The notes under the pieces: model-generated
Told to the model about the DNA's origin: nothing
The model's database searches: none
What the model saw: the letters and a program-made list of their open reading frames with translations, nothing else
Assembly: GCF_009193185.1 (NCBI RefSeq)
Contig: NZ_VUKF01000003.1
Coordinates: 62,001-126,000, forward strand
Source: Georgenia thermotolerans
GTDB taxonomy: Bacteria > Actinomycetota > Actinomycetes > Actinomycetales > Actinomycetaceae
Direction: 5' to 3'
DNA length: 64,000 nt
Made by a program: the position numbers and the translations under genes
Part shown: one piece after another, positions 1-64,000 of the stretch
Numbering within the stretch: the first letter of the stretch is position 1
Layout of the letters: each line of letters begins with the position of its first letter

Positions 1-625
1 CCCGGGCCAGCCCCCGGTGCACCACGACCAGCGCGTGGGTCACGGCCGGCGCGGAGAGGAGGAAGACGACGCCCACCGCGGTGGTGACGACGACGTCGGC
101 GACCGGGCCGTCGAACCCGAGCAGCCAGGCCAGGCCGTAGCGGTCCGCCGAGCGCAGGAACGGCTCGTACAGGACGTAGAGCGGGCCGCCGATGCCGATC
201 GCCCACCAGGTGATCGTGAGGATGAAGGTGGTCAGGGCCACCGGGAAGTCGAGGAGCAGGTAGAGCAGGTCGAGCCAGCGCTGGCCGTCGCGGAGCTTGG
301 CGAGCACGCGGCGCCAGAACCGGGGCTCGGGCGGCGTGTACGGGCGCGGCCGTGGGATCGGCTGGCCGACGGCGGCGAGGCGGCGGCCCTCCAGGTCGCC
401 CAGGCCGCCCGCGGCGCTCAGCGTCAGCGCCATGACGGGTAGGCCGAGCAGGGTGACCAGGAGTCCGGCGCTGAGGCTGATGCCCGCGACGAAGACGACG
501 AAGCCGACGATGGCCAGCGGCAGGCCGGCGAGGAGGTAGACGGCCTCGCGGCCGGCGCGGCGGAGGAGGCCCGAGAGCCCGATGCTGGAGGGCACGGGCG
601 GGACGGTAGCAGTGGTTGCGCTCAT
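1..625 (-). CDS. Sensor histidine kinase, N-terminal sensor domain (partial, cut by window edge)
   Basis: About 208 residues are visible, beginning at an ATG at 625-623 and running off the left edge. The visible part has four hydrophobic stretches arranged in two pairs. A soluble stretch with the motif RPRPYTPPEPRFWRRV lies between the pairs. This matches the membrane 'putative sensor' domain (Pfam Sensor type) at the N-terminus of many actinobacterial two-component kinases. The kinase and ATPase domains would lie outside the window, so calling it a kinase is inference from the family. It would sit in the cytoplasmic membrane and phosphorylate a response regulator. It runs the same way as the flotillin gene, with 86 nt between them. 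Confidence 0.7.
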   Translation of the reverse strand, partial: MSATTATVPPVPSSIGLSGLLRRAGREAVYLLAGLPLAIVGFVVFVAGISLSAGLLVTLLGLPVMALTLSAAGGLGDLEGRRLAAVGQPIPRPRPYTPPEPRFWRRVLAKLRDGQRWLDLLYLLLDFPVALTTFILTITWWAIGIGGPLYVLYEPFLRSADRYGLAWLLGFDGPVADVVVTTAVGVVFLLSAPAVTHALVVVHRGLAR

Positions 626-711
626 GTCCTCGAGCCTTCCGGGCGCCGCCGTCCGCCACCAGGGAGCCTGCACGCCAGCTGGGGGTAGGGCTGACCCCAC
701 CTCACGCGTGC

Positions 712-2214
712 TCAGGCCTCGACCGCGGCGACGCCGTCGGCCCGCTCCTTTCCGACGCCATCGACCGACGGGGGCGTGCGGCCGTCGACCGACGGGTTCC
801 CGACGCCGTCGAGCGACTCCCCGCCGTTGCCGGCGACACCGGCGAGCAGGCTGGCGAGGTTGAGGCCGGTCAGCGCGCCGATGACGTGCTGGCCCTCGCC
901 GAGCACCTGGCCCGCGATCTTCGTGACGGCGCCGGCGCCGTCGGTGCCGACCACCGTGAGGTTGTCGATCTGGCCAACCGGCTCGGCGGCGGCCCGGGTG
1001 ATCTCCGGGAGCAGGCCGACGAGCTGCTGCATGATGACGGCGCTGCCCTGCTGGGCCAGCGCCTCCGCCTGCGCCCGGGTGGCCTCGGCGGTCGCCAGGC
1101 CCTCCGCCCGGGCGGCGGCGGCGCGGGCCTCGCCGAGCGCGGTGATGGCCCTCGCCTCGTTCGCCTGGGCGGCGAGCTCGGCCTCGGCCATCGTCGTGCG
1201 CTTGAACGCCTCCGCCTCGGTCTCGGCCTTCCGGGCGTCGCGCGCGCCCTCGGCCTCCTTCGCTGCGGCGTACGCGGCGGCGTCGGCGGGCTTGCGCACG
1301 TCGATGTCGAGCTGCTGCTCGGTGACCTTGGCCTTCTCCTCCAGCGCGGCGCGCTCCTCGGTGGCGACGATCCGCTCCTGCTCGGCCCGGGCGCGCTGAC
1401 CGGCGGCCTCGGCCTCGGCGTTGGCCTTGTCGGTCTCGGCCTTGATGGTCGCCTGCTTGAGGGCGAGGTCACGCTCGCGCTCGGCGATCCGCTCCTGCGC
1501 CTGGAGCTGGGCGGTCTCCGAGGCGAGCCGCGCCTCGGCCTCCTGCACCTCGGCGATCTGCCGCGCCCGGGCGGCCTGCGCCCGGCCGAGGTTGGCCAGG
1601 TAGTCCGACCCCGGGGTGGAGATGTCCGAGAGGTTGACCAGGTCGATGTGGAAGCCCTGCTGGTGCAGGTCCGGGCGGATCGAGTCGAACACCTGCTTCT
1701 GCAGGGCCTCGCGGTCGGAGATGATCTCCTCGACCGTCATCGAGCCCAGCACCGGGCGCAGCGCGCCCTCCAGCGCCTGCTGGAGGGGCTGCTCGAGGTT
1801 GGCCTGCTGGCTGGTGAACCGCTGCGCGGCCCGGCGCACGCCGTCGGCGTCGCCGCGGACCTTGAACAGCACGGACGCCTTCACCCCGACGGAGATGAAG
1901 TTCTTGTCCACCCCTTCGACGGTCAGCGAGAGCTGACGCTGCTCGAGGGAGATACGGGTGACGGACTCGAAGAAGGGCTTGACGAAGGCCCGGCCACCGA
2001 TGACGACCCGCGGTCCCTTGCCGTCGACGACATCGCTGAGCGGCAGCGCGTCCAGGCTCCCGGTGGGGCCGCCCTTGGTGTCGTTGCGGCCGACGATCAC
2101 GAGCGCCTCGTTGAGGTCCACGGTCCGGATGGACCGCCGCACCATCGCGAACACGACGATGGCGGCCACGAGGACGGCCCCGATGACCGGGATGCTTCCG
2201 ATGATGAGTTCCAC
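712..2214 (-). CDS. Flotillin family (SPFH/band 7) membrane scaffold protein
   Basis: 500 residues. I chose the GTG start at 2214 because AAAGGA precedes it by 8 nt and the protein then begins with the expected membrane anchor (VELIIGSIPVIGAVLVAAIV). An SPFH domain follows (about residues 30-190). After it comes a long Ala/Glu-rich coiled coil (about 200-400) with the flotillin motifs EAEARLASETAQLQAQE and AEAEAFKRTT. The C-terminal flotillin region (PEITRAAAEPVGQIDNLTVV) is also present. Flotillins organise membrane microdomains; no enzymatic role is implied. The last 40 residues are an odd, low-complexity tail with repeated S/V-DG units. Reading further upstream in frame gives only low-complexity sequence, so the longer version is unlikely. 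Confidence 0.88.
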   Translation of the reverse strand: MELIIGSIPVIGAVLVAAIVVFAMVRRSIRTVDLNEALVIVGRNDTKGGPTGSLDALPLSDVVDGKGPRVVIGGRAFVKPFFESVTRISLEQRQLSLTVEGVDKNFISVGVKASVLFKVRGDADGVRRAAQRFTSQQANLEQPLQQALEGALRPVLGSMTVEEIISDREALQKQVFDSIRPDLHQQGFHIDLVNLSDISTPGSDYLANLGRAQAARARQIAEVQEAEARLASETAQLQAQERIAERERDLALKQATIKAETDKANAEAEAAGQRARAEQERIVATEERAALEEKAKVTEQQLDIDVRKPADAAAYAAAKEAEGARDARKAETEAEAFKRTTMAEAELAAQANEARAITALGEARAAAARAEGLATAEATRAQAEALAQQGSAVIMQQLVGLLPEITRAAAEPVGQIDNLTVVGTDGAGAVTKIAGQVLGEGQHVIGALTGLNLASLLAGVAGNGGESLDGVGNPSVDGRTPPSVDGVGKERADGVAAVEA

Positions 2215-2549
2215 GGCTCGATTCCTTTGCTGGATGCGCGATTCGCGCGGCTCCGAGCGCCAGTGCGTCAAACCGCACGCGCGCTGTCCGTGCAGTTTCT
2301 CAATTTCGGGTGCCATGCGGGCGCATATTCCGTCAGGCAGTCCACAAATCTGCGCCCGCCAGGGAGCTTCCGGGTGGCTCCCGGATGGACGGTGGGCGAG
2401 GGAACGGCGGTCGCGAGCGACAATCGGGGGGAACGCGCTGTCGATCCGGCCCGGCGCGGGCGTCTCACCGCCCCGTCGCCACCGAGCCTTCGAGGACCAG
2501 CCGCGCATGAGGGGGAGCGGCGCCCCGGAAGCACCGAGGGAGAAGAGAC

Positions 2550-3482
2550 GTGGATCGTCGGCGAGTGGTCGCCGGGTCGTCGCTGGTGGCGGCGACGCTG
2601 TTCTGGGCCGGGAACTACGTGCTCGGGGCGGTCGCCGTCGGGCAGATGGATCCGCTGAGCCTGGTGGTCCTGCGCTGGGCGCTCGCCCTCGTCCCCCTCG
2701 TGGTCATCGCCCAGCTCACCGAGAAGCCAGACTGGCGGGAGGTCGTCCGGCACTGGCCCTGGCTGGTGACGCTGAGCCTCACCGGCCTGGCCGGGTACAA
2801 CCTGCTGCTCTACGCCGCGCTGGAGCACACCAGCCCGTTCAACGCCTCGCTCATCAACGCCTTCGCCCCCGCGCTGATCCTGCTCGCCGCCGCGGTGTTC
2901 CTGCGCCAGCGGCTGACGCTGTGGGGCGTGGCCGGAGTGCTCGTGGCGCTCGTCGGCGTCCTCGTCGTGCTCACCGACGGAGCCCTGGCCGACCTCGCGA
3001 GCCTCGACCTGGGGGCAGGGGACCTGCTCATGCTCGGCGCGATCGGGGTGTGGACGGCCTACACCATCATCGGCCGCCGCGCCCCGGCGCTGCCCCCGAT
3101 CGCCTCCACCGCCGCCCAGGCGGCGGTGACGCTCGTGGCCACGACGCCCTTCGCCGTCGCCGGCGGCCTCGACCTGCCCCGGGACGCCGGCGGGGCGTGG
3201 TCGCTCGTCTTCATCGCGCTGTTCCCCTCGGTGCTGTCCTACCTGCTGTGGAACCGGGCGCTGACCGTGTTCGAGGCCGGGCGGGCCGGCGTCTACCTCA
3301 ACCTCATCACCGTCTTCACGGCCCTCGCGACGGTCCTCATGGGCCAGCCGCTTCACCTCGCCCAGGTTCTCGGCGGCGTCCTCGTCCTCGCCGGCGTGGC
3401 GCTGACCGGCCGCCGCCCGCCCGCGCCGGCGCTCGCGGACACGGTCGGCGCCGGCGGGGCCCCGCAGGCCCGCGGCGCCTGA
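2550..3482 (+). CDS. EamA/DMT superfamily transporter
   Basis: 310 residues from a GTG start preceded by GGGAGAAGAG. Ten hydrophobic segments fall into two EamA halves (about residues 5-135 and 150-285). Typical motifs are FWAGNYVLGAVAVGQMDPLSL near the N-terminus and PSVLSYLLWNRALTVFEAGR in the second half. Proteins of this family are drug/metabolite transporters of the inner membrane. Their substrate cannot be predicted from sequence. The gene stands alone, divergent from the flotillin gene and convergent with the MFS gene at 3555. Confidence 0.85.
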   Translation: MDRRRVVAGSSLVAATLFWAGNYVLGAVAVGQMDPLSLVVLRWALALVPLVVIAQLTEKPDWREVVRHWPWLVTLSLTGLAGYNLLLYAALEHTSPFNASLINAFAPALILLAAAVFLRQRLTLWGVAGVLVALVGVLVVLTDGALADLASLDLGAGDLLMLGAIGVWTAYTIIGRRAPALPPIASTAAQAAVTLVATTPFAVAGGLDLPRDAGGAWSLVFIALFPSVLSYLLWNRALTVFEAGRAGVYLNLITVFTALATVLMGQPLHLAQVLGGVLVLAGVALTGRRPPAPALADTVGAGGAPQARGA

Positions 3483-3512
3483 GACCGGCCTGGGACTACG
3501 GAAGGGGGGGGC

Positions 3513-3535
3513 GGCCGGGCCGCACCGCCCCGGCC
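3513..3535. terminator. Possible bidirectional terminator between EamA and MFS genes
   Basis: GGCCGGG and CCCGGCC form a 7-bp stem with a 9-nt loop. It lies in the 72-nt gap where two genes converge. There is no T-run, as is usual in high-GC actinobacteria. Confidence 0.35.
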
Positions 3536-3554
3536 GGCCCTCGCCGGTTCACCG

Positions 3555-5087
3555 TCAGGCCTGGGCGGCCTCGCGCTCGGCGACGACCTCGCGCACCGGC
3601 GCGGTGTCGGGGCGGAGGCGCCGGACGAACGGTGCGCACAGCACGCCGACCAGGCCGAGGCAGCCGCCGACGACGAACGCGACCTCGGTGCCGGCCACCG
3701 TCGCCTGGGCCTCGCCTGCCTGGCCGGCGGCGGCCGCGGCGGCACCAATGGTCAGCGCGGCGACCAGCACCGCGGTGCCCGCGGCACCGGCCAGCTGCTG
3801 GAGGGTGTTCATGATCGCGCTGCCGTGCGGGTACAGGTGCCGCGGCAGGGAGCCCAGCGACACGGTCATCAGCGGCGTCATGACCAGGGCCATGCCAGTG
3901 CAGAAGACCAGGTGCATGGCGACGACGAGCCCGAGGGGCGTGTCCGCGCCCACGGTGCTCAGCCAGAACTGGCCGCCGGCCATGAGGATCGTGCCGGGGA
4001 TGACCAGCGGCCGCGGACCCGCGACGTCGTAGATCTTGCCGGCGACGGGGGAGAGGATGCCCTGGATCAGCCCGCCGGGCAGCAGCAGCAGGCCGGTGGT
4101 CGCGATGCCGACGCCCGCGCCGGCCTGCAGGTAGATGGGCAGCACCACGACCGTGCCGAGCATCGTGGCCATGGCAATGACGACGACCGCGACGGAGATC
4201 CGGAAGTTGTGGACGGTGAACGGGCGCAGGTCGAGCAGCGCGGCGTCGGTGCGCTGCAGGCGCAGCTGGCGCCGGACGAACAGCACGAGCGCGACCACGC
4301 CGACGGCGAGCGCGGCCAGCGGCGCCAGGTGGCCCTGCAGGACGGCGCCGAGCGAGGCGAGGGCGTAGACGAGCCCGCCGAAGCCGAGCGCCGCCAGCAC
4401 CACGGAGCCGGCGTCCATCCGGGCCTGGATCGTCTCGTTCGTCGTCCGGATGAGGACGAGGCCGAGCGCGAGGACGACGAGGCCGAACGGCAGCATCATC
4501 CCGAACAGCGCGCGCCAGCCGAAGTGGTCGACGACGACGCCGGAGAGCGTGGGCCCGACGGCGGGGGCCATGGAGATGACGACGGAGTTGAGGCCCATCA
4601 CCATGCCGCGCTTCTCCACGGGCACCGAGGTCAGCGTGGTGGTCATGAGCAGCGGCAGGATGATCGCGGTGCCGGCGGCCTGGATCACGCGGGCGAGCAG
4701 CACGACGGCGAAGCTCGGCGCCAGCACCGCCAGCGCGGTCCCGACGACGAATAGGACGAGCGCGGCCGTGAACAGCGCGCGGCTGGTGAAACGCTGGATG
4801 AGGAAACCGGTGGTCGGGATGACCACGGCCATGGTGAGCATGAAGCCGGTGGTCAGCCACTGACCCGCGGCCGGGGTGACGGCGAAGTCCGCCATGATCG
4901 GCGGCAGCGCGACGCTCAGCGCGGTCTCGTTGAGCATCATGACGAACGCGGACACCACCAGCACGGCGAGCACCGGGCCGACCCGGCCGACCACCTTCTC
5001 CGTCTCGATGGCCGCGGGCGCCTGCGGGCTGGGTGCGGGGCGCGAGCCGGGCGTGGGCGCGCGGTGCTGACGCGGGGCGTCTGTCAT
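3555..5087 (-). CDS. MFS multidrug exporter, DHA2 (14-TM, EmrB/QacA-like)
   Basis: 510 residues. After a polar N-terminus of about 40 residues there are 14 hydrophobic segments. DHA2 hallmarks are visible: LNETALSVALPPI in TM1, QWLTTGFMLTMAVVIPTTGFL in TM2, and ARVIQAAGTAIILPLLM in TM4. The substitution of LNET for the usual LD-T acid motif occurs in some DHA2 members. The family exports drugs and other hydrophobic compounds using the proton gradient. A TetR gene is divergent with a 117-nt gap that holds a palindrome at 5125-5139, so TetR control of this exporter is likely. Confidence 0.88.
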   Translation of the reverse strand: MTDAPRQHRAPTPGSRPAPSPQAPAAIETEKVVGRVGPVLAVLVVSAFVMMLNETALSVALPPIMADFAVTPAAGQWLTTGFMLTMAVVIPTTGFLIQRFTSRALFTAALVLFVVGTALAVLAPSFAVVLLARVIQAAGTAIILPLLMTTTLTSVPVEKRGMVMGLNSVVISMAPAVGPTLSGVVVDHFGWRALFGMMLPFGLVVLALGLVLIRTTNETIQARMDAGSVVLAALGFGGLVYALASLGAVLQGHLAPLAALAVGVVALVLFVRRQLRLQRTDAALLDLRPFTVHNFRISVAVVVIAMATMLGTVVVLPIYLQAGAGVGIATTGLLLLPGGLIQGILSPVAGKIYDVAGPRPLVIPGTILMAGGQFWLSTVGADTPLGLVVAMHLVFCTGMALVMTPLMTVSLGSLPRHLYPHGSAIMNTLQQLAGAAGTAVLVAALTIGAAAAAAGQAGEAQATVAGTEVAFVVGGCLGLVGVLCAPFVRRLRPDTAPVREVVAEREAAQA

Positions 5088-5124
5088 GGGACCTTCTTCC
5101 TGGGCGGAGCAAACCCCGACATGA

Positions 5125-5139
5125 TGTCACTGTGTGACA
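5125..5139. promoter_or_regulatory. Candidate TetR operator (TGTCAC-TGT-GTGACA)
   Basis: A perfect 6-bp inverted repeat with a 3-nt spacer lies between the MFS gene and its divergent TetR gene. The related half-site TGTCACAC occurs again at 5172-5179. A sister palindrome, TGACAC-C-GTGTCA, lies at 6136-6148 before the broken FMN reductase. The three sites share the core GTGTCA/TGACAC, which suggests one regulator once served all of them. Confidence 0.55.
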
Positions 5140-5204
5140 ACATGGCATAAGAGGACACCGACGGTGCTCCGTGTCACACCGGGCCGCGTGCTAGGAAGGA
5201 CCGC

Positions 5205-5807
5205 ATGGAGGACGACGCCGCACCCGACCTGCGCACGAGGCGCCGGCTGGACACCCGCATGGAGATCCAGGAGGCCGCCCTCGAGCTGTTCGAGGAGCAG
5301 GGGGTGCGGGAGACGACCGTCCAGCAGATCGCGGAGCGGGCCGGGGTCTCCGCCCGGACGTTCTTCCGCTACTTCGCCACCAAGGAGCAGGCGGCCCTGC
5401 CCGGCCAGCACCGCCTGGTCCGCGCGATCGACGCCATGGAGTTTCCCGACGCCGACCCCGCCGCCGTCCTGCGCGCCGTCGAGCAGGCGGCGGAGGCCGT
5501 CATGGCCGGTGAGAACGACCCGGAGCTGGCGGAGCACCGCCGCGTGGCGCGCCTCCTCGCCCGCGAGCGGGACCTGCGCTCCCTCGCCGCCTCCCAGGAG
5601 CAGCTCCTCATCGCCCGCCTGCGCGCCCGGCTCGCCGACCGGCTCGGCGGCGACGCGGCGTCCCTGCTGCTCGTGGCCGAGATCGCCGTCGCCGTCTGGC
5701 GCGCGGCGTGGGACCGGTGGGGCGAGCTCGCCCTCGAGGGCGAGGTGCGGGACCCGGTCGAGGTCTACCGCGCATGCCGGAGCGACCTGCGGCGCATCGT
5801 CGGCTGA
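5205..5807 (+). CDS. TetR/AcrR family repressor, probably of the divergent MFS exporter
   Basis: 200 residues. The N-terminal helix-turn-helix is at about residues 17-60 and reads TTVQQIAERAGVSARTFFRY, followed by FATKEQ, a clear TetR_N domain. The C-terminal part is a helical ligand pocket without a recognisable ligand class. The gene is divergent from the DHA2 exporter, and the candidate operator lies between them, the usual arrangement of a drug-responsive repressor and its pump. Confidence 0.88.
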   Translation: MEDDAAPDLRTRRRLDTRMEIQEAALELFEEQGVRETTVQQIAERAGVSARTFFRYFATKEQAALPGQHRLVRAIDAMEFPDADPAAVLRAVEQAAEAVMAGENDPELAEHRRVARLLARERDLRSLAASQEQLLIARLRARLADRLGGDAASLLLVAEIAVAVWRAAWDRWGELALEGEVRDPVEVYRACRSDLRRIVG

Positions 5808-5877
5808 GCCGGCGCCGGTCGCGGTAGCCGCGAGCGACGCGACGGGGCCGCTATCTCGAGCGAGGTGGTCGGGGTCG

Positions 5878-6133
5878 CTACCGGCGGGACGGCTCCGGCT
5901 CGGCCGGCCCGTGCAGGAAGTCCAGCGCGTTCTTCAGCACGGCATTGTCGCCGCGGCTCGTCCATGAGCGCCAGGGCCGGCTCGGCGAGGCCTGTGAACC
6001 GCACGTCGACGCCGCCGTGGGTCTCCGCCGCCTCCGGGATCCACTGGCCGACGTGGATGCCGCCGCGGCCGGCCTGAGCGCTGGCACGCACGATCCGGTC
6101 CCGAATCCGCCGCCGGACCCTTCTTGACTTCAT
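5878..6133 (-). pseudogene. Remnant of an NAD(P)H-dependent FMN reductase, frameshifted and truncated
   Basis: Reading from the ATG at 6133, one frame gives a stretch resembling the first half of the flavodoxin-like FMN reductase family: IVRASAQAGRGG where IVGSTRPGR is usual, then HVGQWIPEAAETHGG and ALALMDEP. After DEPR the homology continues in another frame with NAVLKNALDFLHG, which matches the conserved LKNALDFL of the same family, then stops. About 40 residues usually found between these two motifs are missing, and so is everything after them. It therefore looks like a decayed gene with an internal deletion or frameshift. Family assignment rests on motif memory and is moderate. Confidence 0.5.
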
Positions 6134-6135
6134 GC

Positions 6136-6148
6136 TGACACCGTGTCA
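6136..6148. promoter_or_regulatory. Palindrome TGACAC-C-GTGTCA, sister of the TetR operator at 5125
   Basis: A 13-nt perfect inverted repeat lies 2 nt upstream of the start codon of the FMN reductase remnant. Its half-sites match those of the palindrome between the MFS and tetR genes. On the minus strand it contains TTGACA, so it may once have overlapped a -35 box. Confidence 0.45.
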
Positions 6149-6347
6149 ACTTAGTGGACGTGACGTAAGGAGGGTCACATCACGAGGCGGTGCGCTACGG
6201 CCGAAGGACCCACGTCCGGCTCCCCGGTGCACCGTCCGCCGTCGCCGGCTCCCCGCCCCCGGGGGGAGCTGACCCCTCGTGACGGTTCGTGACCCCCGAC
6301 CCTGCGTGACGCCACAGCGGGCGCCGCGCTGACGAAAGGCAGTGCCG
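6149..6347 (+). promoter_or_regulatory. Leader/control region of the phosphotriesterase-like operon
   Basis: Three direct copies of CGTGAC occur at 6278-6283, 6288-6293 and 6305-6310. The first two are spaced by exactly one helical turn. A hairpin with arms GCTCCCC (6248-6254) and GGGGAGC (6263-6269) lies just upstream. Direct repeats one turn apart are typical of activator or response-regulator binding, but the protein is not known. No clear -35/-10 pair is visible. Confidence 0.35.
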
Positions 6348-7337
6348 ATGACGGACACGACAACCGCCGCGAGCAAGACCGTCAACACCGTTCTCGGGCC
6401 CGTGCCCGCGGAGGACCTGGGCGTCGTCGCGGTCCATGAGGCCCTGCTCTCGGTGGTCCCGGGGGCCGAGCACGCGTACGACATCACGATCGACCGCGCG
6501 GAGATCTTCGAGGTCCTCGCCACGAAGCTGACGGACTTCCGCGCGGCCGGCGGGAAGACGATCGTCGACAGCACCGGCATGTTTCACGGCCGCGACGTGC
6601 GGCTGTACGAGGCGCTCTCGCGGGCGACCGGCGTGCACATCGTCGCCTCGACCGGCATGGGCCCGGAGGAGATGCTCGGCGGGTACTTCCTCACCCCCCA
6701 GACCAACCCCCCGACGCCGTGGCCCGCGGAGAAGTTCGCCGACCTCTTCGCCCAGGAGGTCACCGACGGCATGGTCGTCCCGCGCGTGGAGCGCCGGGGC
6801 GCCGCCGGCCTGGTCGCGACCACGGCCACCCGGGCGGGCATGACCGCCACCGACGAGAGCCTGTTCCGCGGCGCCGCCCGCGCCGCGCAGGTCACCGGGG
6901 TACCGGTGTCGATCCGGTTCGGGGCCGACGCGGTGGCCGAGCTCGACGTCGTCCTGGACGAGGGCCTGCCGGCCGACCGCGTCGTCGTCGGCGGGCTCGA
7001 CCGCCGGGACGCCGTCGCCGCCGGGGCGCCGCTGGAGGTCGCGCGCCGCGGGGCGTTCGTGGCCCTGGACCACGTCGGCCTGAACGACGACGGCGACCAC
7101 CTCACCGACCGGGAGCGCGCCGCCCTGGTGGTCGAGCTCGTCGAGGCCGGCTTCGGCAACCGGGTGCTGGTCTCGAGCAACGCGATCGGCGTGGCCAAGG
7201 GCCGGCCCGCCTACGACCTGCCGTTCGGTTACGCCGCGACGACCTTCGTGCCCCTGGTCACCACGCTCGGCCTGGACGAGGCGGATGCCCGGCGGATCCT
7301 CGTGGACAACCCCCGGGACCTGCTCACCCTGGCCTGA
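6348..7337 (+). CDS. Phosphotriesterase-family protein lacking most metal ligands (probable pseudoenzyme)
   Basis: 329 residues from the ATG at 6348, which has AAAGG 9 nt upstream; a GTG 6 nt earlier is less well placed. It aligns end to end with the next protein, sharing NTVLGPxPAEDLGVVAxHE and GVHIVA.TG, so it is a TIM-barrel amidohydrolase of the phosphotriesterase/lactonase type. Five of the six expected metal ligands are changed. HEH becomes H30-E-A32, the bridging Lys becomes Ala, the two barrel His become Arg and Gly, and the last Asp becomes Asn. The reading frame is intact and codon use is normal, so it looks retained rather than decaying. A structural or regulatory partner of the downstream enzyme is the likeliest role (inference). 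Confidence 0.82.
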   Translation: MTDTTTAASKTVNTVLGPVPAEDLGVVAVHEALLSVVPGAEHAYDITIDRAEIFEVLATKLTDFRAAGGKTIVDSTGMFHGRDVRLYEALSRATGVHIVASTGMGPEEMLGGYFLTPQTNPPTPWPAEKFADLFAQEVTDGMVVPRVERRGAAGLVATTATRAGMTATDESLFRGAARAAQVTGVPVSIRFGADAVAELDVVLDEGLPADRVVVGGLDRRDAVAAGAPLEVARRGAFVALDHVGLNDDGDHLTDRERAALVVELVEAGFGNRVLVSSNAIGVAKGRPAYDLPFGYAATTFVPLVTTLGLDEADARRILVDNPRDLLTLA

Positions 7338-7377
7338 GCCTCCGGCCTATTGCTTTGTGACGTATTGGAGCTTGAAC

Positions 7378-8328
7378 ATGTCGAGAGTCAACACGGTCCT
7401 CGGGCCGATCCCGGCCGAGGAGCTGGGCGTCGTCGCCATCCACGAGCACATCGGGTACGGGATGCCCGGCTCGGAGCTGGACACGCGGTGGTGGAAGAGC
7501 CCTGAGGAGCGCTACGAGGAGACCGTCCCCAAGCTGCGGCAGTTCCACGAGTACGGCGGCGGGACCTTCGTGGACGCCACCGGCATCTGCAACGGCCGCG
7601 ACGTCGACTACTACAAGTCCCTGTCGGCCAAGACCGGCGTCCACATCGTCGCCTGCACCGGCTTCGTCGGCGGCGACACCGCCCTGCCGCACTTCGCCCG
7701 GGCGTCCGTGGACTACCTGACCCGCCAGTTCGTCCACGAGATCACCGTCGGCATCGGCACCACCGGCGCCCGCGCCGGGGTCATCAAGGTCGGCGTCAGC
7801 CGCGGCGGGCGCATGACGGACCTGGACAAGCGCATCTACCGCGCCGCCGCCCGCGCCGCTCTGGCCACCGGGGTGCCCATCCTGACCCACCTGGCCATCG
7901 ACGCCGAGAACGCCATCGCCATCTTCGCCGAGGAGGGGCTGGCGCTGGACCGGGTGCTCTTCGGTCACGCCGACGACGGCGTCAACGCCGAGAAGACGCG
8001 GGACACCTGGATCGCCGAGCAGGGCGGCCGGGTCGGCTTCGACACCTTCGGCTACGAGACCGAGCTCGAGGACCCGCCGTTCTGGGCCCGCCCCCGCCAG
8101 GAGCGCCTGGACCACTTCCTGCGCTTCATCGGCAAGCACCTGGACAAGGCGCTCGCCTCGGCCGACGCCAACTGCTCCCCGCTGGGCTGGCCCGGCGTCA
8201 AGGGCCACACCGTCAACTACATCTTCGAGGACCTCATCCCCGACCTGCGCCGGGCGGGCGTCGACGAGGCCACGATCACCCGGCTGTTCGTCGAGAACCC
8301 CGCCACCTTCCTGTCCATCCAGAACTGA
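7378..8328 (+). CDS. Phosphotriesterase-family metal hydrolase (lactonase-like)
   Basis: 316 residues from the ATG at 7378 with GGAG upstream. All metal ligands of the family are present: H22 and H24 (HEH), K137 in VIKVG (the carboxylated bridging Lys), H171 in LTHL, H197 in FGHAD and D263 in ASADAN. These enzymes hydrolyse lactones, phosphotriesters or esters in the cytoplasm. The start NTVLGPIPAEELGV is lactonase-like rather than organophosphate-hydrolase-like, but substrate is not determined. It follows its ligand-poor paralogue by 40 nt and precedes oxidative and hydrolytic genes, which suggests one catabolic operon. Confidence 0.87.
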   Translation: MSRVNTVLGPIPAEELGVVAIHEHIGYGMPGSELDTRWWKSPEERYEETVPKLRQFHEYGGGTFVDATGICNGRDVDYYKSLSAKTGVHIVACTGFVGGDTALPHFARASVDYLTRQFVHEITVGIGTTGARAGVIKVGVSRGGRMTDLDKRIYRAAARAALATGVPILTHLAIDAENAIAIFAEEGLALDRVLFGHADDGVNAEKTRDTWIAEQGGRVGFDTFGYETELEDPPFWARPRQERLDHFLRFIGKHLDKALASADANCSPLGWPGVKGHTVNYIFEDLIPDLRRAGVDEATITRLFVENPATFLSIQN

Positions 8329-8357
8329 CCCGCCCTGTCCATCCAGAACTGACCCGC
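8311..8357 (+). repeat. Tandem 23-nt duplication across a stop codon
   Basis: CTGTCCATCCAGAACTGACC plus CGC occurs at 8311-8333 and again, identically, at 8335-8357. The first copy encodes the last residues (LSIQN) and stop of the phosphotriesterase-like gene. The second copy is non-coding. It looks like a recent slippage duplication. Confidence 0.9.
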
Positions 8358-8449
8358 AACCGGCCCCGCGGGCCATCAGCCGTCCCCCGACCGCTCACCA
8401 CTCCTCCACCTATGGCGCACCGACGCGCCCGATCAGAAGGCGAAGAACA

Positions 8450-9553
8450 ATGAAGACTTCGGAACTCGCGAACCTCAGGATCGCCATCGTCGGCGCCGGG
8501 TACGGCGGCGCGGCCGCGGCCAAGGCGCTGAGCCTCCTGGGCGCCGACGTCACCGTCTACGAGCAGGCCACCGAGATCAGGGAGGTCGGCGCCGGCATCG
8601 GCCTGCGCCCCTCGTCCATGGCCGCGTTCCGCCGGTGGGGGATCTTCGAGGCCATCGCCGCCGTGAGCTCGGCGAGCGACTACTTCGAGATCCTCACCGC
8701 CACCGGTGAGCCGATCATGAAGGACACCTGGCCGGAGTCGGGGGAGGAGAAGAACACCTACCTCATCCACCGCAACGACTTCATCCAGGCGCTCGTCGGC
8801 GTCCTGCCCGAGGGCATGCTCCGCGTGGGCCACAAGCTCGAGGCCGTCACCGACCGCGGCGACGGGGCGACCCTCACCTTCGCCAACGGCACGACCGTCG
8901 AGGCCGACCTCGTCGTCGGCGCCGACGGCATCAAGTCCACGGTGCGCCGCCAGCTGTTCAGCGACCAGCAGCCGGTGTTCGCCGGCGAGCACGCCTACCG
9001 CGCCGTCGTCGACGCCGACGCCGCCCACGGCCTGGTGATGGACGACAACCTGCGCATGTACATCGGCAGGGGCACGAAGGTCTACGCCCTGCCGCTGCGG
9101 CACCGCAACCAGCTCTCCTTCGACGTCACCGTCCTCAACCCCGACGGCACGTGGACGCCGAACGTCTCCCAGGACGACATGCTGGCGACGCTCGAGGGCT
9201 TCGACGAGCGCATCGTCAAGACCGCGCAGGACCTCGACTGGAGCAAGGTCTCCATCCGCGCCGTCTACGACATCGACCCGGTCGACACCTGGCACTCGGA
9301 CGCCGTCGTCCTGCTCGGCGACGCCGCCCACTCCATGTGCCACCACCAGGGCCAGGGCGCCAACTCGGCCATCCTCGACGCCGACGCCCTCGCGGAGTCG
9401 CTCCGGGAGGCCGACTCGGTCCCGGAGGCCCTGGCCCGGTACCAGGCGACCCGCAAGCCGGTGACCGACGAGCTCCAGCGCATCTCGCGCCAGGGCTGGA
9501 CCGAGGACGAGCTCAACGACGTCTTCCCCGGCCAGAAGACCGCCGCGAAGTGA
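8450..9553 (+). CDS. FAD-dependent aromatic-ring monooxygenase (salicylate/3-hydroxybenzoate hydroxylase type)
   Basis: 367 residues. The three flavin motifs of class A monooxygenases are present: GAGYGG at about residue 17, VVGADGIKS at about 160 and VLLGDAAHSMCHHQGQGAN at about 287. Members take NAD(P)H and O2 and usually hydroxylate an aromatic acid. The Cys and double His in the GD motif are slightly unusual, since most homologues read MLPHQGQG. It lies 121 nt after the lactonase-like gene and 19 nt before the esterase, so co-transcription is likely. The exact substrate is unknown. Confidence 0.87.
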   Translation: MKTSELANLRIAIVGAGYGGAAAAKALSLLGADVTVYEQATEIREVGAGIGLRPSSMAAFRRWGIFEAIAAVSSASDYFEILTATGEPIMKDTWPESGEEKNTYLIHRNDFIQALVGVLPEGMLRVGHKLEAVTDRGDGATLTFANGTTVEADLVVGADGIKSTVRRQLFSDQQPVFAGEHAYRAVVDADAAHGLVMDDNLRMYIGRGTKVYALPLRHRNQLSFDVTVLNPDGTWTPNVSQDDMLATLEGFDERIVKTAQDLDWSKVSIRAVYDIDPVDTWHSDAVVLLGDAAHSMCHHQGQGANSAILDADALAESLREADSVPEALARYQATRKPVTDELQRISRQGWTEDELNDVFPGQKTAAK

Positions 9554-9572
9554 ACAGGACGAACTGAACGCC

Positions 9573-10496
9573 ATGACCCTGCACCCCGAGATCGCCAAGA
9601 TCGTCGCCACCCTGCCGCCCCCGCCCCCGGGGCCGATCGACCCCGCGGTCCTGCGGGCCGCCGAGGAGGCCCAGGTCCCGCCGCCGGCCGAGCGCCTGCC
9701 GCTGCACGCCGTCGAGGGCCGCGCGGCGGTGACGCCCGCGGGGGAGGTGCCGGTGCGGATCTACACCCCCACCGCGGCGGAGAGCTCCGGCCTGCTCGTG
9801 TACTTCCACGGTGGCGCCTTCTTCCTGGGCAGCCTCGACACCCACGACCACGTCGCGCGGGCGCTGGCCAAGGAGACCGGGCTGAGGGTGGTCTCGGTCG
9901 GCTACCGCCGGGCGCCCGAGGCGGCGTTCCCGGCCGGTCTCGAGGACTGCTACGGCGTGGTGCGCTGGGCCGCGGAGAACGACGACACGCTGGGCTGGGA
10001 CGGGACGACCCTGGCGCTCGCGGGCGACAGCTCGGGCGGCACCTTCGTCGCCGCCGTCGCCGCCATGGCCCACGACGACGGCTTCGACCGCATCACCCAC
10101 CAGGTGCTGTTCTACCCGTCCCTGGACCTCGACTTCGACGTCGACCGGTACGCGTCCCTCCGGGAGAACGCCGCGGGGTACGGCCTGGAGACGGCCGGGC
10201 TGAAGCCCTTCAACGCGTTCTACCTCGACAGCGGCGCCGACCCGGCCGACCCCCGCGTCTCGCCGATCAAGCGCGAGGACCTCGCCGGGCTGCCGCCCGC
10301 CCTCATCCTCACCGCCGAGCACGACCCGCTGCGCGACGAGGGCGAGCTCTACGGCCGGAGGCTGCAGGAGGCCGGCGTCGAGGCGACGGTGCACCGGTAC
10401 GCCGGCGCCAACCACGGCTTCGTGCAGAACTTCTCCTGGATCCCCGAGTACTACGAGGCCTTCGCCGAGACGGGCCGGTTCCTGCGGCGGCGCTAG
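9573..10496 (+). CDS. Alpha/beta hydrolase, hormone-sensitive-lipase (family IV) esterase
   Basis: 307 residues. The oxyanion motif HGGAFFLG (about residues 79-86), nucleophile GDSSGG (about 151), acid EHDPLRDEG and terminal His in ANHGF are all visible and in the right order. The family cleaves short-chain or aryl carboxyl esters. The gene sits in a tight run (19 nt after the monooxygenase, 13 nt before the MBL gene). An aryl or acyl ester intermediate of the same pathway would be a sensible substrate (inference). Confidence 0.9.
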   Translation: MTLHPEIAKIVATLPPPPPGPIDPAVLRAAEEAQVPPPAERLPLHAVEGRAAVTPAGEVPVRIYTPTAAESSGLLVYFHGGAFFLGSLDTHDHVARALAKETGLRVVSVGYRRAPEAAFPAGLEDCYGVVRWAAENDDTLGWDGTTLALAGDSSGGTFVAAVAAMAHDDGFDRITHQVLFYPSLDLDFDVDRYASLRENAAGYGLETAGLKPFNAFYLDSGADPADPRVSPIKREDLAGLPPALILTAEHDPLRDEGELYGRRLQEAGVEATVHRYAGANHGFVQNFSWIPEYYEAFAETGRFLRRR

Positions 10497-10509
10497 GAAG
10501 GGAAAACTC

Positions 10510-11472
10510 ATGACGCACGACGTGGCGGTGCACCCCCTGGTGTCGCCGTGGGGCCGGTTCGGCCTGTACAGCTTCTTCATCGACGCGCCCGAGCCGGCGA
10601 TCGTGGACACCGGGGTCGCCTCCTCGCCGGCCGCGGGCATGGTGCCGGCGCTGGAGGACCTGGGCCGCGGCATCGAGGAGGTGCGCTGGATCCTGCTGAC
10701 CCACGGGCACATCGACCACCTCGGCGGGGCGCACGCGTTGTGGGAGCTGACCGGGCGCCGTGCCCAGGTGGTGATCCACGAGGCCGACGCCGCGCTGCTG
10801 CGCGCGCGCCGGGCCCACGTGGACCTGTACCTGGACGTGCGCCAGCGGTACCTGCGCAACCCCGCCGCCGTCGAGGAGCAGACGGCGATGGCGCAGGCCG
10901 CGATCTCGGGCGAGATGGAGCCCACCATGCTGGTCAGGGGCGGGGAGCGCCTGTCGCTCGGGGGTGACGTGACCGTCTCGGTCCACCACATCCCGGGCCA
11001 CACCGCCGGGTCCGTCGCGTACGTGATCGACGGGCAGGACGACGTCTTCGTCGGCGACGCCGCGCAGGTCCACGGCGCGGCCAACGGCTTCCCCGGCTAC
11101 GAGGACCCGGTCGCCTACCGGGCGAGCCTGGAGTACCTGCGCGACGAGGTCCGCCCCCGGCACCTGTACCTGGGCCACCCGTACCGGACGGCGGACGGGG
11201 AGCCCTTCGGCGTCGAGCTGGACGCCGAGCAGGCGCTCCGGGCGCTGCAGGAGAGTCTGGACATCGAGGCCCGGATCGACGCCGCCGCCCGCCGCCACCT
11301 CTCCGACGGCGTGGGGGAGTCCGACTCGGTGTACGCCCCGTTCGTGGCGGTCGCCGAGGAGCTGGGCTACACCGGCGACCCGCGGCTGGAGCCGTCGCCG
11401 TTCTTCACCACCCTGCACGGGTACGCCCGGAGGTACGGCGCGACGACGCCGGAGAAGGAGCTGCACCGATGA
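10510..11472 (+). CDS. Metallo-beta-lactamase-fold hydrolase
   Basis: 320 residues, preceded by a strong GGAAGGG site. The two-zinc motif THGHIDHLGG is at about residues 64-73. It is followed by PGHTAGS, the bridging Asp in VGDAAQ and a last His in GHPYRT. The fold covers lactonases, glyoxalase II-like thioesterases and others. The N-terminal half resembles the N-acyl-homoserine-lactonase branch, but nothing fixes the substrate. The stop overlaps the start of the CocE gene by 4 nt (ATGA), so the two are translationally coupled. Confidence 0.87.
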   Translation: MTHDVAVHPLVSPWGRFGLYSFFIDAPEPAIVDTGVASSPAAGMVPALEDLGRGIEEVRWILLTHGHIDHLGGAHALWELTGRRAQVVIHEADAALLRARRAHVDLYLDVRQRYLRNPAAVEEQTAMAQAAISGEMEPTMLVRGGERLSLGGDVTVSVHHIPGHTAGSVAYVIDGQDDVFVGDAAQVHGAANGFPGYEDPVAYRASLEYLRDEVRPRHLYLGHPYRTADGEPFGVELDAEQALRALQESLDIEARIDAAARRHLSDGVGESDSVYAPFVAVAEELGYTGDPRLEPSPFFTTLHGYARRYGATTPEKELHR

Positions 11473-13217
11473 CCGAGACCATCACCGAGATCCGCACCTG
11501 GGAGTCCGGCGCGCAGAGGATCCGCATCCGCAAGGACCTGCGCGTGCCCATGCGCGACGGCGTCGAGCTCGCCGCCGACGCCTACCACGGCGTGGAGGAC
11601 AAGCCCCGCCCGGCGCTGGTGGCGCTGTCCCCGTACGGCAAGGAGCTGCAGGCGCTGGCCCTGACGATGCCGCCGCAGCGGCGCCCGTCCCCGATGTGGG
11701 ACGGGTGCATCGAGGCCGGCGACATCGCCCGGGTGGTCGCCGAGGACTACGTCCACGTCATCGGCGACCTGCGCGGGTCCGGCGCCTCGGGCGGCGAGCA
11801 CATCGGCAACTACAACGCCGGCGGCGTGCCGCTGGGCCAGGACGCCTACGACTTCATCGAGTGGGTCGCCGCCCAGCCGTGGTGCGACGGCAACGTCGGC
11901 ATGATCGGCATCTCCTACTTCGGCTCCATGCAGGTCTACGCCGCGGCCGAGCGGCCCCCGCACCTCAAGGCCATCTTCGTCTCCGGCGGCCACTACGACT
12001 TCTACGAGACCACCTACCACGGCGGGATCATGTGGTTCATGCCCCGGGCCGCCCGCGAGGGCCGCGGCGGGGACTCCGGCTGGGCGTTCACCGACCGCAT
12101 CACCTCCCGCATGCTCGAGACGTACTCGGAGGAGGAGATCAAGGAGCGCGTCGCCAGGCGCCTGGCCGACCCCGACATCGCCGCCTGGCCCAACCTCGTG
12201 CACCTGCTGCACTACCCCAAGCACCACGAGGCCTGGTTCGACATCGTCATGAACGAGCTCGACGGGGAGTGGTACGAGGAGCGCAACCCGATCAACCTCG
12301 CCAAGAACATCGACATCCCGGTCTACCTGCAGATCGACCAGGGCCGCGGGTGGACCCTGGACGGGACCATCGAGCTCTTCAACGAGCTCCAGGGGCCCAA
12401 GCGCCTCGACATCGGCTCCTACCCCCCGATGCAGTCCCGGCCCTGGGTCGAGGAGCACGACAAGATGTTCCGCTGGTACGAGTACTGGCTCAAGGGCATC
12501 GACAACGGCGTCATGGACGAACCCGCCGTGAACGTCTTCGTCGAGGGCTCCCGCGAGGTGGTCACCGCCGCGCAGTGGCCGCCCAAGGACGTCGAGTACC
12601 TCCCGCTGTACCTGCGCCCGCGCCGCAAGCTCTCGCCTCAGCCCGAGCTGATGGGCACCGAGCACGCCGCGCCGGACGGCTTCTACCAGGCGCCGCTGAC
12701 GGTGACGGACAAGGTCGAGATCCTGTCCTGGTCCACCGAGCCGTTCGCCGAGCCCACCGAGCTCATCGGCACCGGCGCCGCGCACCTCTTCGCCGCAATC
12801 GACCAGGACGACACCAACTTCATCCTGCGGCTGTGGGACGTGGCCCCGGGCGGGAGCCGGCAGCTGATCACCACCGGCTACCTCAAGGCCTCCCACCGCG
12901 AGCTCGACGAGCGCACCACCGAGGGCAACCCCTACCACCCGCACACCCGCTCCGTGCCGGTCGAGCCCGGGGCGATCGAGGAGTACGTGCTGCGCCTGTA
13001 CCCCTTCGCGGCGACCTTCCGGGCCGGGCACCGGCTGACCGTCGAGCTGTCCAACAACGAGCCGCTGGTCGACGAGCACAACTCCCTGCTCCCGCCCGAC
13101 GCCTTCCACCTGCCCGTGGGCCGGCCCGTCACGCACAAGATCTACCGCGACGCCGCCCACCCCTCCCGGCTGGTGCTGCCGTTCACCACCCGACCGGCGG
13201 CGGAGCAGGAGAAGTAG
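11469..13217 (+). CDS. CocE/NonD family serine hydrolase (X-Pro dipeptidyl-peptidase-like esterase)
   Basis: 582 residues. The ATG overlaps the MBL stop and has AAGGAG 6 nt upstream. The N-terminal hydrolase part carries RGSGASGG and the nucleophile motif GMIGISYFGSM (Ser at about residue 150). The C-terminal third (from about residue 365) is the jelly-roll XPDP-C domain found in cocaine esterase. Such enzymes cleave esters, amides or beta-lactam-like substrates. It is the last gene of the forward run that begins at 6348, and a strong hairpin follows it. Confidence 0.9.
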   Translation: MTETITEIRTWESGAQRIRIRKDLRVPMRDGVELAADAYHGVEDKPRPALVALSPYGKELQALALTMPPQRRPSPMWDGCIEAGDIARVVAEDYVHVIGDLRGSGASGGEHIGNYNAGGVPLGQDAYDFIEWVAAQPWCDGNVGMIGISYFGSMQVYAAAERPPHLKAIFVSGGHYDFYETTYHGGIMWFMPRAAREGRGGDSGWAFTDRITSRMLETYSEEEIKERVARRLADPDIAAWPNLVHLLHYPKHHEAWFDIVMNELDGEWYEERNPINLAKNIDIPVYLQIDQGRGWTLDGTIELFNELQGPKRLDIGSYPPMQSRPWVEEHDKMFRWYEYWLKGIDNGVMDEPAVNVFVEGSREVVTAAQWPPKDVEYLPLYLRPRRKLSPQPELMGTEHAAPDGFYQAPLTVTDKVEILSWSTEPFAEPTELIGTGAAHLFAAIDQDDTNFILRLWDVAPGGSRQLITTGYLKASHRELDERTTEGNPYHPHTRSVPVEPGAIEEYVLRLYPFAATFRAGHRLTVELSNNEPLVDEHNSLLPPDAFHLPVGRPVTHKIYRDAAHPSRLVLPFTTRPAAEQEK

Positions 13218-13231
13218 CAGAGCCGACCATA

Positions 13232-13260
13232 CCCGGGCGCCCTCGGCGGGGGCGCCCGGG
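13232..13260. terminator. Strong hairpin terminator after the CocE gene
   Basis: CCCGGGCGCCC pairs perfectly with GGGCGCCCGGG (11 bp) around a 7-nt loop, 14 nt after the CocE stop. The VOC gene points towards it from the other side, so it may act in both directions. Confidence 0.7.
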
Positions 13261-13313
13261 CACGGCTCCCGCGGCCGAGGCCGTGGCGGCCCAGGCGTCG
13301 ATGCCCGCGAGGG

Positions 13314-13724
13314 TCACGCCAGCTCCTGGATGCGGACCAGGTTGCCGGCGGGGTCGCGCACGGCGCAGTCGCGGATGCCGTAGGGCTGCATGGTCGGCTC
13401 CTGGACGACCTCGACGTCGTCGGCCTGGATCTTCTCGAAGGTGGCGTCGAGGTCCGGGGTGGCCAGCAGGATCCAGCCGTAGGTGCCCTTGGCCATCATC
13501 TCGGTGATCGTGCGGCGCTCGTCGTCGGTGATGCCCGGGTCGGTGGCGGGCGGGGCCAGGAGGATGGAGGTACCGGGCTGACCGGCCGGGCCGACCGTGA
13601 TCCAGCGCATCCTGCCGCTGCCGACGTCCTGGCGGACCTCGAAGCCGAGAACGTCGCGGTAGAAGGCCACGGAGGCCTCCGGGTCGTCGTGGGGCAGGAA
13701 GCTGGTGTGAATTCTGATGTCCAT
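13314..13724 (-). CDS. VOC (glyoxalase/extradiol dioxygenase fold) family protein
   Basis: 136 residues from the ATG at 13724; an in-frame GTG lies 27 nt further upstream, and neither has a clear Shine-Dalgarno. The pattern of a single VOC unit is plain: HTSFLPHDDPEASVAFYRDVLGFEV at the N-terminus and YGIRDCAVRDPAGNLVRIQE at the C-terminus. The N-terminal His and C-terminal Glu fit metal ligands. Function within the fold (lyase, dioxygenase, resistance protein) is open. It faces the catabolic run and lies next to the TetR gene. Confidence 0.83.
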   Translation of the reverse strand: MDIRIHTSFLPHDDPEASVAFYRDVLGFEVRQDVGSGRMRWITVGPAGQPGTSILLAPPATDPGITDDERRTITEMMAKGTYGWILLATPDLDATFEKIQADDVEVVQEPTMQPYGIRDCAVRDPAGNLVRIQELA

Positions 13725-13816
13725 GGCGCGAAACGCTAGCGGCGGCGCCACGGCCGGTACTTCTCGATTCCTGATCGATCCCGACCGCCGGCGTCGGCGT
13801 CAGGTCGACCGGCGGC

Positions 13817-14428
13817 TCAGCTGCCGGGGGCGCCGTCCACGAGCAGGTGGCACCAGGAGTCGGCAAGGACGCTCAGCGCGGTCTCGCGGTCGACGACGCT
13901 CCAGCCCCGCTGCATCCAGCGCAGCGAGAGGTACTCCAGCTCACCGAAGGCCAGCGAGCACCGGATGTAGCGGGTGGCCGGGTCGAAGCGGCCGGCGTCG
14001 TCGAGCCCGTGCTGCATCTCCGTGATCGTCGCCGCGAACCACTGCTCCTTGGTGGCGGCGATGTCCGGCTCGACGGCGGCCGCCTGGTTGGCCGCGATGA
14101 CGTACGACCGCGTGGCCGGCCACTGGTCGGCCTTGGTCTCGATGAAGCCACGGATGAGCCGCCGGTCGCCGGACCGGACGACCTCGCGCAGCGGCGGGTC
14201 GTCGGCGCTGGTGAAGATCTCGTCGAGGTCGGCGACGAGCTCCTGCATGAGCTGTGCCTTGGACGCGAAGTGCATGTAGAAGGTCGTCCGCGTCGTGCCC
14301 GCGGCCGCGGCGATGTCGTCGATCGTCGTGGCGACGTAGCCCTTCCCCTCGAAGAGCTCCAGCGCCTTCTCCAGCAGCAGGCGGCGGGTCATCTGCTTCT
14401 GGGCTTCTCGGAGGCGGATCACAGCCAC
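13817..14428 (-). CDS. TetR family regulator, probably of the divergent ABC importer and/or the cluster
   Basis: 203 residues from a GTG at 14428. A second GTG at 14422 follows a TAGGGT box by 6 nt, so a leaderless start there is possible. The helix-turn-helix reads TTIDDIAAAAGTTRTTFYMHF, with FASKAQLMQEL after it (residues about 33-60). The ligand domain has Trp and Phe residues but no known class. It is transcribed away from the ABC transporter operon, with a perfect 18-bp palindrome in the shared 342-nt gap. Confidence 0.88.
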   Translation of the reverse strand: MAVIRLREAQKQMTRRLLLEKALELFEGKGYVATTIDDIAAAAGTTRTTFYMHFASKAQLMQELVADLDEIFTSADDPPLREVVRSGDRRLIRGFIETKADQWPATRSYVIAANQAAAVEPDIAATKEQWFAATITEMQHGLDDAGRFDPATRYIRCSLAFGELEYLSLRWMQRGWSVVDRETALSVLADSWCHLLVDGAPGS

Positions 14429-14770
14429 ACCCTACTGTCGGCGTTTCCATACGGGCAGTTCGGCCAGCGGTCAGCAAGACCTTGGGACTGACAAGGTGTC
14501 GCCGGCGACACCACGGGACCAAGGTCGTACTCGGGATACAAGATGGCATGTTACTAGACACTCCGTAAACCGACTGGTACAACTGTCCTCACTTGTGAAG
14601 CAGGGCACACAACGACGCGTGTTTTTCCACCGGTTCCACCCCCTCGGCCCGCGACCTGTCCTCCCCACCGGGCCCGTCCTTCCTGGAGTTCCTGTGCACC
14701 CCTCCTCCCCGGACCTGCTGAGTGCGCGCCGACGGCGTCGTCCGAGCTCGGTGCCGCCCGGGGGCCGGCC
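14429..14770. other. 342-nt divergent control region without a gene
   Basis: No coding sequence is supported here. The region holds the 18-bp palindrome at 14495-14512 and an AT-richer stretch at about 14525-14610 that stands out from its surroundings. The latter may carry the promoter of the ABC operon, though no convincing -35/-10 pair can be picked. Confidence 0.5.
14495..14512. promoter_or_regulatory. Perfect 18-bp palindrome, candidate TetR operator
   Basis: GGTGTCGCCGGCGACACC is identical to its own reverse complement. It lies 67 nt upstream of the tetR start and 259 nt before the ABC ATPase gene. A spacer-free palindrome of this size fits a TetR dimer site and is preceded by TGACAA. 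Confidence 0.6.
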
Positions 14771-16300
14771 GTGAGCACGCCGCGCCTGCAGGTCCGTGAC
14801 CTGTCGAAGACCTTCGCCGGCGTGACGGTGCTGGACCGGGCCACCATGAGCATCGCGCCGGGGGAGATCCACGCCCTGGTGGGGCAGAACGGCTCGGGGA
14901 AGTCGACTCTCATCAAGCTCATCAGCGGCGTCTATCGGGCCGACCCGGGCGGCGAGATCCTCGTCGACGGCGCCCGGGTGGGCCCGCCCGTGCATCCGGG
15001 CCGGCTGCACCAGGAGGGCCTGTCCTTCGTCCACCAGGACCTGGGCCTGGTCGCCGACCTCAGCGTCCGCGAGAACGTCCGCGTCGGCCGGCACTCGACC
15101 CGCCGGTTCACCCGCTGGATCGACAAGGCCCGCGACCGTGAGGCGGTCCGGCAGACCTTCGAGTTCCTCGGTCTGGACATCGCCCCCGAGGCCCGCGTCG
15201 CCACCCTCCCGCCGAGCGAGCGGGTCGCCGTCGCCGTCGCGCGGGCGCTGCAGGACCGCGAGGCGGGCAGCGGCGTCATCGTCTTCGACGAGTCCTCCCG
15301 GGCGATCCCGCGCGAGGCGCTGCCGGCGTTCTACGAGATGCTCCGCTTCCTCGCCGACCAGGGCACCTCGGTCCTGCTCGTCAGCCACAACCTCAAGGAG
15401 GTCCTGGCGGTCACCGACCGGGTCACCGCCCTGCGCAACGGCAGGGTCGTCGACACCGGCGTGCCCACTGCCGACCTCGACGAGGCCGCGCTGACCCGGC
15501 TCGTGCTCGGCCGCGAGGGCACGCTGGACGACCTCGTCACGACCTTCCCCGCCAAGGTGCTGCCCGGCGAGATCGCGCTCCAGGGCGTCGCCGGCGGCCG
15601 GGTGCGGGACCTCACCGCCCGGCTCCGTCGCGGGGAGGTTGTCGGGGTGACCGGAGCCGTGGACTCCGGGCTCCTCGACGTCTCCGCGCTGCTCGGCGGG
15701 GCCCGCGCGGGGGAGGGCCGCATCGTCGTCGACGGCGCCTCACTGGACCTCGTCCGGGCACGGGTGGCGGACTTCCTGCGCGCCGGCGTCGCCCTCATCC
15801 CGCAGGACCGCGCCGGCCAGGGCCTGGCCCTGGGGCTGACCGTGGAGGAGAACGTCACCGCCCCGCACCTCACCACCCGCGGGAAGGCGTGGTGGACGGG
15901 GCGACGGTGGCGCCACGCCGAGACCGACGGCGTCCTGGACACCTTCGGCGTGCAGCCCCGCAGGCGCGACGCCGTCGTCGCCACCCTCAGTGGCGGCAAC
16001 CAGCAGAAGGTCCTCATGGGCAAGTGGCTGCTCGGCGGGCCGAGGCTCCTCGTCCTGGACGACCCCACCCAGGCGGTGGACGTCGGGGCCCGCGCCGCGA
16101 TCCTCGAGGCGACCCGCAAGGCGGCCCAGGAGGGCACCACGATCCTGCTGTGCTCGGCCGAGGTCGAGGACCTCGCCGCCGTGTGCGACCGGGTCCTCGT
16201 CCTCGCCGACGGCGTCGTCGCCCGCGAGCTCGCCGGACCGCTCACCCCCGAGGACATCCTCACCGCCATCTTCACCCCCGTCGCAGGAGGCGCGGCATGA
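14771..16300 (+). CDS. Sugar-type ABC importer ATP-binding protein, two fused nucleotide-binding domains
   Basis: 509 residues from a GTG start. Domain 1 (about 1-245) has an intact Walker A (GQNGSGKST) and Walker B (VIVFDESS). Its signature, however, is degenerate: LPPSER instead of LSGGQ. Domain 2 (about 255-505) has a good signature (LSGGNQQKV) and Walker B (LLVLDDPTQAVDVG), but Walker A is lost (GAVDSGLLD). This leaves one complete ATP site made from A1 and signature 2. The architecture is that of RbsA/MglA importers. The permease start overlaps its stop by 4 nt. Context suggests the ligand may not be a sugar. Confidence 0.9.
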   Translation: MSTPRLQVRDLSKTFAGVTVLDRATMSIAPGEIHALVGQNGSGKSTLIKLISGVYRADPGGEILVDGARVGPPVHPGRLHQEGLSFVHQDLGLVADLSVRENVRVGRHSTRRFTRWIDKARDREAVRQTFEFLGLDIAPEARVATLPPSERVAVAVARALQDREAGSGVIVFDESSRAIPREALPAFYEMLRFLADQGTSVLLVSHNLKEVLAVTDRVTALRNGRVVDTGVPTADLDEAALTRLVLGREGTLDDLVTTFPAKVLPGEIALQGVAGGRVRDLTARLRRGEVVGVTGAVDSGLLDVSALLGGARAGEGRIVVDGASLDLVRARVADFLRAGVALIPQDRAGQGLALGLTVEENVTAPHLTTRGKAWWTGRRWRHAETDGVLDTFGVQPRRRDAVVATLSGGNQQKVLMGKWLLGGPRLLVLDDPTQAVDVGARAAILEATRKAAQEGTTILLCSAEVEDLAAVCDRVLVLADGVVARELAGPLTPEDILTAIFTPVAGGAA

Positions 16301-17325
16301 CCACCACATCGACTTCCTCCGGCCAGGCGCGGGCCGGCGTCACCCAGCCGGGCCCGAAGACCGCGCCGGGCCCGCTCGGGCGCGCGGGCCGGGTGGTGCT
16401 CCAGCGCTACGGCCTCGTCCTCCTCTGGCTGCTCATGATCGCCCTGTTCGGCGTGCTCGTGCCCGGCCAGGTGAGCGGGCCGGACGCGCTCAAGGCGGTG
16501 CTCGGCCAGCAGACCCCGCTGGTCTTCCTCGGGCTGGCGCTCGTGTGCACGATGGCCGTCGGGGAGTTCGACCTGTCGTTCGCCTCGATCTTCGGCCTGG
16601 CCGCGACGACCGTGCCCGCGCTGGTCGTGCTCTACGGCTGGTCCTTCCCCGCCGCCGCCGCGGCCGCCGTCGTCGTCGCCGCGGTGATCGGGGCGATCAA
16701 CGCCGCCCTCGTGGTCCTGGTGGGCATCAACTCGGTCATCGTCACGCTCGGCATCGGCAGCGTGGCCGGCGGCGCGGCGTACTGGATCTCCAAGGAGACC
16801 TCGGTCAGCGGCATGGACTCGGCGCTGTCGGCCATCGCGCTGGACCGCTTCCTCGGCCTGCCGCTGCTCTTCTGGTACGGCGCGATCCTCGTGGCGGCAT
16901 TCGCCTACATGATGGGTGCCACCCCGCTGGGCCGGCACATCCTCTTCGTCGGATCCAACCGGGAGGTGGCGCGGCTCGCCGGCATCCCGGTCACGAAGGT
17001 CCGCATGGGCGCCTACCTGACGTCGGCCCTCATCTGCGGGGTGGGCGGCGTGATCATCGCGGCCGGGCTGGGCGGCTTCGACCCGGCGACGGCGGAGACC
17101 AACCTCATGCCCACCTTCGCCAGCGTCTTCCTCGGCACCGTCGCCGTCGTGCCCGGCCGGTTCAACCCGGTCGGGATGTTCATCGCCGTGTACTTCCTCC
17201 TGACCGGTGTCTTCGGCCTCCAGCTCCTCAGCTTCTCCGGCTGGGTCACCAACGTCTTCTACGGCATCGCCCTGGTGCTCGCCGTCACCGTCTCCTTCCT
17301 CCTCCAGCGGCGCGTGCGCGGCTGA
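16297..17325 (+). CDS. ABC transporter permease (RbsC/MglC-like)
   Basis: 342 residues from the ATG at 16297, which has AGGAGG upstream and overlaps the ATPase stop (ATGA). A polar, Pro/Gly-rich N-terminus of about 35 residues precedes eight to ten membrane segments. The cytoplasmic coupling motif FVGSNREVARLAGIPVTKVR (about residue 215) and the hallmark LGTVAVVPGRFNPVGM support the ribose/xylose permease family (BPD_transp_2). A single permease gene implies a homodimer in the membrane. Confidence 0.9.
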   Translation: MTTTSTSSGQARAGVTQPGPKTAPGPLGRAGRVVLQRYGLVLLWLLMIALFGVLVPGQVSGPDALKAVLGQQTPLVFLGLALVCTMAVGEFDLSFASIFGLAATTVPALVVLYGWSFPAAAAAAVVVAAVIGAINAALVVLVGINSVIVTLGIGSVAGGAAYWISKETSVSGMDSALSAIALDRFLGLPLLFWYGAILVAAFAYMMGATPLGRHILFVGSNREVARLAGIPVTKVRMGAYLTSALICGVGGVIIAAGLGGFDPATAETNLMPTFASVFLGTVAVVPGRFNPVGMFIAVYFLLTGVFGLQLLSFSGWVTNVFYGIALVLAVTVSFLLQRRVRG

Positions 17326-17379
17326 CCGCCACGCGCCGGCTCGTCCAGCAATCCCTCCAAGAGAACGGAATTGGTCCCC

Positions 17380-18567
17380 ATGAAGAGATCCGTCAGCGTC
17401 CTGTGGGGGAGCGTGGTGGCCGCCTCGGCGCTGCTGCTCGCCAGCTGCAGCAGCGGGACGACCGAGGCGACCGGCGCCTCCGAGAGTCCGAGTTCATCGG
17501 CGAGCGCGAGCGCGGCCGCCGACCCGGCCGCCGCGACGGCGCGGGAGCAGGTCGACCAGGCCTCGAAGGCGGTCGACGAGTTCACCGCGCCCGGCCCCGA
17601 GCTGGGGGACCTGTCCAGCCTCAAGGGGAAGACGGTCTACTACGTCCCCGCGAACTACAAGATCCCCCTGTTCCACATCGTCGGCGACGCGATGACGCAG
17701 GCGCTGTCCACCGCCGGCGTCGAGGTCAAGACCTGCGACGGGCAGGCCAGCCCCTCGTCGATGGCGAGCTGCCTGACCCAGGCCATCGACGCCAAGGCTG
17801 ACGCCGTGGTCTCCGGGTCCATCCCCGACGACCTCGCCTCCGTGGCCTTCCAGCAGGTGCGCGACGCCGGCATCCCGCTGCTCTACCTGCTCACCGCCCC
17901 GGCCGGTCCCGGTGAGCCGGAGAAGGTCGGCTACCTCACCCCGGACAACGTCGCCCTGCAGGCGATCAACGCCGACTGGATCATCGCCGACTCCGGCGGC
18001 CAGGCCAACGTCCTCGTCGTCAAGGTGACCGACACCCCGGCCACCACGCTGTGGATGGACCAGGGCGCCCTGGCCGAGTACGAGAAGACCTGCCCCAGCT
18101 GCAAGGTCACCGTGCTCGAGACCAACACCGGGCAGCTGCAGAAGCTCCCGAGCCTGGTCAGCTCCGCGATGGTGCGCGACCCCGACATCAACTACGTCCA
18201 GGCGGAGTTCGACGTCACCGTCCAGCCCGTCGTGCAGGGCCTGCAGTCCGCGGGCAAGACCGACGGCGTGAAGGTCGTCAGCGGCGACGGCACCCTCGCG
18301 ATCCTGCAGATGCTCGCCGAGGACCGGTCCATGGCCGCCACCATCGGCGTCAACCTCGACGCCCTCGGCTGGTACGGCGCCGACCAGCTGTTCCGCATGA
18401 TGTCGGGTGAGCCGAGCGTGCAGAACCTCGAGTTCCCCTTCCGCCGGCTCTTCACCGCCGAGAACGTCAAGGAGCTCGACCTCACGCCGGAGGGCGAGAT
18501 GTCCGGGTCGTGGTACGGCGACGCCGACTACAAGGAGGGCTTCAAGAAGCTCTGGGGCGTGGCCTGA
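17380..18567 (+). CDS. ABC transporter substrate-binding lipoprotein (Peripla_BP_4, RbsB-like)
   Basis: 395 residues from the ATG at 17380; a TTG 9 nt earlier is also in frame. A signal peptide ends in the lipobox LLASC, followed by a Ser/Thr/Ala-rich linker of about 60 residues. The mature domain resembles periplasmic sugar-binding proteins (KGKTVYYVPANYKIPLFH, QAIDAKADAVVSGSIPDD). The linker before the fold is longer than usual. It completes the importer with the ATPase and permease upstream. A strong hairpin follows the gene, so the operon appears to end here. Confidence 0.9.
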   Translation: MKRSVSVLWGSVVAASALLLASCSSGTTEATGASESPSSSASASAAADPAAATAREQVDQASKAVDEFTAPGPELGDLSSLKGKTVYYVPANYKIPLFHIVGDAMTQALSTAGVEVKTCDGQASPSSMASCLTQAIDAKADAVVSGSIPDDLASVAFQQVRDAGIPLLYLLTAPAGPGEPEKVGYLTPDNVALQAINADWIIADSGGQANVLVVKVTDTPATTLWMDQGALAEYEKTCPSCKVTVLETNTGQLQKLPSLVSSAMVRDPDINYVQAEFDVTVQPVVQGLQSAGKTDGVKVVSGDGTLAILQMLAEDRSMAATIGVNLDALGWYGADQLFRMMSGEPSVQNLEFPFRRLFTAENVKELDLTPEGEMSGSWYGDADYKEGFKKLWGVA

Positions 18568-18587
18568 CTCGCTCTCCTATCGACCCC

Positions 18588-18638
18588 GACCCCGCGGCGA
18601 CCGCTGCAGCCTCTGGCTGTCGCGCTCGCCGCGGGGTC
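18588..18638 (+). terminator. Hairpin terminator of the ABC importer operon
   Basis: GACCCCGCGGCGA (18588-18600) pairs perfectly with TCGCCGCGGGGTC (18626-18638), a 13-bp stem with a 25-nt loop. It starts 21 nt after the stop and is followed by TT-G-T. Confidence 0.7.
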
Positions 18639-18931
18639 TTGTGCTTGAAGATCGGGGATCGGATCGGTCTACGGCGGCACCTGTTAATGCCGCTCGGTAG
18701 GGCAAGTGCTCGACATGCGGGAAGACGGTGATCGTGCCGTTGCCTTCCTAGACGCAATGCCAATGGGGTTACGCCGTTTCACGTTGTTCTCCAGCACGGG
18801 CGAGTGGCTGAGACACCACTCAATCCAGGAAGGCCGACCTACCTGGACGAAATCGACATCCGCGACGAATTCACGCTAGTCTCCATGCGAAAAGCGAAGA
18901 TGCTTCGAATAGCGAAATGTTGGAGGCAAGG
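18639..18931. other. Gene-free stretch of unusually low GC at the edge of a likely acquired module
   Basis: No supported gene. Two 60-nt lines counted by hand (18641-18700 and 18841-18900) give 60% and 52% GC, against roughly 70-78% in the flanking genes. The lower GC continues into the genes that follow up to about 22000. The promoter of the monooxygenase gene is probably here but no clear pair of boxes was identified. Confidence 0.6.
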
Positions 18932-20113
18932 GTGACTCTACGTGTGGCCGTGATTGGCGGTGGCATCGGCGGTCTATCCGCTGCGCTGGCGCTGCAGGCC
19001 AAAGGAATCGAGGTCGATGTTTACGAGCAGGCGGCCGCTATCGGGGAGGTAGGAGCCGGCGTTCAGATCGCGCCAAACGGGCTGCGTCAGCTCCGCCGGT
19101 TGGGGCTCGGGCCCGAGATGGATCGGATCCTCACTTCCTTCTCCGCCGGGTCGGTCTATCGGCGGGAAGATGGCACGCCCGTCGCTGACGTCGTCGTCAA
19201 GGACTCGACTGGAGAGGTGTCTGTCGGGGGCGTCCACCGTGCTGACCTGATCGACGCCCTTCGTGGGAAGGTGCGGGAGGGGGGCGTCCACGTCGGGAAG
19301 CAGGCGCTGGGAGTAAGCCAGTCTGACGGCGGCGCGACCGTGGCCTTCGCCGACGGGAGTGAGGCGAGCGCTGATGTCGTCGTGGGTGCTGACGGCATCC
19401 ACTCGGTGGTCCGATCCGAAGTTACGGAACCTTCTCAACCAACGTTCTCGAACATGGTGGCCTATCGCGGGACTGTTCCCGCCGACGCGCTAACTGACTG
19501 GCCGGCTGGGCTGTTCGAGGTGTGGATGGGACCCGGCCGGCACTTCCTGACCTTCCCTGTCCGAGGCGGCGCCGTCATCAACTTCGTGGGTTTTGTCCCG
19601 GCCGACGACGAGATGCGCGAATCATGGACGGCACCGGGAAGCCCAGCACAGCTGCGCGCTGAGTTCGACAGTTGGGACGCACGCCTGCTCGCACTGCTGG
19701 ACAACGTGCACGTCACCAACAGGTGGGGCCTGTACGACCGTGAGCCTCTCGAGACCTGGCACCGAGGCAGGGTGTGCCTGCTCGGCGATGCAGCCCACGC
19801 CATGCTTCCCCACGTCGGACAGGGGGCAAATCAGGCGATCGAGGACGCGGTCGTCCTCGCGGAACTGCTCGCACGGGCCGCCCCTTCCGACGTGACGAAG
19901 GCGCTCGCGGAGTACGAGCGAGTGCGCCTTCCCCGGACGGCGGCCGTGCAGCGCGGCTCACGCCAGAACGGCCTTCGGTACGACTCGATGTACGAGGACC
20001 TCCACCAGCGCGACGCGGAGATGACCTCGTTCCGCGCCTTCCGCTACTGGCTCTACGACCACGACGCGCTGGATGAACTGCGGGCGCCCGCAGCCAGCGC
20101 GGTTATCAACTGA
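18932..20113 (+). CDS. FAD-dependent aromatic monooxygenase (salicylate hydroxylase type), second copy in window
   Basis: 393 residues. I chose the GTG at 18932 because GGAGG lies 5 nt before it; an ATG 15 nt upstream would overlap that site. Motifs are GGGIGG at the N-terminus, VVGADGIHS at about residue 155 and CLLGDAAHAMLPHVGQGANQ at about 283. It is close in type to the monooxygenase at 8450 but has the canonical MLPH motif, and its codon use is richer in A/T third bases. It begins a three-gene group with a binding protein and an IclR regulator. Such enzymes hydroxylate aromatic acids with NAD(P)H and O2. Confidence 0.88.
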   Translation: MTLRVAVIGGGIGGLSAALALQAKGIEVDVYEQAAAIGEVGAGVQIAPNGLRQLRRLGLGPEMDRILTSFSAGSVYRREDGTPVADVVVKDSTGEVSVGGVHRADLIDALRGKVREGGVHVGKQALGVSQSDGGATVAFADGSEASADVVVGADGIHSVVRSEVTEPSQPTFSNMVAYRGTVPADALTDWPAGLFEVWMGPGRHFLTFPVRGGAVINFVGFVPADDEMRESWTAPGSPAQLRAEFDSWDARLLALLDNVHVTNRWGLYDREPLETWHRGRVCLLGDAAHAMLPHVGQGANQAIEDAVVLAELLARAAPSDVTKALAEYERVRLPRTAAVQRGSRQNGLRYDSMYEDLHQRDAEMTSFRAFRYWLYDHDALDELRAPAASAVIN

Positions 20114-20131
20114 CTTCACCGAGGAGAATCC

Positions 20132-21145
20132 ATGCGTCACTCACTTATGTCCGACCGCCAGCACTCGGCTGGAAGGCCCGCGCGATGGCGGACACGGGGG
20201 GCGTCGATGCTGGCCACCGGCGCACTCCTGTCGAGCGTTGCGGCGTGTGCTTCCAGCGAGCCGACCGATGCGGCGGCTGCGACCGGCGACGAGCCCCGGT
20301 CGATCACCGTCGGCACCATGCCCCTGGCGGACCTCGCGCCGTTCTATCTCGCGCTCGAGGAGGGGATGTTCGACGACGCCGGGCTCGATGTGGAGGTCGT
20401 TTCGTCGAACGGTGGCGCCGCCCAGATCGCCTCCGTGATTTCTGGTGACATCCAGATCACCTACAGCAACTTCGTCTCGGTCCTGCAGGCCGTGCAGCGA
20501 GGTCTGCCCCTCAAGGCGATCCGGGAGAACAACCGCTCGGGGCCCCAGGGCATCTATGTCCGGAAGGACTCCGACATCTCCGCACCCGAGGATCTCGCCG
20601 GCCGGACCATCGCGATCAACAGCCTCGGGAACATTCAAGAACTGACCGCGCGAGCCGTCCTCAGCTCCTACGGGATAGCGCCCGAAGACCTCACGTTCGT
20701 CGAAATGCCGCCGCCGGACATGCGCGCAGCCCTGCTTGACGGGCACATCGACGCCGCGTGGCTTGTGGAGCCGTTCCTGACGGTCGTCGAGTCGGGTGGC
20801 GAGGGGCGCCGCCTGGTTGGCGCCTTCGAGGGGCCGACCGAGGACATTCCCGTCGCAGGATGGGTCACCACGGAGCAGTACCTGGGCTCTGACCAGGAGA
20901 CGGTCGACACGTTCATCAGCGTCCTCGACGAGGCGATGGCCCGGGCGCAGGAGGACCCGAGCGTTCTCGCCGAGGTCATCCCGACATACACGGAGATCTC
21001 GCCCGAGCTTGCTGGGCGGCTCGCCGAGCCAAGCCTCACGCCGTCGAGCGATCTGGCGACCCTGGCCGATCTCAAGGACCTCATGCTCACCCATGGAGTG
21101 CTCGAGAAGGACCTCGACCTCGACAGCATGACTTATCAGCCCTGA
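20132..21145 (+). CDS. ABC transporter substrate-binding lipoprotein (NMT1/SsuA/TauA-like), orphan
   Basis: 337 residues from an ATG with GAGGAG 5 nt upstream. A signal peptide with twin Arg pairs ends in SVAAC, a lipobox. The mature protein has the NMT1/THI5-like features GTMPLADLAPFYLALEEGMF, DIQITYSNFVSVLQA and HIDAAWLVEPF. The family binds nitrate, sulfonates, aromatic acids or thiamine precursors. No permease or ATPase of this class is near, so it must use components encoded elsewhere or be a remnant of a larger set. It lies 18 nt after the monooxygenase gene, which suggests the ligand is that enzyme's substrate. Confidence 0.88.
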   Translation: MRHSLMSDRQHSAGRPARWRTRGASMLATGALLSSVAACASSEPTDAAAATGDEPRSITVGTMPLADLAPFYLALEEGMFDDAGLDVEVVSSNGGAAQIASVISGDIQITYSNFVSVLQAVQRGLPLKAIRENNRSGPQGIYVRKDSDISAPEDLAGRTIAINSLGNIQELTARAVLSSYGIAPEDLTFVEMPPPDMRAALLDGHIDAAWLVEPFLTVVESGGEGRRLVGAFEGPTEDIPVAGWVTTEQYLGSDQETVDTFISVLDEAMARAQEDPSVLAEVIPTYTEISPELAGRLAEPSLTPSSDLATLADLKDLMLTHGVLEKDLDLDSMTYQP

Positions 21146-21170
21146 AGCCCGTCCGGGAGATAATCCGACG

Positions 21171-21968
21171 GTGGTGACCGAGACGAGCGCCCCGGCGGGG
21201 GTAGGGAAGACCTCCCCCCGCCGGGCCGAAGGCATGGCCGGTCTCGCGAAGGGGCTGGCGATCCTCGAGCTTTTTGGTGCCGGAACAGAGCGGCTGACGG
21301 TCGCAGATGCCGCCCGTGGGGCTGACCTCAGCCCGGCAAGTGCGAGACGCTGTCTGCTCACCCTCGAGGCGATCGGCTACCTGCATCACGACGGGAAGTA
21401 CTTCCGGCCGACGCCCCGGCTCGTGCGACTCGGGGCATCTTACTTCGAGACGTCTGAGTTCAGCGCGCTGGCCGCCCCTAGGGTGGCGGCCGCGCGAGAT
21501 GCCCTCGATGAATCGGTCTCCGTTGCTGTTCGAGACGACGACGTCGTGGTGTTCGTCGCTCGGGCTGAAGTCCGGCGGATCGTCTCCGCGGGCGTGCGGC
21601 TCGGTGCCCGCCTTCCGCTGGCCGCTTCGGCGACTGGACGTGTGCTTCTCGCAGCGCTCGATGACGATGCGGTGCGCACGCTCGTCGAGGAGACGACGCT
21701 CGTGCGAACGACGGATCGCACACTCGTGAAGCCGGAACAGATCCTCAGCCGGATCGCGCAGGCTCGGACGGACGGTTACAGCATCACCGACGAGGAGCTC
21801 GAGGTCGGGATGCGCACCATGGCCGTGCCGGTCGTCGATTCGATGGGCACCACACGAGCTGCCATGAGCGTCAGCGCCTTCACCTCACGGGTAACGCTCG
21901 AGGACCTCGTCGACCGGTTCTTACCTGTCTTGCGGGCCGAGGCGACGCTCCTTGGACGCGGGCTGTAG
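21171..21968 (+). CDS. IclR family transcriptional regulator (PcaR/PobR-like)
   Basis: 265 residues from a GTG at 21171, with GGGAGA 11 nt upstream. The winged helix-turn-helix is at about residues 25-85 (GLAKGLAILELFGAGTERLTVADAA, LSPASARRCLLTLEAIGYL). The effector domain has ASATGRVLLAALDD and ITDEELEVGMRTMAVPV, typical of regulators of beta-ketoadipate and other aromatic pathways. It closes the acquired group and probably controls it in response to an aromatic acid (inference). Confidence 0.88.
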   Translation: MVTETSAPAGVGKTSPRRAEGMAGLAKGLAILELFGAGTERLTVADAARGADLSPASARRCLLTLEAIGYLHHDGKYFRPTPRLVRLGASYFETSEFSALAAPRVAAARDALDESVSVAVRDDDVVVFVARAEVRRIVSAGVRLGARLPLAASATGRVLLAALDDDAVRTLVEETTLVRTTDRTLVKPEQILSRIAQARTDGYSITDEELEVGMRTMAVPVVDSMGTTRAAMSVSAFTSRVTLEDLVDRFLPVLRAEATLLGRGL

Positions 21969-22009
21969 GAGTAAGCCAGGGGCCGTCATGGACTGCAGAG
22001 CCGAGTGCG

Positions 22010-22363
22010 CTAACCCTCGGCGAAGACGCAGAACTCGTTGCCCTCCGGGTCCGCGAGCACGTCCCAGTCGATCTCGTCGTCGCGTCGACGGAGCACACAT
22101 GCCCTCAGCGCCACGAGCTCGTCGACGTCTCCGACGACGTCCAGGTGCATGCGGTTCTTCACCGCCTTCGGTTCGGGCACGGGGTTGACCCAGATCAGCG
22201 GCCCAGCACCGGCGGGGTCGACGATCGGCACCGGCCACTCCCGTGGCCGACTCTTTCCGGTGGTGCTGTCATGGCGGACATACCCGATCGCGCGGCACCA
22301 CCAGTCGGCGAGAGTCTGGTGATCGACGACGTCAAGAGCGAGGTCCTCGAAGCGCGCGGGCAT
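22010..22363 (-). CDS. VOC/glyoxalase-like domain protein
   Basis: 117 residues. Starts MPARFEDLALDVVDHQTLADWW and ends DWDVLADPEGNEFCVFAEG, the typical pattern of the single-unit Glyoxalase_6-type family common in actinobacteria. Metal ligands are not obvious and no function is assigned to the family. It is convergent with the IclR gene and separated from the YciI gene by 58 nt. Confidence 0.8.
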   Translation of the reverse strand: MPARFEDLALDVVDHQTLADWWCRAIGYVRHDSTTGKSRPREWPVPIVDPAGAGPLIWVNPVPEPKAVKNRMHLDVVGDVDELVALRACVLRRRDDEIDWDVLADPEGNEFCVFAEG

Positions 22364-22421
22364 GGCGGCACGATGTCACCAGGCACCCCTTTTCTCCGCC
22401 CGAAAGCCGTGCCGGGCGGTC

Positions 22422-22727
22422 TCAGGCAGGCCGGGCCGCCCGGACGAATGCGGCGCTGAACGGCCGCAGCTCGCCGCGGGCGATGCCCGAGGCAATCGTC
22501 GGGTCCTCCGCCATGTACTGCCGGGCGGCGTCCTCGTCGGGTGCCTCGAAGACGCAGATGCCGGTGTTGACCGGGCCGAGGGTGGGGCCGGCGAGGATGA
22601 GGCTGCCGTCCTCGAGGCGGCGCTGCAGCAGGGCTGCGTGCTCGCCCCACACCCGGCGCTCCTCGTCCGTCATGGTGGCGGCGAAGTTCTCGCGCGGGGA
22701 GTGGACGAAGTAGATCCACTCGCTCAT
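22422..22727 (-). CDS. YciI-like domain protein
   Basis: 101 residues. The ferredoxin-like YciI fold is suggested by WIYFVHSPRENFAATMTDEERRV, LAGPTLGPVNTGICVFEAPDEDAARQYMAEDP and FSAAFVR. The family is linked to chlorinated-aromatic hydrolysis in a few cases and otherwise uncharacterised. It lies 9 nt after the MFS gene in the same direction, so the two may be co-transcribed. Confidence 0.85.
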   Translation of the reverse strand: MSEWIYFVHSPRENFAATMTDEERRVWGEHAALLQRRLEDGSLILAGPTLGPVNTGICVFEAPDEDAARQYMAEDPTIASGIARGELRPFSAAFVRAARPA

Positions 22728-22736
22728 GACCGGAGC

Positions 22737-24227
22737 CTAACCGCGGGCGTCGTCCGCCGAGGCGTCCTCGGCGCGGGTCGCCGGCTCTGCATCCTGCGGC
22801 TCCGTCGTCGTCGGCGCGCGGTGCCGCGTGGCGGGCATGGCGAGGACCGCCACCGCCGTCAGGACCGCCGTGACGAGGACGGCGGTGAAGACGGCCGTGG
22901 AGGCCGCGCCGATCGCCGTCGCGCCGTGGTTGCCGACCGCGGAGTAGATGTGGTTGGCCACCGCGCCGTAGACGGCGACGCCGAGCGCACTGCCGATCGA
23001 GCGGGCGAACATGTTCGTCCCGGTGACCACGCCGCGCTCGCGCCACTCCACGCTCGACTGGGCGGCCACGAGGCTCGGCGTGGCCACGAAGCCGAGCCCG
23101 AGCCCGATGACGAAGCAGGCGGTGGCCACCAGGGGCACGTTGGCGCGGTACGCGACGACCGCGGCGAGCAGCGCCGTCCCGGCGATGACGACGACGACCC
23201 CGATGAGGACCGTCGCACGGAACCCGATGCGCAGGTACACCCGCCCGGACTGCGACGCCGCCAGCGGCCAGCCGAGGGTCAGCGTGGCCAGCGCCAGCCC
23301 GGCGACGATCGGCGTCGTCTCCAGCACCCCCTGGAGGAACGTGGGGACGTAGGAGGTCAGGCCGAGCAGGATCGCGCCCACGCCGAACGCGATGAGCGCC
23401 GTGGTGAGGACCAGGCGGCGCGAGAAGACCCACCCGGGCAGCACCGGCTCGGACGCGCGGTGCTCGACGACGGCGAACGCGACAAGCAGGAGGCCGCCGA
23501 GGGCGAAGGTGCCGATGCCGGGGACCGAGGCCCAGGCCCAGCCCTGCCCGCCCTCGAGCACGCCGAGCATGAGCAGGCTCAGCCCGACGGTGAGCAGCGT
23601 GGAGCCGAGGTAGTCGATGCGGTGGCGGACCCGGTCGAGCTTCTCGTGGAAGGACCGGCCCAGCATCCACATCGCCAGCAGGCACAGCGGCACGTTGATG
23701 AAGAAGATCCCGCGCCACAGCCCCAGGGAGGAGAACGCCCCGCCCAGCGTGGGGCCGACGACGGCGGAGATCGCCCACACGCTGGCCAGGTACCCCTGGG
23801 CCTTGGCGCGCTCGACGACGGTGTAGATGTCGCCCGCGATGGTCATCGCCATCGGCTGCACGGCGCCGGCCCCGAGCCCCTGCACGAGCCGGGACACGAT
23901 GAGCGCCGGCATGCTCCACGCGGCCCCGCACAGGATCGACCCGAGGAGGAACAGCCCGATCCCGACGAACATGATCGGCTTGCGCCCGACCATGTCGGCC
24001 AGCTTGGCGTAGACGGGCACCGTGACGGCCTGCGCGAGCAGATAGCTGGTGAACAGCCACGGAAAGGACGTGAACCCCCCGATGTCCGCCACGATCGAGG
24101 GCACCGCCGTGGCCACCACCGTCGAGTCGATGGCGATGAGGCCGGTGGTGAGCATGAGCGCGATGAGGATCGGGCCCCGCTCGGAGCGGAAGCCGACGTC
24201 GTCGCCGGTCGCCGTCGGTGCAGTCAT
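22737..24227 (-). CDS. MFS multidrug exporter, DHA2 (14-TM)
   Basis: 496 residues with 14 hydrophobic segments. TM1 carries IDSTVVATAVPSI, the loop motif is KLADMVGRKPIM, and motif C in TM5 reads AISAVVGPTLGGAFS. These are hallmarks of EmrB/QacA-like proton-driven exporters. The last 35 residues are polar and rich in Thr, Glu and Asp. No regulator gene is adjacent. It differs in sequence from the DHA2 protein at 3555. Confidence 0.9.
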   Translation of the reverse strand: MTAPTATGDDVGFRSERGPILIALMLTTGLIAIDSTVVATAVPSIVADIGGFTSFPWLFTSYLLAQAVTVPVYAKLADMVGRKPIMFVGIGLFLLGSILCGAAWSMPALIVSRLVQGLGAGAVQPMAMTIAGDIYTVVERAKAQGYLASVWAISAVVGPTLGGAFSSLGLWRGIFFINVPLCLLAMWMLGRSFHEKLDRVRHRIDYLGSTLLTVGLSLLMLGVLEGGQGWAWASVPGIGTFALGGLLLVAFAVVEHRASEPVLPGWVFSRRLVLTTALIAFGVGAILLGLTSYVPTFLQGVLETTPIVAGLALATLTLGWPLAASQSGRVYLRIGFRATVLIGVVVVIAGTALLAAVVAYRANVPLVATACFVIGLGLGFVATPSLVAAQSSVEWRERGVVTGTNMFARSIGSALGVAVYGAVANHIYSAVGNHGATAIGAASTAVFTAVLVTAVLTAVAVLAMPATRHRAPTTTEPQDAEPATRAEDASADDARG

Positions 24228-24358
24228 GGGTCAGTCCGGTGCTGGTAGCGGGTCGCGGCCGCCGGCACGGCGGCGGCCAGAGACTCGGACATTACGCCCG
24301 CGGCGGCCCGCCCCTCCACAGGGTGACGGGTCGATCCCGGTGGCGGTGCCGCCGGTGG

Positions 24359-24796
24359 TCAGCCGCGGGGGAACCGCGCCCACACGTGCTTGCCCACTCC
24401 CTCGGTGAACCAGCCGACGTCCATCGCCATGCGGGTCGCGATCTGCAGGCCCAGGCCGCCCTCGCCCAGGGGTCGTCCCTCGGCCAGCTCGGGGGTGTCG
24501 TCGGGGGCATGGTCGACGACGTCGAGGAGGAACTCCGCGTCCGTGGCCATGAGGTCGACGAGCGTCGGCGGCAGGCCGTGCACCAGCGCGTTGGTGGCCA
24601 GCTCGGAGGCGACCAGGACCATCTGGTCCGCGACACCGGTGAGCCCGCCCGAGTACGGCGCCCCCGCCTCGCGGAGGCGGTCGGTCAGGCCCGCGCGCAG
24701 GCCCGCCAGCTGCTTGGGGCCGTCGAGGACCCAGCGTGCCAGCCGCTCGAACTCCTCAGGCGGGTACGTGGACGGGGAACTCAGGCTTGCGGTCAT
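24359..24796 (-). CDS. Anti-sigma-factor-type serine kinase / ATP-binding regulatory protein
   Basis: 145 residues from the ATG at 24796 with AAGGAG 5 nt upstream. It is a single HATPase_c_2 domain: N-box QMVLVASELATNALVHG (about residue 65), G1-box DHAPDDTPEL and GEGGLGLQIATRMA. Proteins of this size are RsbW/SpoIIAB-like kinases that bind sigma factors or anti-anti-sigma proteins in actinobacteria. No partner sigma factor or STAS protein is adjacent, so its target is not shown here. Confidence 0.83.
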   Translation of the reverse strand: MTASLSSPSTYPPEEFERLARWVLDGPKQLAGLRAGLTDRLREAGAPYSGGLTGVADQMVLVASELATNALVHGLPPTLVDLMATDAEFLLDVVDHAPDDTPELAEGRPLGEGGLGLQIATRMAMDVGWFTEGVGKHVWARFPRG

Positions 24797-24946
24797 CTGA
24801 CTCCTTCGGTGGATCGCCATGTTCTCCGGCGTTCCGCGGCGCCGCAACCGCACGCCCGGGCGGTGGGGAATCAAGCCCCGCACCGGTGTTGTTGTCTCTG
24901 CTGTCCGGAAAACGTCTCCGCCTGGGTGCGGGAGAGGAGGGCCGGC

Positions 24947-25699
24947 GTGAGGGTCGGCGTGGAAGGGCACGAGGTGCGGCAGGAGCTGGGTGCGGGGGAT
25001 CGCGTCGGCGTGCGCCCGGTCGGCGACGCGGAGGAGGACGACCGCCCGCGCCCCGTCAGCACCATCGGCATTCTCGGCGCCGGCCGGGTCGGCACCGCCC
25101 TCGCCCGGCAGGCCCTGCGCGCCGGATACCGGGTGCTCGTCGCCGCCTCCGGGGAGCCGGCCGCGATCGGGCTCATCGTCGAGGTCATGGCATCCGGCGC
25201 CGTGGCGGTCCACGCCGCCGACGCCGCCCGGCAGGCCGACGTCGTCGTCCTCTCCGTCCCGCTGCGCAAGTACGCCACCCTCGACCCGGCCGCCCTCGCC
25301 GGCAAGGTCGTCGTCGACGCCATGAACTACTGGCCCGAGACCGACGGGCCCCTCCCGGACCTGGAGGCCGCGCCGTCGTCCTCGGAGATGGTCCAGGCCT
25401 TCCTGCCCGGCGCACGCGTCGTCAAGACGCTCAACCACATCGGCTACCACGAGCTCGAGACCCACGGCGCCCCCGCCGGAGCTCCCGGCCGCCGCGCCCT
25501 CGCCGTGGCCGGAGATGACGAGGGGGCCCGCGCCGTCGTCGGCGACCTCGTCGAGAAGCTTGGCTACGACGCCGTCGACGCCGGGCCGCTCGCCGCCGGC
25601 GCCGCGCTCGAGCCGGGCACGGAGATCTTCGCAGGCCGGCACGACCGGCCAGCCCTCGAGCGGCTGCTCGCGCTGGCCGCGGCGCCCGCCACCGCCTGA
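24947..25699 (+). CDS. NADPH-dependent F420 reductase / NAD(P)-binding Rossmann protein
   Basis: 250 residues from a GTG at 24947, 6 nt after GGAGAGGAGG. The first 40 residues are a polar extension before the usual N-terminus; a GTG at 25010 is an alternative start. The core begins TIGILGAGRVGTALARQAL, the dinucleotide fold of the F420:NADP oxidoreductase family. It continues with VVLSVPLRKYATL, VVDAMNYW and VVKTLNHIGYHELE. It probably transfers hydride between NADPH and coenzyme F420, supplying the luciferase-like enzymes that follow (inference). Confidence 0.8.
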   Translation: MRVGVEGHEVRQELGAGDRVGVRPVGDAEEDDRPRPVSTIGILGAGRVGTALARQALRAGYRVLVAASGEPAAIGLIVEVMASGAVAVHAADAARQADVVVLSVPLRKYATLDPAALAGKVVVDAMNYWPETDGPLPDLEAAPSSSEMVQAFLPGARVVKTLNHIGYHELETHGAPAGAPGRRALAVAGDDEGARAVVGDLVEKLGYDAVDAGPLAAGAALEPGTEIFAGRHDRPALERLLALAAAPATA

Positions 25700-25767
25700 C
25701 CCGCGGCATCCCTGACCTCGGGCGCCGGCTGACCCGGCACCCCACCACCCCTGACAGCGAGGACCCC

Positions 25768-26670
25768 ATGACGGACTACGGGCACGACCTGCTCTTCGGG
25801 TCGTTCATCACCCCGACCAACGCCGCGCCGCAGCGGGCAGTCGAGCTGGCCCAGCTCAGCGAGCGGGCGGGCCTGGACCTGGTCACCTTCCAGGACCACC
25901 CCTACCAGCCCGCGTTCCTCGACACCTGGACCCTGCTCGGCTACGTCGCGGCGCGCACCGAGCGCATCCGCCTGGCCGGCAACGTCCTCAACCTCCCGCT
26001 GCGCCCGCCGGCCGTACTCGCCCGCGCCGCCGCGAGCCTCGACCGGCTCAGCGGCGGGCGCCTGGAGCTCGGCCTCGGGGCCGGCGGCTTCTGGGACGCC
26101 ATCGCCGCGATGGGCGGGCGGCGGCTCACGCCGGGGCAGAGCGTCGACGCCCTGAGCGAGGCCATCGACGTCATCCGCGGCATCTGGGACACCAGCACCC
26201 GCGACCGCCTCGTCCTCGACGGGACGTACTACCGGGTCGACGGCGCCAAGCGCGGCCCGGCCCCCGCCCACGACATCGGCATCTGGCTCGGCGCCTACAA
26301 GCCCCGCATGCTGCGCCTGACCGGCGCCAAGGCCGACGGGTGGCTCCCCTCGCTGCCCTACCTCGCCGGCCTGCAGGACCTCGCCCGCGGCAACGCCGTC
26401 ATCGACGACGCCGCCGCGGCCGCCGGGCGCGACCCGCGCGCGGTGCGCCGGCTCCTCAACGTCGGCGGGACCACCAAGGACGGCCACCGGCTGTTGGCCG
26501 GCGCGCCGGCGCAGTGGGTCGAGCCGCTGGCCGCGCTCACCCTCGAGCACGGCGTCAGCGGGTTCATCCTCATGGGCGACGACCCCGGAGTGGTCGAGGT
26601 GTTCGGCCAGGAGGTCGCGCCCGCGGTGCGCGAGCTCGTCGCCGCCGAGCGCGCCGCCGCGGCCCGCTGA
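25768..26670 (+). CDS. LLM-class (luciferase-like) flavin/F420-dependent oxidoreductase
   Basis: 300 residues. TIM-barrel luciferase-like motifs are present: GLDLVTFQDHPYQP, RTERIRLAGNVLNLPLRPPAVLARAAASLD and SGGRLELGLGAGGFWDA. It closely resembles the N-terminal domain of the next protein, both starting with a YGH motif, so the pair arose by tandem duplication. Members use F420 or FMN for hydride transfer or monooxygenation. It lies 11 nt upstream of the fused gene. Confidence 0.9.
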   Translation: MTDYGHDLLFGSFITPTNAAPQRAVELAQLSERAGLDLVTFQDHPYQPAFLDTWTLLGYVAARTERIRLAGNVLNLPLRPPAVLARAAASLDRLSGGRLELGLGAGGFWDAIAAMGGRRLTPGQSVDALSEAIDVIRGIWDTSTRDRLVLDGTYYRVDGAKRGPAPAHDIGIWLGAYKPRMLRLTGAKADGWLPSLPYLAGLQDLARGNAVIDDAAAAAGRDPRAVRRLLNVGGTTKDGHRLLAGAPAQWVEPLAALTLEHGVSGFILMGDDPGVVEVFGQEVAPAVRELVAAERAAAAR

Positions 26671-26681
26671 GGGCGGCGTCC

Positions 26682-28916
26682 ATGGACTACGGCCACCCGC
26701 TGCACCTCGGCGTCACCCTCGCCCCGACCACCGACGCCGCGGGCGCCGTCGCCCTCGCCCGTCGGGCCGAGGCGCTCGGGCTCGACCTCGTGACCGTCCC
26801 CGACCACCCGGACCAGCCGCAGCACGACGCCTGGACCCTCCTGAGCTGGGTGGCCGCGGCGACCGAGCGCATCCACCTCGCGCCGACCGCCCTCGACGTG
26901 CCCGCGCGGCCCGCTGCGGTGGTCGGCCGCGCGGCGGCCAGCCTCGACCTGCTCTCGGGCGGCCGTCTCGACCTCGGCCTGGGCACCGGCACGCCCGAGT
27001 CGCGGGCGGCCGCCGGCGCGCCCGAGCTGGACCCGGGGGAGTCGGTCGACGCGCTGCGCGAGGCCATCGCCGTCGTGCGCGGCATCTGGGCCGCCGGGGA
27101 TCCGCCGCTGACCCTGGGCGGCGAGCACTACCAGGTGGCCGGCGCCGAGCGCGGTCCGGCACCCGCGCACCACATCCCCGTCTGGGTCGGCGGCGACGCC
27201 CACCGGCTGCTCCGCCTGGTCGGGCGCACCGCCGACGGCTGGCTCGTGCCGCCCGGCGCCGACGCGGTGCGGACCCTGCGCCGCGGCAACCGGGTCGTCG
27301 ACGAGACCGCCGCGGCGGCCGGGCGCGACCCGCGCGAGATCCGCCGGCTCCTCACGATCTCCGGCGAGGGGCTCGCGGGCCCGGCCGCCCGATGGGTGGA
27401 GGAGCTGCTGCCGCTGGTCCTCGACGACGGCGCCGGCACGATCCTGCTCGCCACGGACGACCCCGCCGCCCTGGAGCTCTTCGCCGCCGAGGTCGCCCCG
27501 GCCCTGCGCGAGGCGGTCGCCGCCGAGCGCGCCGCCCGCGGCGTGCGGGTGGGCACCGTGCCCAGCGCCCTCGTGCGCGCCCGGCGCCGCCCGGGCATCG
27601 CCTACGACGACCTGCCCGCGGCGCTGCGGGAGGCGGCCGTCGAGCCGGGTGATGCCCGCTACCCCACCGTCCGCTCGGGCTACATGCGCGCCGGCGCCCC
27701 GGGCCTGGTGCTCCAGGTCCGCACTCCGCAGGAGGTCGCGGCGGCGCTGGCGTTCGCCCGCACCCAGCCCGTGCCGCTGTCGGTGCGCAGCGGCGGGCAC
27801 GGCATCAGCGGCCGCTCCACCAACGACGGCGGCATCGTCATCGACCTCTCCCGCATGGACGCGATCGACGTCGTCGACGCCGGCGCCCGGCTCGTGCGCG
27901 TGGAGGCCGGCGCCCGCTGGGGCGAGGTCGCGGCGGCGCTGCGCCCGCACGGCTGGGCCATCAGCTCCGGCGACTACGGCGGCGTGGGCGTCGGCGGCCT
28001 GGCCACCGCCGGCGGCATCGGGTTCCTCGGCCGCGAGCACGGGCTGACCATCGACCACGTGCGCGCCGCCGAGGTGGTCCTCGCCGACGGGTCCCTCGTG
28101 CGGGCCAGCGCGACCGAGCACCCGGACCTGTTCTGGGCCGTGCGCGGCGCCGGCTTCGCCGTCGGCGTCGTCACCGCCGTCGAGTTCGAGGCCGACGCGG
28201 TCGGCGACGTCGGCTTCGCCCAGCTGGTCTTCGACGCGACCGACACCGCGGGGTTCCTCGCGCGGTGGGGCGCCGCCGTCGAGGCCGCCCCGCGCGACGT
28301 CACGAGCTTCCTCATCATGGGCGCTCCGCGCGGCGGCCGGCTGCTCGCCCAGACCATGACGGTGGTCGACTCCGACGACCCCGACACCATCCTCGCCCGG
28401 CTCCAGCCCTTCGCCGCCCTCGCCCCGCTGGTCGGCCAGCAGGTCCAGCTGGTGCCCTACGCCGCGGTGGTCAGCCCGCCCGAGGCGCTGCACGCGGGCC
28501 AGGGGGAGCCGGTGACCCGCTCGGGCCTGCTCGAGCACGTCACCGCGGACTTCGCCGCCGATGCCGCGCGGCTCCTGCGCAGCGGGGAGTCCTACTTCTT
28601 CCAGATCCGGGCCATGGGCGGGGCCATCGGCGACGTCGATCCCGACGCGACGGCGTTCGCGCACCGGTCGGCCAACTTCTCCGTCGTCGCGTTCGGGGCC
28701 GACCGGGACCGGCTCGATGCGATCTGGGACGGCATGCAGCGCCACTTCTCCGGGATCTATGTCAGCTTCGAGACCGACCGGCGCCCCGAGCGGGTGCTCG
28801 AGGCGTACCCGCCCCGCACGCTGGAGCGGCTGCGGGAGGTCAAGCGGCGGTACGACCCGGGCAACGTGTTCCGGGACAACCTCGCCATCGCGGCCGAGGC
28901 GGCGCCGGTACCCTGA
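26682..28916 (+). CDS. Fusion protein: LLM-class oxidoreductase + berberine-bridge-type FAD oxidase
   Basis: 744 residues in one uninterrupted frame from the ATG at 26682. Residues about 1-285 form a luciferase-like domain (LDLVTVPDHPDQP, SGGRLDLGLGTGTPESRAA). Residues about 300-744 form a BBE/6-hydroxynicotine-oxidase-like domain. It has the PCMH FAD-binding motif PLSVRSGGHGISGRS with H373 in the place of the covalent flavin His. It also has GGLATAGGIGFLGREHGL and a C-terminal VKRRYDPGNVFRDN. The Cys that makes the second flavin bond in bicovalent members is absent. The two activities suggest sequential F420/flavin-linked reduction and O2-linked oxidation of one compound (inference). Neighbours are a paralogous LLM protein and a VOC protein. 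Confidence 0.88.
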   Translation: MDYGHPLHLGVTLAPTTDAAGAVALARRAEALGLDLVTVPDHPDQPQHDAWTLLSWVAAATERIHLAPTALDVPARPAAVVGRAAASLDLLSGGRLDLGLGTGTPESRAAAGAPELDPGESVDALREAIAVVRGIWAAGDPPLTLGGEHYQVAGAERGPAPAHHIPVWVGGDAHRLLRLVGRTADGWLVPPGADAVRTLRRGNRVVDETAAAAGRDPREIRRLLTISGEGLAGPAARWVEELLPLVLDDGAGTILLATDDPAALELFAAEVAPALREAVAAERAARGVRVGTVPSALVRARRRPGIAYDDLPAALREAAVEPGDARYPTVRSGYMRAGAPGLVLQVRTPQEVAAALAFARTQPVPLSVRSGGHGISGRSTNDGGIVIDLSRMDAIDVVDAGARLVRVEAGARWGEVAAALRPHGWAISSGDYGGVGVGGLATAGGIGFLGREHGLTIDHVRAAEVVLADGSLVRASATEHPDLFWAVRGAGFAVGVVTAVEFEADAVGDVGFAQLVFDATDTAGFLARWGAAVEAAPRDVTSFLIMGAPRGGRLLAQTMTVVDSDDPDTILARLQPFAALAPLVGQQVQLVPYAAVVSPPEALHAGQGEPVTRSGLLEHVTADFAADAARLLRSGESYFFQIRAMGGAIGDVDPDATAFAHRSANFSVVAFGADRDRLDAIWDGMQRHFSGIYVSFETDRRPERVLEAYPPRTLERLREVKRRYDPGNVFRDNLAIAAEAAPVP

Positions 28917-28919
28917 CGC

Positions 28920-29291
28920 ATGGCCCTCATCACGCACCTGCAGGTTGTCTCCGTCCCGGTCAGCGACCAGGACCGGGCCAAGGCGTTCTACGTCGACACC
29001 CTCGGCTTCGAGCTGCGCCGGGACAACCCCATGGGGCCCGGCCAGCGCTGGGTCGAGGTCGCCCCGCCCGGGGCCGCGACCTCGCTCACGCTCGTGACCT
29101 GGTTCCCCACCATGCCGCCCGGCAGCCTCAAGGGGCTAGTGCTGGCCACCGACGACGTCGACCGCGCCGTCGCCGAGCTGCACGAGCGGGGCGTGGAGTT
29201 CCTCGACCCGCTGACCGACGCGCCCTGGGGCCGGTGGGCCACCTTCGACGACCCGGACGGCAACGGCTGGGTGCTGCAGCAGAGCCGGTAG
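28920..29291 (+). CDS. VOC family (glyoxalase-fold) protein
   Basis: 123 residues. Begins THLQVVSVPVSDQDRAKAFY and VDTLGFELRRDNPMGPGQRW, ends WGRWATFDDPDGNGWVLQQS, the pattern of glyoxalase-like proteins annotated as lyases or bleomycin-resistance-like. Its ATG lies 3 nt after the stop of the fused oxidoreductase gene, so the two are probably translated together. Confidence 0.86.
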   Translation: MALITHLQVVSVPVSDQDRAKAFYVDTLGFELRRDNPMGPGQRWVEVAPPGAATSLTLVTWFPTMPPGSLKGLVLATDDVDRAVAELHERGVEFLDPLTDAPWGRWATFDDPDGNGWVLQQSR

Positions 29292-29396
29292 CACTGGGGG
29301 TTGTCGAGCGGGCAGCGTCCTGCCAGCCTGCAGGTGGCCGGCAGCGCAGCCCGCCGGGCTGCTGCTGACCCGTCGACGGCGAAGGGAAGGTGGCTC

Positions 29397-29795
29397 ATGG
29401 CCGACATCACCCTGGAGCAGGCGCAGCGTGTCGTCGAGGCGGCGCTCGCGGACGCGCGCGAGCGGGGGACGGCCATGAACGTGGCCGTGGTCGACGCCGG
29501 CACGAACCTCAAGGCGTTCGGCCGGATGGACGGCGCCTGGCTCGGCAGCATCGACATCGCCATCAGGAAGGCCCGCACCGCCCGGTTCTTCGACATGCCG
29601 ACCGGCGACCTCGGCCAGCTCTCGCAGCCGGGTGGCTCGCTGTTCAACATCGAGGTCTCCAACGGCGGGCTCATCACCTTCCCGGGCGGTCTGCCGCTGG
29701 AGGTCGACGGTGAGGTGGTCGGGGCGATCGGCGTCAGCGGAAGCACCGTGGAGAACGACCACGCCGTGGCGAGCGCCGGGGTCCGAGCGCTGTAG
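29397..29795 (+). CDS. GlcG/HbpS family heme-binding-like protein
   Basis: 132 residues from the ATG at 29397, preceded by GAAGGGAAGG. The fold is indicated by [49 protein letters not shown], and the C-terminal [20 protein letters not shown]. Family members bind heme or corrinoids, or accompany glycolate oxidase and aromatic pathways. No signal peptide is seen, so it is cytoplasmic. A GlcD-type oxidase gene follows after the tRNA, although not in one operon. Confidence 0.87.
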
Positions 29796-29939
29796 CCGCG
29801 CTCCCCACCAGCCCCGGACAGCGCTGCATGTATCAGCCCTGACCTGAGTGGTGGTCGCCCGATGCCGGCCGAGTGTGACGAACGGCTCGGGCCTCGACCG
29901 CCCGTTCGCCGCGTCCATGCCGTAACCTGGAGAAGCCGA

Positions 29940-30013
29940 CGCGGGGTGGAGCAGCTCGGTAGCTCGCCGGGCTCATAACCCGGAGGTCGCAGGTTCAAAT
30001 CCTGCCCCCGCTA
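29940..30013 (+). tRNA. Initiator tRNA-Met (CAT anticodon)
   Basis: A 74-nt cloverleaf. The acceptor arm CGCGGGG/CCCCGCT has the unpaired position 1 typical of initiators. The anticodon CAT is at 29974-29976. The anticodon stem ends in three G-C pairs (GGG/CCC), the mark of fMet tRNA. The T-arm is GCAGG-TTCAAAT-CCTGC. CCA is not encoded (ACA follows). A 15-bp hairpin begins 14 nt downstream. Confidence 0.95.
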
Positions 30014-30026
30014 CAAAGCAGTGAAC

Positions 30027-30059
30027 GAGAGCCCCGGACCCGATGGGTCCGGGGCTCTC
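30027..30059 (+). terminator. Terminator of the initiator tRNA
   Basis: GAGAGCCCCGGACCC pairs perfectly with GGGTCCGGGGCTCTC (15 bp) around a 3-nt loop GAT. It lies 13 nt after the tRNA. Confidence 0.85.
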
Positions 30060-30110
30060 GTGGTCTCCGGGGCCCGCTCGTCGGTGTCGCGTTGGATGCG
30101 ACGTGGCCGC

Positions 30111-30290
30111 TCAGGCCCGCTTCGGCAGCCGCAGCGTGAAGGTGGTGTGCCTCTCCGGGCCGAGGGTGAGCCGCCCCCGAGGCTCTGGGCGAGGTCACGG
30201 GTGACGGCGAGCCCGATGCCCGCCCCCGGGCTGCCCTTGCGCGAGACGCCGCGGGCGAAGATGTCCTGCCCGGTGCGTCGTGGCCCGGCG
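30111..30290 (-). pseudogene. C-terminal fragment of a sensor histidine kinase (ATPase domain), frameshifted
   Basis: On the minus strand one frame reads DIFARGVSRKGSPGAGIGLA and then VTRDLAQSLGG, an unmistakable G1/G2-box region of a histidine kinase ATPase domain. After LGG the homology jumps to another frame and ends LTLGPERHTTFTLRLPKRA with a stop at 30111. The upstream kinase region is missing or unrecognisable. The fragment lies directly downstream of the tRNA hairpin, a common place for leftovers of insertion or deletion. No response regulator gene is nearby. Confidence 0.65.
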
Positions 30291-30443
30291 TCGGCGTTCC
30301 GGCGCAGAGGGCCGTCTCACCCTGAGAGTCACCGGTCTGCCGTCATCATCCGTCGTGGCACCGTCTGGGCCGGAGCACGAGACGGTGCGAGGCCCGCGCC
30401 CTCCGCACCGCGGGCCGCACGAACGACGAGGAGGTCGCCCGCG
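30291..30443. other. Gene-free stretch between kinase debris and the GlcD-type gene
   Basis: With the pseudogene and the tRNA terminator this completes a 430-nt stretch without an intact gene. Nothing recognisable is seen except GAGGAGG at the end, which serves as ribosome binding site for the gene at 30444. Confidence 0.5.
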
Positions 30444-31868
30444 ATGACAAGGACCCTGGACACCGAGAGCACGGACGCCGCGACCGTCGTCTCCGCGCTG
30501 CTCGCCGGGCTGCCGGGGCGGGTGCAGACCGCGGCGGCGGTGCTGGAGCAGTACCGGCGTGACCGGTCCGGTCAGGTCAGCGAGGGCCTGCCGCTCGCCG
30601 TCGTCGAGGCGTCGTCGGTGGAGGACGTCCAGGAGACTTGCCGGATCGCCAGCGCCCACGGCGTACCGGTGGTGACGCGCGGCGCGGGGACCGGCCTGGC
30701 CGGCGGTGGCATCGCCGGCCCCGGCGAGATCGTGCTGTCCACCCGCGCCATGGACCGGCTCCTGCGCGTGTCCCCGCAGAACCGCCTGGCGGTGGTCGAG
30801 CCGGGCATCCTCAACGCCGAGCTCAACACCCGGCTGGCGGAGCACGGCCTGTGGTGGGCGCCCGACCCGGCCAGCCGGGAGATCTCCACCGTGGGCGGCA
30901 ACATCGCCACGAACGCCGGCGGCCTGCTGTGCGCGAAGTACGGGGTCACCCGGGAGTCGGTCCTCTCGCTCAAGGTCGTCCTGGCCGACGGCCGCCTGAT
31001 CAAGGTCGGCCACGACACCGTCAAGGGGGTCACCGGCCTGGACCTGTGCGCGCTGATGATCGGCTGGGAGGGCACGCTCGGGGTCATCGTCGAGTGCGCG
31101 CTCCGGCTGCGCCCGATCGTGCGCGGCCCGGTCGCGACGATCGGCGCGTTCTTCCCCTCCGTCGAGCAGGCCGCGGCGGCCGCCTCCGCCGTGGTCACCG
31201 CCGGCTGGACGCCGGCCGTGATGGAGCTGATGGACCGCCGCACGCTGGAGTGCGTGGGCCGCTACACCGGCCAGGACCTCCTCGCGCGCGGCGACGCCCT
31301 GCTGGTGGTGCAGGTCGACGGCGCGGGGGCGCTCACCGAGGCCGACGCCGTGCACGACCTCGTCATGGTCGCGGGCGGGGACGCGGAGCTGACCACCGAT
31401 CCCGTGGAGAGCGCCCGCTGGATGGACCTGCGCCGGCAGGCCTTCCCGGCCATCGAGAGCCTGGGGACGCTGCTCGTGGAGGACGTCGCCGTCCCGCTGG
31501 ACCGGATGAGCGACATGTTCGCCCACGTGCGGGGCCTGGAGGAGCGCTACGGCGTCATCATCCCCACCGCCTGTCACGCCGGCGACGGCAACCTGCACCC
31601 CACCTTCGCCTTCCGGGGCGAGACGGTCCCGGACGAGATCTGGCAGGCGGCCGGGGAGGTGTTCCGGTACGCGCTCGAGCTCGGCGGCACCCTCTCCGGC
31701 GAGCACGGCATCGGGCTGCTCAAGCGCCGCTGGCTCGGCGACGAGCTCGGCGAGGACCAGCTCGACCTGCAGCGCCAGATCAAGGCCGTCTTCGACCCCG
31801 CCGGGCTGCTCAACCCCGGCAAGGTCTTCCCCGACGGCGACGGGCGCCGCCGGCACGCCCCTTCCTGA
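30444..31868 (+). CDS. FAD-binding oxidase, GlcD/D-lactate dehydrogenase family
   Basis: 474 residues from the ATG at 30444, 9 nt after GAGGAGG. The PCMH FAD-binding domain covers about residues 40-215 (VPVVTRGAGTGLAGGGIAGPG, STVGGNIATNAGGL, HDTVKGVTGLDL). The FAD-oxidase C domain has CHAGDGNLHP and ends GEHGIGLLKRRWL and LLNPGKVFPDG. This family oxidises 2-hydroxy acids such as glycolate or D-lactate, passing electrons to a quinone or a partner Fe-S protein. No GlcE/GlcF partner is adjacent, so it probably acts alone. Confidence 0.9.
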   Translation: MTRTLDTESTDAATVVSALLAGLPGRVQTAAAVLEQYRRDRSGQVSEGLPLAVVEASSVEDVQETCRIASAHGVPVVTRGAGTGLAGGGIAGPGEIVLSTRAMDRLLRVSPQNRLAVVEPGILNAELNTRLAEHGLWWAPDPASREISTVGGNIATNAGGLLCAKYGVTRESVLSLKVVLADGRLIKVGHDTVKGVTGLDLCALMIGWEGTLGVIVECALRLRPIVRGPVATIGAFFPSVEQAAAAASAVVTAGWTPAVMELMDRRTLECVGRYTGQDLLARGDALLVVQVDGAGALTEADAVHDLVMVAGGDAELTTDPVESARWMDLRRQAFPAIESLGTLLVEDVAVPLDRMSDMFAHVRGLEERYGVIIPTACHAGDGNLHPTFAFRGETVPDEIWQAAGEVFRYALELGGTLSGEHGIGLLKRRWLGDELGEDQLDLQRQIKAVFDPAGLLNPGKVFPDGDGRRRHAPS

Positions 31869-31903
31869 CGGCGAGGTGCTGACGGCGGAGCCCGCCCCTG
31901 GCC

Positions 31904-32332
31904 TCAGGGACGGGCCAGGCCGGGCCGCACGCGCAGCGACCGGAGCAGGTGCGCCGCGGCGTAGGCGACGCAGAGCTCCAGGGCGATGAGCAGCAGCATC
32001 GACATGGCACCGGATCCTGCCTCGGGGTGGAGGTCCGCGGCCACCGGAGCCGCGTGGCGGTGCCCGCCGTGGGCGTGGCCCGGCAGCCCCGTCACGAGCG
32101 CCAGGTGGACGAGCGCCATGGCGGCCGATGCGCCGATGAGCATCCGGAGCGCGCCCGCCTGGCCCCCGCGCCAGAGCGCCACGGTGCAGGGGAGGCACAT
32201 CAGCGCCATGGCCACCATCGCCGGCGCCAGGAGCCCGTCGTGCCGCATCGTGACGGCCATCCCGATGTGGGCGACGACGGCGAGCGCGCTGCCCAGCGCC
32301 ACCGCCCGGCACCCCAGCCTCCAGAGGACCAT
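31904..32332 (-). CDS. Small membrane protein of unknown function
   Basis: 142 residues from the ATG at 32332; the frame stays open upstream but that part looks like random sequence. Four hydrophobic segments are visible (about residues 5-25, 35-52, 62-85 and 112-130). A His-rich loop GHAHGGHRHAAP lies between the third and fourth. The His cluster could bind copper or another metal, but no family was recognised. It is convergent with the GlcD-type gene. Confidence 0.55.
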   Translation of the reverse strand: MVLWRLGCRAVALGSALAVVAHIGMAVTMRHDGLLAPAMVAMALMCLPCTVALWRGGQAGALRMLIGASAAMALVHLALVTGLPGHAHGGHRHAAPVAADLHPEAGSGAMSMLLLIALELCVAYAAAHLLRSLRVRPGLARP

Positions 32333-32641
32333 GACGGCCACCCAACACGCCCCGTCGCCCGCGGGTCTTGCCGATGGGTGCGCCGTCCTTGACGGTGGGC
32401 GCACGCCGACGCGAGGTGTGCCTGCGCTCACAGACAAGCACACGGCACTGGCGGACAAGACCGCCCGCCTCGGTCTCGGTCATGGTTGGCGCTACGACCC
32501 GGCAGTGTGGCTGCGACACGTGGCGACGTGAGCCACGGCCGAGCTGGCCCGGCACGACCAGCTCGCGACAGTTGCCAGCGCCTACCGGGCCGCGGGGACC
32601 CTCCTGATCCTTCGACCCCTACCGCGCCGGAAAGAGAACCC
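32333..32641. other. 309-nt gap upstream of the aldehyde dehydrogenase gene
   Basis: No gene, hairpin or clear palindrome was found. GC is somewhat lower around 32420-32500. The last bases (GGAAAGAGAACCC) hold the ribosome binding site of the next gene. The promoter of the amine cluster is probably here. Confidence 0.4.
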
Positions 32642-34075
32642 ATGACCATCCAGAGTCAGACCACCGCGACGCTGTCGTACGCCGACCTGCTCGCCTCCGT
32701 CGTCCCGGCCGAGGGCGGCCGGGAGATCACCGACCCGGCCACCGGGGAGGTCGTGGGCCGGGCGCCGGAGCACACCGCCGCCGACCTCGACGCCGCGGTC
32801 GCGGCCGCCCGCGCCGCCCAGTCCGAGTGGGCCGCGCTCGGGCACGAGCGGCGCTCGGAGTACCTCAACCGCGCCGCGGACGCCGTCGAGGCATCCGCCG
32901 AGGCCCTCGCCGAGCTGCTCTCCCGCGAGCAGGGCAAGCCGCTCAACGGCCCCAACGCCCGCTTCGAGGTCGGCGCGTGCGCGGCCTGGCTGCGCGCCAC
33001 CGCCGCCTTCGAGCTCGAGCCGGAGGTCCTCGTCGACGACGACGGCGGCCGCGCCGAGCTGCACTACCGGCCCCTCGGCGTCGTCGGCGCGATCGGGCCG
33101 TGGAACTGGCCGATGATGATCAGCGTCTGGCAGCTCGCCCCGGCCCTGCGCATGGGCAACACCGTGGTGATGAAGCCCTCGGAGTACACCCCGCTGAGCG
33201 TGCTCGCGCTCGCCCACGTGCTCAACGAGGTGCTGCCCGAGGGCGTCTTGCGCGTCGTCTCCGGCGGGCGCGAGGTGGGCGAGGGGCTCGCCGCCCACCC
33301 GGGCGTGGACAAGATCATGTTCACCGGCTCCACCGCCACCGGCAAGGCGATCATCCGCTCCTCCGCGGACACCGTGAAGCGGCTGACCCTCGAGCTCGGC
33401 GGCAACGACGCCGGCATCGTCCTGCCCGACGCCGACCCGGCGGCCATCGCCCAGGACCTGTTCTGGGGGGCGTTCATCAACACCGGGCAGACCTGCGCGG
33501 CCCTCAAGCGCCTGTACGTCCACGAGGACCTCTACGACGCCGTGTGCCAGGCGCTCACCGCGGTCGCCGCCCAGATGCCGATGGGTGTGGGCCTGGAGGA
33601 GACCAACGTGCTCGGCCCGCTGCAGAACAAGGCCCAGTTCGACATCGTCGCGAACCTCGTCCAGGCCGCGAAGGACGCCGGCGCCCGCATCCTGCTCGGC
33701 GGCGACCCCGACCCCGACCAGCCCGGCTACTTCTACCCCACCACCCTGGTGGCCGACATCGACAACGACAACCCGCTGGTGGCCACCGAGCAGTTCGGCC
33801 CGGCCCTGCCGATCGTGAAGTACTCCACCGTCGAGGAGGCGATCGCGATGGCCAACGCTCTCGACGTCGGCCTCGGCGCCTCCGTCTGGGGCACCGACCT
33901 CGACCAGGCCCGCGCCGTCGCCGCCCGCATCCAGGCCGGCACCGTGTGGATCAACAAGCACGGCGCCGTCGACCCGCGCGTGCCCTTCGGCGGCGCCAAG
34001 CAGTCCGGCTACGGCCTCGAGTTCGGCGTCGAGGGCCTCAAGCACCTCGGCGCCCCCCAGGTCATCAGCTACTAG
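32642..34075 (+). CDS. NAD(P)-dependent aldehyde dehydrogenase
   Basis: 477 residues from the ATG at 32642 with GGAAAGAG upstream. Family motifs are intact: GAIGPWNWPMMISVWQLAPAL, FTGSTATGKAI, the catalytic Glu in LELGGND and the catalytic Cys in NTGQTCAALKR. The C-terminal GTVWINKHGAVDPRVPFGGAKQSGYG is also present. It lies upstream of a copper amine oxidase, so its likely job is to oxidise the aldehyde made from the amine, as FeaB does for phenylacetaldehyde (inference by context). Confidence 0.92.
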   Translation: MTIQSQTTATLSYADLLASVVPAEGGREITDPATGEVVGRAPEHTAADLDAAVAAARAAQSEWAALGHERRSEYLNRAADAVEASAEALAELLSREQGKPLNGPNARFEVGACAAWLRATAAFELEPEVLVDDDGGRAELHYRPLGVVGAIGPWNWPMMISVWQLAPALRMGNTVVMKPSEYTPLSVLALAHVLNEVLPEGVLRVVSGGREVGEGLAAHPGVDKIMFTGSTATGKAIIRSSADTVKRLTLELGGNDAGIVLPDADPAAIAQDLFWGAFINTGQTCAALKRLYVHEDLYDAVCQALTAVAAQMPMGVGLEETNVLGPLQNKAQFDIVANLVQAAKDAGARILLGGDPDPDQPGYFYPTTLVADIDNDNPLVATEQFGPALPIVKYSTVEEAIAMANALDVGLGASVWGTDLDQARAVAARIQAGTVWINKHGAVDPRVPFGGAKQSGYGLEFGVEGLKHLGAPQVISY

Positions 34076-34087
34076 GCCCCGTCACCC

Positions 34088-34121
34088 GCCTGCCGGGCGT
34101 CCCGCGGGACGCCCGGCAGGC
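34088..34121. terminator. Long perfect palindrome, terminator-like, between ALDH and amine oxidase
   Basis: A 34-nt perfect palindrome starts 12 nt after the aldehyde dehydrogenase stop. Its left arm is GCCTGCCGGGCGTCCCG and its right arm the exact complement. It would form a stem of about 15 bp and may end or attenuate transcription before the amine oxidase gene. Confidence 0.65.
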
Positions 34122-34267
34122 AGCGCCCACGCGCCGTCGGCGCGGCGGCGCGCGTCCGCCGTCGTGCACGGCTGCGCCACCAGCCCCACCCCCGGTTCCC
34201 CTCCCTCGAGAACCGCCAGGCCGGACCTCACGCCCGGGCCGGCCACGCCACACCCCCTCGCATAGCA

Positions 34268-36337
34268 ATGGAGAAGTCGTTGACTGCCCTCGACTCGCCG
34301 TCCGTCGTCAACCCGCCCTCGTCCTTCGGCGTGACCCACCCGCTGGACATGCTCACCACCGAGGAGATCAGCGCCGCGCGGCAGATCCTCGTCGACGCCG
34401 GCCTGGTCACCCCCAGCACCCGCTTCCCCCGCCTGCTGCCCGTCGAGCCGCCCAAGCAGGTCGTGCTCGACCACACCCCGGGCGACGACGACTTCGACCG
34501 CAGCCTGCTCATCACGCTGCTCGACATCGACACCGCCGACGCGCGGGAGGTCACCGTCTCGGTGACCGCGGGCAAGGTGACAGCCACCCGCGAGCTCCCC
34601 AACCGGGAGCACCCCCACGGCCAGCCGCAGTACCTCTTCGAGGAGTACGAGCGGGCCGCGGAGATCGTCAAGGCGGACCCGCGCTGGCAGGCCGCGATGC
34701 GGCGCCGCGGCATCACCGACTGGACCCACACCTTCGTCTCGCCGCTGGCCCCGGGCTACTTCCCGCGCGAGGAGGAGACAGGCCGCCGGATCATCCGCTC
34801 GCTGACCTTCCACCGCCGCTTCGCCGGCGACAACCCCTGGGCGCACCCGGTCGAGGGCCTCATCGCGCACGTCGACCTCACCGCCGGCACGGTGGTCCGG
34901 CTCGAGGACGAGGGCGACGTGCCCGTCCCGATGGACGACTGGCACTACACCCCCGAGCACGTCGGCGAGCCGCGCACGACCCTCAAGCCGATCGACATCG
35001 TCCAGCCCGAGGGCCCCTCCTTCCGCGTGGACGGCAACCTCGTGGAGTGGGAGAACTGGCGCCTGCGCATCGGGTTCACCATGCAGGAGGGCCTGGTCCT
35101 GCACGAGATCAGCTTCCGCGACGGCGACGAGCACCGCCCGGTCATCTACCGCGCCTCCGTGCCCGAGATGGTCGTGCCCTACGGCGAGACCACCAACACC
35201 CGGTTCTGGATCAGCTACTTCGACGCCGGCGAGTACCACCTCGGCAAGAACGCCAACTCCCTCACGCTCGGGTGCGACTGCCTCGGCGTCATCAAGTACT
35301 TCGACGCCGTCGTCGCCGACGACCACGGCAACCCGGCCACGATCCCGCACGCGGTGTGCATGCACGAGGAGGACTACGGGATCCTCTGGAAGCACACCGA
35401 GATGGGGGAGGCCCCGCAGGTGCGCCGCTCCCGCCGCCTGGTGATCTCCTACTTCGCCACCATCGGCAACTACGACTACGGGTTCTTCTGGTACTTCTAC
35501 CTCGACGGCTCGATCGAGGTCGAGGCCAAGGCCACCGGCATCGTCTTCGTCGGCGCCTCCGAACCGGGCACCTCCAGCCCGCACGCCCCCGAGATCGCCC
35601 CGGGCATCATCGCCCCGGTCCACCAGCACATCTTCTGCGCCCGGCTGGACATGGCCGTCGACGGCCTGGCGAACTCGGTGGAGGAGGAGAACGTCGTCCA
35701 GATCCCCACGGGGCCGGAGAACCCCTACGGCAACGCGTTCACCTACGCCCGCACCCCCCTGCGGCGCGAGTCCGAGGCGGTTCGGGACGCCAACAGCGAG
35801 ACCGGGCGGCGCTGGTTCATCCTCAACCGCGACCGGCTCAACCACGTCGGGCAGCCCACCGCCTACGTGCTCCAGGCCGAGCCCAGTCCCCGGCTGCTCG
35901 CCCAGCCCGGCTCCTCCGCCTGGGAGCGCGCCCAGTTCGCCACGCATCACACCTGGGTCACCGCCTACGACCCGGCCGAGCGCTTCCCCGCCGGGGACTA
36001 CCCCAACCAGCACGCCGGCGACGGCATCGCCGGATGGGTCAAGGCGGACCGTCCCCTGGAGCAGACCGACCTCGTCCTGTGGCACACCTTCGGGCTCACC
36101 CACATCCCCCGGCCCGAGGACTGGCCCGTCATGCCGGTGGACTACACCGGGTTCTGGCTCAAGCCCTACGGCTTCCTCGACTCCAACCCGGCACTCGACC
36201 TGCCGGACTGGAGCAAGTACGGCGGCAGGTGCTGCGGCACCGACGTCGACCTCGCCGACGGCGGCCACCCCGCCGGGCACTCCCACCCCTCCTGCGCGTG
36301 CGGCGACGGCGCCCACGCCTGTTCTTGCGGAGCGTGA
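34268..36337 (+). CDS. Copper amine oxidase (topaquinone enzyme) with an unusual Cys/His-rich C-terminal tail
   Basis: 689 residues. The TPQ motif NYDYG places the precursor Tyr at 402. The catalytic base Asp is at 319 (YFDAGEY). The copper ligands are H452 and H454 (HQH) and H612 (LTHIPRPEDWPVMP). The spacings match bacterial phenylethylamine oxidases. The normal enzyme ends near NPALDLPDW. Here about 35 extra residues follow (about 654-689) with six Cys and four His, including RCCG, HPAGHSHPSCACG and ACSCGA. The enzyme oxidatively deaminates primary amines to aldehyde, NH3 and H2O2. No signal peptide is seen. A TTG at 34280 with GGAG upstream is an alternative start. Confidence 0.92.
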   Translation: MEKSLTALDSPSVVNPPSSFGVTHPLDMLTTEEISAARQILVDAGLVTPSTRFPRLLPVEPPKQVVLDHTPGDDDFDRSLLITLLDIDTADAREVTVSVTAGKVTATRELPNREHPHGQPQYLFEEYERAAEIVKADPRWQAAMRRRGITDWTHTFVSPLAPGYFPREEETGRRIIRSLTFHRRFAGDNPWAHPVEGLIAHVDLTAGTVVRLEDEGDVPVPMDDWHYTPEHVGEPRTTLKPIDIVQPEGPSFRVDGNLVEWENWRLRIGFTMQEGLVLHEISFRDGDEHRPVIYRASVPEMVVPYGETTNTRFWISYFDAGEYHLGKNANSLTLGCDCLGVIKYFDAVVADDHGNPATIPHAVCMHEEDYGILWKHTEMGEAPQVRRSRRLVISYFATIGNYDYGFFWYFYLDGSIEVEAKATGIVFVGASEPGTSSPHAPEIAPGIIAPVHQHIFCARLDMAVDGLANSVEEENVVQIPTGPENPYGNAFTYARTPLRRESEAVRDANSETGRRWFILNRDRLNHVGQPTAYVLQAEPSPRLLAQPGSSAWERAQFATHHTWVTAYDPAERFPAGDYPNQHAGDGIAGWVKADRPLEQTDLVLWHTFGLTHIPRPEDWPVMPVDYTGFWLKPYGFLDSNPALDLPDWSKYGGRCCGTDVDLADGGHPAGHSHPSCACGDGAHACSCGA

Positions 36338-36339
36338 CC

Positions 36340-37812
36340 ATGGCAACGGAAACCCGGCTGAGTGCGCCGCCGACGGACCGGTCCGAGGACCTGTCGCGGC
36401 GGACGCTCACCGTCCCCACCCTCGTCTTCCTCATCATCGCCGCGTCGGCCCCGTTGACGGTGCTGGCCGGCGGCGTGCCCACGAGCTACGCCGTCACCGG
36501 CCTCCTCGGGGTCCCGGCCGGCTACATCGCGCTGGGCGTCATCCTCGTCCTCTTCGCTCTGGGCTACGGCGCGATGAGCACCCGTATCCAGAACGCCGGC
36601 GCCTTCTACGCCTACGTCGCGGCCGGGCTCGGCATCCGGCAGGGCATCGGCGCCTCGCTGCTGGCCCTGGTCAGCTACAACGCCATGCAGATCGGCCTGT
36701 ACGGCATCTTCGGCTTCGCGGCGGCCTCGTTCGTCTCCGCCAAGACGGGCCTCGACGTGCCGTGGTGGGCGGCGGCGCTCGTCGGCTTCGTCATCGTCGG
36801 CCTCCTCGGGATCAACAAGATCGACCTGTCGGCCAAGGTCGTCGCGGTCGTGGTGGCCCTGGAGTTCGCCGTCGTCATCGCCGTGGACGTCATCTCCTTC
36901 GCCGTCGCCCCCGAGGGTCCGAGCGTCGCCGCGTTCGAGCCGACGAACTTCTTCGCCAACGGCGTCGGCGCGATCCTGGCCTTCGGTATCGCCGCGTTCA
37001 TGGGGTTCGAGTCGGGGGCGATCTACAGCGAGGAGGTCAAGGACCCGCGCCGGACGGTCTCCCGCGCCACCTTCATCGCCGTCAGCCTCATCTCCGTGTT
37101 CTACGCCTTCTCGGCCTGGGCGCTGCAGGTGGGGGTGGGCCCCTCGAACACGATCGCCGCCTCCACCGAGCTCGGCCCCGACCTCGTGTTCGTGTTCCTC
37201 ACCGAGCAGGGCGACGTGCTGGTCGCCGACATCGCCAACGTGCTGTTCATCACCAGCCTGCTGGCCGCCCTCATCGCGTTCCACAACGCCGCGGCCCGCT
37301 ACTTCTACTCGCTCGGCCGCTCCGGGGTGCTCCCACGCATGTTCGGGATCGTGGGCCGGCGCAACAGCGCCCCCGTGGCCGGCTCGCTGTCCCAGTCGGC
37401 GCTGGCCATCGTGCTCATCGTCGTCTTCGCCGTCGTGGGGGCCGGCTCGGAGCTCGGCCCGCTGTTCCCGGTGGTCACCATGTTCACCTGGCTGTGCAAC
37501 GCCGCGGCGTTCGGACTGGTGTTCCTCATGGCCGTCACCTCGGTCGCCGTCATCGGCTTCTTCCGCAAGGACCCGCTCGGCCACTCCGCGTTCGTCCGGG
37601 TCGTCGCGCCCGCGCTCGCCGCCGTCGGGCTCGGCACGGTGTTCGTGCTCATCCTCGTCAACTTCGACGTCATGATCGGCGTCGAGGGCATCACCCCCCT
37701 CGTCGTGATCATGCCCGCGATCATCCTCGGCGCGGGCCTCGCCGGCCTGGTGTGGGGCGAGTACCTGCGCCGCAACCGGCCCGCCGTCTACGACGCGATG
37801 ACGTTCGAGTGA
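36340..37812 (+). CDS. APC family amino acid/amine permease
   Basis: 490 residues from the ATG at 36340, 2 nt after the amine oxidase stop. Twelve membrane segments are visible. The APC consensus appears in LIIAASAPLTVLAGGVPTSY (TM1), YGAMSTRIQNAGAFYAYVA and GFESGAIYSEEVKDPRRTV. Tight linkage to the oxidase makes it the probable amine importer of the cluster. A strong hairpin follows 6 nt after the stop. Confidence 0.9.
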   Translation: MATETRLSAPPTDRSEDLSRRTLTVPTLVFLIIAASAPLTVLAGGVPTSYAVTGLLGVPAGYIALGVILVLFALGYGAMSTRIQNAGAFYAYVAAGLGIRQGIGASLLALVSYNAMQIGLYGIFGFAAASFVSAKTGLDVPWWAAALVGFVIVGLLGINKIDLSAKVVAVVVALEFAVVIAVDVISFAVAPEGPSVAAFEPTNFFANGVGAILAFGIAAFMGFESGAIYSEEVKDPRRTVSRATFIAVSLISVFYAFSAWALQVGVGPSNTIAASTELGPDLVFVFLTEQGDVLVADIANVLFITSLLAALIAFHNAAARYFYSLGRSGVLPRMFGIVGRRNSAPVAGSLSQSALAIVLIVVFAVVGAGSELGPLFPVVTMFTWLCNAAAFGLVFLMAVTSVAVIGFFRKDPLGHSAFVRVVAPALAAVGLGTVFVLILVNFDVMIGVEGITPLVVIMPAIILGAGLAGLVWGEYLRRNRPAVYDAMTFE

Positions 37813-37817
37813 TCGCC

Positions 37818-37852
37818 GCGGGCGCCGCCCCACCCACGGGGGCGGCGCCCGC
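37818..37852. terminator. Terminator after the permease gene
   Basis: GCGGGCGCCGCCCC pairs perfectly with GGGGCGGCGCCCGC (14 bp) around the loop ACCCACG, starting 6 nt after the stop. Confidence 0.8.
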
Positions 37853-38000
37853 TGACGTCCGAGCGGGCCGACGCGGCCCGGCCCTCGCGCGTCCCTCCAC
37901 CGGCAGCGGCGCATCGGTCTCATCCGCCCCGGGAAGTGCTGGCGTGGTGCCCTCCCGGGAACCCGGTGGCGATACGCGCCCGGCGAGCACCGGCGTCGTA

Positions 38001-38006
38001 TATGAT
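38001..38006 (+). promoter_or_regulatory. Candidate -10 box (TATGAT) of the AraC-type gene
   Basis: TATGAT lies 39 nt before the GTG start, in a small AT-rich pocket (CGTATATGATCG). No good -35 box is seen 17 nt upstream, so activation or an extended -10 is possible. Confidence 0.4.
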
Positions 38007-38044
38007 CGCTGGCACAGTCGCAGGCCTCCGAGGAAGGGGGACGC

Positions 38045-39067
38045 GTGACCGCCACGTTGCCCGGCCCCGTGTTCACCGCCGCCGCCGCCGCGCCCCCGGC
38101 CGCCGCCCCCGCCGGCCATGACGGCTTCGTCGGCCTGGCGGAGTGGCGGGCGCTGATCGACCGCAGCTTCGTGCCTCTGCAGATCGACGAGCTCGGCGGC
38201 GTCGACTTCCGCGGTCATCTCTCCCACAGCACGGTCGAGGACGTCACCGTCTTCGAGATCACCGCCACCCCGCACGTCGTGCGCCGCACCCCGCGGCTCA
38301 TCAACCAGGTGCCGGGCCGGTACTACAAGCTCAGCCTCCAGCTCGAGGGCCCCGCCGTCCTCGAGCAGGACGGCCGGCGGGCGGACCTGTCACCGGGCGA
38401 CCTCGCGATCTACGACACCCACCGGCCGTACACCCTGCACCTGCCCACCAACAGCCGCGCCATGGTGCTGATGTTCCCGCACGAGCTGGTGGAGCTGACG
38501 CCGGAGGAGGTCGGTCGCGTCACGGCGCTGTGCTTCCCGCAGGACACCGGGCTGGGCCGGGTGATCAACCCCTTCTTCGCCCAGCTCGGCCGCAACCTCG
38601 ACCAGCTGCGGGGCGTGGACGGCGTCCGGCTCATCCACTCCACCCTCGACCTGCTCGTCACGCTGCTGTCCACCGAGCTCCGCCGGGTCGACGGCGACGG
38701 GCAGGACCCCAACCAGGCGCTGCTGCGGCAGGTCCGCACCTACATCCGCGCCCACCTCGACGATCCGACGCTGTCCCCGGCGAGCATCGCCAGCGCCCAC
38801 TACATCTCCACCCGGCGCCTGCACGCCCTGTTCTCCGGGGAGCGGGAGACGGTCGCCGCGTGGATCCGCTCCCGGCGGCTGGAGCACATCCGCCGCGACC
38901 TCGGCGACCCCCTCCAGGCGCAGCGGTCGGTCTCGGCCATCGCCGCCCGGTGGGGCCTGACGGACGCCGCGCACGTCAGCCGGGTCTTCAAGGCCGAGTT
39001 CGGTGAGTCGCCCAGCACCTACCGCGACCGCATCCTGCACCAGGAGGCCGGCGCACCTACCCGCTGA
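38045..39067 (+). CDS. AraC family regulator, FeaR-like, probably of the amine cluster
   Basis: 340 residues from a GTG with AGGAAGGGGG upstream. The N-terminal half is an AraC_binding_2 cupin-like domain (YYKLSLQLEGPAVLEQDGR, LSPGDLAIYDTHRPYTL). The C-terminal half has two helix-turn-helix units (SPASIASAHYISTRRLHALF and SAIAARWGLTDAAHVSRVFK). The same domain pair occurs in FeaR, the activator of tynA and feaB in enterobacteria. Gene order here (ALDH, amine oxidase, permease, regulator) makes the same role likely. Confidence 0.88.
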   Translation: MTATLPGPVFTAAAAAPPAAAPAGHDGFVGLAEWRALIDRSFVPLQIDELGGVDFRGHLSHSTVEDVTVFEITATPHVVRRTPRLINQVPGRYYKLSLQLEGPAVLEQDGRRADLSPGDLAIYDTHRPYTLHLPTNSRAMVLMFPHELVELTPEEVGRVTALCFPQDTGLGRVINPFFAQLGRNLDQLRGVDGVRLIHSTLDLLVTLLSTELRRVDGDGQDPNQALLRQVRTYIRAHLDDPTLSPASIASAHYISTRRLHALFSGERETVAAWIRSRRLEHIRRDLGDPLQAQRSVSAIAARWGLTDAAHVSRVFKAEFGESPSTYRDRILHQEAGAPTR

Positions 39068-39534
39068 ACCCCTGGGTCATCGCCCTGTCAGGCACCGGGA
39101 CGCGTTCACCGGTCGTCCCTCGCGTGCTCCCGCCGCCCACGGAACCACGCCTCGGCGACGGTGCGGTGCACGTCGCGGACCGACCTCGGAAGAGAGTCTT
39201 GCCCGTCGTTGACCGGTGCCTCCGTGGGGGAATTCGGGACGGCAGAGGCCGTCGTCCTCGGGCGGGGCGCGTGCCTGGGAACTGGCTGGATGCCGAGGTT
39301 CCTCGCGCGGATGTGATTCCCCTCACGCTACCGGGTATGCAGAGCAATCCGTCCGGCCGTCGACCTTGGGCGATGCCTGGGAGCATTTACGGGCGCGATC
39401 CGCTACAAATCTACGTGTGTCGCGAGGGTGCGTCCCCGCTCGGTAGGTTGCTTCGTACGGGCTGAAGCGGCGGCACACCATCGCGCGCCGCGACGGCCCC
39501 GACAGGACACTCGCGCTACAGAAGGACCATCACC
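39068..39534. other. 467-nt intergenic region without a recognisable gene
   Basis: GC is locally lower, for example 39301-39440. Short reading frames on both strands have no recognisable similarity and no good ribosome binding site. The promoter of the small gene at 39535 is presumably here. Confidence 0.45.
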
Positions 39535-39804
39535 GTGACCACCATGACCGTGCCCGCGTGGGCCGATCCGCAGCAGATCACGGACCCGGCGGACCGCTCG
39601 CACATTCTCCGTTCGCCGATCCACACCGCCACCTTCGGGCCGTCCGAGCTGCGCACCGTCATCGTCGACGACGGCTGCGGGCCGCGCCTCCACCTCGAGG
39701 CCCGGACGATCGACGGCCTGGACGTCCAGCAGGCCGCCGCGCTCCTCGAGGCGCTGGCCGCCCAGGTGTGGCAGCTGCGCCAGGCGAGCGCCGAGCAGCA
39801 GTAG
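39535..39804 (+). CDS. Small hypothetical protein
   Basis: 89 residues from the GTG at 39535 with AGAAGGA upstream; an ATG at 39544 is also in frame. No family was recognised. The sequence is well ordered: RSPIHTATFGPSELRTVIVDDG, then a strand pattern GPRLHLEARTIDG, then a helix DVQQAAALLEALAAQVWQL. Codon use is normal for the genome. It precedes the thioredoxin/NHL gene by 168 nt. Confidence 0.6.
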   Translation: MTTMTVPAWADPQQITDPADRSHILRSPIHTATFGPSELRTVIVDDGCGPRLHLEARTIDGLDVQQAAALLEALAAQVWQLRQASAEQQ

Positions 39805-39972
39805 GACCAAGCCCAAGGGGCCGGCGGCGGGGACGACCCGCCGACGGCCCCTTTCTCGCCCCCATCCGCCTGTGCCGGGCGATCTGGTCCGCATGCTGAG
39901 AACCGGCGCGCCGTCCACCCGCCATCTGAGAAGCCGCGTGCCGGTGTCGGCGGCGGCTGCCAGGCTCGAAGC

Positions 39973-41841
39973 ATGACGACGAACCCCACCCGCGCCCCCC
40001 GCGTGCGCGCCTCGGAGCTCACCGGCCGCGGCTGGCTCAACACCGGCGGCAAGGACGTCACGCTGGCGGACCTGCGCGGCAAGATCGTCATCCTCGACTT
40101 CTGGACGTTCTGCTGCATCAACTGCCTCCACGTCCTCGACGAGCTGCGTGAGCTCGAGGAGCGCCACCGCGACGAGGTCGTCATCGTCGGCGTCCACTCG
40201 CCCAAGTTCGTCCACGAGGCCGACCCCGACGCCCTCGCCGCGGCGGTCCAGCGCTACGGGGTGGCCCACCCCGTCCTCGACGACCCGCAGCTGGTCACTT
40301 GGTCCGCCTACACCGCCCGCGCCTGGCCCACCCTCGTCGTCATCGACCCCGAGGGCTACGTCGTCGCCACCATGGCGGGGGAGGGGCACGCCAAGAACCT
40401 CGAGATCCTCGTCGAGGAGCTCATCGCCCAGCACGACGCCGCCGGCACGCTGCACCGCGGCGACGGCCCCTACGTCCCGCCCGAGCGGGCCGCCACCACC
40501 TTGCGCTTCCCGGCCAAGGTCGTCGAGCTGCCCGACGGCAACCTGCTCGTGGCCGACGCCGGCCACCACCGCCTCACCGAGCTCGCCGCCGACGGCGAGA
40601 CGCTCGTGCGCACCATCGGCACCGGCGAGCGCGGCCGGGCCGACGGCGCCCCCGACGTCGCCCGCTTCAGCGAGCCCAACGGCCTGGCGCTGGTCCCCGA
40701 GGAGCTGCGCGCCACCCTCGGCTACGACGTCGTCGTCGCCGACACCGTCAACCACCTCCTGCGCGGGGTGCGGCTGGCCGACGGGCACGTCACCACCGTG
40801 GCGGGCACCGGCGAGCAGCACATGGTCGGCGGCCCGGACAACGGCACCGGCACCGAGCCCCTCGCCCTGCGCCTGAGCTCACCCTGGGACATCGCCTGGT
40901 CGCCCAGCGCCGCCGCCTTCGTCGTGGCCATGGCCGGCAACCACACCCTCTGGTCCTTCGACCCGGTCGAGCGCGCGCTGCGGCACCTGGCCGGCACCAT
41001 GCACGAGGGCCTGGTCGACGGCGAGCTGCGCCCGGCCTGGTTCGCCCAGCCCTCCGGCCTGAGCGCCGACGACGCCGGCCTGTGGCTGGCCGACGCGGAG
41101 ACCTCCGCGCTGCGCCGGGTCGACCTCGTCGGCCGGTTCGACGGCACCGTGCGCACCGCCGTGGGTCAGGGCCTGTTCGAGTTCGGCCACCGCGACGGCC
41201 CTGGCTCCGAGGCGCTGCTGCAGCACCCGCTCGGCGTCTGCGCCCTGCCCGACGGCACGGTCGCCGTCGCCGACACCTACAACGGTGCCGTGCGGGTCTA
41301 CGACCCCGCGACCGGCGAGGTCTCCACCCTGGCCACCGGGCTCGCCGAGCCGTCGGGGCTCCTCGTCGTCGACGAGGGCACCCACCTGCTCGTCGTCGAG
41401 TCCGCCGCCCACCGCCTCACCCGGCTGCCCCTCGGCCAGGCGGGCCGCCGGCACGACGGCGACGCGCACCGCACCCGCCGGCCCGTCACCGAGGTCGCAC
41501 CCAGCTTCACGCTACGCGTCGTGTTCACCCCCGCCTCCGGGCAGAAGCTCGACGACCGGTTCGGCCCGTCCACCCAGCTCGACGTCGCCGCCTCCCGGCC
41601 GGGCGTGCTGCTCGACGGCGCCGGCTCGGGCACCGACCTCGAACGCGTCGTCACCCTGGCCGCCGACCCCGCCGAGGACGGCACGGAGACCGTCCTGTCC
41701 GTCACCGCCAAGGCGGCCTCCTGCGACGCCGACCCGGCCGTGGAGTTCCCCGCCTGCCACCTGGCCGCGCAGGACTGGGGCATCCCGGTGCGGGTGGTCG
41801 AGGGCGGGCCGACCGAGCTGGTGCTGCCGCTGCACGGCTGA
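39973..41841 (+). CDS. Thioredoxin-domain + NHL-repeat protein (NHLRC2-like)
   Basis: 622 residues. A thioredoxin/TlpA-like domain (about 12-160) carries the CxxC-type motif FWTFCCINCLHVL, that is CCINC with an extra Cys. It is followed by a six-bladed NHL propeller (about 170-480) with repeats such as LPDGNLLVADAGHHRL, NGLALVP and CALPDGTVAVADTYNGAV. A beta-rich C-terminal domain ends the protein. This matches the animal NHLRC2 architecture, found across bacteria with unknown substrate. There is no signal peptide, so it should be cytoplasmic. Confidence 0.9.
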   Translation: MTTNPTRAPRVRASELTGRGWLNTGGKDVTLADLRGKIVILDFWTFCCINCLHVLDELRELEERHRDEVVIVGVHSPKFVHEADPDALAAAVQRYGVAHPVLDDPQLVTWSAYTARAWPTLVVIDPEGYVVATMAGEGHAKNLEILVEELIAQHDAAGTLHRGDGPYVPPERAATTLRFPAKVVELPDGNLLVADAGHHRLTELAADGETLVRTIGTGERGRADGAPDVARFSEPNGLALVPEELRATLGYDVVVADTVNHLLRGVRLADGHVTTVAGTGEQHMVGGPDNGTGTEPLALRLSSPWDIAWSPSAAAFVVAMAGNHTLWSFDPVERALRHLAGTMHEGLVDGELRPAWFAQPSGLSADDAGLWLADAETSALRRVDLVGRFDGTVRTAVGQGLFEFGHRDGPGSEALLQHPLGVCALPDGTVAVADTYNGAVRVYDPATGEVSTLATGLAEPSGLLVVDEGTHLLVVESAAHRLTRLPLGQAGRRHDGDAHRTRRPVTEVAPSFTLRVVFTPASGQKLDDRFGPSTQLDVAASRPGVLLDGAGSGTDLERVVTLAADPAEDGTETVLSVTAKAASCDADPAVEFPACHLAAQDWGIPVRVVEGGPTELVLPLHG

Positions 41842-41864
41842 GACCGGCACTGGCACCGCCGGAC

Positions 41865-41885
41865 GGGCCCCGCCCCGAGGGGCCC
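41865..41885. terminator. Hairpin after the NHL gene
   Basis: GGGCCCC and GGGGCCC form a 7-bp stem with a 7-nt loop, 23 nt after the stop. It probably ends the forward transcript in this convergent region. Confidence 0.45.
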
Positions 41886-41919
41886 CGCCGGACCGAGCGG
41901 GCCCGGGCGCGCGGAGAGA

Positions 41920-41940
41920 TTCCCCACAGCCTTGTCCACA
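41920..41940 (+). other. Two DnaA-box-like 9-mers in a non-coding region
   Basis: TTGTCCACA at 41932-41940 matches the high-GC DnaA box exactly. TTCCCCACA at 41920-41928 differs by two bases. Two boxes are far too few for an origin, and no dnaA/dnaN genes are present. Confidence 0.3.
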
Positions 41941-41997
41941 ATCGGTGCATAACCGACGCACGGCCGCCCGGGTGAGGTCCACACCGCTCCCACGTGC

Positions 41998-42093
41998 GAC
42001 GGCCCGGTCGCGTCAGGACGGCCCGGTCGCGTCAGACGGCCCGGGCGGGTTCAGGCAGGACTTGACGTCTCGCGCACTACTTGACGTCTCGCG
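41998..42093. repeat. Two pairs of direct repeats sharing a 19-nt period
   Basis: GACGGCCCGGTCGCGTCAG occurs twice head to tail at 41998-42016 and 42017-42035, followed by a partial third copy. Then ACTTGACGTCTCGCG occurs at 42060-42074 and 42079-42093, again 19 nt apart. The block fills the gap between two convergent genes and overlaps no coding region. It may be a small intergenic repeat element; no transposase is near. Confidence 0.8.
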
Positions 42094-42105
42094 GGACGGG
42101 AGGGG

Positions 42106-42678
42106 TCAGGCCACGAGCACCGCGCCCAGCGGCGCGGGGAAGTTGGCGAGCAGGGCATCGACCGAGCCGGCGATGTCGAGGGTCTCGTCCGCGATGACCG
42201 CCTCGATGAGGCCGTAGGAGCCGAACCCGAGGGCGAGCCCGAGGGTGCGCTCGTCCATCCCGGGCACGTGGCCGTCCGCCGTCGCGGCCGTGACCGCCTC
42301 CTGCGCGCGCACCGCGAGGAGGTCACACACCGTCCGCATGAGGGCTGGGTCGCCGCTCGCGGTGAGGAGGTACCGGTAGGTCTGCCGGTTCTCGGCGACC
42401 CGTCCCAGCATCGCCTTGAGCCAGGCGGCGTAGCCGAGGTCCGGCGGCGACGCCGGGTCGACCCGCTCGAGGAGGTCCGTCAGGAGGGACAGGGCCAGGC
42501 CGGAGACGGTGTCGAAGTGCTTGTAGAACGTCGTCCGGTGGACGCCGGCGGCGCGGCACAGCGACGTGACGTCGATGTGTGCGGGCGACGTCGTGCGTGC
42601 CAGGGAGGCCAGCGCGCGCTGGAGCGACGAGACCGTCCGCTGGGATCGCGGGTCGCGAGGGCGGGTATGGGTCTGCAC
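42106..42678 (-). CDS. TetR family transcriptional regulator
   Basis: 190 residues from a GTG start. The helix-turn-helix is at about residues 15-60 (IDVTSLCRAAGVHRTTFYKHF). The C-terminal domain has the TetR_C_7 look (NRQTYRYLL, ALGFGSYGLIEAVIAD). It is divergent from the penicillin-binding protein gene. The 190-nt gap has an AT-rich patch at 42681-42735 with short inverted repeats (TTCA...TGAA and GCAA...TTGC) that could be its operator, so control of that gene or of itself is possible. Confidence 0.85.
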   Translation of the reverse strand: MQTHTRPRDPRSQRTVSSLQRALASLARTTSPAHIDVTSLCRAAGVHRTTFYKHFDTVSGLALSLLTDLLERVDPASPPDLGYAAWLKAMLGRVAENRQTYRYLLTASGDPALMRTVCDLLAVRAQEAVTAATADGHVPGMDERTLGLALGFGSYGLIEAVIADETLDIAGSVDALLANFPAPLGAVLVA

Positions 42679-42868
42679 GCAACCTAATAATGGGGTTCAT
42701 TTTGTGAAAGGCAATGGGTTTGCCCGATTTTGGCAGGAGCCTGCCACGTGCGTGACCCGCTCGGGGACGCCTCGGAGGCGGTTCGGGAACCCGTCGACGG
42801 CGGTGCCAAGGAGACCCAATATGTCCGAAATCTATTTTCCGACCGTGCGGGGCCGTAGTCTACGTGCT
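42679..42868. promoter_or_regulatory. Divergent promoter region of tetR and the penicillin-binding protein gene
   Basis: The AT-rich stretch 42681-42735 is striking in this GC-rich DNA. Just before the PBP start, TAGTCT (a TANNNT -10 type) lies about 8 nt upstream of the ATG, so the PBP transcript could be leaderless. Confidence 0.35.
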
Positions 42869-45295
42869 ATGTCAGCCCTCCCGCCGTCGTCCGCGCGCGC
42901 CGTGCGGCCCCGGCAGCTCGTGGCCCTCATGCTCGCCTTCGTGCTGGCCGCCGGGACGGGCGGCGTGCTCGTCGCCGGTCTCGTCATGCCGGCCGTCGGC
43001 GCTGCCGGCACCGTGGCCACCGCGTCGACCGACCTGTTCGAGGACCTCCCCGGCGAGCTCGCCATCCCGCAGCCGTCCCAGCAGAGCGTCATGCTCGCCG
43101 CCGACGGCTCGCCGATCGCGACGTTCTACCTGGAGAACCGCATCGTCGTCGGGCTGGACCAGATCTCCGAGCACGTGCAGCACGCGGTGGTGGCGGTCGA
43201 GGACCGCCGCTTTTACACGCACAAGGGCATCGACCCCGAAGGGATGCTCCGCGCGGCGGCGAACAACGTCGCCGGTGGCCAGCTCGAGGGGGCGTCCACG
43301 CTCACGCAGCAGTACGTCAAGAACGTGCTCATCGAGGCCGGCCGGGTCAGCGGCGACGAGGACGCGATCAAGACCGCGACCGAGACGTCCCTGGGCCGCA
43401 AGCTGCGCGAGGCGCGCCTCGCCGTCGGGCTCGAGGAGCAGGTCAGCAAGGACGACATCCTCGAGGGCTACCTCAACATCGCCCAGTTCGGCCCGTCGGT
43501 GTGGGGAGTCGAGGCCGCCTCGCGGCACTACTTCAACACCTCGGCGGCGGACCTGGGGATCGGCCAGGCCGCGCTGCTGGCGGGCATCACCCAGTCCCCG
43601 GCTCGCTGGGACCCCGTGGCCCACCCGGACAGCGCCGAGAAGCGCCGCAACGAGGTGCTCGGCGACATGCTCCGCGAGCGGTACATCACCGAGCAGGAGT
43701 ACGAGGAGGCGGTGGCCGTCCCGGTCCCGGACATGCTCGACGTGCAGAACACGCCCAACGGGTGCAACGCCGCCGGCATCGCGGCGTACTTCTGCGAGTA
43801 CGTCGTGAAGGACCTGATGAACAACGAGGGCTGGGGCAAGGACCGGGCCGAGCGGTCCCAGATGCTCATGCGTGGCGGCCTGACCATCCACACCACCCTG
43901 GACCTCGCCCGGCAGCAGGCCGCCTACGACTCCGTGGTGGCCTCCGTCCCGGTCAACGACCCGTCCGGCATCAAGATGGCGATGTCCTCGGTGGAGCCCG
44001 GCACCGGCAAGATCGTCGCGATGGTGCAGAACACCAACTACGGCGAGGCCAGCGAGACCGACCCGTCCGCCATGAAGCTCAACCTCAACGTCGGCACCTC
44101 GCACGGCGGCGGGCAGGGGTTCCAGTCCGGGTCGAGCTTCAAGGTGTTCACCCTCATCGAGTGGCTCGAGACCGGGCACTCCCTGGGCGACCTCGTCAAC
44201 GCGAAGAACAAGATCTTCCCCCGCGCGTCGTGGAACATCTCCTGCGCCCCGGAGTACAAGGCCGACTACAACACCGCCAGCAACCTCGAGGGCATCCCGA
44301 CCTCCTCGAAGATGACGGTGCTGGACGCGACGCGCCAGTCCATCAACCTCACGTTCCTCGACATGGCCAACCAGATGGACATGTGCGACATCGTGGGCAA
44401 TGCCGCGAGCATGGGCCTCAAGCAGGGCAACGGCGAGCCGCTGACGCCCAACCCCGCGGCGGTGCTGGGCACCAACACCGTCACCCCGCTGGACCAGGCG
44501 AACGCCTTCGCCACGCTCGCCGCGGGCGGCACGTACTGCACCCCGGTGGCCGTCACGAAGGTCACCGACCGGGCCGGCAACGAGGTGCCCGTGCCGCCGT
44601 CGAGCTGCACCAAGGTGCTCGAGCCCGACGTCGTCAACGGCGTGAACTACGCGCTGCAGCAGGTGGTTACCCGCGGCGGCACGGGCAAGAACGCCGTGCT
44701 GCCCGGCCGCCCGGCCGCCGGCAAGACCGGCACGGCCAACGACGAGACCCACGCCTGGTTCGTCGGCTACACGCCGCAGCTGTCCGGGGCCGTGTGGATG
44801 GGCCACTCCCAGGGCGACAAGTCGATGATGTACACGACCATCAACGGCCGGTACAACAGGTGGGTCTTCGGCGGCTCCTACCCCGCCCAGGCCTGGCAGC
44901 GGTACATGACCCGGGCCCTGGAGGGGGTGCCGGTGCAGAGCTTCGCGCAGCCGGGCTCGCGCCAGCTCTACGGCGACCGGGTGGCGCTGCCCGGCGTCGT
45001 GGGCCGCTCGGTGGACGAGGCGCGGGCCATCCTGCGCGACCGCGGCTTCGACGTCACCGTCGCCGACCCGGTGACCTCCGGCTCGCCGGCCGGCACGGTG
45101 GCCCAGACGAACCCGGGCCCGGGGGTGCGGGTGCGCCCCGGCTCGAGCGTCACGCTGGTGCCGAGCTCGGGTCCGGCCCCCGAGCCGGAGCCCTCGCCGG
45201 AGCCGCCCGCGGAGGCGAAGCCGGCGAAGGACAAGCCGGCGAAGGACAAGCCGCCCGCGGAGGCAGCGCCGGCGGCGCAACCGAACTCCGCGTAA
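42869..45295 (+). CDS. Bifunctional class A penicillin-binding protein with a PASTA domain
   Basis: 808 residues from the ATG at 42869. One membrane anchor (about 14-40) is followed by a GT51 glycosyltransferase (VEDRRFYTHKGIDPEGMLRA, GASTLTQQYVKN). Then comes a transpeptidase with the three active-site motifs SSFK, SIN and KTGT (GRPAAGKTGTANDETHAW). One PASTA domain follows (VALPGVVGRSVDEARAILRD to VTLVPSSG) and then a Pro/Glu/Lys tail. It polymerises and cross-links peptidoglycan at the outer face of the membrane. The PASTA repeat and tail are typical of actinobacterial PonA-type proteins. Any longer N-terminus reads as non-coding. Confidence 0.93.
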   Translation: MSALPPSSARAVRPRQLVALMLAFVLAAGTGGVLVAGLVMPAVGAAGTVATASTDLFEDLPGELAIPQPSQQSVMLAADGSPIATFYLENRIVVGLDQISEHVQHAVVAVEDRRFYTHKGIDPEGMLRAAANNVAGGQLEGASTLTQQYVKNVLIEAGRVSGDEDAIKTATETSLGRKLREARLAVGLEEQVSKDDILEGYLNIAQFGPSVWGVEAASRHYFNTSAADLGIGQAALLAGITQSPARWDPVAHPDSAEKRRNEVLGDMLRERYITEQEYEEAVAVPVPDMLDVQNTPNGCNAAGIAAYFCEYVVKDLMNNEGWGKDRAERSQMLMRGGLTIHTTLDLARQQAAYDSVVASVPVNDPSGIKMAMSSVEPGTGKIVAMVQNTNYGEASETDPSAMKLNLNVGTSHGGGQGFQSGSSFKVFTLIEWLETGHSLGDLVNAKNKIFPRASWNISCAPEYKADYNTASNLEGIPTSSKMTVLDATRQSINLTFLDMANQMDMCDIVGNAASMGLKQGNGEPLTPNPAAVLGTNTVTPLDQANAFATLAAGGTYCTPVAVTKVTDRAGNEVPVPPSSCTKVLEPDVVNGVNYALQQVVTRGGTGKNAVLPGRPAAGKTGTANDETHAWFVGYTPQLSGAVWMGHSQGDKSMMYTTINGRYNRWVFGGSYPAQAWQRYMTRALEGVPVQSFAQPGSRQLYGDRVALPGVVGRSVDEARAILRDRGFDVTVADPVTSGSPAGTVAQTNPGPGVRVRPGSSVTLVPSSGPAPEPEPSPEPPAEAKPAKDKPAKDKPPAEAAPAAQPNSA

Positions 45296-45358
45296 CCGCG
45301 CGCGAGTCAGCGCGCCGCATACCCTCGACCACCGACCGGCGCGGTGGGACAGTGAGCC

Positions 45359-45775
45359 ATGGCACGGCTCAACGATGCGGCCCGGGCGCTGATCGCCTCC
45401 GGCCCGCTGGGCCACCTCGTCACGCTCGACCCGGACGGCTCTCCGCAGGTCACCGCCGTGTGGGTGGGCCTGGACGGCGACGACCTCGTCACCGCCCACC
45501 TGCCCACCGGCCTGCGCAAGCTGGCCAACATCCGCCGCGACCCGCGGGTGGTCCTCTCGTTCGAGAGCACCGTCACCAACGCCATCGGGCTGCGTGAGTA
45601 CCTCGTGGTCCACGGCCGAGCGCACATCACCGAGGGCGGCGCCCCGGAGCTGCTCCACCGCCTGGCCCAGACCTACATCGGCCCGGGCGCCCAGTTCCCG
45701 CCGATGCCGGACCCGCCGCCCGGCGTCGTCGTGCACGTGGAGGTCACCCGGGTCGGCGGCGTGGGCCCCTGGTAG
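45359..45775 (+). CDS. PPOX-class F420-dependent oxidoreductase
   Basis: 138 residues. A split-barrel flavoprotein: GPLGHLVTLDPDGSPQVTAVWVGLDGD, LRKLANIRRDPRVVLSFE and YLVVHGRAHITEGGAPELL fit the TIGR03618-type F420-binding family. With the putative F420 reductase at 24947 and the luciferase-like proteins it supports use of coenzyme F420 by this organism. It stands between the PBP and a transporter gene with no obvious link to either. Confidence 0.88.
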   Translation: MARLNDAARALIASGPLGHLVTLDPDGSPQVTAVWVGLDGDDLVTAHLPTGLRKLANIRRDPRVVLSFESTVTNAIGLREYLVVHGRAHITEGGAPELLHRLAQTYIGPGAQFPPMPDPPPGVVVHVEVTRVGGVGPW

Positions 45776-45877
45776 CGCCCGGCCTGCGGGCGGCGCACGT
45801 CCGGCCGCCCTGCGGGCGGTGCGCCGCAGGAGGATGATGCGTGACGTCGAGGGGCCGCTGGCGAAGAAGGCGAGCCG

Positions 45878-47857
45878 ATGGACGTGCACGGAGCGGTGGT
45901 CGTGCCCCAGGCGGTGCCGAGCCCGGTGCGTCCGGCGGCGCCCGCCGGACGGCTGACCCGCTGGCTGCTCGAGCACCGCGTCGAGCCCACCGGCCCCGAG
46001 GAGGACGAGGCGCACGCCGCCCCGCACGCGTGGTGGAAGGTCGTGTGCCTGACGGGCGTCGACTACTTCTCGACGCTCGCCTACCTCCCGGCCATCGCGG
46101 TGCTCGCCGCCGGCGCGCTGTCGCCGCTGGCGACCCTGCTCATCGTCGCGCTCACCCTGCTCGGGATGCTGCCGATGTACTCCCGGGTCGCCCAGGAGAG
46201 CCCGCACGGGCAGGGCTCGATCGCGATGCTCGAGCACCTCCTGCCGTTCTGGCGCGGGAAGCTCTTCGTCCTGGTGCTCCTGGGCTTCGTGGTGACGTCG
46301 TGGATCATCACCATCACCCTCTCCGCCGCCGACGCCTCGGTCCACGCCATCGAGAACCCGGCCTTCCCCGCGATGCTGCACGGCCACGCCGTCGCCCTGA
46401 CCACCGTCCTCCTGCTCGTCCTGGGCGGGGTCTTCCTCCTGGGCTTCAGCGAGGCGGTGGCCGTGGCCGTCCCGCTGGTGGTGGTCTTCCTCGCGCTCAA
46501 CGCCGTCGTGGTCGTCGACGGGCTCGTCGCGCTCTTCACCTCCGGGCACCTCTGGGCCGACTGGGTGGCGGCGCTGACGGCGCACGCCGGGGCCGGCGGC
46601 CTGATCGGTCCCGCCATCGCGGCCTTCCCGCTGCTCGTGCTCGGGCTGTCCGGCTTCGAGACCGGCGTGAGCATGATGCCGCTGGTGGCGGCCGACGGCA
46701 CCACCGCCGAGGAGCGCCTGCGAGGCCGGATCCGCAACACCCGCAAGCTCCTCGCCACCGCGGCTCTGATCATGTCCGTGTACCTCATCAGCAGCAGCGT
46801 CGTGACGACATTGCTCATCCCGGCCGCGGAGTTCCAGCCCGGCGGCGCCGCCAACGGCCGCGCCCTGGCCTACCTCGCCCACGAGCGGCTGGGGGCGGGC
46901 TTCGGCACCGCCTACGACACAAGCACGATCCTCATCCTGTGGTTCGCCGGGGCCTCGGCCATGGCCGGGCTCATCAACATCGTCCCGCGCTACCTGCCCT
47001 CCTACGGCATGGCCCCCGAGTGGGGCCGCGCGGTGCGCCCGGTCGTGCTCGTCTACACGACGGTCGCGATCGTCCTGACCCTGCTGTTCCGCGCCGACGT
47101 CAACGCCCAGGCGGGCGCCTACGCCACCGGCATCCTCGCCATGATGGTCTCCGGCGCGGTCGCGGTGACCATCTCCGCCGCCCGGCGGCGCCGGCGCGCG
47201 GCGGCGACCGGCTTCGCCGTCCTCACGCTCATCCTGCTCTACGCCCTGGTGGACAACATCGTCGCCAAGCCGGACGGCATCACGATCTCCGCCTTCTTCA
47301 TCCTCGGCATCGTCGTCGTGTCCCTGATCTCGCGGGTCTCGCGCACCACCGAGCTGCGGGTGGACCGCATCGAGTTCGACGACGCCGCCCGCCGGTTCAT
47401 CACCGAGGCGCTCGCGCAGGATCACGCCCTCAACTTCATCGCCAACAAGCGCCAGGCCGGTGACGTGGCGGAGTACCAGGCCAAGGAGCTCGAGCAGCGC
47501 GGCATCAACCCCGTCCCCGGCGTCGCCCACGTGCTGTTCCTCGAGGTCGACATCGAGGACCCGTCGACGTTCAGCAACGTGCTGGAGGTGCGCGGCCTGG
47601 AGGTGGGGGGCTTCCGGATCCTGCGGCTGGCCAGTCCGGCCGTCCCGAACGCGATCGCCGCCGTCCTGCTCGCCCTGCGCGACGCCACCGGGGTGCGGCC
47701 CCACTGCTACTTCGAGTGGTCGGAGGGCTCGCCCCTGCGTCACCTGCTGCGCTACCTCATCCTCGGCCAGGGCGACACCCCGCCGGTGGTCCGGGAGATC
47801 ATCCGCGAGGTCGAGCCGGTCCGGGCCCGGCGGCCGGCCATCCACGTCGGGGGCTGA
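45878..47857 (+). CDS. APC-superfamily transporter with a C-terminal cytoplasmic domain
   Basis: 659 residues. After about 50 polar residues there are 12 hydrophobic segments (about 55-500). Family motifs include [19 protein letters not shown] in TM1 and [20 protein letters not shown] soluble C-terminal domain of about 150 residues follows ([35 protein letters not shown]). This layout is that of the large amino-acid or potassium transporters of the APC superfamily; the ion or solute is not determined. No c-di-AMP riboswitch could be recognised in the 102-nt upstream gap, which contains only GC-rich inverted repeats. Confidence 0.85.
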
Positions 47858-47888
47858 CGACGGGGTTCCCCGCCGCCCGGCCCGGTAC

Positions 47889-47907
47889 TAGCGTCTGAAC
47901 CGCTTCA
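47889..47907 (+). promoter_or_regulatory. Rhamnose operon promoter (-10 TAGCGT) overlapped by a LacI-type operator
   Basis: TGAACCGCTTCA at 47896-47907 fits the LacI-family consensus TGAAnCGnTTCA exactly. TAGCGT at 47889-47894 fits a TANNNT -10 box one base upstream. The operator would cover the transcription start, giving simple repression. The LacI gene at the end of the operon is the obvious regulator. Confidence 0.7.
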
Positions 47908-47925
47908 ACGACGAAGGGACACGCG

Positions 47926-49107
47926 ATGACCGACATCGCCGTCGCCGCGTGGGAGACCGCCGCCGCGACCCTGGAGCACCTGGCGATCGAGCTGCCCTCG
48001 TGGGCCTTCGGCAACTCCGGCACCCGCTTCCGGGTGTTCGGCACCCCCGGCACCCCGCGCACCCCGGAGGAGAAGATCGCCGACGCGGCCACCGTCCACC
48101 GCTTCACCGGGCTGGCGCCCACCGTCGCCCTGCACATCCCCTGGGACACGGTCGAGGACTTCGCGGCGCTGCGCGCCTTCGCGGAGGACCACGGGGTCCG
48201 GCTCGGGACGGTCAACTCGAACACCTTCCAGGACGAGGCGTACAAGTTCGGCTCCCTGGCGTCCTCGGACCCGGCGGTGCGCCGCCAGGCCATCGATCAC
48301 CACTTCCAGTGCCTGGACATCATGGCCGTCACCGGCTCGCGGGACCTGAAGATCTGGCTGGCCGACGGCACCAACTACCCGGGCCAGGACGACATCCGCC
48401 GCCGCCAGGACACCCTCGCGGACTCCCTGGCCACCATCTACGAGCGCATCGGCCCGGACCAGCGTCTGGTCCTGGAGTACAAGCTCTTCGAGCCGGCGTT
48501 CTATCACACCGACGTGCCGGACTGGGGCACCGCCTACGTCCACGTCGCCGCCCTGGGCGAGCGTGCCGTCGTCTGCCTGGACACCGGTCACCACGCCCCG
48601 GGCACGAACATCGAGTTCATCGTCGCCCAGCTGCTGCGCCTGGGAAAGCTCGGCTCCTTCGACTTCAACTCCCGCTTCTACGCCGACGACGACCTCATCG
48701 TCGGCGCCGCCGACCCCTTCCAGCTCTTCCGCATCCTCGCGGAGGTCATCCGCGGCGGCGGCCTGGGCCCGGGCTCGCCCGTGGCCTTCATGCTCGACCA
48801 GTGCCACAACATCGAGGAGAAGATCCCCGGGCAGATCCGCTCGGTCCTCAACGTCCAGGAGATGACCGCCCGGGCGCTGCTGCTCGACCGCGACGCCCTC
48901 GAGCTCGCCCAGCGCGAGCACGACGTGCTCACCGCCAACGGCATCGTCATGGACGCCTTCGCCACCGACGTCCGGCCCGTGCTCGCCGCCTGGCGCGAGG
49001 AGCGCGGCCTGCCCGCCGACCCCATGGCGGCCTACCGTGCCAGCGGCTACCGCGAGCGGATCATCGCCGAGCGCGTCGGCGGCGCCCAGGCCGGCTGGGG
49101 CGCCTGA
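47926..49107 (+). CDS. rhaI: L-rhamnose isomerase
   Basis: 393 residues with AAGGG upstream of the ATG. It matches the RhaI type of L-rhamnose isomerase (about 390 residues). Visible metal and active-site regions are VLEYKLFEPAFYHTDV, VVCLDTGHHAPGTNIEF, SFDFNSRFYADDDL and FMLDQCHNIEEKIPGQIRS. It converts L-rhamnose to L-rhamnulose in the cytoplasm. First gene of a seven-gene operon; its stop overlaps the start of the aldolase fusion by one base. No rhamnose transporter or mutarotase gene is in the window. Confidence 0.93.
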   Translation: MTDIAVAAWETAAATLEHLAIELPSWAFGNSGTRFRVFGTPGTPRTPEEKIADAATVHRFTGLAPTVALHIPWDTVEDFAALRAFAEDHGVRLGTVNSNTFQDEAYKFGSLASSDPAVRRQAIDHHFQCLDIMAVTGSRDLKIWLADGTNYPGQDDIRRRQDTLADSLATIYERIGPDQRLVLEYKLFEPAFYHTDVPDWGTAYVHVAALGERAVVCLDTGHHAPGTNIEFIVAQLLRLGKLGSFDFNSRFYADDDLIVGAADPFQLFRILAEVIRGGGLGPGSPVAFMLDQCHNIEEKIPGQIRSVLNVQEMTARALLLDRDALELAQREHDVLTANGIVMDAFATDVRPVLAAWREERGLPADPMAAYRASGYRERIIAERVGGAQAGWGA

Positions 49108-51161
49108 TGGCCACCGCCGCGGCCGCGGAGCTCGTCGCCCGGTCCAACCGGCTCGGCGCCGACCCGCGCACCACCAACTACGCCGGCGGCAACACCTCCG
49201 CCAAGGGCGCCGCCACCGACCCGGTCACCGGCCGCGACGTCGAGCTGCTCTGGGTCAAGGGCTCCGGCGGGGACCTGGGCACCCTCACCGAACGCGGCCT
49301 GGCGGTGCTGCGGCTGGACCGGGTGCGGGCCCTGGTCGACGTCTACCCCGGCGTCGCGCGCGAGGACGAGATGGTCGCCGCCTTCGACTACTGCCTGCAC
49401 GGCAGGGGCGGGGCCGCGCCGAGCATCGACACCGCCATGCACGCCCTGGTCGACGCCGCCCACGTGGACCACCTCCACCCCGACGCCGGCATCGCCGTCG
49501 CCACCGCCGCCGACGGCGAGGCCCTCACCCGCGAGATCTTCGGTGACCGCGTGGTCTGGGTGCCCTGGCGCCGCCCGGGCTTTCAGCTCGGCCTCGACAT
49601 CGCCGCCATCCAGCGCGCCCACCCGGAGGCGATCGGCTGCGTGCTCGGCGGGCACGGCATCACCGCCTGGGGCGCCAGCAGCGACGAGTGCGAGGCGCGC
49701 TCGCTGGAGATCATCCGCACCGCCGAGGACGCCATCGCCGCGCGCACCGAGCGCCTCGCCGCCGCGGGCCGTCACCCCTTCGGCGCCGTGCGCCCCGGCT
49801 TCGAGGCCCTGCCCGAGGCGGAGCGCCGCGCCACCGCCGCCCGGCTCGCCCCGGTCATCCGCGGGCTGGCCTCCACCGACGCCCCCCAGGTGGGGCACTA
49901 CACCGACACGGGCGTGGTCCTCGACTTCCTTGCCCGCGAGAAGCTCGCCCCGCTGGCCGCGCTGGGCACCTCCTGCCCGGACCACTTCCTGCGCACCAAG
50001 GTCCGCCCGCTGGTCCTCGACCTGCCCGCCACCGCCCCGCTGCCCGAGGTGGTCGAGCGGCTGCGGGCGCTGCACGCCGCCTACCGGGAGGACTACCGCG
50101 CCTACTACGCGCGCCACGCCACCGCCGACTCCCCGCCCATGCGCGGGGCCGACCCGGCGATCGTGCTCGTCCCCGGCGTGGGGATGTTCTCCTTCGGCAA
50201 GGACAAGCAGACCGCCCGGGTGGCGGGGGAGTTCTACGTCAACGCCATCAACGTCATGCGCGGTGCCGAGGCCCTGTCCCGTTACGCCCCCATCGACGAG
50301 GCGGAGAAGTTCCGCATCGAGTACTGGGCGCTGGAGGAGGCCAAGCTGCAGCGCATGCCCAAGCCGAAGGCGCTGGCCACCCGGGTCGCCCTGGTCACCG
50401 GCGCCGGCTCGGGCATCGGGCGGGCGACGGCGCAGCGCCTGGCGGCCGAGGGCGCCTGCGTCGTCGTCGCCGACCTCAACGCCGAGGGCGCCGAGGAGGT
50501 CGCGGCCGGGCTCGGCGGGCCGGACCACGCCGTCGCCGTGCGCGCCGACGTCACCAGCGAGGACGACGTCGCCGCCCTCGTCGACGCCTCCGCGCTCGCC
50601 TTCGGCGGGGTGGACCTCGTGGTCAACAACGCCGGGCTGTCCGTCTCCAAGCCGCTGCTGGAGACCACCACCCGGGACTGGGACCTGCAGCACGACGTCA
50701 TGGCCCGCGGCTCCTTCCTCGTCTCCCGGGAGGCGGCGCGGGCGATGATCGCCCAGGGCCTCGGCGGCGACATCGTCTACATCGCCTCGAAGAACGCCGT
50801 CTTCGCCGGGCCCAACAACATCGCCTACTCCGCCGCCAAGGCCGACCAGGCCCACCAGGTCCGCCTGCTCGCCGCCGAGCTGGGCGAGCACGGCATCCGC
50901 GTCAACGGCATCAACCCCGACGCCGTCGTCCGCGGCTCCGGGATCTTCGCCGGCGGGTGGGGCGCCCAGCGCGCCGCCGTCTACGGCGTGGAGGAGGCCG
51001 AGCTGGGGAAGTACTACGCCGGGCGGACCCTCCTCAAGCGCGAGGTGCTGCCCGAGCACGTCGCCGCCGCGGTGGTCGCGCTCACCGCGGGGGACCTCGC
51101 GCAGACCACCGGCCTGCTCGTCCCCGTGGACTCCGGCGTGGCGGCCGCGTTCCTGCGATGA
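49107..51161 (+). CDS. rhaEW: Bifunctional L-rhamnulose-1-phosphate aldolase / L-lactaldehyde dehydrogenase (SDR)
   Basis: 684 residues; the ATG shares its A with the rhaI stop (TGATG). The N-terminal class II aldolase domain (about 1-420) has TTNYAGGNTSAKG, the zinc motif VDHLHPDAGIAVA and GGHGITAWG. The C-terminal short-chain dehydrogenase (about 425-684) has VALVTGAGSGIGRATA, LVVNNAG, the catalytic Ser in IVYIASKN and YSAAK. It splits rhamnulose-1-phosphate to DHAP and L-lactaldehyde and oxidises the latter to L-lactate, as known for the Bacillus RhaEW type. The next gene overlaps by 4 nt. Confidence 0.93.
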   Translation: MATAAAAELVARSNRLGADPRTTNYAGGNTSAKGAATDPVTGRDVELLWVKGSGGDLGTLTERGLAVLRLDRVRALVDVYPGVAREDEMVAAFDYCLHGRGGAAPSIDTAMHALVDAAHVDHLHPDAGIAVATAADGEALTREIFGDRVVWVPWRRPGFQLGLDIAAIQRAHPEAIGCVLGGHGITAWGASSDECEARSLEIIRTAEDAIAARTERLAAAGRHPFGAVRPGFEALPEAERRATAARLAPVIRGLASTDAPQVGHYTDTGVVLDFLAREKLAPLAALGTSCPDHFLRTKVRPLVLDLPATAPLPEVVERLRALHAAYREDYRAYYARHATADSPPMRGADPAIVLVPGVGMFSFGKDKQTARVAGEFYVNAINVMRGAEALSRYAPIDEAEKFRIEYWALEEAKLQRMPKPKALATRVALVTGAGSGIGRATAQRLAAEGACVVVADLNAEGAEEVAAGLGGPDHAVAVRADVTSEDDVAALVDASALAFGGVDLVVNNAGLSVSKPLLETTTRDWDLQHDVMARGSFLVSREAARAMIAQGLGGDIVYIASKNAVFAGPNNIAYSAAKADQAHQVRLLAAELGEHGIRVNGINPDAVVRGSGIFAGGWGAQRAAVYGVEEAELGKYYAGRTLLKREVLPEHVAAAVVALTAGDLAQTTGLLVPVDSGVAAAFLR

Positions 51162-52660
51162 GCACCTTCGCCGCCGTCGACCTCGGCGCCTCCAGCGGCC
51201 GGGTCATCCTCGGCCGCCTCGACGACGGCGCGCTCGTCACCGAGGAGGTCGCCCGGTTCCCCAACGCCCCCGTCGCGGTGCCCGCCGGGAGGCGGACCAC
51301 CCTGCACTGGGACGTGCTGCGCCTCTACGACGCCGCCCTCGCCGGCCTGCGCCGGGCCGCCCGCACGCACGGGCCCCCGGCCACCGTCGGCATCGACTCC
51401 TGGGCGGTGGACTACGGCCTGCTCGACGCCGACGACGCCCTGCTCGGCAACCCGGTCCACTACCGCGACCGGCGCACCGCCGGAACGCCCGAGCGGGTCT
51501 TCGCCCACGTCCCGGCCCCGGAGCTGTACGCGCGCACCGGGGTGCAGGTCCAGCCGTTCAACACGATCTTCCAGCTCGCCGCCGCGGCCGGCACCGCCCA
51601 GCTCGCCGCGGCCCGCCGGCTGCTGCTCGTCCCGGACCTGCTGGGCTACTGGCTCACCGGCGTCCAGGTCGCCGAGGTCACCAACGCCTCCACCACCGGG
51701 CTGCTCGACCCCACCGCCCGCGCCTGGGCCCCCGACGTCGCCGCGGCGCTGCGCGCGGCGTTCGGCGTGCCGGTGGCCGACCTGCTGCCGCCGCTGGTCG
51801 AGCCGGGTACCGTCGTCGGCCCGGTCCGGCCGGCCGGCCTGGAGGGGGCGGGCGCCGGGCTGGACGGGGCCGCGCTCGTCGCCGTCGCCTCCCACGACAC
51901 CGCCTCCGCCGTCGCCGCCGTGCCGGCCGAGCGCCCCGACTTCGCCTACGTCTCCTGCGGCACCTGGTCCCTGGTGGGCCTCGAGCTCGACGCCCCGGTG
52001 CTCACCGAGGCGAGCCGGGCCGCGAACTTCACCAACGAGCTGGGCCTGGACGGCACCGTGCGCTACCTGCGCAACGTCATGGGGCTCTGGCTGCTCCAGG
52101 AGTCCGCGCGCACCTGGGCCGAGGAGCAGGGCGAAGACGTGGACCTGCCCGCCCTCGTCGCGGCCGCCGCCCGGGTGCCGGCGCTGACGTGCGTCGTCGA
52201 CGTCGACGACCCGGTGTTCCTGCCGCCGGGCGACATGCCGGGCCGCATCGCCGCCGCGGCGGCCGCCGGCGGGCAGCGCCCGCCCGCCGGGCCGGCGGAG
52301 ACCACCCGCTGCATCCTCGACTCCCTCGCCCTGGCCTACCGCCGCGCCGTGCGACAGGCCGCCGAGCTCGCCGACCGGGAGGTCGGGGTCGTCCACCTCG
52401 TCGGCGGCGGGGTGCGCAACACCCTGCTGTGCCAGCTCACCGCCGACGCCACCGGCCTGCCGGTGGTCGCCGGGCCCGTCGAGGGCGCCGCGCTGGGCAA
52501 CCTGCTGGTCCAGGCCCGGGCCGCCGGGGCGCTGGCCGGCGGGCTGCCCGAGCTGCGCGCCGTCGTCGCCGCCTCCACCGTCACCCGCCGCTACGTCCCG
52601 GCCGGCGACGCCGCCGCCTGGGCCGCCGCCGAGCGGCGCCTGTTCGCCGTGCCCGCCTGA
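51158..52660 (+). CDS. rhaB: L-rhamnulokinase
   Basis: 500 residues of the FGGY kinase fold. The N-terminal ATPase motif is FAAVDLGASSGRVILG. Substrate-side motifs are GIDSWAVDYGLLD and VHYRDRRTAGTPE. The second ATP site is YVSCGTWSLVGLEL and HLVGGGVRNTLLCQLTADATG. It phosphorylates L-rhamnulose to rhamnulose-1-phosphate. Its ATG overlaps the aldolase stop by 4 nt, indicating translational coupling. Confidence 0.93.
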   Translation: MSTFAAVDLGASSGRVILGRLDDGALVTEEVARFPNAPVAVPAGRRTTLHWDVLRLYDAALAGLRRAARTHGPPATVGIDSWAVDYGLLDADDALLGNPVHYRDRRTAGTPERVFAHVPAPELYARTGVQVQPFNTIFQLAAAAGTAQLAAARRLLLVPDLLGYWLTGVQVAEVTNASTTGLLDPTARAWAPDVAAALRAAFGVPVADLLPPLVEPGTVVGPVRPAGLEGAGAGLDGAALVAVASHDTASAVAAVPAERPDFAYVSCGTWSLVGLELDAPVLTEASRAANFTNELGLDGTVRYLRNVMGLWLLQESARTWAEEQGEDVDLPALVAAAARVPALTCVVDVDDPVFLPPGDMPGRIAAAAAAGGQRPPAGPAETTRCILDSLALAYRRAVRQAAELADREVGVVHLVGGGVRNTLLCQLTADATGLPVVAGPVEGAALGNLLVQARAAGALAGGLPELRAVVAASTVTRRYVPAGDAAAWAAAERRLFAVPA

Positions 52661-52671
52661 AGGGAGCCGCG

Positions 52672-52734
52672 ATGCGCGCGGTGGCGGCCCCCGGTCCGCT
52701 CGATACCCTCGTGAGACGACCGCTGGAGGTGTGA
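52672..52734 (+). CDS. Possible 20-residue leader peptide between rhaB and lutA
   Basis: MRAVAAPGPLDTLVRRPLEV begins 11 nt after the rhaB stop with AGGGAG upstream. It ends at a TGA one base before the lutA GTG, inside the lutA ribosome binding region. It may only couple translation from rhaB to lutA. Nothing shows that the peptide itself is functional. Confidence 0.3.
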   Translation: MRAVAAPGPLDTLVRRPLEV

Positions 52735-52735
52735 C

Positions 52736-53644
52736 GTGCGCATCGCCCTGTTCGCCACCTGCCTGAACGAGGCGCTGTTCCCGCAGGCCCCGGCCGCCAC
52801 CGTCCGGCTGCTCGAGCGGCTGGGCCACGAGGTGGACTTCCCGGCCGGGCAGGCCTGCTGCGGGCAGATGCACGTCAACACCGGCTACTTCCGCCAGGCG
52901 GTGCCGGTCATCCGCAACCACGTGGCGGCCTTCGCGCCGGTGCTCGACGGCGCGTGGGACGCGATCGTCGCGCCGTCGGGCTCGTGCGTGGGCTCGGTGC
53001 GCCACCAGCAGGCCATGGTCGCCGACCGGGAGGGTGAGCGGACGCTGGCCCGGGACGCGGCGCTGGTGGCCGAGCGCACCTACGAGCTGTCCGAGCTGCT
53101 CGTCGACGTCCTGGGCGTGACCGACGTCGGCGCGTGGTTCCCGCACCGGGTCACCTACCACCCCACCTGCCACTCGCTGCGCCTGCTCAAGGTCGGCGAC
53201 CGGCCGCTGCGGCTGCTGCGCGCCGTGGCGGGCATCGACCTCGCCGAGCTGCCCGAGGCGGCCTCGTGCTGCGGGTTCGGCGGCACCTTCTCCCTCAAGA
53301 ACGCCGAGACCTCCACGGCGATGGTCACCGAGAAGGTCCGCAACGTCGTGGCCACCGGCGCCGAGGTCCTCGCCGCCGGGGACTACTCGTGCCTGATGAA
53401 CATCGCCGGCGCCCTCTCGCGCGAGGGCACCGGCGTGCACGTGGCCCACCTCGCCGAGATCCTGGCCGCCACCCGCGAGGAGCCGTGGGCCCCCACCGTG
53501 CTGCCCGTGGACCGGCCCGGCGCCGCCCGGCCGCCGGGCCCGGCCGGCCCGCCGCAGGGCGGGCCCGGGCCGGGGGAGCGGGCCGGCACCACGGCGGCGA
53601 CCGCCGCCCCCGCGCCGCAGAACCGCCCGGAGGGATCCCGATGA
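52736..53644 (+). CDS. lutA: L-lactate oxidation complex subunit LutA (CCG-motif Fe-S protein)
   Basis: 302 residues from a GTG with GGAGG 8 nt upstream. Two cysteine-rich CCG domains are present (QACCGQMHVNTGYFRQAV and ASCCGFGGTFSLKN), as in the heterodisulfide-reductase-type LutA/YkgE family. The family is about 240-250 residues long; here a Pro/Gly/Ala-rich tail of about 50 residues is added. With LutB and LutC it oxidises L-lactate to pyruvate. The stop overlaps the lutB start by 4 nt. Confidence 0.92.
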   Translation: MRIALFATCLNEALFPQAPAATVRLLERLGHEVDFPAGQACCGQMHVNTGYFRQAVPVIRNHVAAFAPVLDGAWDAIVAPSGSCVGSVRHQQAMVADREGERTLARDAALVAERTYELSELLVDVLGVTDVGAWFPHRVTYHPTCHSLRLLKVGDRPLRLLRAVAGIDLAELPEAASCCGFGGTFSLKNAETSTAMVTEKVRNVVATGAEVLAAGDYSCLMNIAGALSREGTGVHVAHLAEILAATREEPWAPTVLPVDRPGAARPPGPAGPPQGGPGPGERAGTTAATAAPAPQNRPEGSR

Positions 53645-55164
53645 GCGCCACCTTCCTCGGCATGCCCGAGGTCCGGCCCCTGCCGCCCCACCACCCCGAG
53701 GACCCGCTGCGGTGGGGCCCGACCTTCCCCGAGGCCGCGCACGAGACCCTGGGCAACGCCCAGATGCGGGCCAACCTCGGCCACGCCACCCGCACCATCC
53801 GCGACAAGCGGCTGCGGGTGACCGCCGAGCTGCCCGACTGGGAGGAGCTGCGCGCGGCCGGCGCCGCCATCAAGGCCGAGGCGCTGGCCCGCCTGCCCGA
53901 GCTGCTCACCGAGCTGGAGGCCCAGGTCACCGCCCGCGGCGGGGTGGTGCACTGGGCCCGCGACGCCGCCGAGGCCAACCGCATCGTCGCCGACCTCATC
54001 GCGGCCACCGGGCAGGACGAGGTCGTCAAGGTCAAGTCCATGGCCACCCAGGAGATCGGCCTGAACGAGCACCTCGAGGCCGCCGGCATCACCGCCACCG
54101 AGACCGACCTGGCCGAGCTCATCGTCCAGCTCGCCGGCGACATGCCCTCCCACGTGCTCGTGCCCGCCATCCACCGCAACCGCGAGGAGATCCGGGAGAT
54201 CTTCCTCGAGCGCATGGGCGACGCCCCCGCCGAGCTGACCGCGCAGCCGCGCGAGCTGGCCATGGCGGCCCGGGCGCACCTGCGCGCGAAGTTCCTCGCC
54301 GCCGAGGTGGCCATCTCCGGGGCCAACTTCGCCGTCGCCGAGACCGGCACCGTGGCGGTGTTCGAGTCCGAGGGCAACGGGCGCATGTGCCTGACGCTGC
54401 CGCACACCCTCATCACGGTCATGGGCATCGAGAAGGTGCTCCCGCGCTTCGCGGACCTGGAGGTCTTCACCCAGCTGCTGCCGCGCTCGTCCACCGGCGA
54501 GCGGATGAACCCCTACACGTCCATGTGGACCGGCGTCACCCCCGGCGACGGCCCCCAGGAGTTCCACCTGGTGCTGCTCGACAACGGGCGCACCAAGGCG
54601 CTCGCGGACGAGGTGGGCCGCCAGGCGCTGCGCTGCATCCGCTGCTCGGCGTGCATGAACGTCTGCCCCGTCTACGAGCACACCGGCGGGCACGCCTACG
54701 GGTCGGTCTACCCCGGCCCGATCGGCGCGATCCTCACCCCGCTGCTGCGCGGGACCGGCACCGGGCCGGGCCCGCTGGACCCGCACGACCCCACCGCCAC
54801 CCTGCCCTACGCCTCCTCCCTGTGCGGGGCCTGCTTCGAGGCCTGCCCGGTCAAGATCGACATCCCCGCCGTGCTCGTGCACCTGCGCAACCGGGTGACC
54901 GAGGCCCAGCAGCGCCGCCCGTTGCCCACCGGGTGGGAGGCCGCCCTGGGCGCCGCCTCGGCGGTGATGTCCTCCGGCCGGCGCTTCGGCGCCGCGGCCG
55001 CCACCGCCCGCGCCGGCCGGGTGGTGGCCCGGGACGAGCGGATCGGGCGCCTGCCCTTCCCCGGGTCGCTGTGGACCGGCAGCCGCGACCTGCCCGCCCC
55101 GCCGCCCGAGAGCTTCCGGGCCTGGTGGGCCCGCCACCAGGGCGCGAAGGAGGCGGGGTCGTGA
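53641..55164 (+). CDS. lutB: L-lactate oxidation complex subunit LutB (LUD domain + ferredoxin-type clusters)
   Basis: 507 residues from the ATG at 53641. The LUD domain covers about residues 60-310 (VVKVKSMATQEIGLNEHLE, ANFAVAETGTVAVFESEGNG). Two 4Fe-4S motifs follow: CIRCSACMNVCPVY and SLCGACFEACPVK. A C-terminal region (FRAWWARHQGAK) closes the protein, as in the LutB/YkgF family. It carries electrons within the lactate-oxidising complex. The stop overlaps the lutC start (GTGA). Confidence 0.93.
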   Translation: MSATFLGMPEVRPLPPHHPEDPLRWGPTFPEAAHETLGNAQMRANLGHATRTIRDKRLRVTAELPDWEELRAAGAAIKAEALARLPELLTELEAQVTARGGVVHWARDAAEANRIVADLIAATGQDEVVKVKSMATQEIGLNEHLEAAGITATETDLAELIVQLAGDMPSHVLVPAIHRNREEIREIFLERMGDAPAELTAQPRELAMAARAHLRAKFLAAEVAISGANFAVAETGTVAVFESEGNGRMCLTLPHTLITVMGIEKVLPRFADLEVFTQLLPRSSTGERMNPYTSMWTGVTPGDGPQEFHLVLLDNGRTKALADEVGRQALRCIRCSACMNVCPVYEHTGGHAYGSVYPGPIGAILTPLLRGTGTGPGPLDPHDPTATLPYASSLCGACFEACPVKIDIPAVLVHLRNRVTEAQQRRPLPTGWEAALGAASAVMSSGRRFGAAAATARAGRVVARDERIGRLPFPGSLWTGSRDLPAPPPESFRAWWARHQGAKEAGS

Positions 55165-55808
55165 GCGAGGCCCGCGAGGCCGTCCTCGCCCGCATCCGCG
55201 ACGCCCTGGGCCGCACCCCGGACGCGACGCCGCCGGCCGTGCCGCACGCGTACCGCACCCGCTCGGACGTCGCCCCCGGCTCCCCGGAGGCGCTGGACCT
55301 GCTCGTCGACCGCCTCGAGGACTACAAGGCCCGGGTGCACCGGTGCGCCGCCGCCGACCTGCCCGCCACCCTGGCCGCCCTGCTCGCCGACGCCGGGTCC
55401 GTCGTCGTCCCGCCCGGCCTGCCCGGGGACTGGCTCGCGGGCCTGCTCGCCGGCCCGGACGTGCACACCGACGCCCCCGGCGCCCGGCTGTCCAACGCCG
55501 ACCTCGACGGCGCCGGGGCGGTCCTCACCGGCGCGCGGGTCGCGATCGCGGAGACCGGCACCATCGTGCTGGACGGCGAGCCCGACCAGGGCCGGCGCGC
55601 CATCACCCTGGTCCCGGACCGGCACGTGTGCGTCGTGACCGCCGCGCAGGTGGTGGCCACCGTGCCCGAGGCGATCGCCGTGCTCGGCGCGCACCCCACC
55701 CGCCCGCTGACCTGGATCGCCGGCCCCTCCGCGACCAGCGACATCGAGCTCCAGCGCGTCGAGGGCGTGCACGGCCCCCGGACCCTCGACGTCGTCCTGG
55801 TGCGATGA
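55161..55808 (+). CDS. lutC: L-lactate oxidation complex subunit LutC (LUD domain)
   Basis: 215 residues from a GTG that overlaps the lutB stop. The single LUD domain shows ARVAIAETGTIVLDGEPDQG, LVPDRHVCVVTAAQVV and the C-terminal GPSATSDIELQRVEGVHGPR, which is the family hallmark. It completes the lutABC set. Placement directly after the rhamnose genes fits use of the lactate that the aldolase-dehydrogenase fusion makes. Confidence 0.92.
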   Translation: MSEAREAVLARIRDALGRTPDATPPAVPHAYRTRSDVAPGSPEALDLLVDRLEDYKARVHRCAAADLPATLAALLADAGSVVVPPGLPGDWLAGLLAGPDVHTDAPGARLSNADLDGAGAVLTGARVAIAETGTIVLDGEPDQGRRAITLVPDRHVCVVTAAQVVATVPEAIAVLGAHPTRPLTWIAGPSATSDIELQRVEGVHGPRTLDVVLVR

Positions 55809-55818
55809 CCCGGTCGCG

Positions 55819-56826
55819 ATGACCGCGGGCAACGCGACCGTGCGGGACGTGGCGGCCCGGGCCAAGGTCTCGCTCGGCACCGTGTCCAACGTCCTCAACC
55901 GGCCCGAGGCGGTCAGCCCGGGCACGCTCCAGCGGGTCCACGAGGCCATCGACGCCCTCGGGTTCGTGCCCAACGACGCCGCCCGGCGGCTGCGGACCGG
56001 CCGGAGCCGGTCCGTCGGCCTGGTCGTGCTGGACGTGGGCAACCCCTTCTTCACCGACCTCGCGCGCGGCGCGGAGGCGGCCGTCGAGGCCGCAGGCGGG
56101 ACGATCCTGCTCGGCGACAGCGACCATCGGCCGGAGCGGGAGGCGCGCTACCTCGACCTGTTCGAGGAGCAGCGCGTCCGCGGTGTGCTCGTCTCCCCGG
56201 TCGACGGCGTGAGCCATCTCGACGAGCTCAGCGCCCGGGGAACGCCCACGGTCCTGGTCGACCGGGCGGCGGACCCCGCGCGCTTCTGCTCCACCTCGGT
56301 CGACGACGTCGCGGGCGGCCGCCTGGCGGCCGGGCACCTGCTCGAGCAGGGGTACCGGCGCCTCGCCTTCGTCGGCGGCCCGCTGCGCCTGCGCCAGATG
56401 GCCGACCGCCTCCGCGGGGCCCGGGAGGCCGTCGCGGCCGCCGGCGGCGCCCTCGAGGTGGTCGAGCTGGCGGAGCCGACGGCGCCCCATGGGCGCGTCG
56501 CCGGCGCGGACCTCGCCGCGCGGCCGGTGGCGCACCGCCCGGAGGCGGTGCTCGCCGGCAACGACCTCATCGCCGCGGGCGTGCTCCAGGCGCTCATGCT
56601 CGACGGCGTGCGGGTGCCCGAGGATGTCGGCGTCGTCGGTTACGACGACACGGCCCCCGCGCAGACGGCGGTGGTGCCGCTGTCCTCCGTGCGCCGGCCG
56701 AGCGAGCTGCTGGGCCGCACGGCGGTCGAGCTGCTGCTCGAGGAGGCGGCGGGGGGCGAGCACCGGCACCGGCGCGTCGTCTTCGAGCCCGAGCTCGTCG
56801 TCCGCGGCAGCTCCGTGCGCGGCTGA
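55819..56826 (+). CDS. LacI family repressor, probably of the rhamnose-lactate operon
   Basis: 335 residues, 10 nt after lutC. The DNA-binding part reads TVRDVAARAKVSLGTVSNVLN and PNDAARRLRTGRSRSVGLVV, the standard LacI helix-turn-helix plus hinge. The periplasmic-binding-like effector domain follows (about 62-335). A LacI consensus operator lies at the operon start (47896-47907), so autoregulation of the whole operon is likely. The inducer could be rhamnose or rhamnulose (inference). Confidence 0.9.
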   Translation: MTAGNATVRDVAARAKVSLGTVSNVLNRPEAVSPGTLQRVHEAIDALGFVPNDAARRLRTGRSRSVGLVVLDVGNPFFTDLARGAEAAVEAAGGTILLGDSDHRPEREARYLDLFEEQRVRGVLVSPVDGVSHLDELSARGTPTVLVDRAADPARFCSTSVDDVAGGRLAAGHLLEQGYRRLAFVGGPLRLRQMADRLRGAREAVAAAGGALEVVELAEPTAPHGRVAGADLAARPVAHRPEAVLAGNDLIAAGVLQALMLDGVRVPEDVGVVGYDDTAPAQTAVVPLSSVRRPSELLGRTAVELLLEEAAGGEHRHRRVVFEPELVVRGSSVRG

Positions 56827-56872
56827 GGTCCGGAGCCGTCGGGCCGCATCGGCCGGCGGTCGACGCCGCGCC

Positions 56873-57142
56873 CTACGGCGCGCCGGTCGCGCCCGGCCGG
56901 TCCCAGGCGGCCCCCACGGACAGGCCGGTGGTGATGAGGTGGCGCACGGCGACCACCAGCGCCGTGCTGAGCAGGCTCGACCAGCCCGGCTCGGCCGCGA
57001 GCCGCAGCAGGCCCGCGGCGAGGAGGAAGTCGAGCAGCACCCCGATCGCGGCGCGCACCCCGACGACGAGCACCGCCCCGACGCCGACGACCAGGCCCGC
57101 CGCCACCGCCGCCAGGGCGAGGGTGCTCAGGACCGTGCTCAC
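56873..57142 (-). CDS. Small membrane protein, coupled to a DUF1622 gene
   Basis: 89 residues from a GTG at 57142 that overlaps the upstream gene's stop by 4 nt. Two to three hydrophobic segments are visible (about 2-30, 35-50 and 55-75; TALVVAVRHLITTGLSVG). No named family was recognised. Coupling to the DUF1622 gene suggests the two products act together in the membrane. Confidence 0.6.
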   Translation of the reverse strand: MSTVLSTLALAAVAAGLVVGVGAVLVVGVRAAIGVLLDFLLAAGLLRLAAEPGWSSLLSTALVVAVRHLITTGLSVGAAWDRPGATGAP

Positions 57143-57549
57143 GGCGGGGCCGGCGGGGGCGCGTTGGGGGTGGTGGCGGAGGAGGGGGCGCCGGACGGCG
57201 TGGCCGGCTCGCCCTCGAGCTGGCGCCGCTCCTCGGCGATCTCCTTGGCCAGGAAGTAGTTCAGCCCGGTGCGGATGGCGGCGATCGCGGCCAGCTGCCC
57301 GATCTCGGCGAAGCTCGGCGCCACGGCGGTGCGCAGCACGTCGCTGGCGAGCTGGAACTCCAGGCCCAGGGCGAGGAAGCGCCCGAGCAGCAGGCGCACC
57401 CGGACGAACCCGCGGGTGTCGCGCTGGGCCAGCGCCTTGACGAAGAGCACGAAGGCGATGGCCGCGCCGATCGAGATGACGGCCGCGCCCGCCGCCTCCA
57501 CGAGGCGCACCAGCACGGCCACGACCCGCCCCAGCAGCTCCTCGGTCAT
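57139..57549 (-). CDS. DUF1622 family membrane protein
   Basis: 136 residues from the ATG at 57549. It matches DUF1622: LVEAAGAAVISIGAAIAFVLF, then RVRLLLGRFLALGLEFQLASDVLRTAVAPSF and AAIAAIRTGLNYFLAKEIAEE. Three membrane segments precede a polar Ala/Pro/Thr tail. Function is unknown. It may form a two-gene unit with the small membrane gene downstream. Confidence 0.82.
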   Translation of the reverse strand: MTEELLGRVVAVLVRLVEAAGAAVISIGAAIAFVLFVKALAQRDTRGFVRVRLLLGRFLALGLEFQLASDVLRTAVAPSFAEIGQLAAIAAIRTGLNYFLAKEIAEERRQLEGEPATPSGAPSSATTPNAPPPAPP

Positions 57550-57650
57550 GGATCGCCACCTCCCCCGGCCAGGGGACCGCCCGGGCCAGGGGCCCAACGT
57601 CGCGGCTGGCGGCGGGCGCCGCAACTCGGGCCGCGCGCGAGGATGGTGCC

Positions 57651-58064
57651 GTGACCTACGACATCGACGACGACCCGACCCGGCTCGACCTCGACACCAT
57701 CTGGGCGTTCCTGTCCACCGAGGCGTACTGGAACCGCTGGCGCACCCGGGGCGACGTCGAGGAGCAGGTCCGCACGGCCTGGCGGGTGGTCGGCGCGTAC
57801 GCGCCGGGCGGGGAGCAGGTGGGCTTCGCCCGGGCGGTGTCCGACGGCGTGTCCTTCGCCTTCCTCGCCGACGTCTTCGTCATGCCCGCGCACCGCGGGC
57901 ACGGCCTCGGCAAGCGCCTCGTCAGGGCGATGATCGACGACGGGCCCGGGGCGGGCTTCCGGTGGACGCTGTTCACCGGCGACGCCCACGGCCTGTACGA
58001 GCAGTTCGGCTTCGCGGCGCCCGACGCCACCGCGATGGTCCGCCCGGCGAGGCCGCGCGGCTAG
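57651..58064 (+). CDS. GNAT family N-acetyltransferase
   Basis: 137 residues from a GTG. The acetyl-CoA-binding motif A reads FLADVFVMPAHRGHGLGKRLVRAMI (about residues 65-90), followed by WTLFTGDAHGLYEQFGF. The N-terminus (TIWAFLSTEAYWNRWR) is typical of small uncharacterised GNAT proteins. The substrate is not known. It is divergent from the DUF1622 gene. Confidence 0.88.
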   Translation: MTYDIDDDPTRLDLDTIWAFLSTEAYWNRWRTRGDVEEQVRTAWRVVGAYAPGGEQVGFARAVSDGVSFAFLADVFVMPAHRGHGLGKRLVRAMIDDGPGAGFRWTLFTGDAHGLYEQFGFAAPDATAMVRPARPRG

Positions 58065-58173
58065 GTGTACCCAGCCAAGACGTTGGTCACACCGGCGGGG
58101 CGTCGCGCCGTCGAGGCCGGGGCGGCTTGCCGCCTGGCCGTCGGAGCGGCCACGGTCGCCCGCGGCCCTGCGC

Positions 58174-58437
58174 TCAGGCGGTGATGCCGCGCTCGCGCAT
58201 CAGGGCGCGGTGCCGGACGGCGCGGGCGTGCTCGCCGCGCCGCTCGCACAGCTCGTCGTACGGGACGCCGCCGCGCAGCAGCCGCGCGAGCTGGCCCCAG
58301 CGCCGCTCATCGTCGGCCTCGGCCGCGGCGTAACCCGCGCACCAGCCCTCGCACCGGCCGATCTCGAAGTAGGCCTCGGCGATCGTGCGGGTCTCCGGGG
58401 CCAGCTCGACGAGCGTGGGGACGTCATCGTGATGCAC
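58174..58437 (-). CDS. Small hypothetical protein
   Basis: 87 residues from the GTG at 58437 with AGGAG 6 nt upstream. It is mostly helical (ETRTIAEAYFEIGRCEGWCAGY, ERRWGQLARLLRGGVPYDELCERR), with three Cys. No family was recognised. Between its end and the acetyltransferase gene lies a 109-nt gap with nothing notable. Confidence 0.6.
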   Translation of the reverse strand: MHHDDVPTLVELAPETRTIAEAYFEIGRCEGWCAGYAAAEADDERRWGQLARLLRGGVPYDELCERRGEHARAVRHRALMRERGITA

Positions 58438-58579
58438 GGTGGCTCCTGACGACCGCGGGCGTGGCCTCGCACGTCTGTTCGAACCATCGTGGCCTTTCCC
58501 GGCTCTGCCGTCAAGACCGTCGGGTACGGACGGCCGAGAAGGGCGGTGCACTCACAACCCAGGAGTTGGGAGACACGCT

Positions 58580-59106
58580 TTAGGCGGTCTTCAGGTCGGC
58601 AGCGAGCTGGTCGGCGGCCATGTCGGTGGCCCTCGAGACGACCCGGTTGGCGGCCTTGATGTTCGCCGCGATCTGGTCGGCCATGTTCGTCGCGTAGACG
58701 GCGATCAGCCCGGCGGTGCCGGCGTCCAGCGTCTCGCCCAGGTCCTTGAGGTCGTCGCGGGACATGCCCTTCGTGGCGTGCCCGGTCACCGCGCCGATGG
58801 CCGCGCCCCCGCGCCCCCGGCGGTGGCGAGTCCGATGCCGACGGGCGGGAACAGCGCCGCGGCCACGCCGACGGCCAGGCCCCAGCCAAGGCCCACCGCC
58901 GCCCCGTGCCGGGTGGGCTGCTCGTGCTTCTTGACGATGTGCACCTTGCCGTCGGCGTCCTTCGAGACGACGGCGGCGTCGAAGTCGTTGGAGCTCTTCA
59001 CGGCCCTGTACAGCTCCTTGACCGCCTCGTAGTCGGCGACCGCCGCGTCGACGTCGTCGTACGCGGCCGCGACCACGTACAGGGTGTCCTCATCCTGCTT
59101 GGCCAT
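58580..59106 (-). pseudogene. DUF1269-type membrane-associated protein gene split by a frameshift
   Basis: The first part starts at the ATG 59106 with AAGGAGG upstream (DTLYVVAAAYDDVDAAVADY, a Gly/Ala-rich membrane stretch) and runs off frame after ATAGGAGA near 58805. The rest continues in another frame from about 58800 (GAVTGHATKGMSRDDLKDLG) to the stop at 58580. Joined, they give about 175 residues with the order usual for DUF1269. One missing G in a G-run at about 58806-58816 explains the break, so a sequencing error or phase variation is as likely as true inactivation. Confidence 0.65.
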
Positions 59107-59178
59107 GACGGCCTCCTTCCGGTCGGCTACCAGGCTCGCTCGCCCAGGCTCCGGCGCCCTCCTCCGCTGCTGACGAAG

Positions 59179-60321
59179 TCAGGGCCGAGGGTCCGCCGGG
59201 TCGTCGACGCGCCGGACGAGCGCCGCCGACGTCGCCATGACGACGGCGAGCACCAGGCCGAGGGCGGGGTAGCCGGCCCCGCTGATCACCGCCCCGCCCA
59301 GGACGGCGCCGACGAGATAGCCCAGCTGGGTGGCGCCGGTGCGCGCCGCCATCATCGCCGCCGGCTGGCCGGGCAGCTGGTCGAGCCCGAGGGAGGCCGA
59401 CACCGGCGTCCGCGTCCCCGCCGCCAGGCCCAGGACGCAGAAGAGCGCCACGGCCACCGGCGTCGTCCGGGCGGCGCCGAGCATCAGCGGCAGGAGGACC
59501 GCCATGACGAGCGCGGCCGTGGCGATCAGGCGGCGCCGCGGCCAGCGGCGCGACAGCCGCCCGGAGCGGACCGAGGCCAGGAGGTAGGCGCCGGCGGCGC
59601 CGGCGAGCAGCCACCCCGCCACGGACTCACGCACCCCGAGGCGCTGGATGAAGAAGGCCCCGGCGAAGGTCAGCAGCGAGGTCCACGCGGCGTACCCGGC
59701 CACCTCCGAGACGATCCAGCGGCGCGCGGCGCCCGCCCGGAGCGGGGCGAGGGCGGCGCCGGCCCGCACCGAGGGGGCCGGCAGCGCCGCGGGCGCGGCC
59801 ACCAGCGCGGCGACCGCCAGCGCCGCCGGCAGCGCCTCGGCCGCCCGCCAGGACCACCCCTCGGTCAGCACCCCGGCCACCGGCGTGACCAGGATCCAGG
59901 CCAGCGCGTTGGCGCCGGCGACGTAGCCCGTCGCCCACGGGCGCCGGTCGGCGCCGAACGCCGCGAGGCCGGCGAAGCCGCCGGACAGCAGCAGGGCGAA
60001 GGCGAGGCCGACGAGGACGTGGGCGGCGAGGAACGCCGCCGTGGAGCGGGCCGCGGCCACCGCGCCGCAGGCCAGCAGGGCCAGCGCGGACCCGGCGACG
60101 AGCAGCCGGCGCACCGAGAGCAGGCGCGGCCGGGCGCTGAGGAGCAGCGAGACGGCGACGGCGACCGCGGCGGTGACCGACCGGGCCTGGCCGGCGGCGC
60201 CGACGGTCGTGCCCAGCTCGGCCGCGACGGCGACCACGGTCGGGGCCAGGACCACGAGCAGCGCCTGGGAGGTCATGGTCGCCAGCACCAGCGGGAGAAC
60301 CTTCGGTCCCGAGGCTGCCAT
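59179..60321 (-). CDS. MFS transporter (12-TM)
   Basis: 380 residues with about 12 hydrophobic segments and short loops. TM1 reads LATMTSQALLVVLAPTVVAVAAELG, and there are Arg-rich cytoplasmic turns (SARPRLLSVRRLLV, SGRLSRRWPRRRLIAT). It resembles the AraJ-like sugar-efflux/drug branch, but the substrate is unknown. It is the middle of three genes running the same way without tight spacing. Confidence 0.85.
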   Translation of the reverse strand: MAASGPKVLPLVLATMTSQALLVVLAPTVVAVAAELGTTVGAAGQARSVTAAVAVAVSLLLSARPRLLSVRRLLVAGSALALLACGAVAAARSTAAFLAAHVLVGLAFALLLSGGFAGLAAFGADRRPWATGYVAGANALAWILVTPVAGVLTEGWSWRAAEALPAALAVAALVAAPAALPAPSVRAGAALAPLRAGAARRWIVSEVAGYAAWTSLLTFAGAFFIQRLGVRESVAGWLLAGAAGAYLLASVRSGRLSRRWPRRRLIATAALVMAVLLPLMLGAARTTPVAVALFCVLGLAAGTRTPVSASLGLDQLPGQPAAMMAARTGATQLGYLVGAVLGGAVISGAGYPALGLVLAVVMATSAALVRRVDDPADPRP

Positions 60322-60443
60322 GGCACGCTCCCCGTCCCCGTCAGGAGCGCCGCCCCGGCGGAGCCGCCCCCGCCGGTCGCCGCGCCACCCTCGCCCCGGC
60401 CGGGCGAGCGGTCAGGGCCGCTGGCCCAGGCCCGGCCCGGTCG

Positions 60444-60884
60444 TCACTGCGGAGAGGCCCCGTTCACCCGCAGCCGCTCCGGCACCCGGTCGCGCTCGTA
60501 GGTGATGTCCGTGTACCCGTGGGGCGCCGGGCGACCGTCCGGGCCCAGGTTGACGAACACCATCTTCTCGATGGTGAGGATGCTCTGCCGGGTGAACAGG
60601 TTGCGCACCTCGGCGCGCATCGTCATGGAGGTGCGGCCGAACGCCGTCGCCCGCAGACCCATCTCGACGATGTCCCCCTGCTGGGCGGAGCTGACGAAGT
60701 TGATCTCGGAGATGAACTTCGTGACCACCCGCTCGTTGCCCAGCTGGATCATCACGTAGATGGCCGCCTCCTCGTCGATCCACCGCAGGAGGCTGCCCCC
60801 GAACAGCGTCCCGTTGGCGTTGAGGTCCTCGGGCTTGATCCACTTGCGGGTGCGGAAGTTGATCTCGTCGTCGTCGGGGGTCAT
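60444..60884 (-). CDS. Acyl-CoA thioesterase, hotdog fold (YciA-like)
   Basis: 146 residues. The hotdog motif NANGTLFGGSLLRWIDEEAAIYV with the catalytic Asp-Glu is at about residues 22-43, followed by VTKFISEINFVSSAQQGDIVEMG. The family hydrolyses acyl-CoA thioesters in the cytoplasm; a chain-length preference cannot be read. It stands 68 nt from the YeiH-type gene. Confidence 0.88.
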   Translation of the reverse strand: MTPDDDEINFRTRKWIKPEDLNANGTLFGGSLLRWIDEEAAIYVMIQLGNERVVTKFISEINFVSSAQQGDIVEMGLRATAFGRTSMTMRAEVRNLFTRQSILTIEKMVFVNLGPDGRPAPHGYTDITYERDRVPERLRVNGASPQ

Positions 60885-60952
60885 GCCCCCAGGTTATTGC
60901 GGCCGGTCGACCGCGGCCCGTGCCCGCCGTGGGCACCGGCGGGAGTCGCTTC

Positions 60953-62074
60953 TCACAGGGTCCCGGTCAGGGCCTGCAGGGCCAGGCTGGTGAGCGCGAC
61001 CGCGACCCACAGTGCGCCGCCGAGCGCGAGGGGGCGCCACCCCGCCTCCCGCACCGACGCGACGGGGGTGAGCATCCCGATCGCGGTCATGGCCATGGTC
61101 GTCAGCAGCACGGTCAGCCACTTCACGGGGGCGTGCGCCGCCTCGGGCACCAGGCCGACGCTGTTGGCGGCGGCCGCGAGCAGGAAGAGCACCAGGAAGC
61201 CCGGGATCAGCTTGCGCCAGGGCAGCCCCCGCCTCCCCGCGGCGGGCGCTTCCGCGGTGCTCGTGGCCGCGGCGTCGGCCGCCGCCTGCTGTCGTGCGCG
61301 TTCCTGGGTGCGGTGCGTGCGCACCGAGAGCCAGACGGAGATGGGGATGAGCATCAGGGTGCGGGAGAGCTTGACGACGACGGCGTAGGAGGTCGCCGCG
61401 GCGCCGAAGACGGTGGCGGCGGCCACCACCGAGGAGGTGTCGTTGATCGCCGTGCCCGCCCACAGGCCGAAGGCGTCCTGGCTCATGCCCATGAGGTGCC
61501 CGAGGGCGGGAAAGAGGATCGCGGCGAGGACGTTGAAGACGAAGATCGTCGTCACGGCGAGGGAGATGGCGGTGCCGGAGGCGCCGATGACGGCGCTGGT
61601 CGTGGCGATGGCCGACGCCCCGCAGATGGCCGTGCCGACGCCGATGAGGGTGCGGGTCTCCTGGTCCACGCCGAGCCGGCGGCCGAGGAGCGCAGTGCCG
61701 CCCAGGGCGACGGCGATCGTGCCGACCATGACCGGCAGCGAGTGCGCCCCGACCGTGAGGACCTGACCGAGGGAGAGCCCGAGGCCGAGGAGGACCACGG
61801 CCGCCTGCAGCACCTTCTTCGACGTGAAGGCCAGCCCCGGCCGCAGCGTGTCCACCCGCGCGCCGAGCAGCCGGCCCAGGCCGAGGCCCAGGAGGATGCC
61901 GACGACCGGTCCGCCCATCACCGGCACCCAGGCGCCGATGGCCATCGCCGCCAGCGCGACCGCGGCGCACACCCCCACCCCCGCCCAGAACCCCCCGCGC
62001 CGGAGAGCCGGGGCGGGGGACGCCGGCGCGGTGGTGACCCGGGCGGTTTCTGGAATGCCGCTGTCTCTTATCAC
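60953..62074 (-). CDS. YeiH/UPF0324 family putative sulfate/sulfite exporter
   Basis: 373 residues with about ten membrane segments. The family motifs GVGTAICGASAIATTSAV (about residue 145) and LWAGTAINDTSSVVAAATVFG (about 205) are intact. A cytoplasmic loop rich in Ala/Gln separates the last four segments. Its divergent LysR neighbour mirrors the yeiE-yeiH pair of enterobacteria, which is linked to sulfite or sulfur-compound export; the solute here is inferred only. Confidence 0.88.
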   Translation of the reverse strand: MIRDSGIPETARVTTAPASPAPALRRGGFWAGVGVCAAVALAAMAIGAWVPVMGGPVVGILLGLGLGRLLGARVDTLRPGLAFTSKKVLQAAVVLLGLGLSLGQVLTVGAHSLPVMVGTIAVALGGTALLGRRLGVDQETRTLIGVGTAICGASAIATTSAVIGASGTAISLAVTTIFVFNVLAAILFPALGHLMGMSQDAFGLWAGTAINDTSSVVAAATVFGAAATSYAVVVKLSRTLMLIPISVWLSVRTHRTQERARQQAAADAAATSTAEAPAAGRRGLPWRKLIPGFLVLFLLAAAANSVGLVPEAAHAPVKWLTVLLTTMAMTAIGMLTPVASVREAGWRPLALGGALWVAVALTSLALQALTGTL

Positions 62075-62112
62075 CCACCCAGCATCCGCCCGACGGGGCC
62101 GTCGCCACTAGT

Positions 62113-62124
62113 CGGCATTCGCCG
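62113..62124. promoter_or_regulatory. Candidate LysR-type binding site
   Basis: CGGCATTCGCCG (CGGC-N4-GCCG) lies in the 71-nt gap between the divergent yeiH-like and lysR genes, 21 nt before the lysR start. Confidence 0.4.
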
Positions 62125-62145
62125 ATCGGGCCATAGGGTGTTCCT

Positions 62146-63060
62146 ATGTCACGCCGCCTGCCGGATCTCGCGAGTCTCGAGCTGCTGGTCGCGGTCGCCG
62201 ACGAGGGCGGCATCGGCGCGGCCGCCCGGGCGGTCGGCATCAGCCAGCCCTCGGCGACCGAGCGGCTGCGCACGCTCGAGCGTCGGCTCGGCCTGCTGCT
62301 GATCCGGCGCACCCCCGCCGGCTCCACCCTCACCGGCGAGGGCACCGCCGTCGTCGGCTGGGCACGTGGCGTGCTCCAGGCGGCACAGGAGCTGGTGGAC
62401 GGTGCCGCGGTCCTGTCCGGCCAGCGGCGGCGTCATCTCGACGTCGGCGCCAGTCTGACCGTCGCCGAGCACCTCGTGCCCGGCTGGCTCGTCGCGCTGG
62501 CGGAGAGCGCCCCGGACATCTCCGTGACCCTGCAGATGGGGAACTCCACCGTCGTCGCCGACCAGGTGCGCACGGGGAAGGTGCAGCTCGGCTTCGTCGA
62601 AGGCCCGGCGGCGCCGGCCGGCGTGCGCTCGCGCACGGTCGGCGTGGACGAGCTGGTCCTGGTCGTGGCGCCCGGGCACGACTGGACCGACGGCAGGGCC
62701 GTGGGCGCCCCGCAGGTGGCGGCGACCCCGCTCGTCATGCGCGAGGCGGGCAGCGGCACCCGCGACGTGCTCGAGGAGTGGCTCGCCACGATCGGCTTGC
62801 GCGCGGTGCCGGCGGTGGAGCTGGCGTCGACGACGGCGCTGGTCCAGGCGGTCATGGCAGGCGTCGGCCCCGGTGTCGTCTCGCGCCTCGCCGTCGCCGC
62901 CGAGCTCGCCGAGGGCCGGCTCGTCGGCGTGCCGCTCGAGGTCCTTGAGGGCGGGGCCGCCCGTCCCGTCCGCCTGACCCGCAAGATCCGTGCCATCTGG
63001 CGCGGGAACGCTCCCACGGCCGCGGCGGCCGCACTCGTCGCCGTCGCGTTGACGCCGTAG
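62146..63060 (+). CDS. LysR family regulator (YeiE-like)
   Basis: 304 residues. The N-terminal winged helix is LPDLASLELLVAVADEGGIGAAARAVGISQPSATERLRTLERRLG split by a short turn, at residues about 5-65. The substrate-binding domain follows (about 95-295; GASLTVAEHLVPGWL, MREAGSGTRDVLEEWL). The divergent position suggests it controls the YeiH-type exporter, as many LysR regulators do for a neighbouring gene. Confidence 0.88.
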   Translation: MSRRLPDLASLELLVAVADEGGIGAAARAVGISQPSATERLRTLERRLGLLLIRRTPAGSTLTGEGTAVVGWARGVLQAAQELVDGAAVLSGQRRRHLDVGASLTVAEHLVPGWLVALAESAPDISVTLQMGNSTVVADQVRTGKVQLGFVEGPAAPAGVRSRTVGVDELVLVVAPGHDWTDGRAVGAPQVAATPLVMREAGSGTRDVLEEWLATIGLRAVPAVELASTTALVQAVMAGVGPGVVSRLAVAAELAEGRLVGVPLEVLEGGAARPVRLTRKIRAIWRGNAPTAAAAALVAVALTP

Positions 63061-63241
63061 ACCGTCGTCCGGCACTGGGCGCCCTCGGTGGCTGGGCAGG
63101 ACGACCCGGGATTCGAGCTGGTCGACGAGGGCACGCGGCTATCACCGAGCGGCTCAGCCGGCCCGACCAGCGACACCCACAGCATGGTGCTCCTTCCTCC
63201 TCACCGACCGGGACCGTCGCGTGCAGCGCACGCGAGTCCGG

Positions 63242-64000
63242 TCAGGCTGCGCCATGGGGTTCCCGGGCGGCGACCGCAGGAGGGGCTGGCGTGGACCCGG
63301 CCCCGGCCCCGGCCGAACGGCGTTCGGAACGCGCGTAGAGGCGCCGGCCAGGGGAGGACGTCACCCCGAAGGTCAGGACGCTGGCGGCGATCACCAACGT
63401 CGCGGCGCCGAAGAAGCGAGGGTCGGTCACGCCGGTGTCGACGGCATGGGCGACGTAGAAGATCGAGCTTGCACCCATGGGGCCGAACCAGCCGAGGAAG
63501 ACGGCGTCGCGGCCGCGGAAGCCGAGAGGACGGGCGAGCACGAGCACGGCCGGGAGCCGACGCAGGAGCAGGATCAGGACCACAACGAGCGGGGCGGCCG
63601 CCCCGAACGCCGCCCACTGATCCCAGGGCAGGAACACGCCGAGAATGAAGAACAGCGGCAGACACAGGTAGCGGTTGGCGGCCTCGTTGAGCCTCTGCTG
63701 GCGCCCGCGTTCCTCGTCGCCGACCAGCGCGTTGTACGCGGTGCCGGCGACGAAGACCCCGAGGATGCCGTCGGTGCCCGCGGCTCGCCCGAGGCCCAGC
63801 ACGGCCACGGCCAGGAGCACCGTGAGCACGAGGGTCGGGCCCGGCTCGGGGTCGCCGTATCGCCCGGCCACACGCGCGCCCAGGGCGGCGAGTGCGCCCA
63901 TCGCGGCGCCGATGAGGAGACTGCCGGTGACCTCCCACACGAGTCGGCCGGCTTCGGCGCCCGGGGTGGTCGCGGGCAGCACGACGGCGAGGGCCACGCC
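63242..64000 (-). CDS. Cation:proton antiporter, CPA1 type (partial, cut by window edge)
   Basis: The frame is open to the right edge and ends at 63242, giving about 252 C-terminal residues. Six or more membrane segments are visible with antiporter-like motifs: GTDGILGVFVAGTAYNALVG, YLCLPLFFILGVFLPW and FLGWFGPMGASSIFYVAHAV. The protein ends in a polar Ala/Pro-rich tail. It would exchange Na+ or K+ for protons in the membrane. On the same strand, 57 nt past its stop, an ATG at 63185 with GGAGGAAGGAG upstream has no recognisable product. Confidence 0.83.
   Translation of the reverse strand, partial: GVALAVVLPATTPGAEAGRLVWEVTGSLLIGAAMGALAALGARVAGRYGDPEPGPTLVLTVLLAVAVLGLGRAAGTDGILGVFVAGTAYNALVGDEERGRQQRLNEAANRYLCLPLFFILGVFLPWDQWAAFGAAAPLVVVLILLLRRLPAVLVLARPLGFRGRDAVFLGWFGPMGASSIFYVAHAVDTGVTDPRFFGAATLVIAASVLTFGVTSSPGRRLYARSERRSAGAGAGSTPAPPAVAAREPHGAA

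Follow-up and report, generated by a model that had tools for sequence, protein, structure and literature searches.

Two adjacent genes of Georgenia thermotolerans encode members of the phosphotriesterase (PTE) family that differ in their metal site: the downstream protein, P2, has it complete, and the upstream one, P1, is a predicted pseudoenzyme whose catalytic motif was lost and which has been kept over the long term. Reasoning from sequence, we think it rather probable that P1 and P2 form a hetero-oligomer in which P1 is an obligate subunit without catalysis of its own and places a loop at or in the active site of P2. Three things point to the hetero-oligomer: the strict pairing of the genes, their overlap in two lineages, and a P1-specific loop at a dimer-interface position. 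In other words, a dead copy retained intact by selection suggests that the live enzyme needs it as a partner. We infer the complex, its effect on P2 and the type of pathway involved.

Gene pair, metal site and selection

The window (the whole stretch of DNA analysed, 64,000 nucleotides) carries the pair and the P1 elements discussed below at these positions:

6348..7337, + strand: P1, predicted PTE-family pseudoenzyme (H-A-A-R-G-N), from PF02126, ligand columns, dN/dS and model
6654..6728, + strand: P1 residues 103-127, GMGPEEMLGGYFLTPQTNPPTPWPA, the most conserved stretch, from conservation and alignment
6771..6797, + strand: P1 residues 142-150, MVVPRVERR, a second P1-specific stretch, partly an insertion relative to P2
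6915..6917, + strand: codon of P1 Arg190, which replaces the third metal-binding His (R in 86/86, and in Caballeronia and L118)
7378..8328, + strand: P2, PTE-family metallohydrolase with six ligands complete, from PF02126, ligands (84/84) and dN/dS

The P1 frame is open from an ATG at 6348 to a stop at 7337 (329 aa), as a sequence-only reading of this DNA had described it; an in-frame GTG at 6342 is a possible alternative start. After a spacing of 40 bases, P2 is open from an ATG at 7378 to a stop at 8328 (316 aa). P1 matches PF02126 with 119.4 bits over profile positions 3-297 of 298 and P2 with 164 bits over nearly the whole profile (cut-off 22.4); the pair accounts for two of the four PF02126 matches in the genome.

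Scanning genome contigs with P1 gave 142 relatives, of which the best 80 loci, at 71-88% identity, were kept. All 80 are actinobacterial, from Georgenia, Streptomyces, Arthrobacter, Pseudarthrobacter, Kocuria, Nocardia, Rhodococcus, Actinomadura, Nonomuraea, Micromonospora, Geodermatophilus and other genera. Adding the window and five more loci brings the total to 86 pairs, 83 of them distinct. P2 lies directly downstream of P1 on the same strand in 80/80 loci (best 80 of 142). This adjacency, together with a copy on a betaproteobacterial plasmid, supports the sequence-only claim of a conserved pseudoenzyme beside its paralogue. The gap between the two genes is 2-60 bases (median 49; 86 loci, script-chosen starts), and the P1 frame is open in 86/86 copies, at 324-350 aa.

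A competent PTE metallohydrolase was defined by a binuclear site of HxH, Lys (or Glu), His, His and Asp. In the alignment, P2 has H22, H24, K137, H171, H197 and D263, and at the same columns P1 has H30, A32, A157, R190, G216 and N278, exactly the residues that the earlier reading had given for both proteins. All six ligands are present in 84/84 P2 copies (leaving out L045 and L059, whose assemblies break P2) and the full set in 0/86 P1 copies. The interruption of P2 in these two draft assemblies reflects either mutation or sequencing error. Among the 86 P1 copies, the first-His column holds His in 85 and Ser in one; the second-His column A in 85, S in one and His in none; the Lys column A 63, T 22 and V 1; the third-His column R in all 86 (Arg190 in the window); the fourth-His column G 73, D 11, N 1 and A 1; and the Asp column N 60, G 13, S 11, D 1 and R 1. 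The retention of H30 and A32 in 85/86 indicates that some positions of the dead pocket are held against drift. The retained His itself is not essential, being Ser in L010 and in Caballeronia, and with that change no metal ligand is left in the Caballeronia P1. As background, we examined 58 other PTE-family loci; the 56 with a frame of at least 250 aa keep the four His and the Asp without exception (56/56), and their Lys column holds K in 43 cases, G in the other 13.

Purifying selection acts on P1. Its dN/dS has a median of 0.055 (range 0.02-0.24, 154 pairs), far from 1, that of P2 has a median of 0.016 (122 pairs), and among the pairs usable for both the medians are 0.058 and 0.020 (77 pairs), all from pairs that are not independent, because they share ancestry and three loci are duplicates. 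Pairs had a nucleotide identity of 85-99.5% and a dS of 0.05-2, and pairs for which the estimator gave no value were left out. Nor is P1 strain-specific; a P1 limited to this strain, with a dN/dS near 1, would have told against the sequence-only reading. Its median identity to the window, 77% (80 loci, best of 142), falls inside the range of 74-84% for four downstream enzymes (70-79 loci each).

P1 and P2 group together in a FastTree phylogeny of 17 P1, 17 P2 and 56 other family members. With IQ-TREE, run on the same numbers of P1 and P2 and on 28 of the 56 others, SH-aLRT/UFBoot support is 100/100 for the P1 clade, 100/100 for the P2 clade and 97.2/99 for the two combined. The FastTree support of 0.252 on the P1 branch conflicts with the 100/100 of IQ-TREE; rerooting may have moved the label to this branch. 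On these trees P1 and P2 are sister clades, descended by what we read as a duplication. Most simply, a single duplication would have been followed by loss of the metal site from one of the copies, and the operon would have spread afterwards.

Conserved loops and the pocket of P2

Conservation in P1 is concentrated. In residues 103-127, 19/25 positions are conserved at 98% or more, a score tied with that of 110-134, and P = 0.0006 (5000 permutations), a value that is too small because positions were taken as independent. The best stretch of P2 in the same permutation test gives P = 0.63. The longest conserved run in P1, LGGYFLTPQT, spans 110-119. In the second stretch, MVVPRVERR, 7/9 positions are invariant in 85 copies. 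Across the whole protein the 85 copies share 88 invariant positions, and many of these are polar residues.

In a profile alignment, P1 102-117 corresponds to residues 94-109 of 4ker_A (103-117 to 95-109), a mapping that is a sequence alignment to a distant homologue; beyond its first 15 residues, the 103-127 segment is largely an insertion. We take 4ker_A to be SsoPox because residues 27, 72, 97, 98 and 223 match the published letters. According to PMC7084321, V27, L72, Y97, I98 and W263 of SsoPox line a dimer-interface cavity that joins both active sites. The alignment of P1 with P2 is ambiguous in the loop, where MAFFT places P1 G105-E107 opposite a gap in P2.

The P1 monomer model (pLDDT 81, pTM 0.85) has the (beta/alpha)8 PTE fold: the 50 Foldseek matches listed are, by title, PTE/OpdA or variants, with TM by query of 0.72-0.81. 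Foldseek sets the P2 model on PTE/OpdA entries too. In P1, pLDDT falls below 50 at 106-121 and 143-148, and also at 1-8, 38-47 and 280-287; in P2 it does so at 27-38, which overlaps that protein's longest conserved run (26-35), and at 267-269. Low pLDDT at conserved segments would fit loops that fold only with a partner. Alternatively, the alignments behind the models may be too shallow (62 and 59 rows), and variable ends such as P1 1-8 are among the low segments as well.

P2 lacks two substrate-pocket residues of the PLL lactonases, the equivalents of Tyr97 and Arg223 of SsoPox. The Tyr97 column holds V97 in 85/85, beside a TG motif where the loop alignment is ambiguous, and the Arg223 column holds T223, invariant in 59. 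PTE has Trp at the Tyr97 column, and P1 has G105 and H242 at the two columns. With Val at Tyr97 and Thr at Arg223, the substrate of P2 probably differs from that of a PLL lactonase. For the same missing residues, P2 as a PLL quorum-quenching lactonase is unsupported. P2 may need the loop of P1 to complete its pocket.

The operon and its carriers

The pair opens a set of enzyme genes in the window, followed by a regulator gene (locus counts are for the best 80 of 142):

8450..9553, + strand: group A-type FAD monooxygenase (PF01494; 80/80 loci)
9573..10496, + strand: alpha/beta hydrolase, hormone-sensitive lipase type (PF07859; 80/80 loci)
10510..11472, + strand: MBL-fold metallohydrolase (PF00753; 77/80 loci)
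11469..13217, + strand: CocE/NonD family hydrolase (TIGR00976; 76/80 loci)
13817..14428, - strand: TetR regulator, possible operon regulator (similarity to Caballeronia TetR)

The order after P2, flavin monooxygenase and then alpha/beta hydrolase, is the same in 80/80 of these loci. The MBL gene is reversed in several of them, and both the MBL and the CocE gene are missing at L081, a locus that is short.

Outside the actinobacteria, plasmid p2 of Caballeronia insecticola carries a P1 match of 59%, the sole close one on plasmids (best 40 of 182 records; the other 39 reach at most 31.2%). The annotated order there is TetR, cytochrome P450, ferredoxin, FAD-dependent oxidoreductase, P1, P2, FAD monooxygenase, alpha/beta hydrolase, MBL-fold, CocE/NonD and transporters. 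The Caballeronia P2 is 71% identical to that of the window, and its P1 keeps Arg190 and nearly all of the 103-127 loop. In a search of 85 sequences that reach at most about 6 kb upstream of P1, the Caballeronia P450, ferredoxin, reductase and TetR were matched in 48, 43, 45 and 62, respectively. The window TetR is 44% identical to the one adjoining the Caballeronia operon, and a ferredoxin, reductase and P450 set of the Caballeronia kind lies on another contig of the window's genome. The closest structures to the operon-associated P450 are CYP199; P450s of this type act on benzoic acids. The nearest solved structures (PDB) to the FAD monooxygenase are tropone 2-monooxygenase and 6-hydroxynicotinate 3-monooxygenase.

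The combination of a flavin monooxygenase, a nearby CYP199-type P450, three further hydrolases and a TetR regulator suggests that the operon probably serves to degrade an aromatic ester or lactone. The nearest monooxygenase structures and the CYP199-type P450 fix no one substrate. Among the matches listed in the open-licence literature we found no description of the operon, and a tropone search gave the same result. From piperine catabolism, PMC12753220 describes a hydrolase, PipM, encoded by 1389 nucleotides.

Several other genes lie near the operon or resemble parts of it. Between operon and TetR, the minus strand encodes a small glyoxalase-fold protein (13314-13751). Beside TetR are ABC importer genes (14771-18567), of the ribose type by eye, with an ATPase at 14771-16300, a permease, and a binding protein at 17371-18567; this importer is a possible uptake system for the operon substrate. 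A second flavin monooxygenase (18917-20113) is 36% identical to that of the Caballeronia operon. After it come two genes named by eye, for a binding protein (20132-21145) and for an IclR-like regulator (21171-21968). Elsewhere, the L148 contig carries a separate PTE-family gene (13021-14058), with the four His and the Asp kept and Gly in the Lys column, together with ferredoxin, reductase and CYP199-type P450 genes.

The pair is carried by many soil actinobacteria. In genome samples it is rare: it is present in 6/396 genomes of the order and in 5/394 of the class, the window's genome included in both, and P2 stands beside P1 in all of them. In a phylum sample of 396 genomes, a P2 search at E 1e-40 found two, the window's and G424, both with P1. 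The CocE of the cluster type occurs in exactly the six order genomes that have P1 (Fisher P 2e-13, kinship ignored). Neither a lone P1 nor a lone P2 was seen in the order, class and phylum samples, with up to five candidates scored per genome; homologues without their partner, which would have told against the sequence-only proposal if equally common and active, did not appear there.

Locus L118 (1504-3338) has a divergent P1, 54% identical overall, and a P2 that is 71% identical; as on the Caballeronia plasmid, the two genes overlap. Compared with that of the window, this P1 is 72% identical as far as residue 210 and 30% identical beyond, and 31 residues are missing, all between 217 and 315. 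Four other P1 copies, hand-picked, show 73-89% up to residue 210 and 49-76% after, which indicates that the C-terminal part is looser in general. L118 keeps MLGGYFLTPQTNPPTPWPAEKF (core 109-130) letter for letter, GMVVPRVERR with all nine residues of the second stretch (9/9), and Arg190; G105 and P106, aligned to Tyr97 and Ile98 of SsoPox, are changed. Because the loops persist while the C-terminal part is eroded, L118 speaks for a function of P1 that would lie in the conserved loops rather more than in the old pocket. The changes at G105 and P106, and the retention of the pocket residues H30 and A32 in 85/86 other copies, warn against too simple a version of this.

Roles proposed for P1, and known systems

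We propose the following mechanism. After an ancient duplication, P1 would have lost the binuclear metal site and P2 kept it. The 103-127 loop of P1, with 142-150, would sit at the interface and shape, gate or complete the active site of P2, which would do the chemistry. The P1:P2 pair would then form one hydrolytic step in the pathway encoded by its own operon, whose substrate, probably an aromatic ester or lactone, would be oxidised by the flavin monooxygenase and the CYP199-type P450. In a more specific version, which we hold only tentatively and consider doubtful, P1:P2 would be a composite, half-of-sites and obligately heterodimeric hydrolase, whose P1 loop (GGYFLTPQTNPPTPWP) crosses the interface into the active site of P2 and replaces the lost aromatic residue (Tyr97 in SsoPox, Trp in PTE, V97 in P2); it would serve a new substrate class in an unrecognised actinobacterial breakdown pathway. 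Counter to a complex, the monooxygenase and the alpha/beta hydrolase are as constant as P2 (best 80 of 142 loci). Genes of an operon co-occur without their products touching.

Could P1 instead be a metal-free enzyme with a step of its own, its pocket rebuilt around Arg190 and other invariant polar residues? The Arg is present in 86/86 copies and in Caballeronia and L118, H30 and A32 are kept in 85/86, and the many polar residues among the 88 positions invariant in 85 copies would suit such a role. Against it, three former ligand positions drift (A/T/V, G/D/N/A and N/G/S/D/R), H30 is Ser in L010 and Caballeronia, the densest conservation sits in one loop, L118 has lost 31 residues from 217-315, where its identity falls to 30%, and an enzyme with a step of its own would have no need to stay next to P2 so strictly; we consider this unlikely. 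The same Arg could bind an acid group if P1 were a sensor or carrier that held a substrate or intermediate in the dead pocket and controlled P2 or the pathway allosterically, and a CYP199-type P450 is matched in 48/85 sequences. This invariant Arg is the one specific support for the ligand sensing suggested in the sequence-only reading. Against it, several pocket positions vary, the barrel of L118 is eroded in its C-terminal part, and a Pfam search of P1 gives no DNA-binding or other output domain. We regard such a role as quite improbable.

That P1 lies directly upstream of P2 in 80/80 loci (best 80 of 142), with gene overlap in two lineages, would also be expected of a chaperone that helps P2 to assemble or to load its metal and does not stay in the mature enzyme. 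Such a chaperone would hardly have kept the whole paralogous fold, as P1 has outside L118, nor its conserved loop at the dimerisation site of the family, and we give this reading little credence. The loss of five of the six ligands could also mark P1 as a decaying, functionless duplicate, an idea with next to no probability for a protein spread across many genera and two phyla: with 86/86 frames open at 324-350 aa and a dN/dS of 0.02-0.24, both a decaying duplicate and an assembly artefact are ruled out.

The phosphotriesterase family serves as a model system in the study of enzyme evolution. A natural and widely conserved dead:live pair, if the hetero-oligomer is real, would show how the dimer interface of the family can become a regulatory site or a composite active site; L118 would point to the region on which the role of the dead subunit depends; and the operon suggests an uncharacterised breakdown pathway common to soil actinobacteria and at least one betaproteobacterium. 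Compared with the other members of PF02126 (PTE/OpdA, the SsoPox-like PLL lactonases and PHP), P1 and P2 share the profile match and the PTE fold, but P1 is without the metal site that P2 has complete. SsoPox and VmoLac are described as homodimers. Among the matches listed in the open-licence literature, no pseudoenzyme of the phosphotriesterase family was found.

Some bacterial aspartate transcarbamoylases contain inactive, metal-less, dihydroorotase-like structural subunits of the amidohydrolase superfamily. There the partner is a different enzyme, whereas the putative partner of P1 is its own PTE paralogue. The review PMC10211241 describes pseudoenzymes as allosteric partners, FAM20A with FAM20C and PRO with ENZ in TbPRMT1, that have lost the motif and pair with a homologue that is still active. 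Its main text mentions neither amidohydrolase nor phosphotriesterase nor dihydroorotase. P1 has the loss of the catalytic motif in common with these, and for P1:P2 the heteromer is a proposal. Closest in mechanism is the AdoMetDC/prozyme pair of trypanosomes, for which PMC5201418 gives crystal structures of a dead paralogue that heterodimerises with its living sister and activates it. The mechanism would be the same as the one proposed for the putative P1:P2 complex, in a different enzyme. Pairs of an enzyme and its dead paralogue are thus already known, and P1:P2 would add a case from the phosphotriesterase family.
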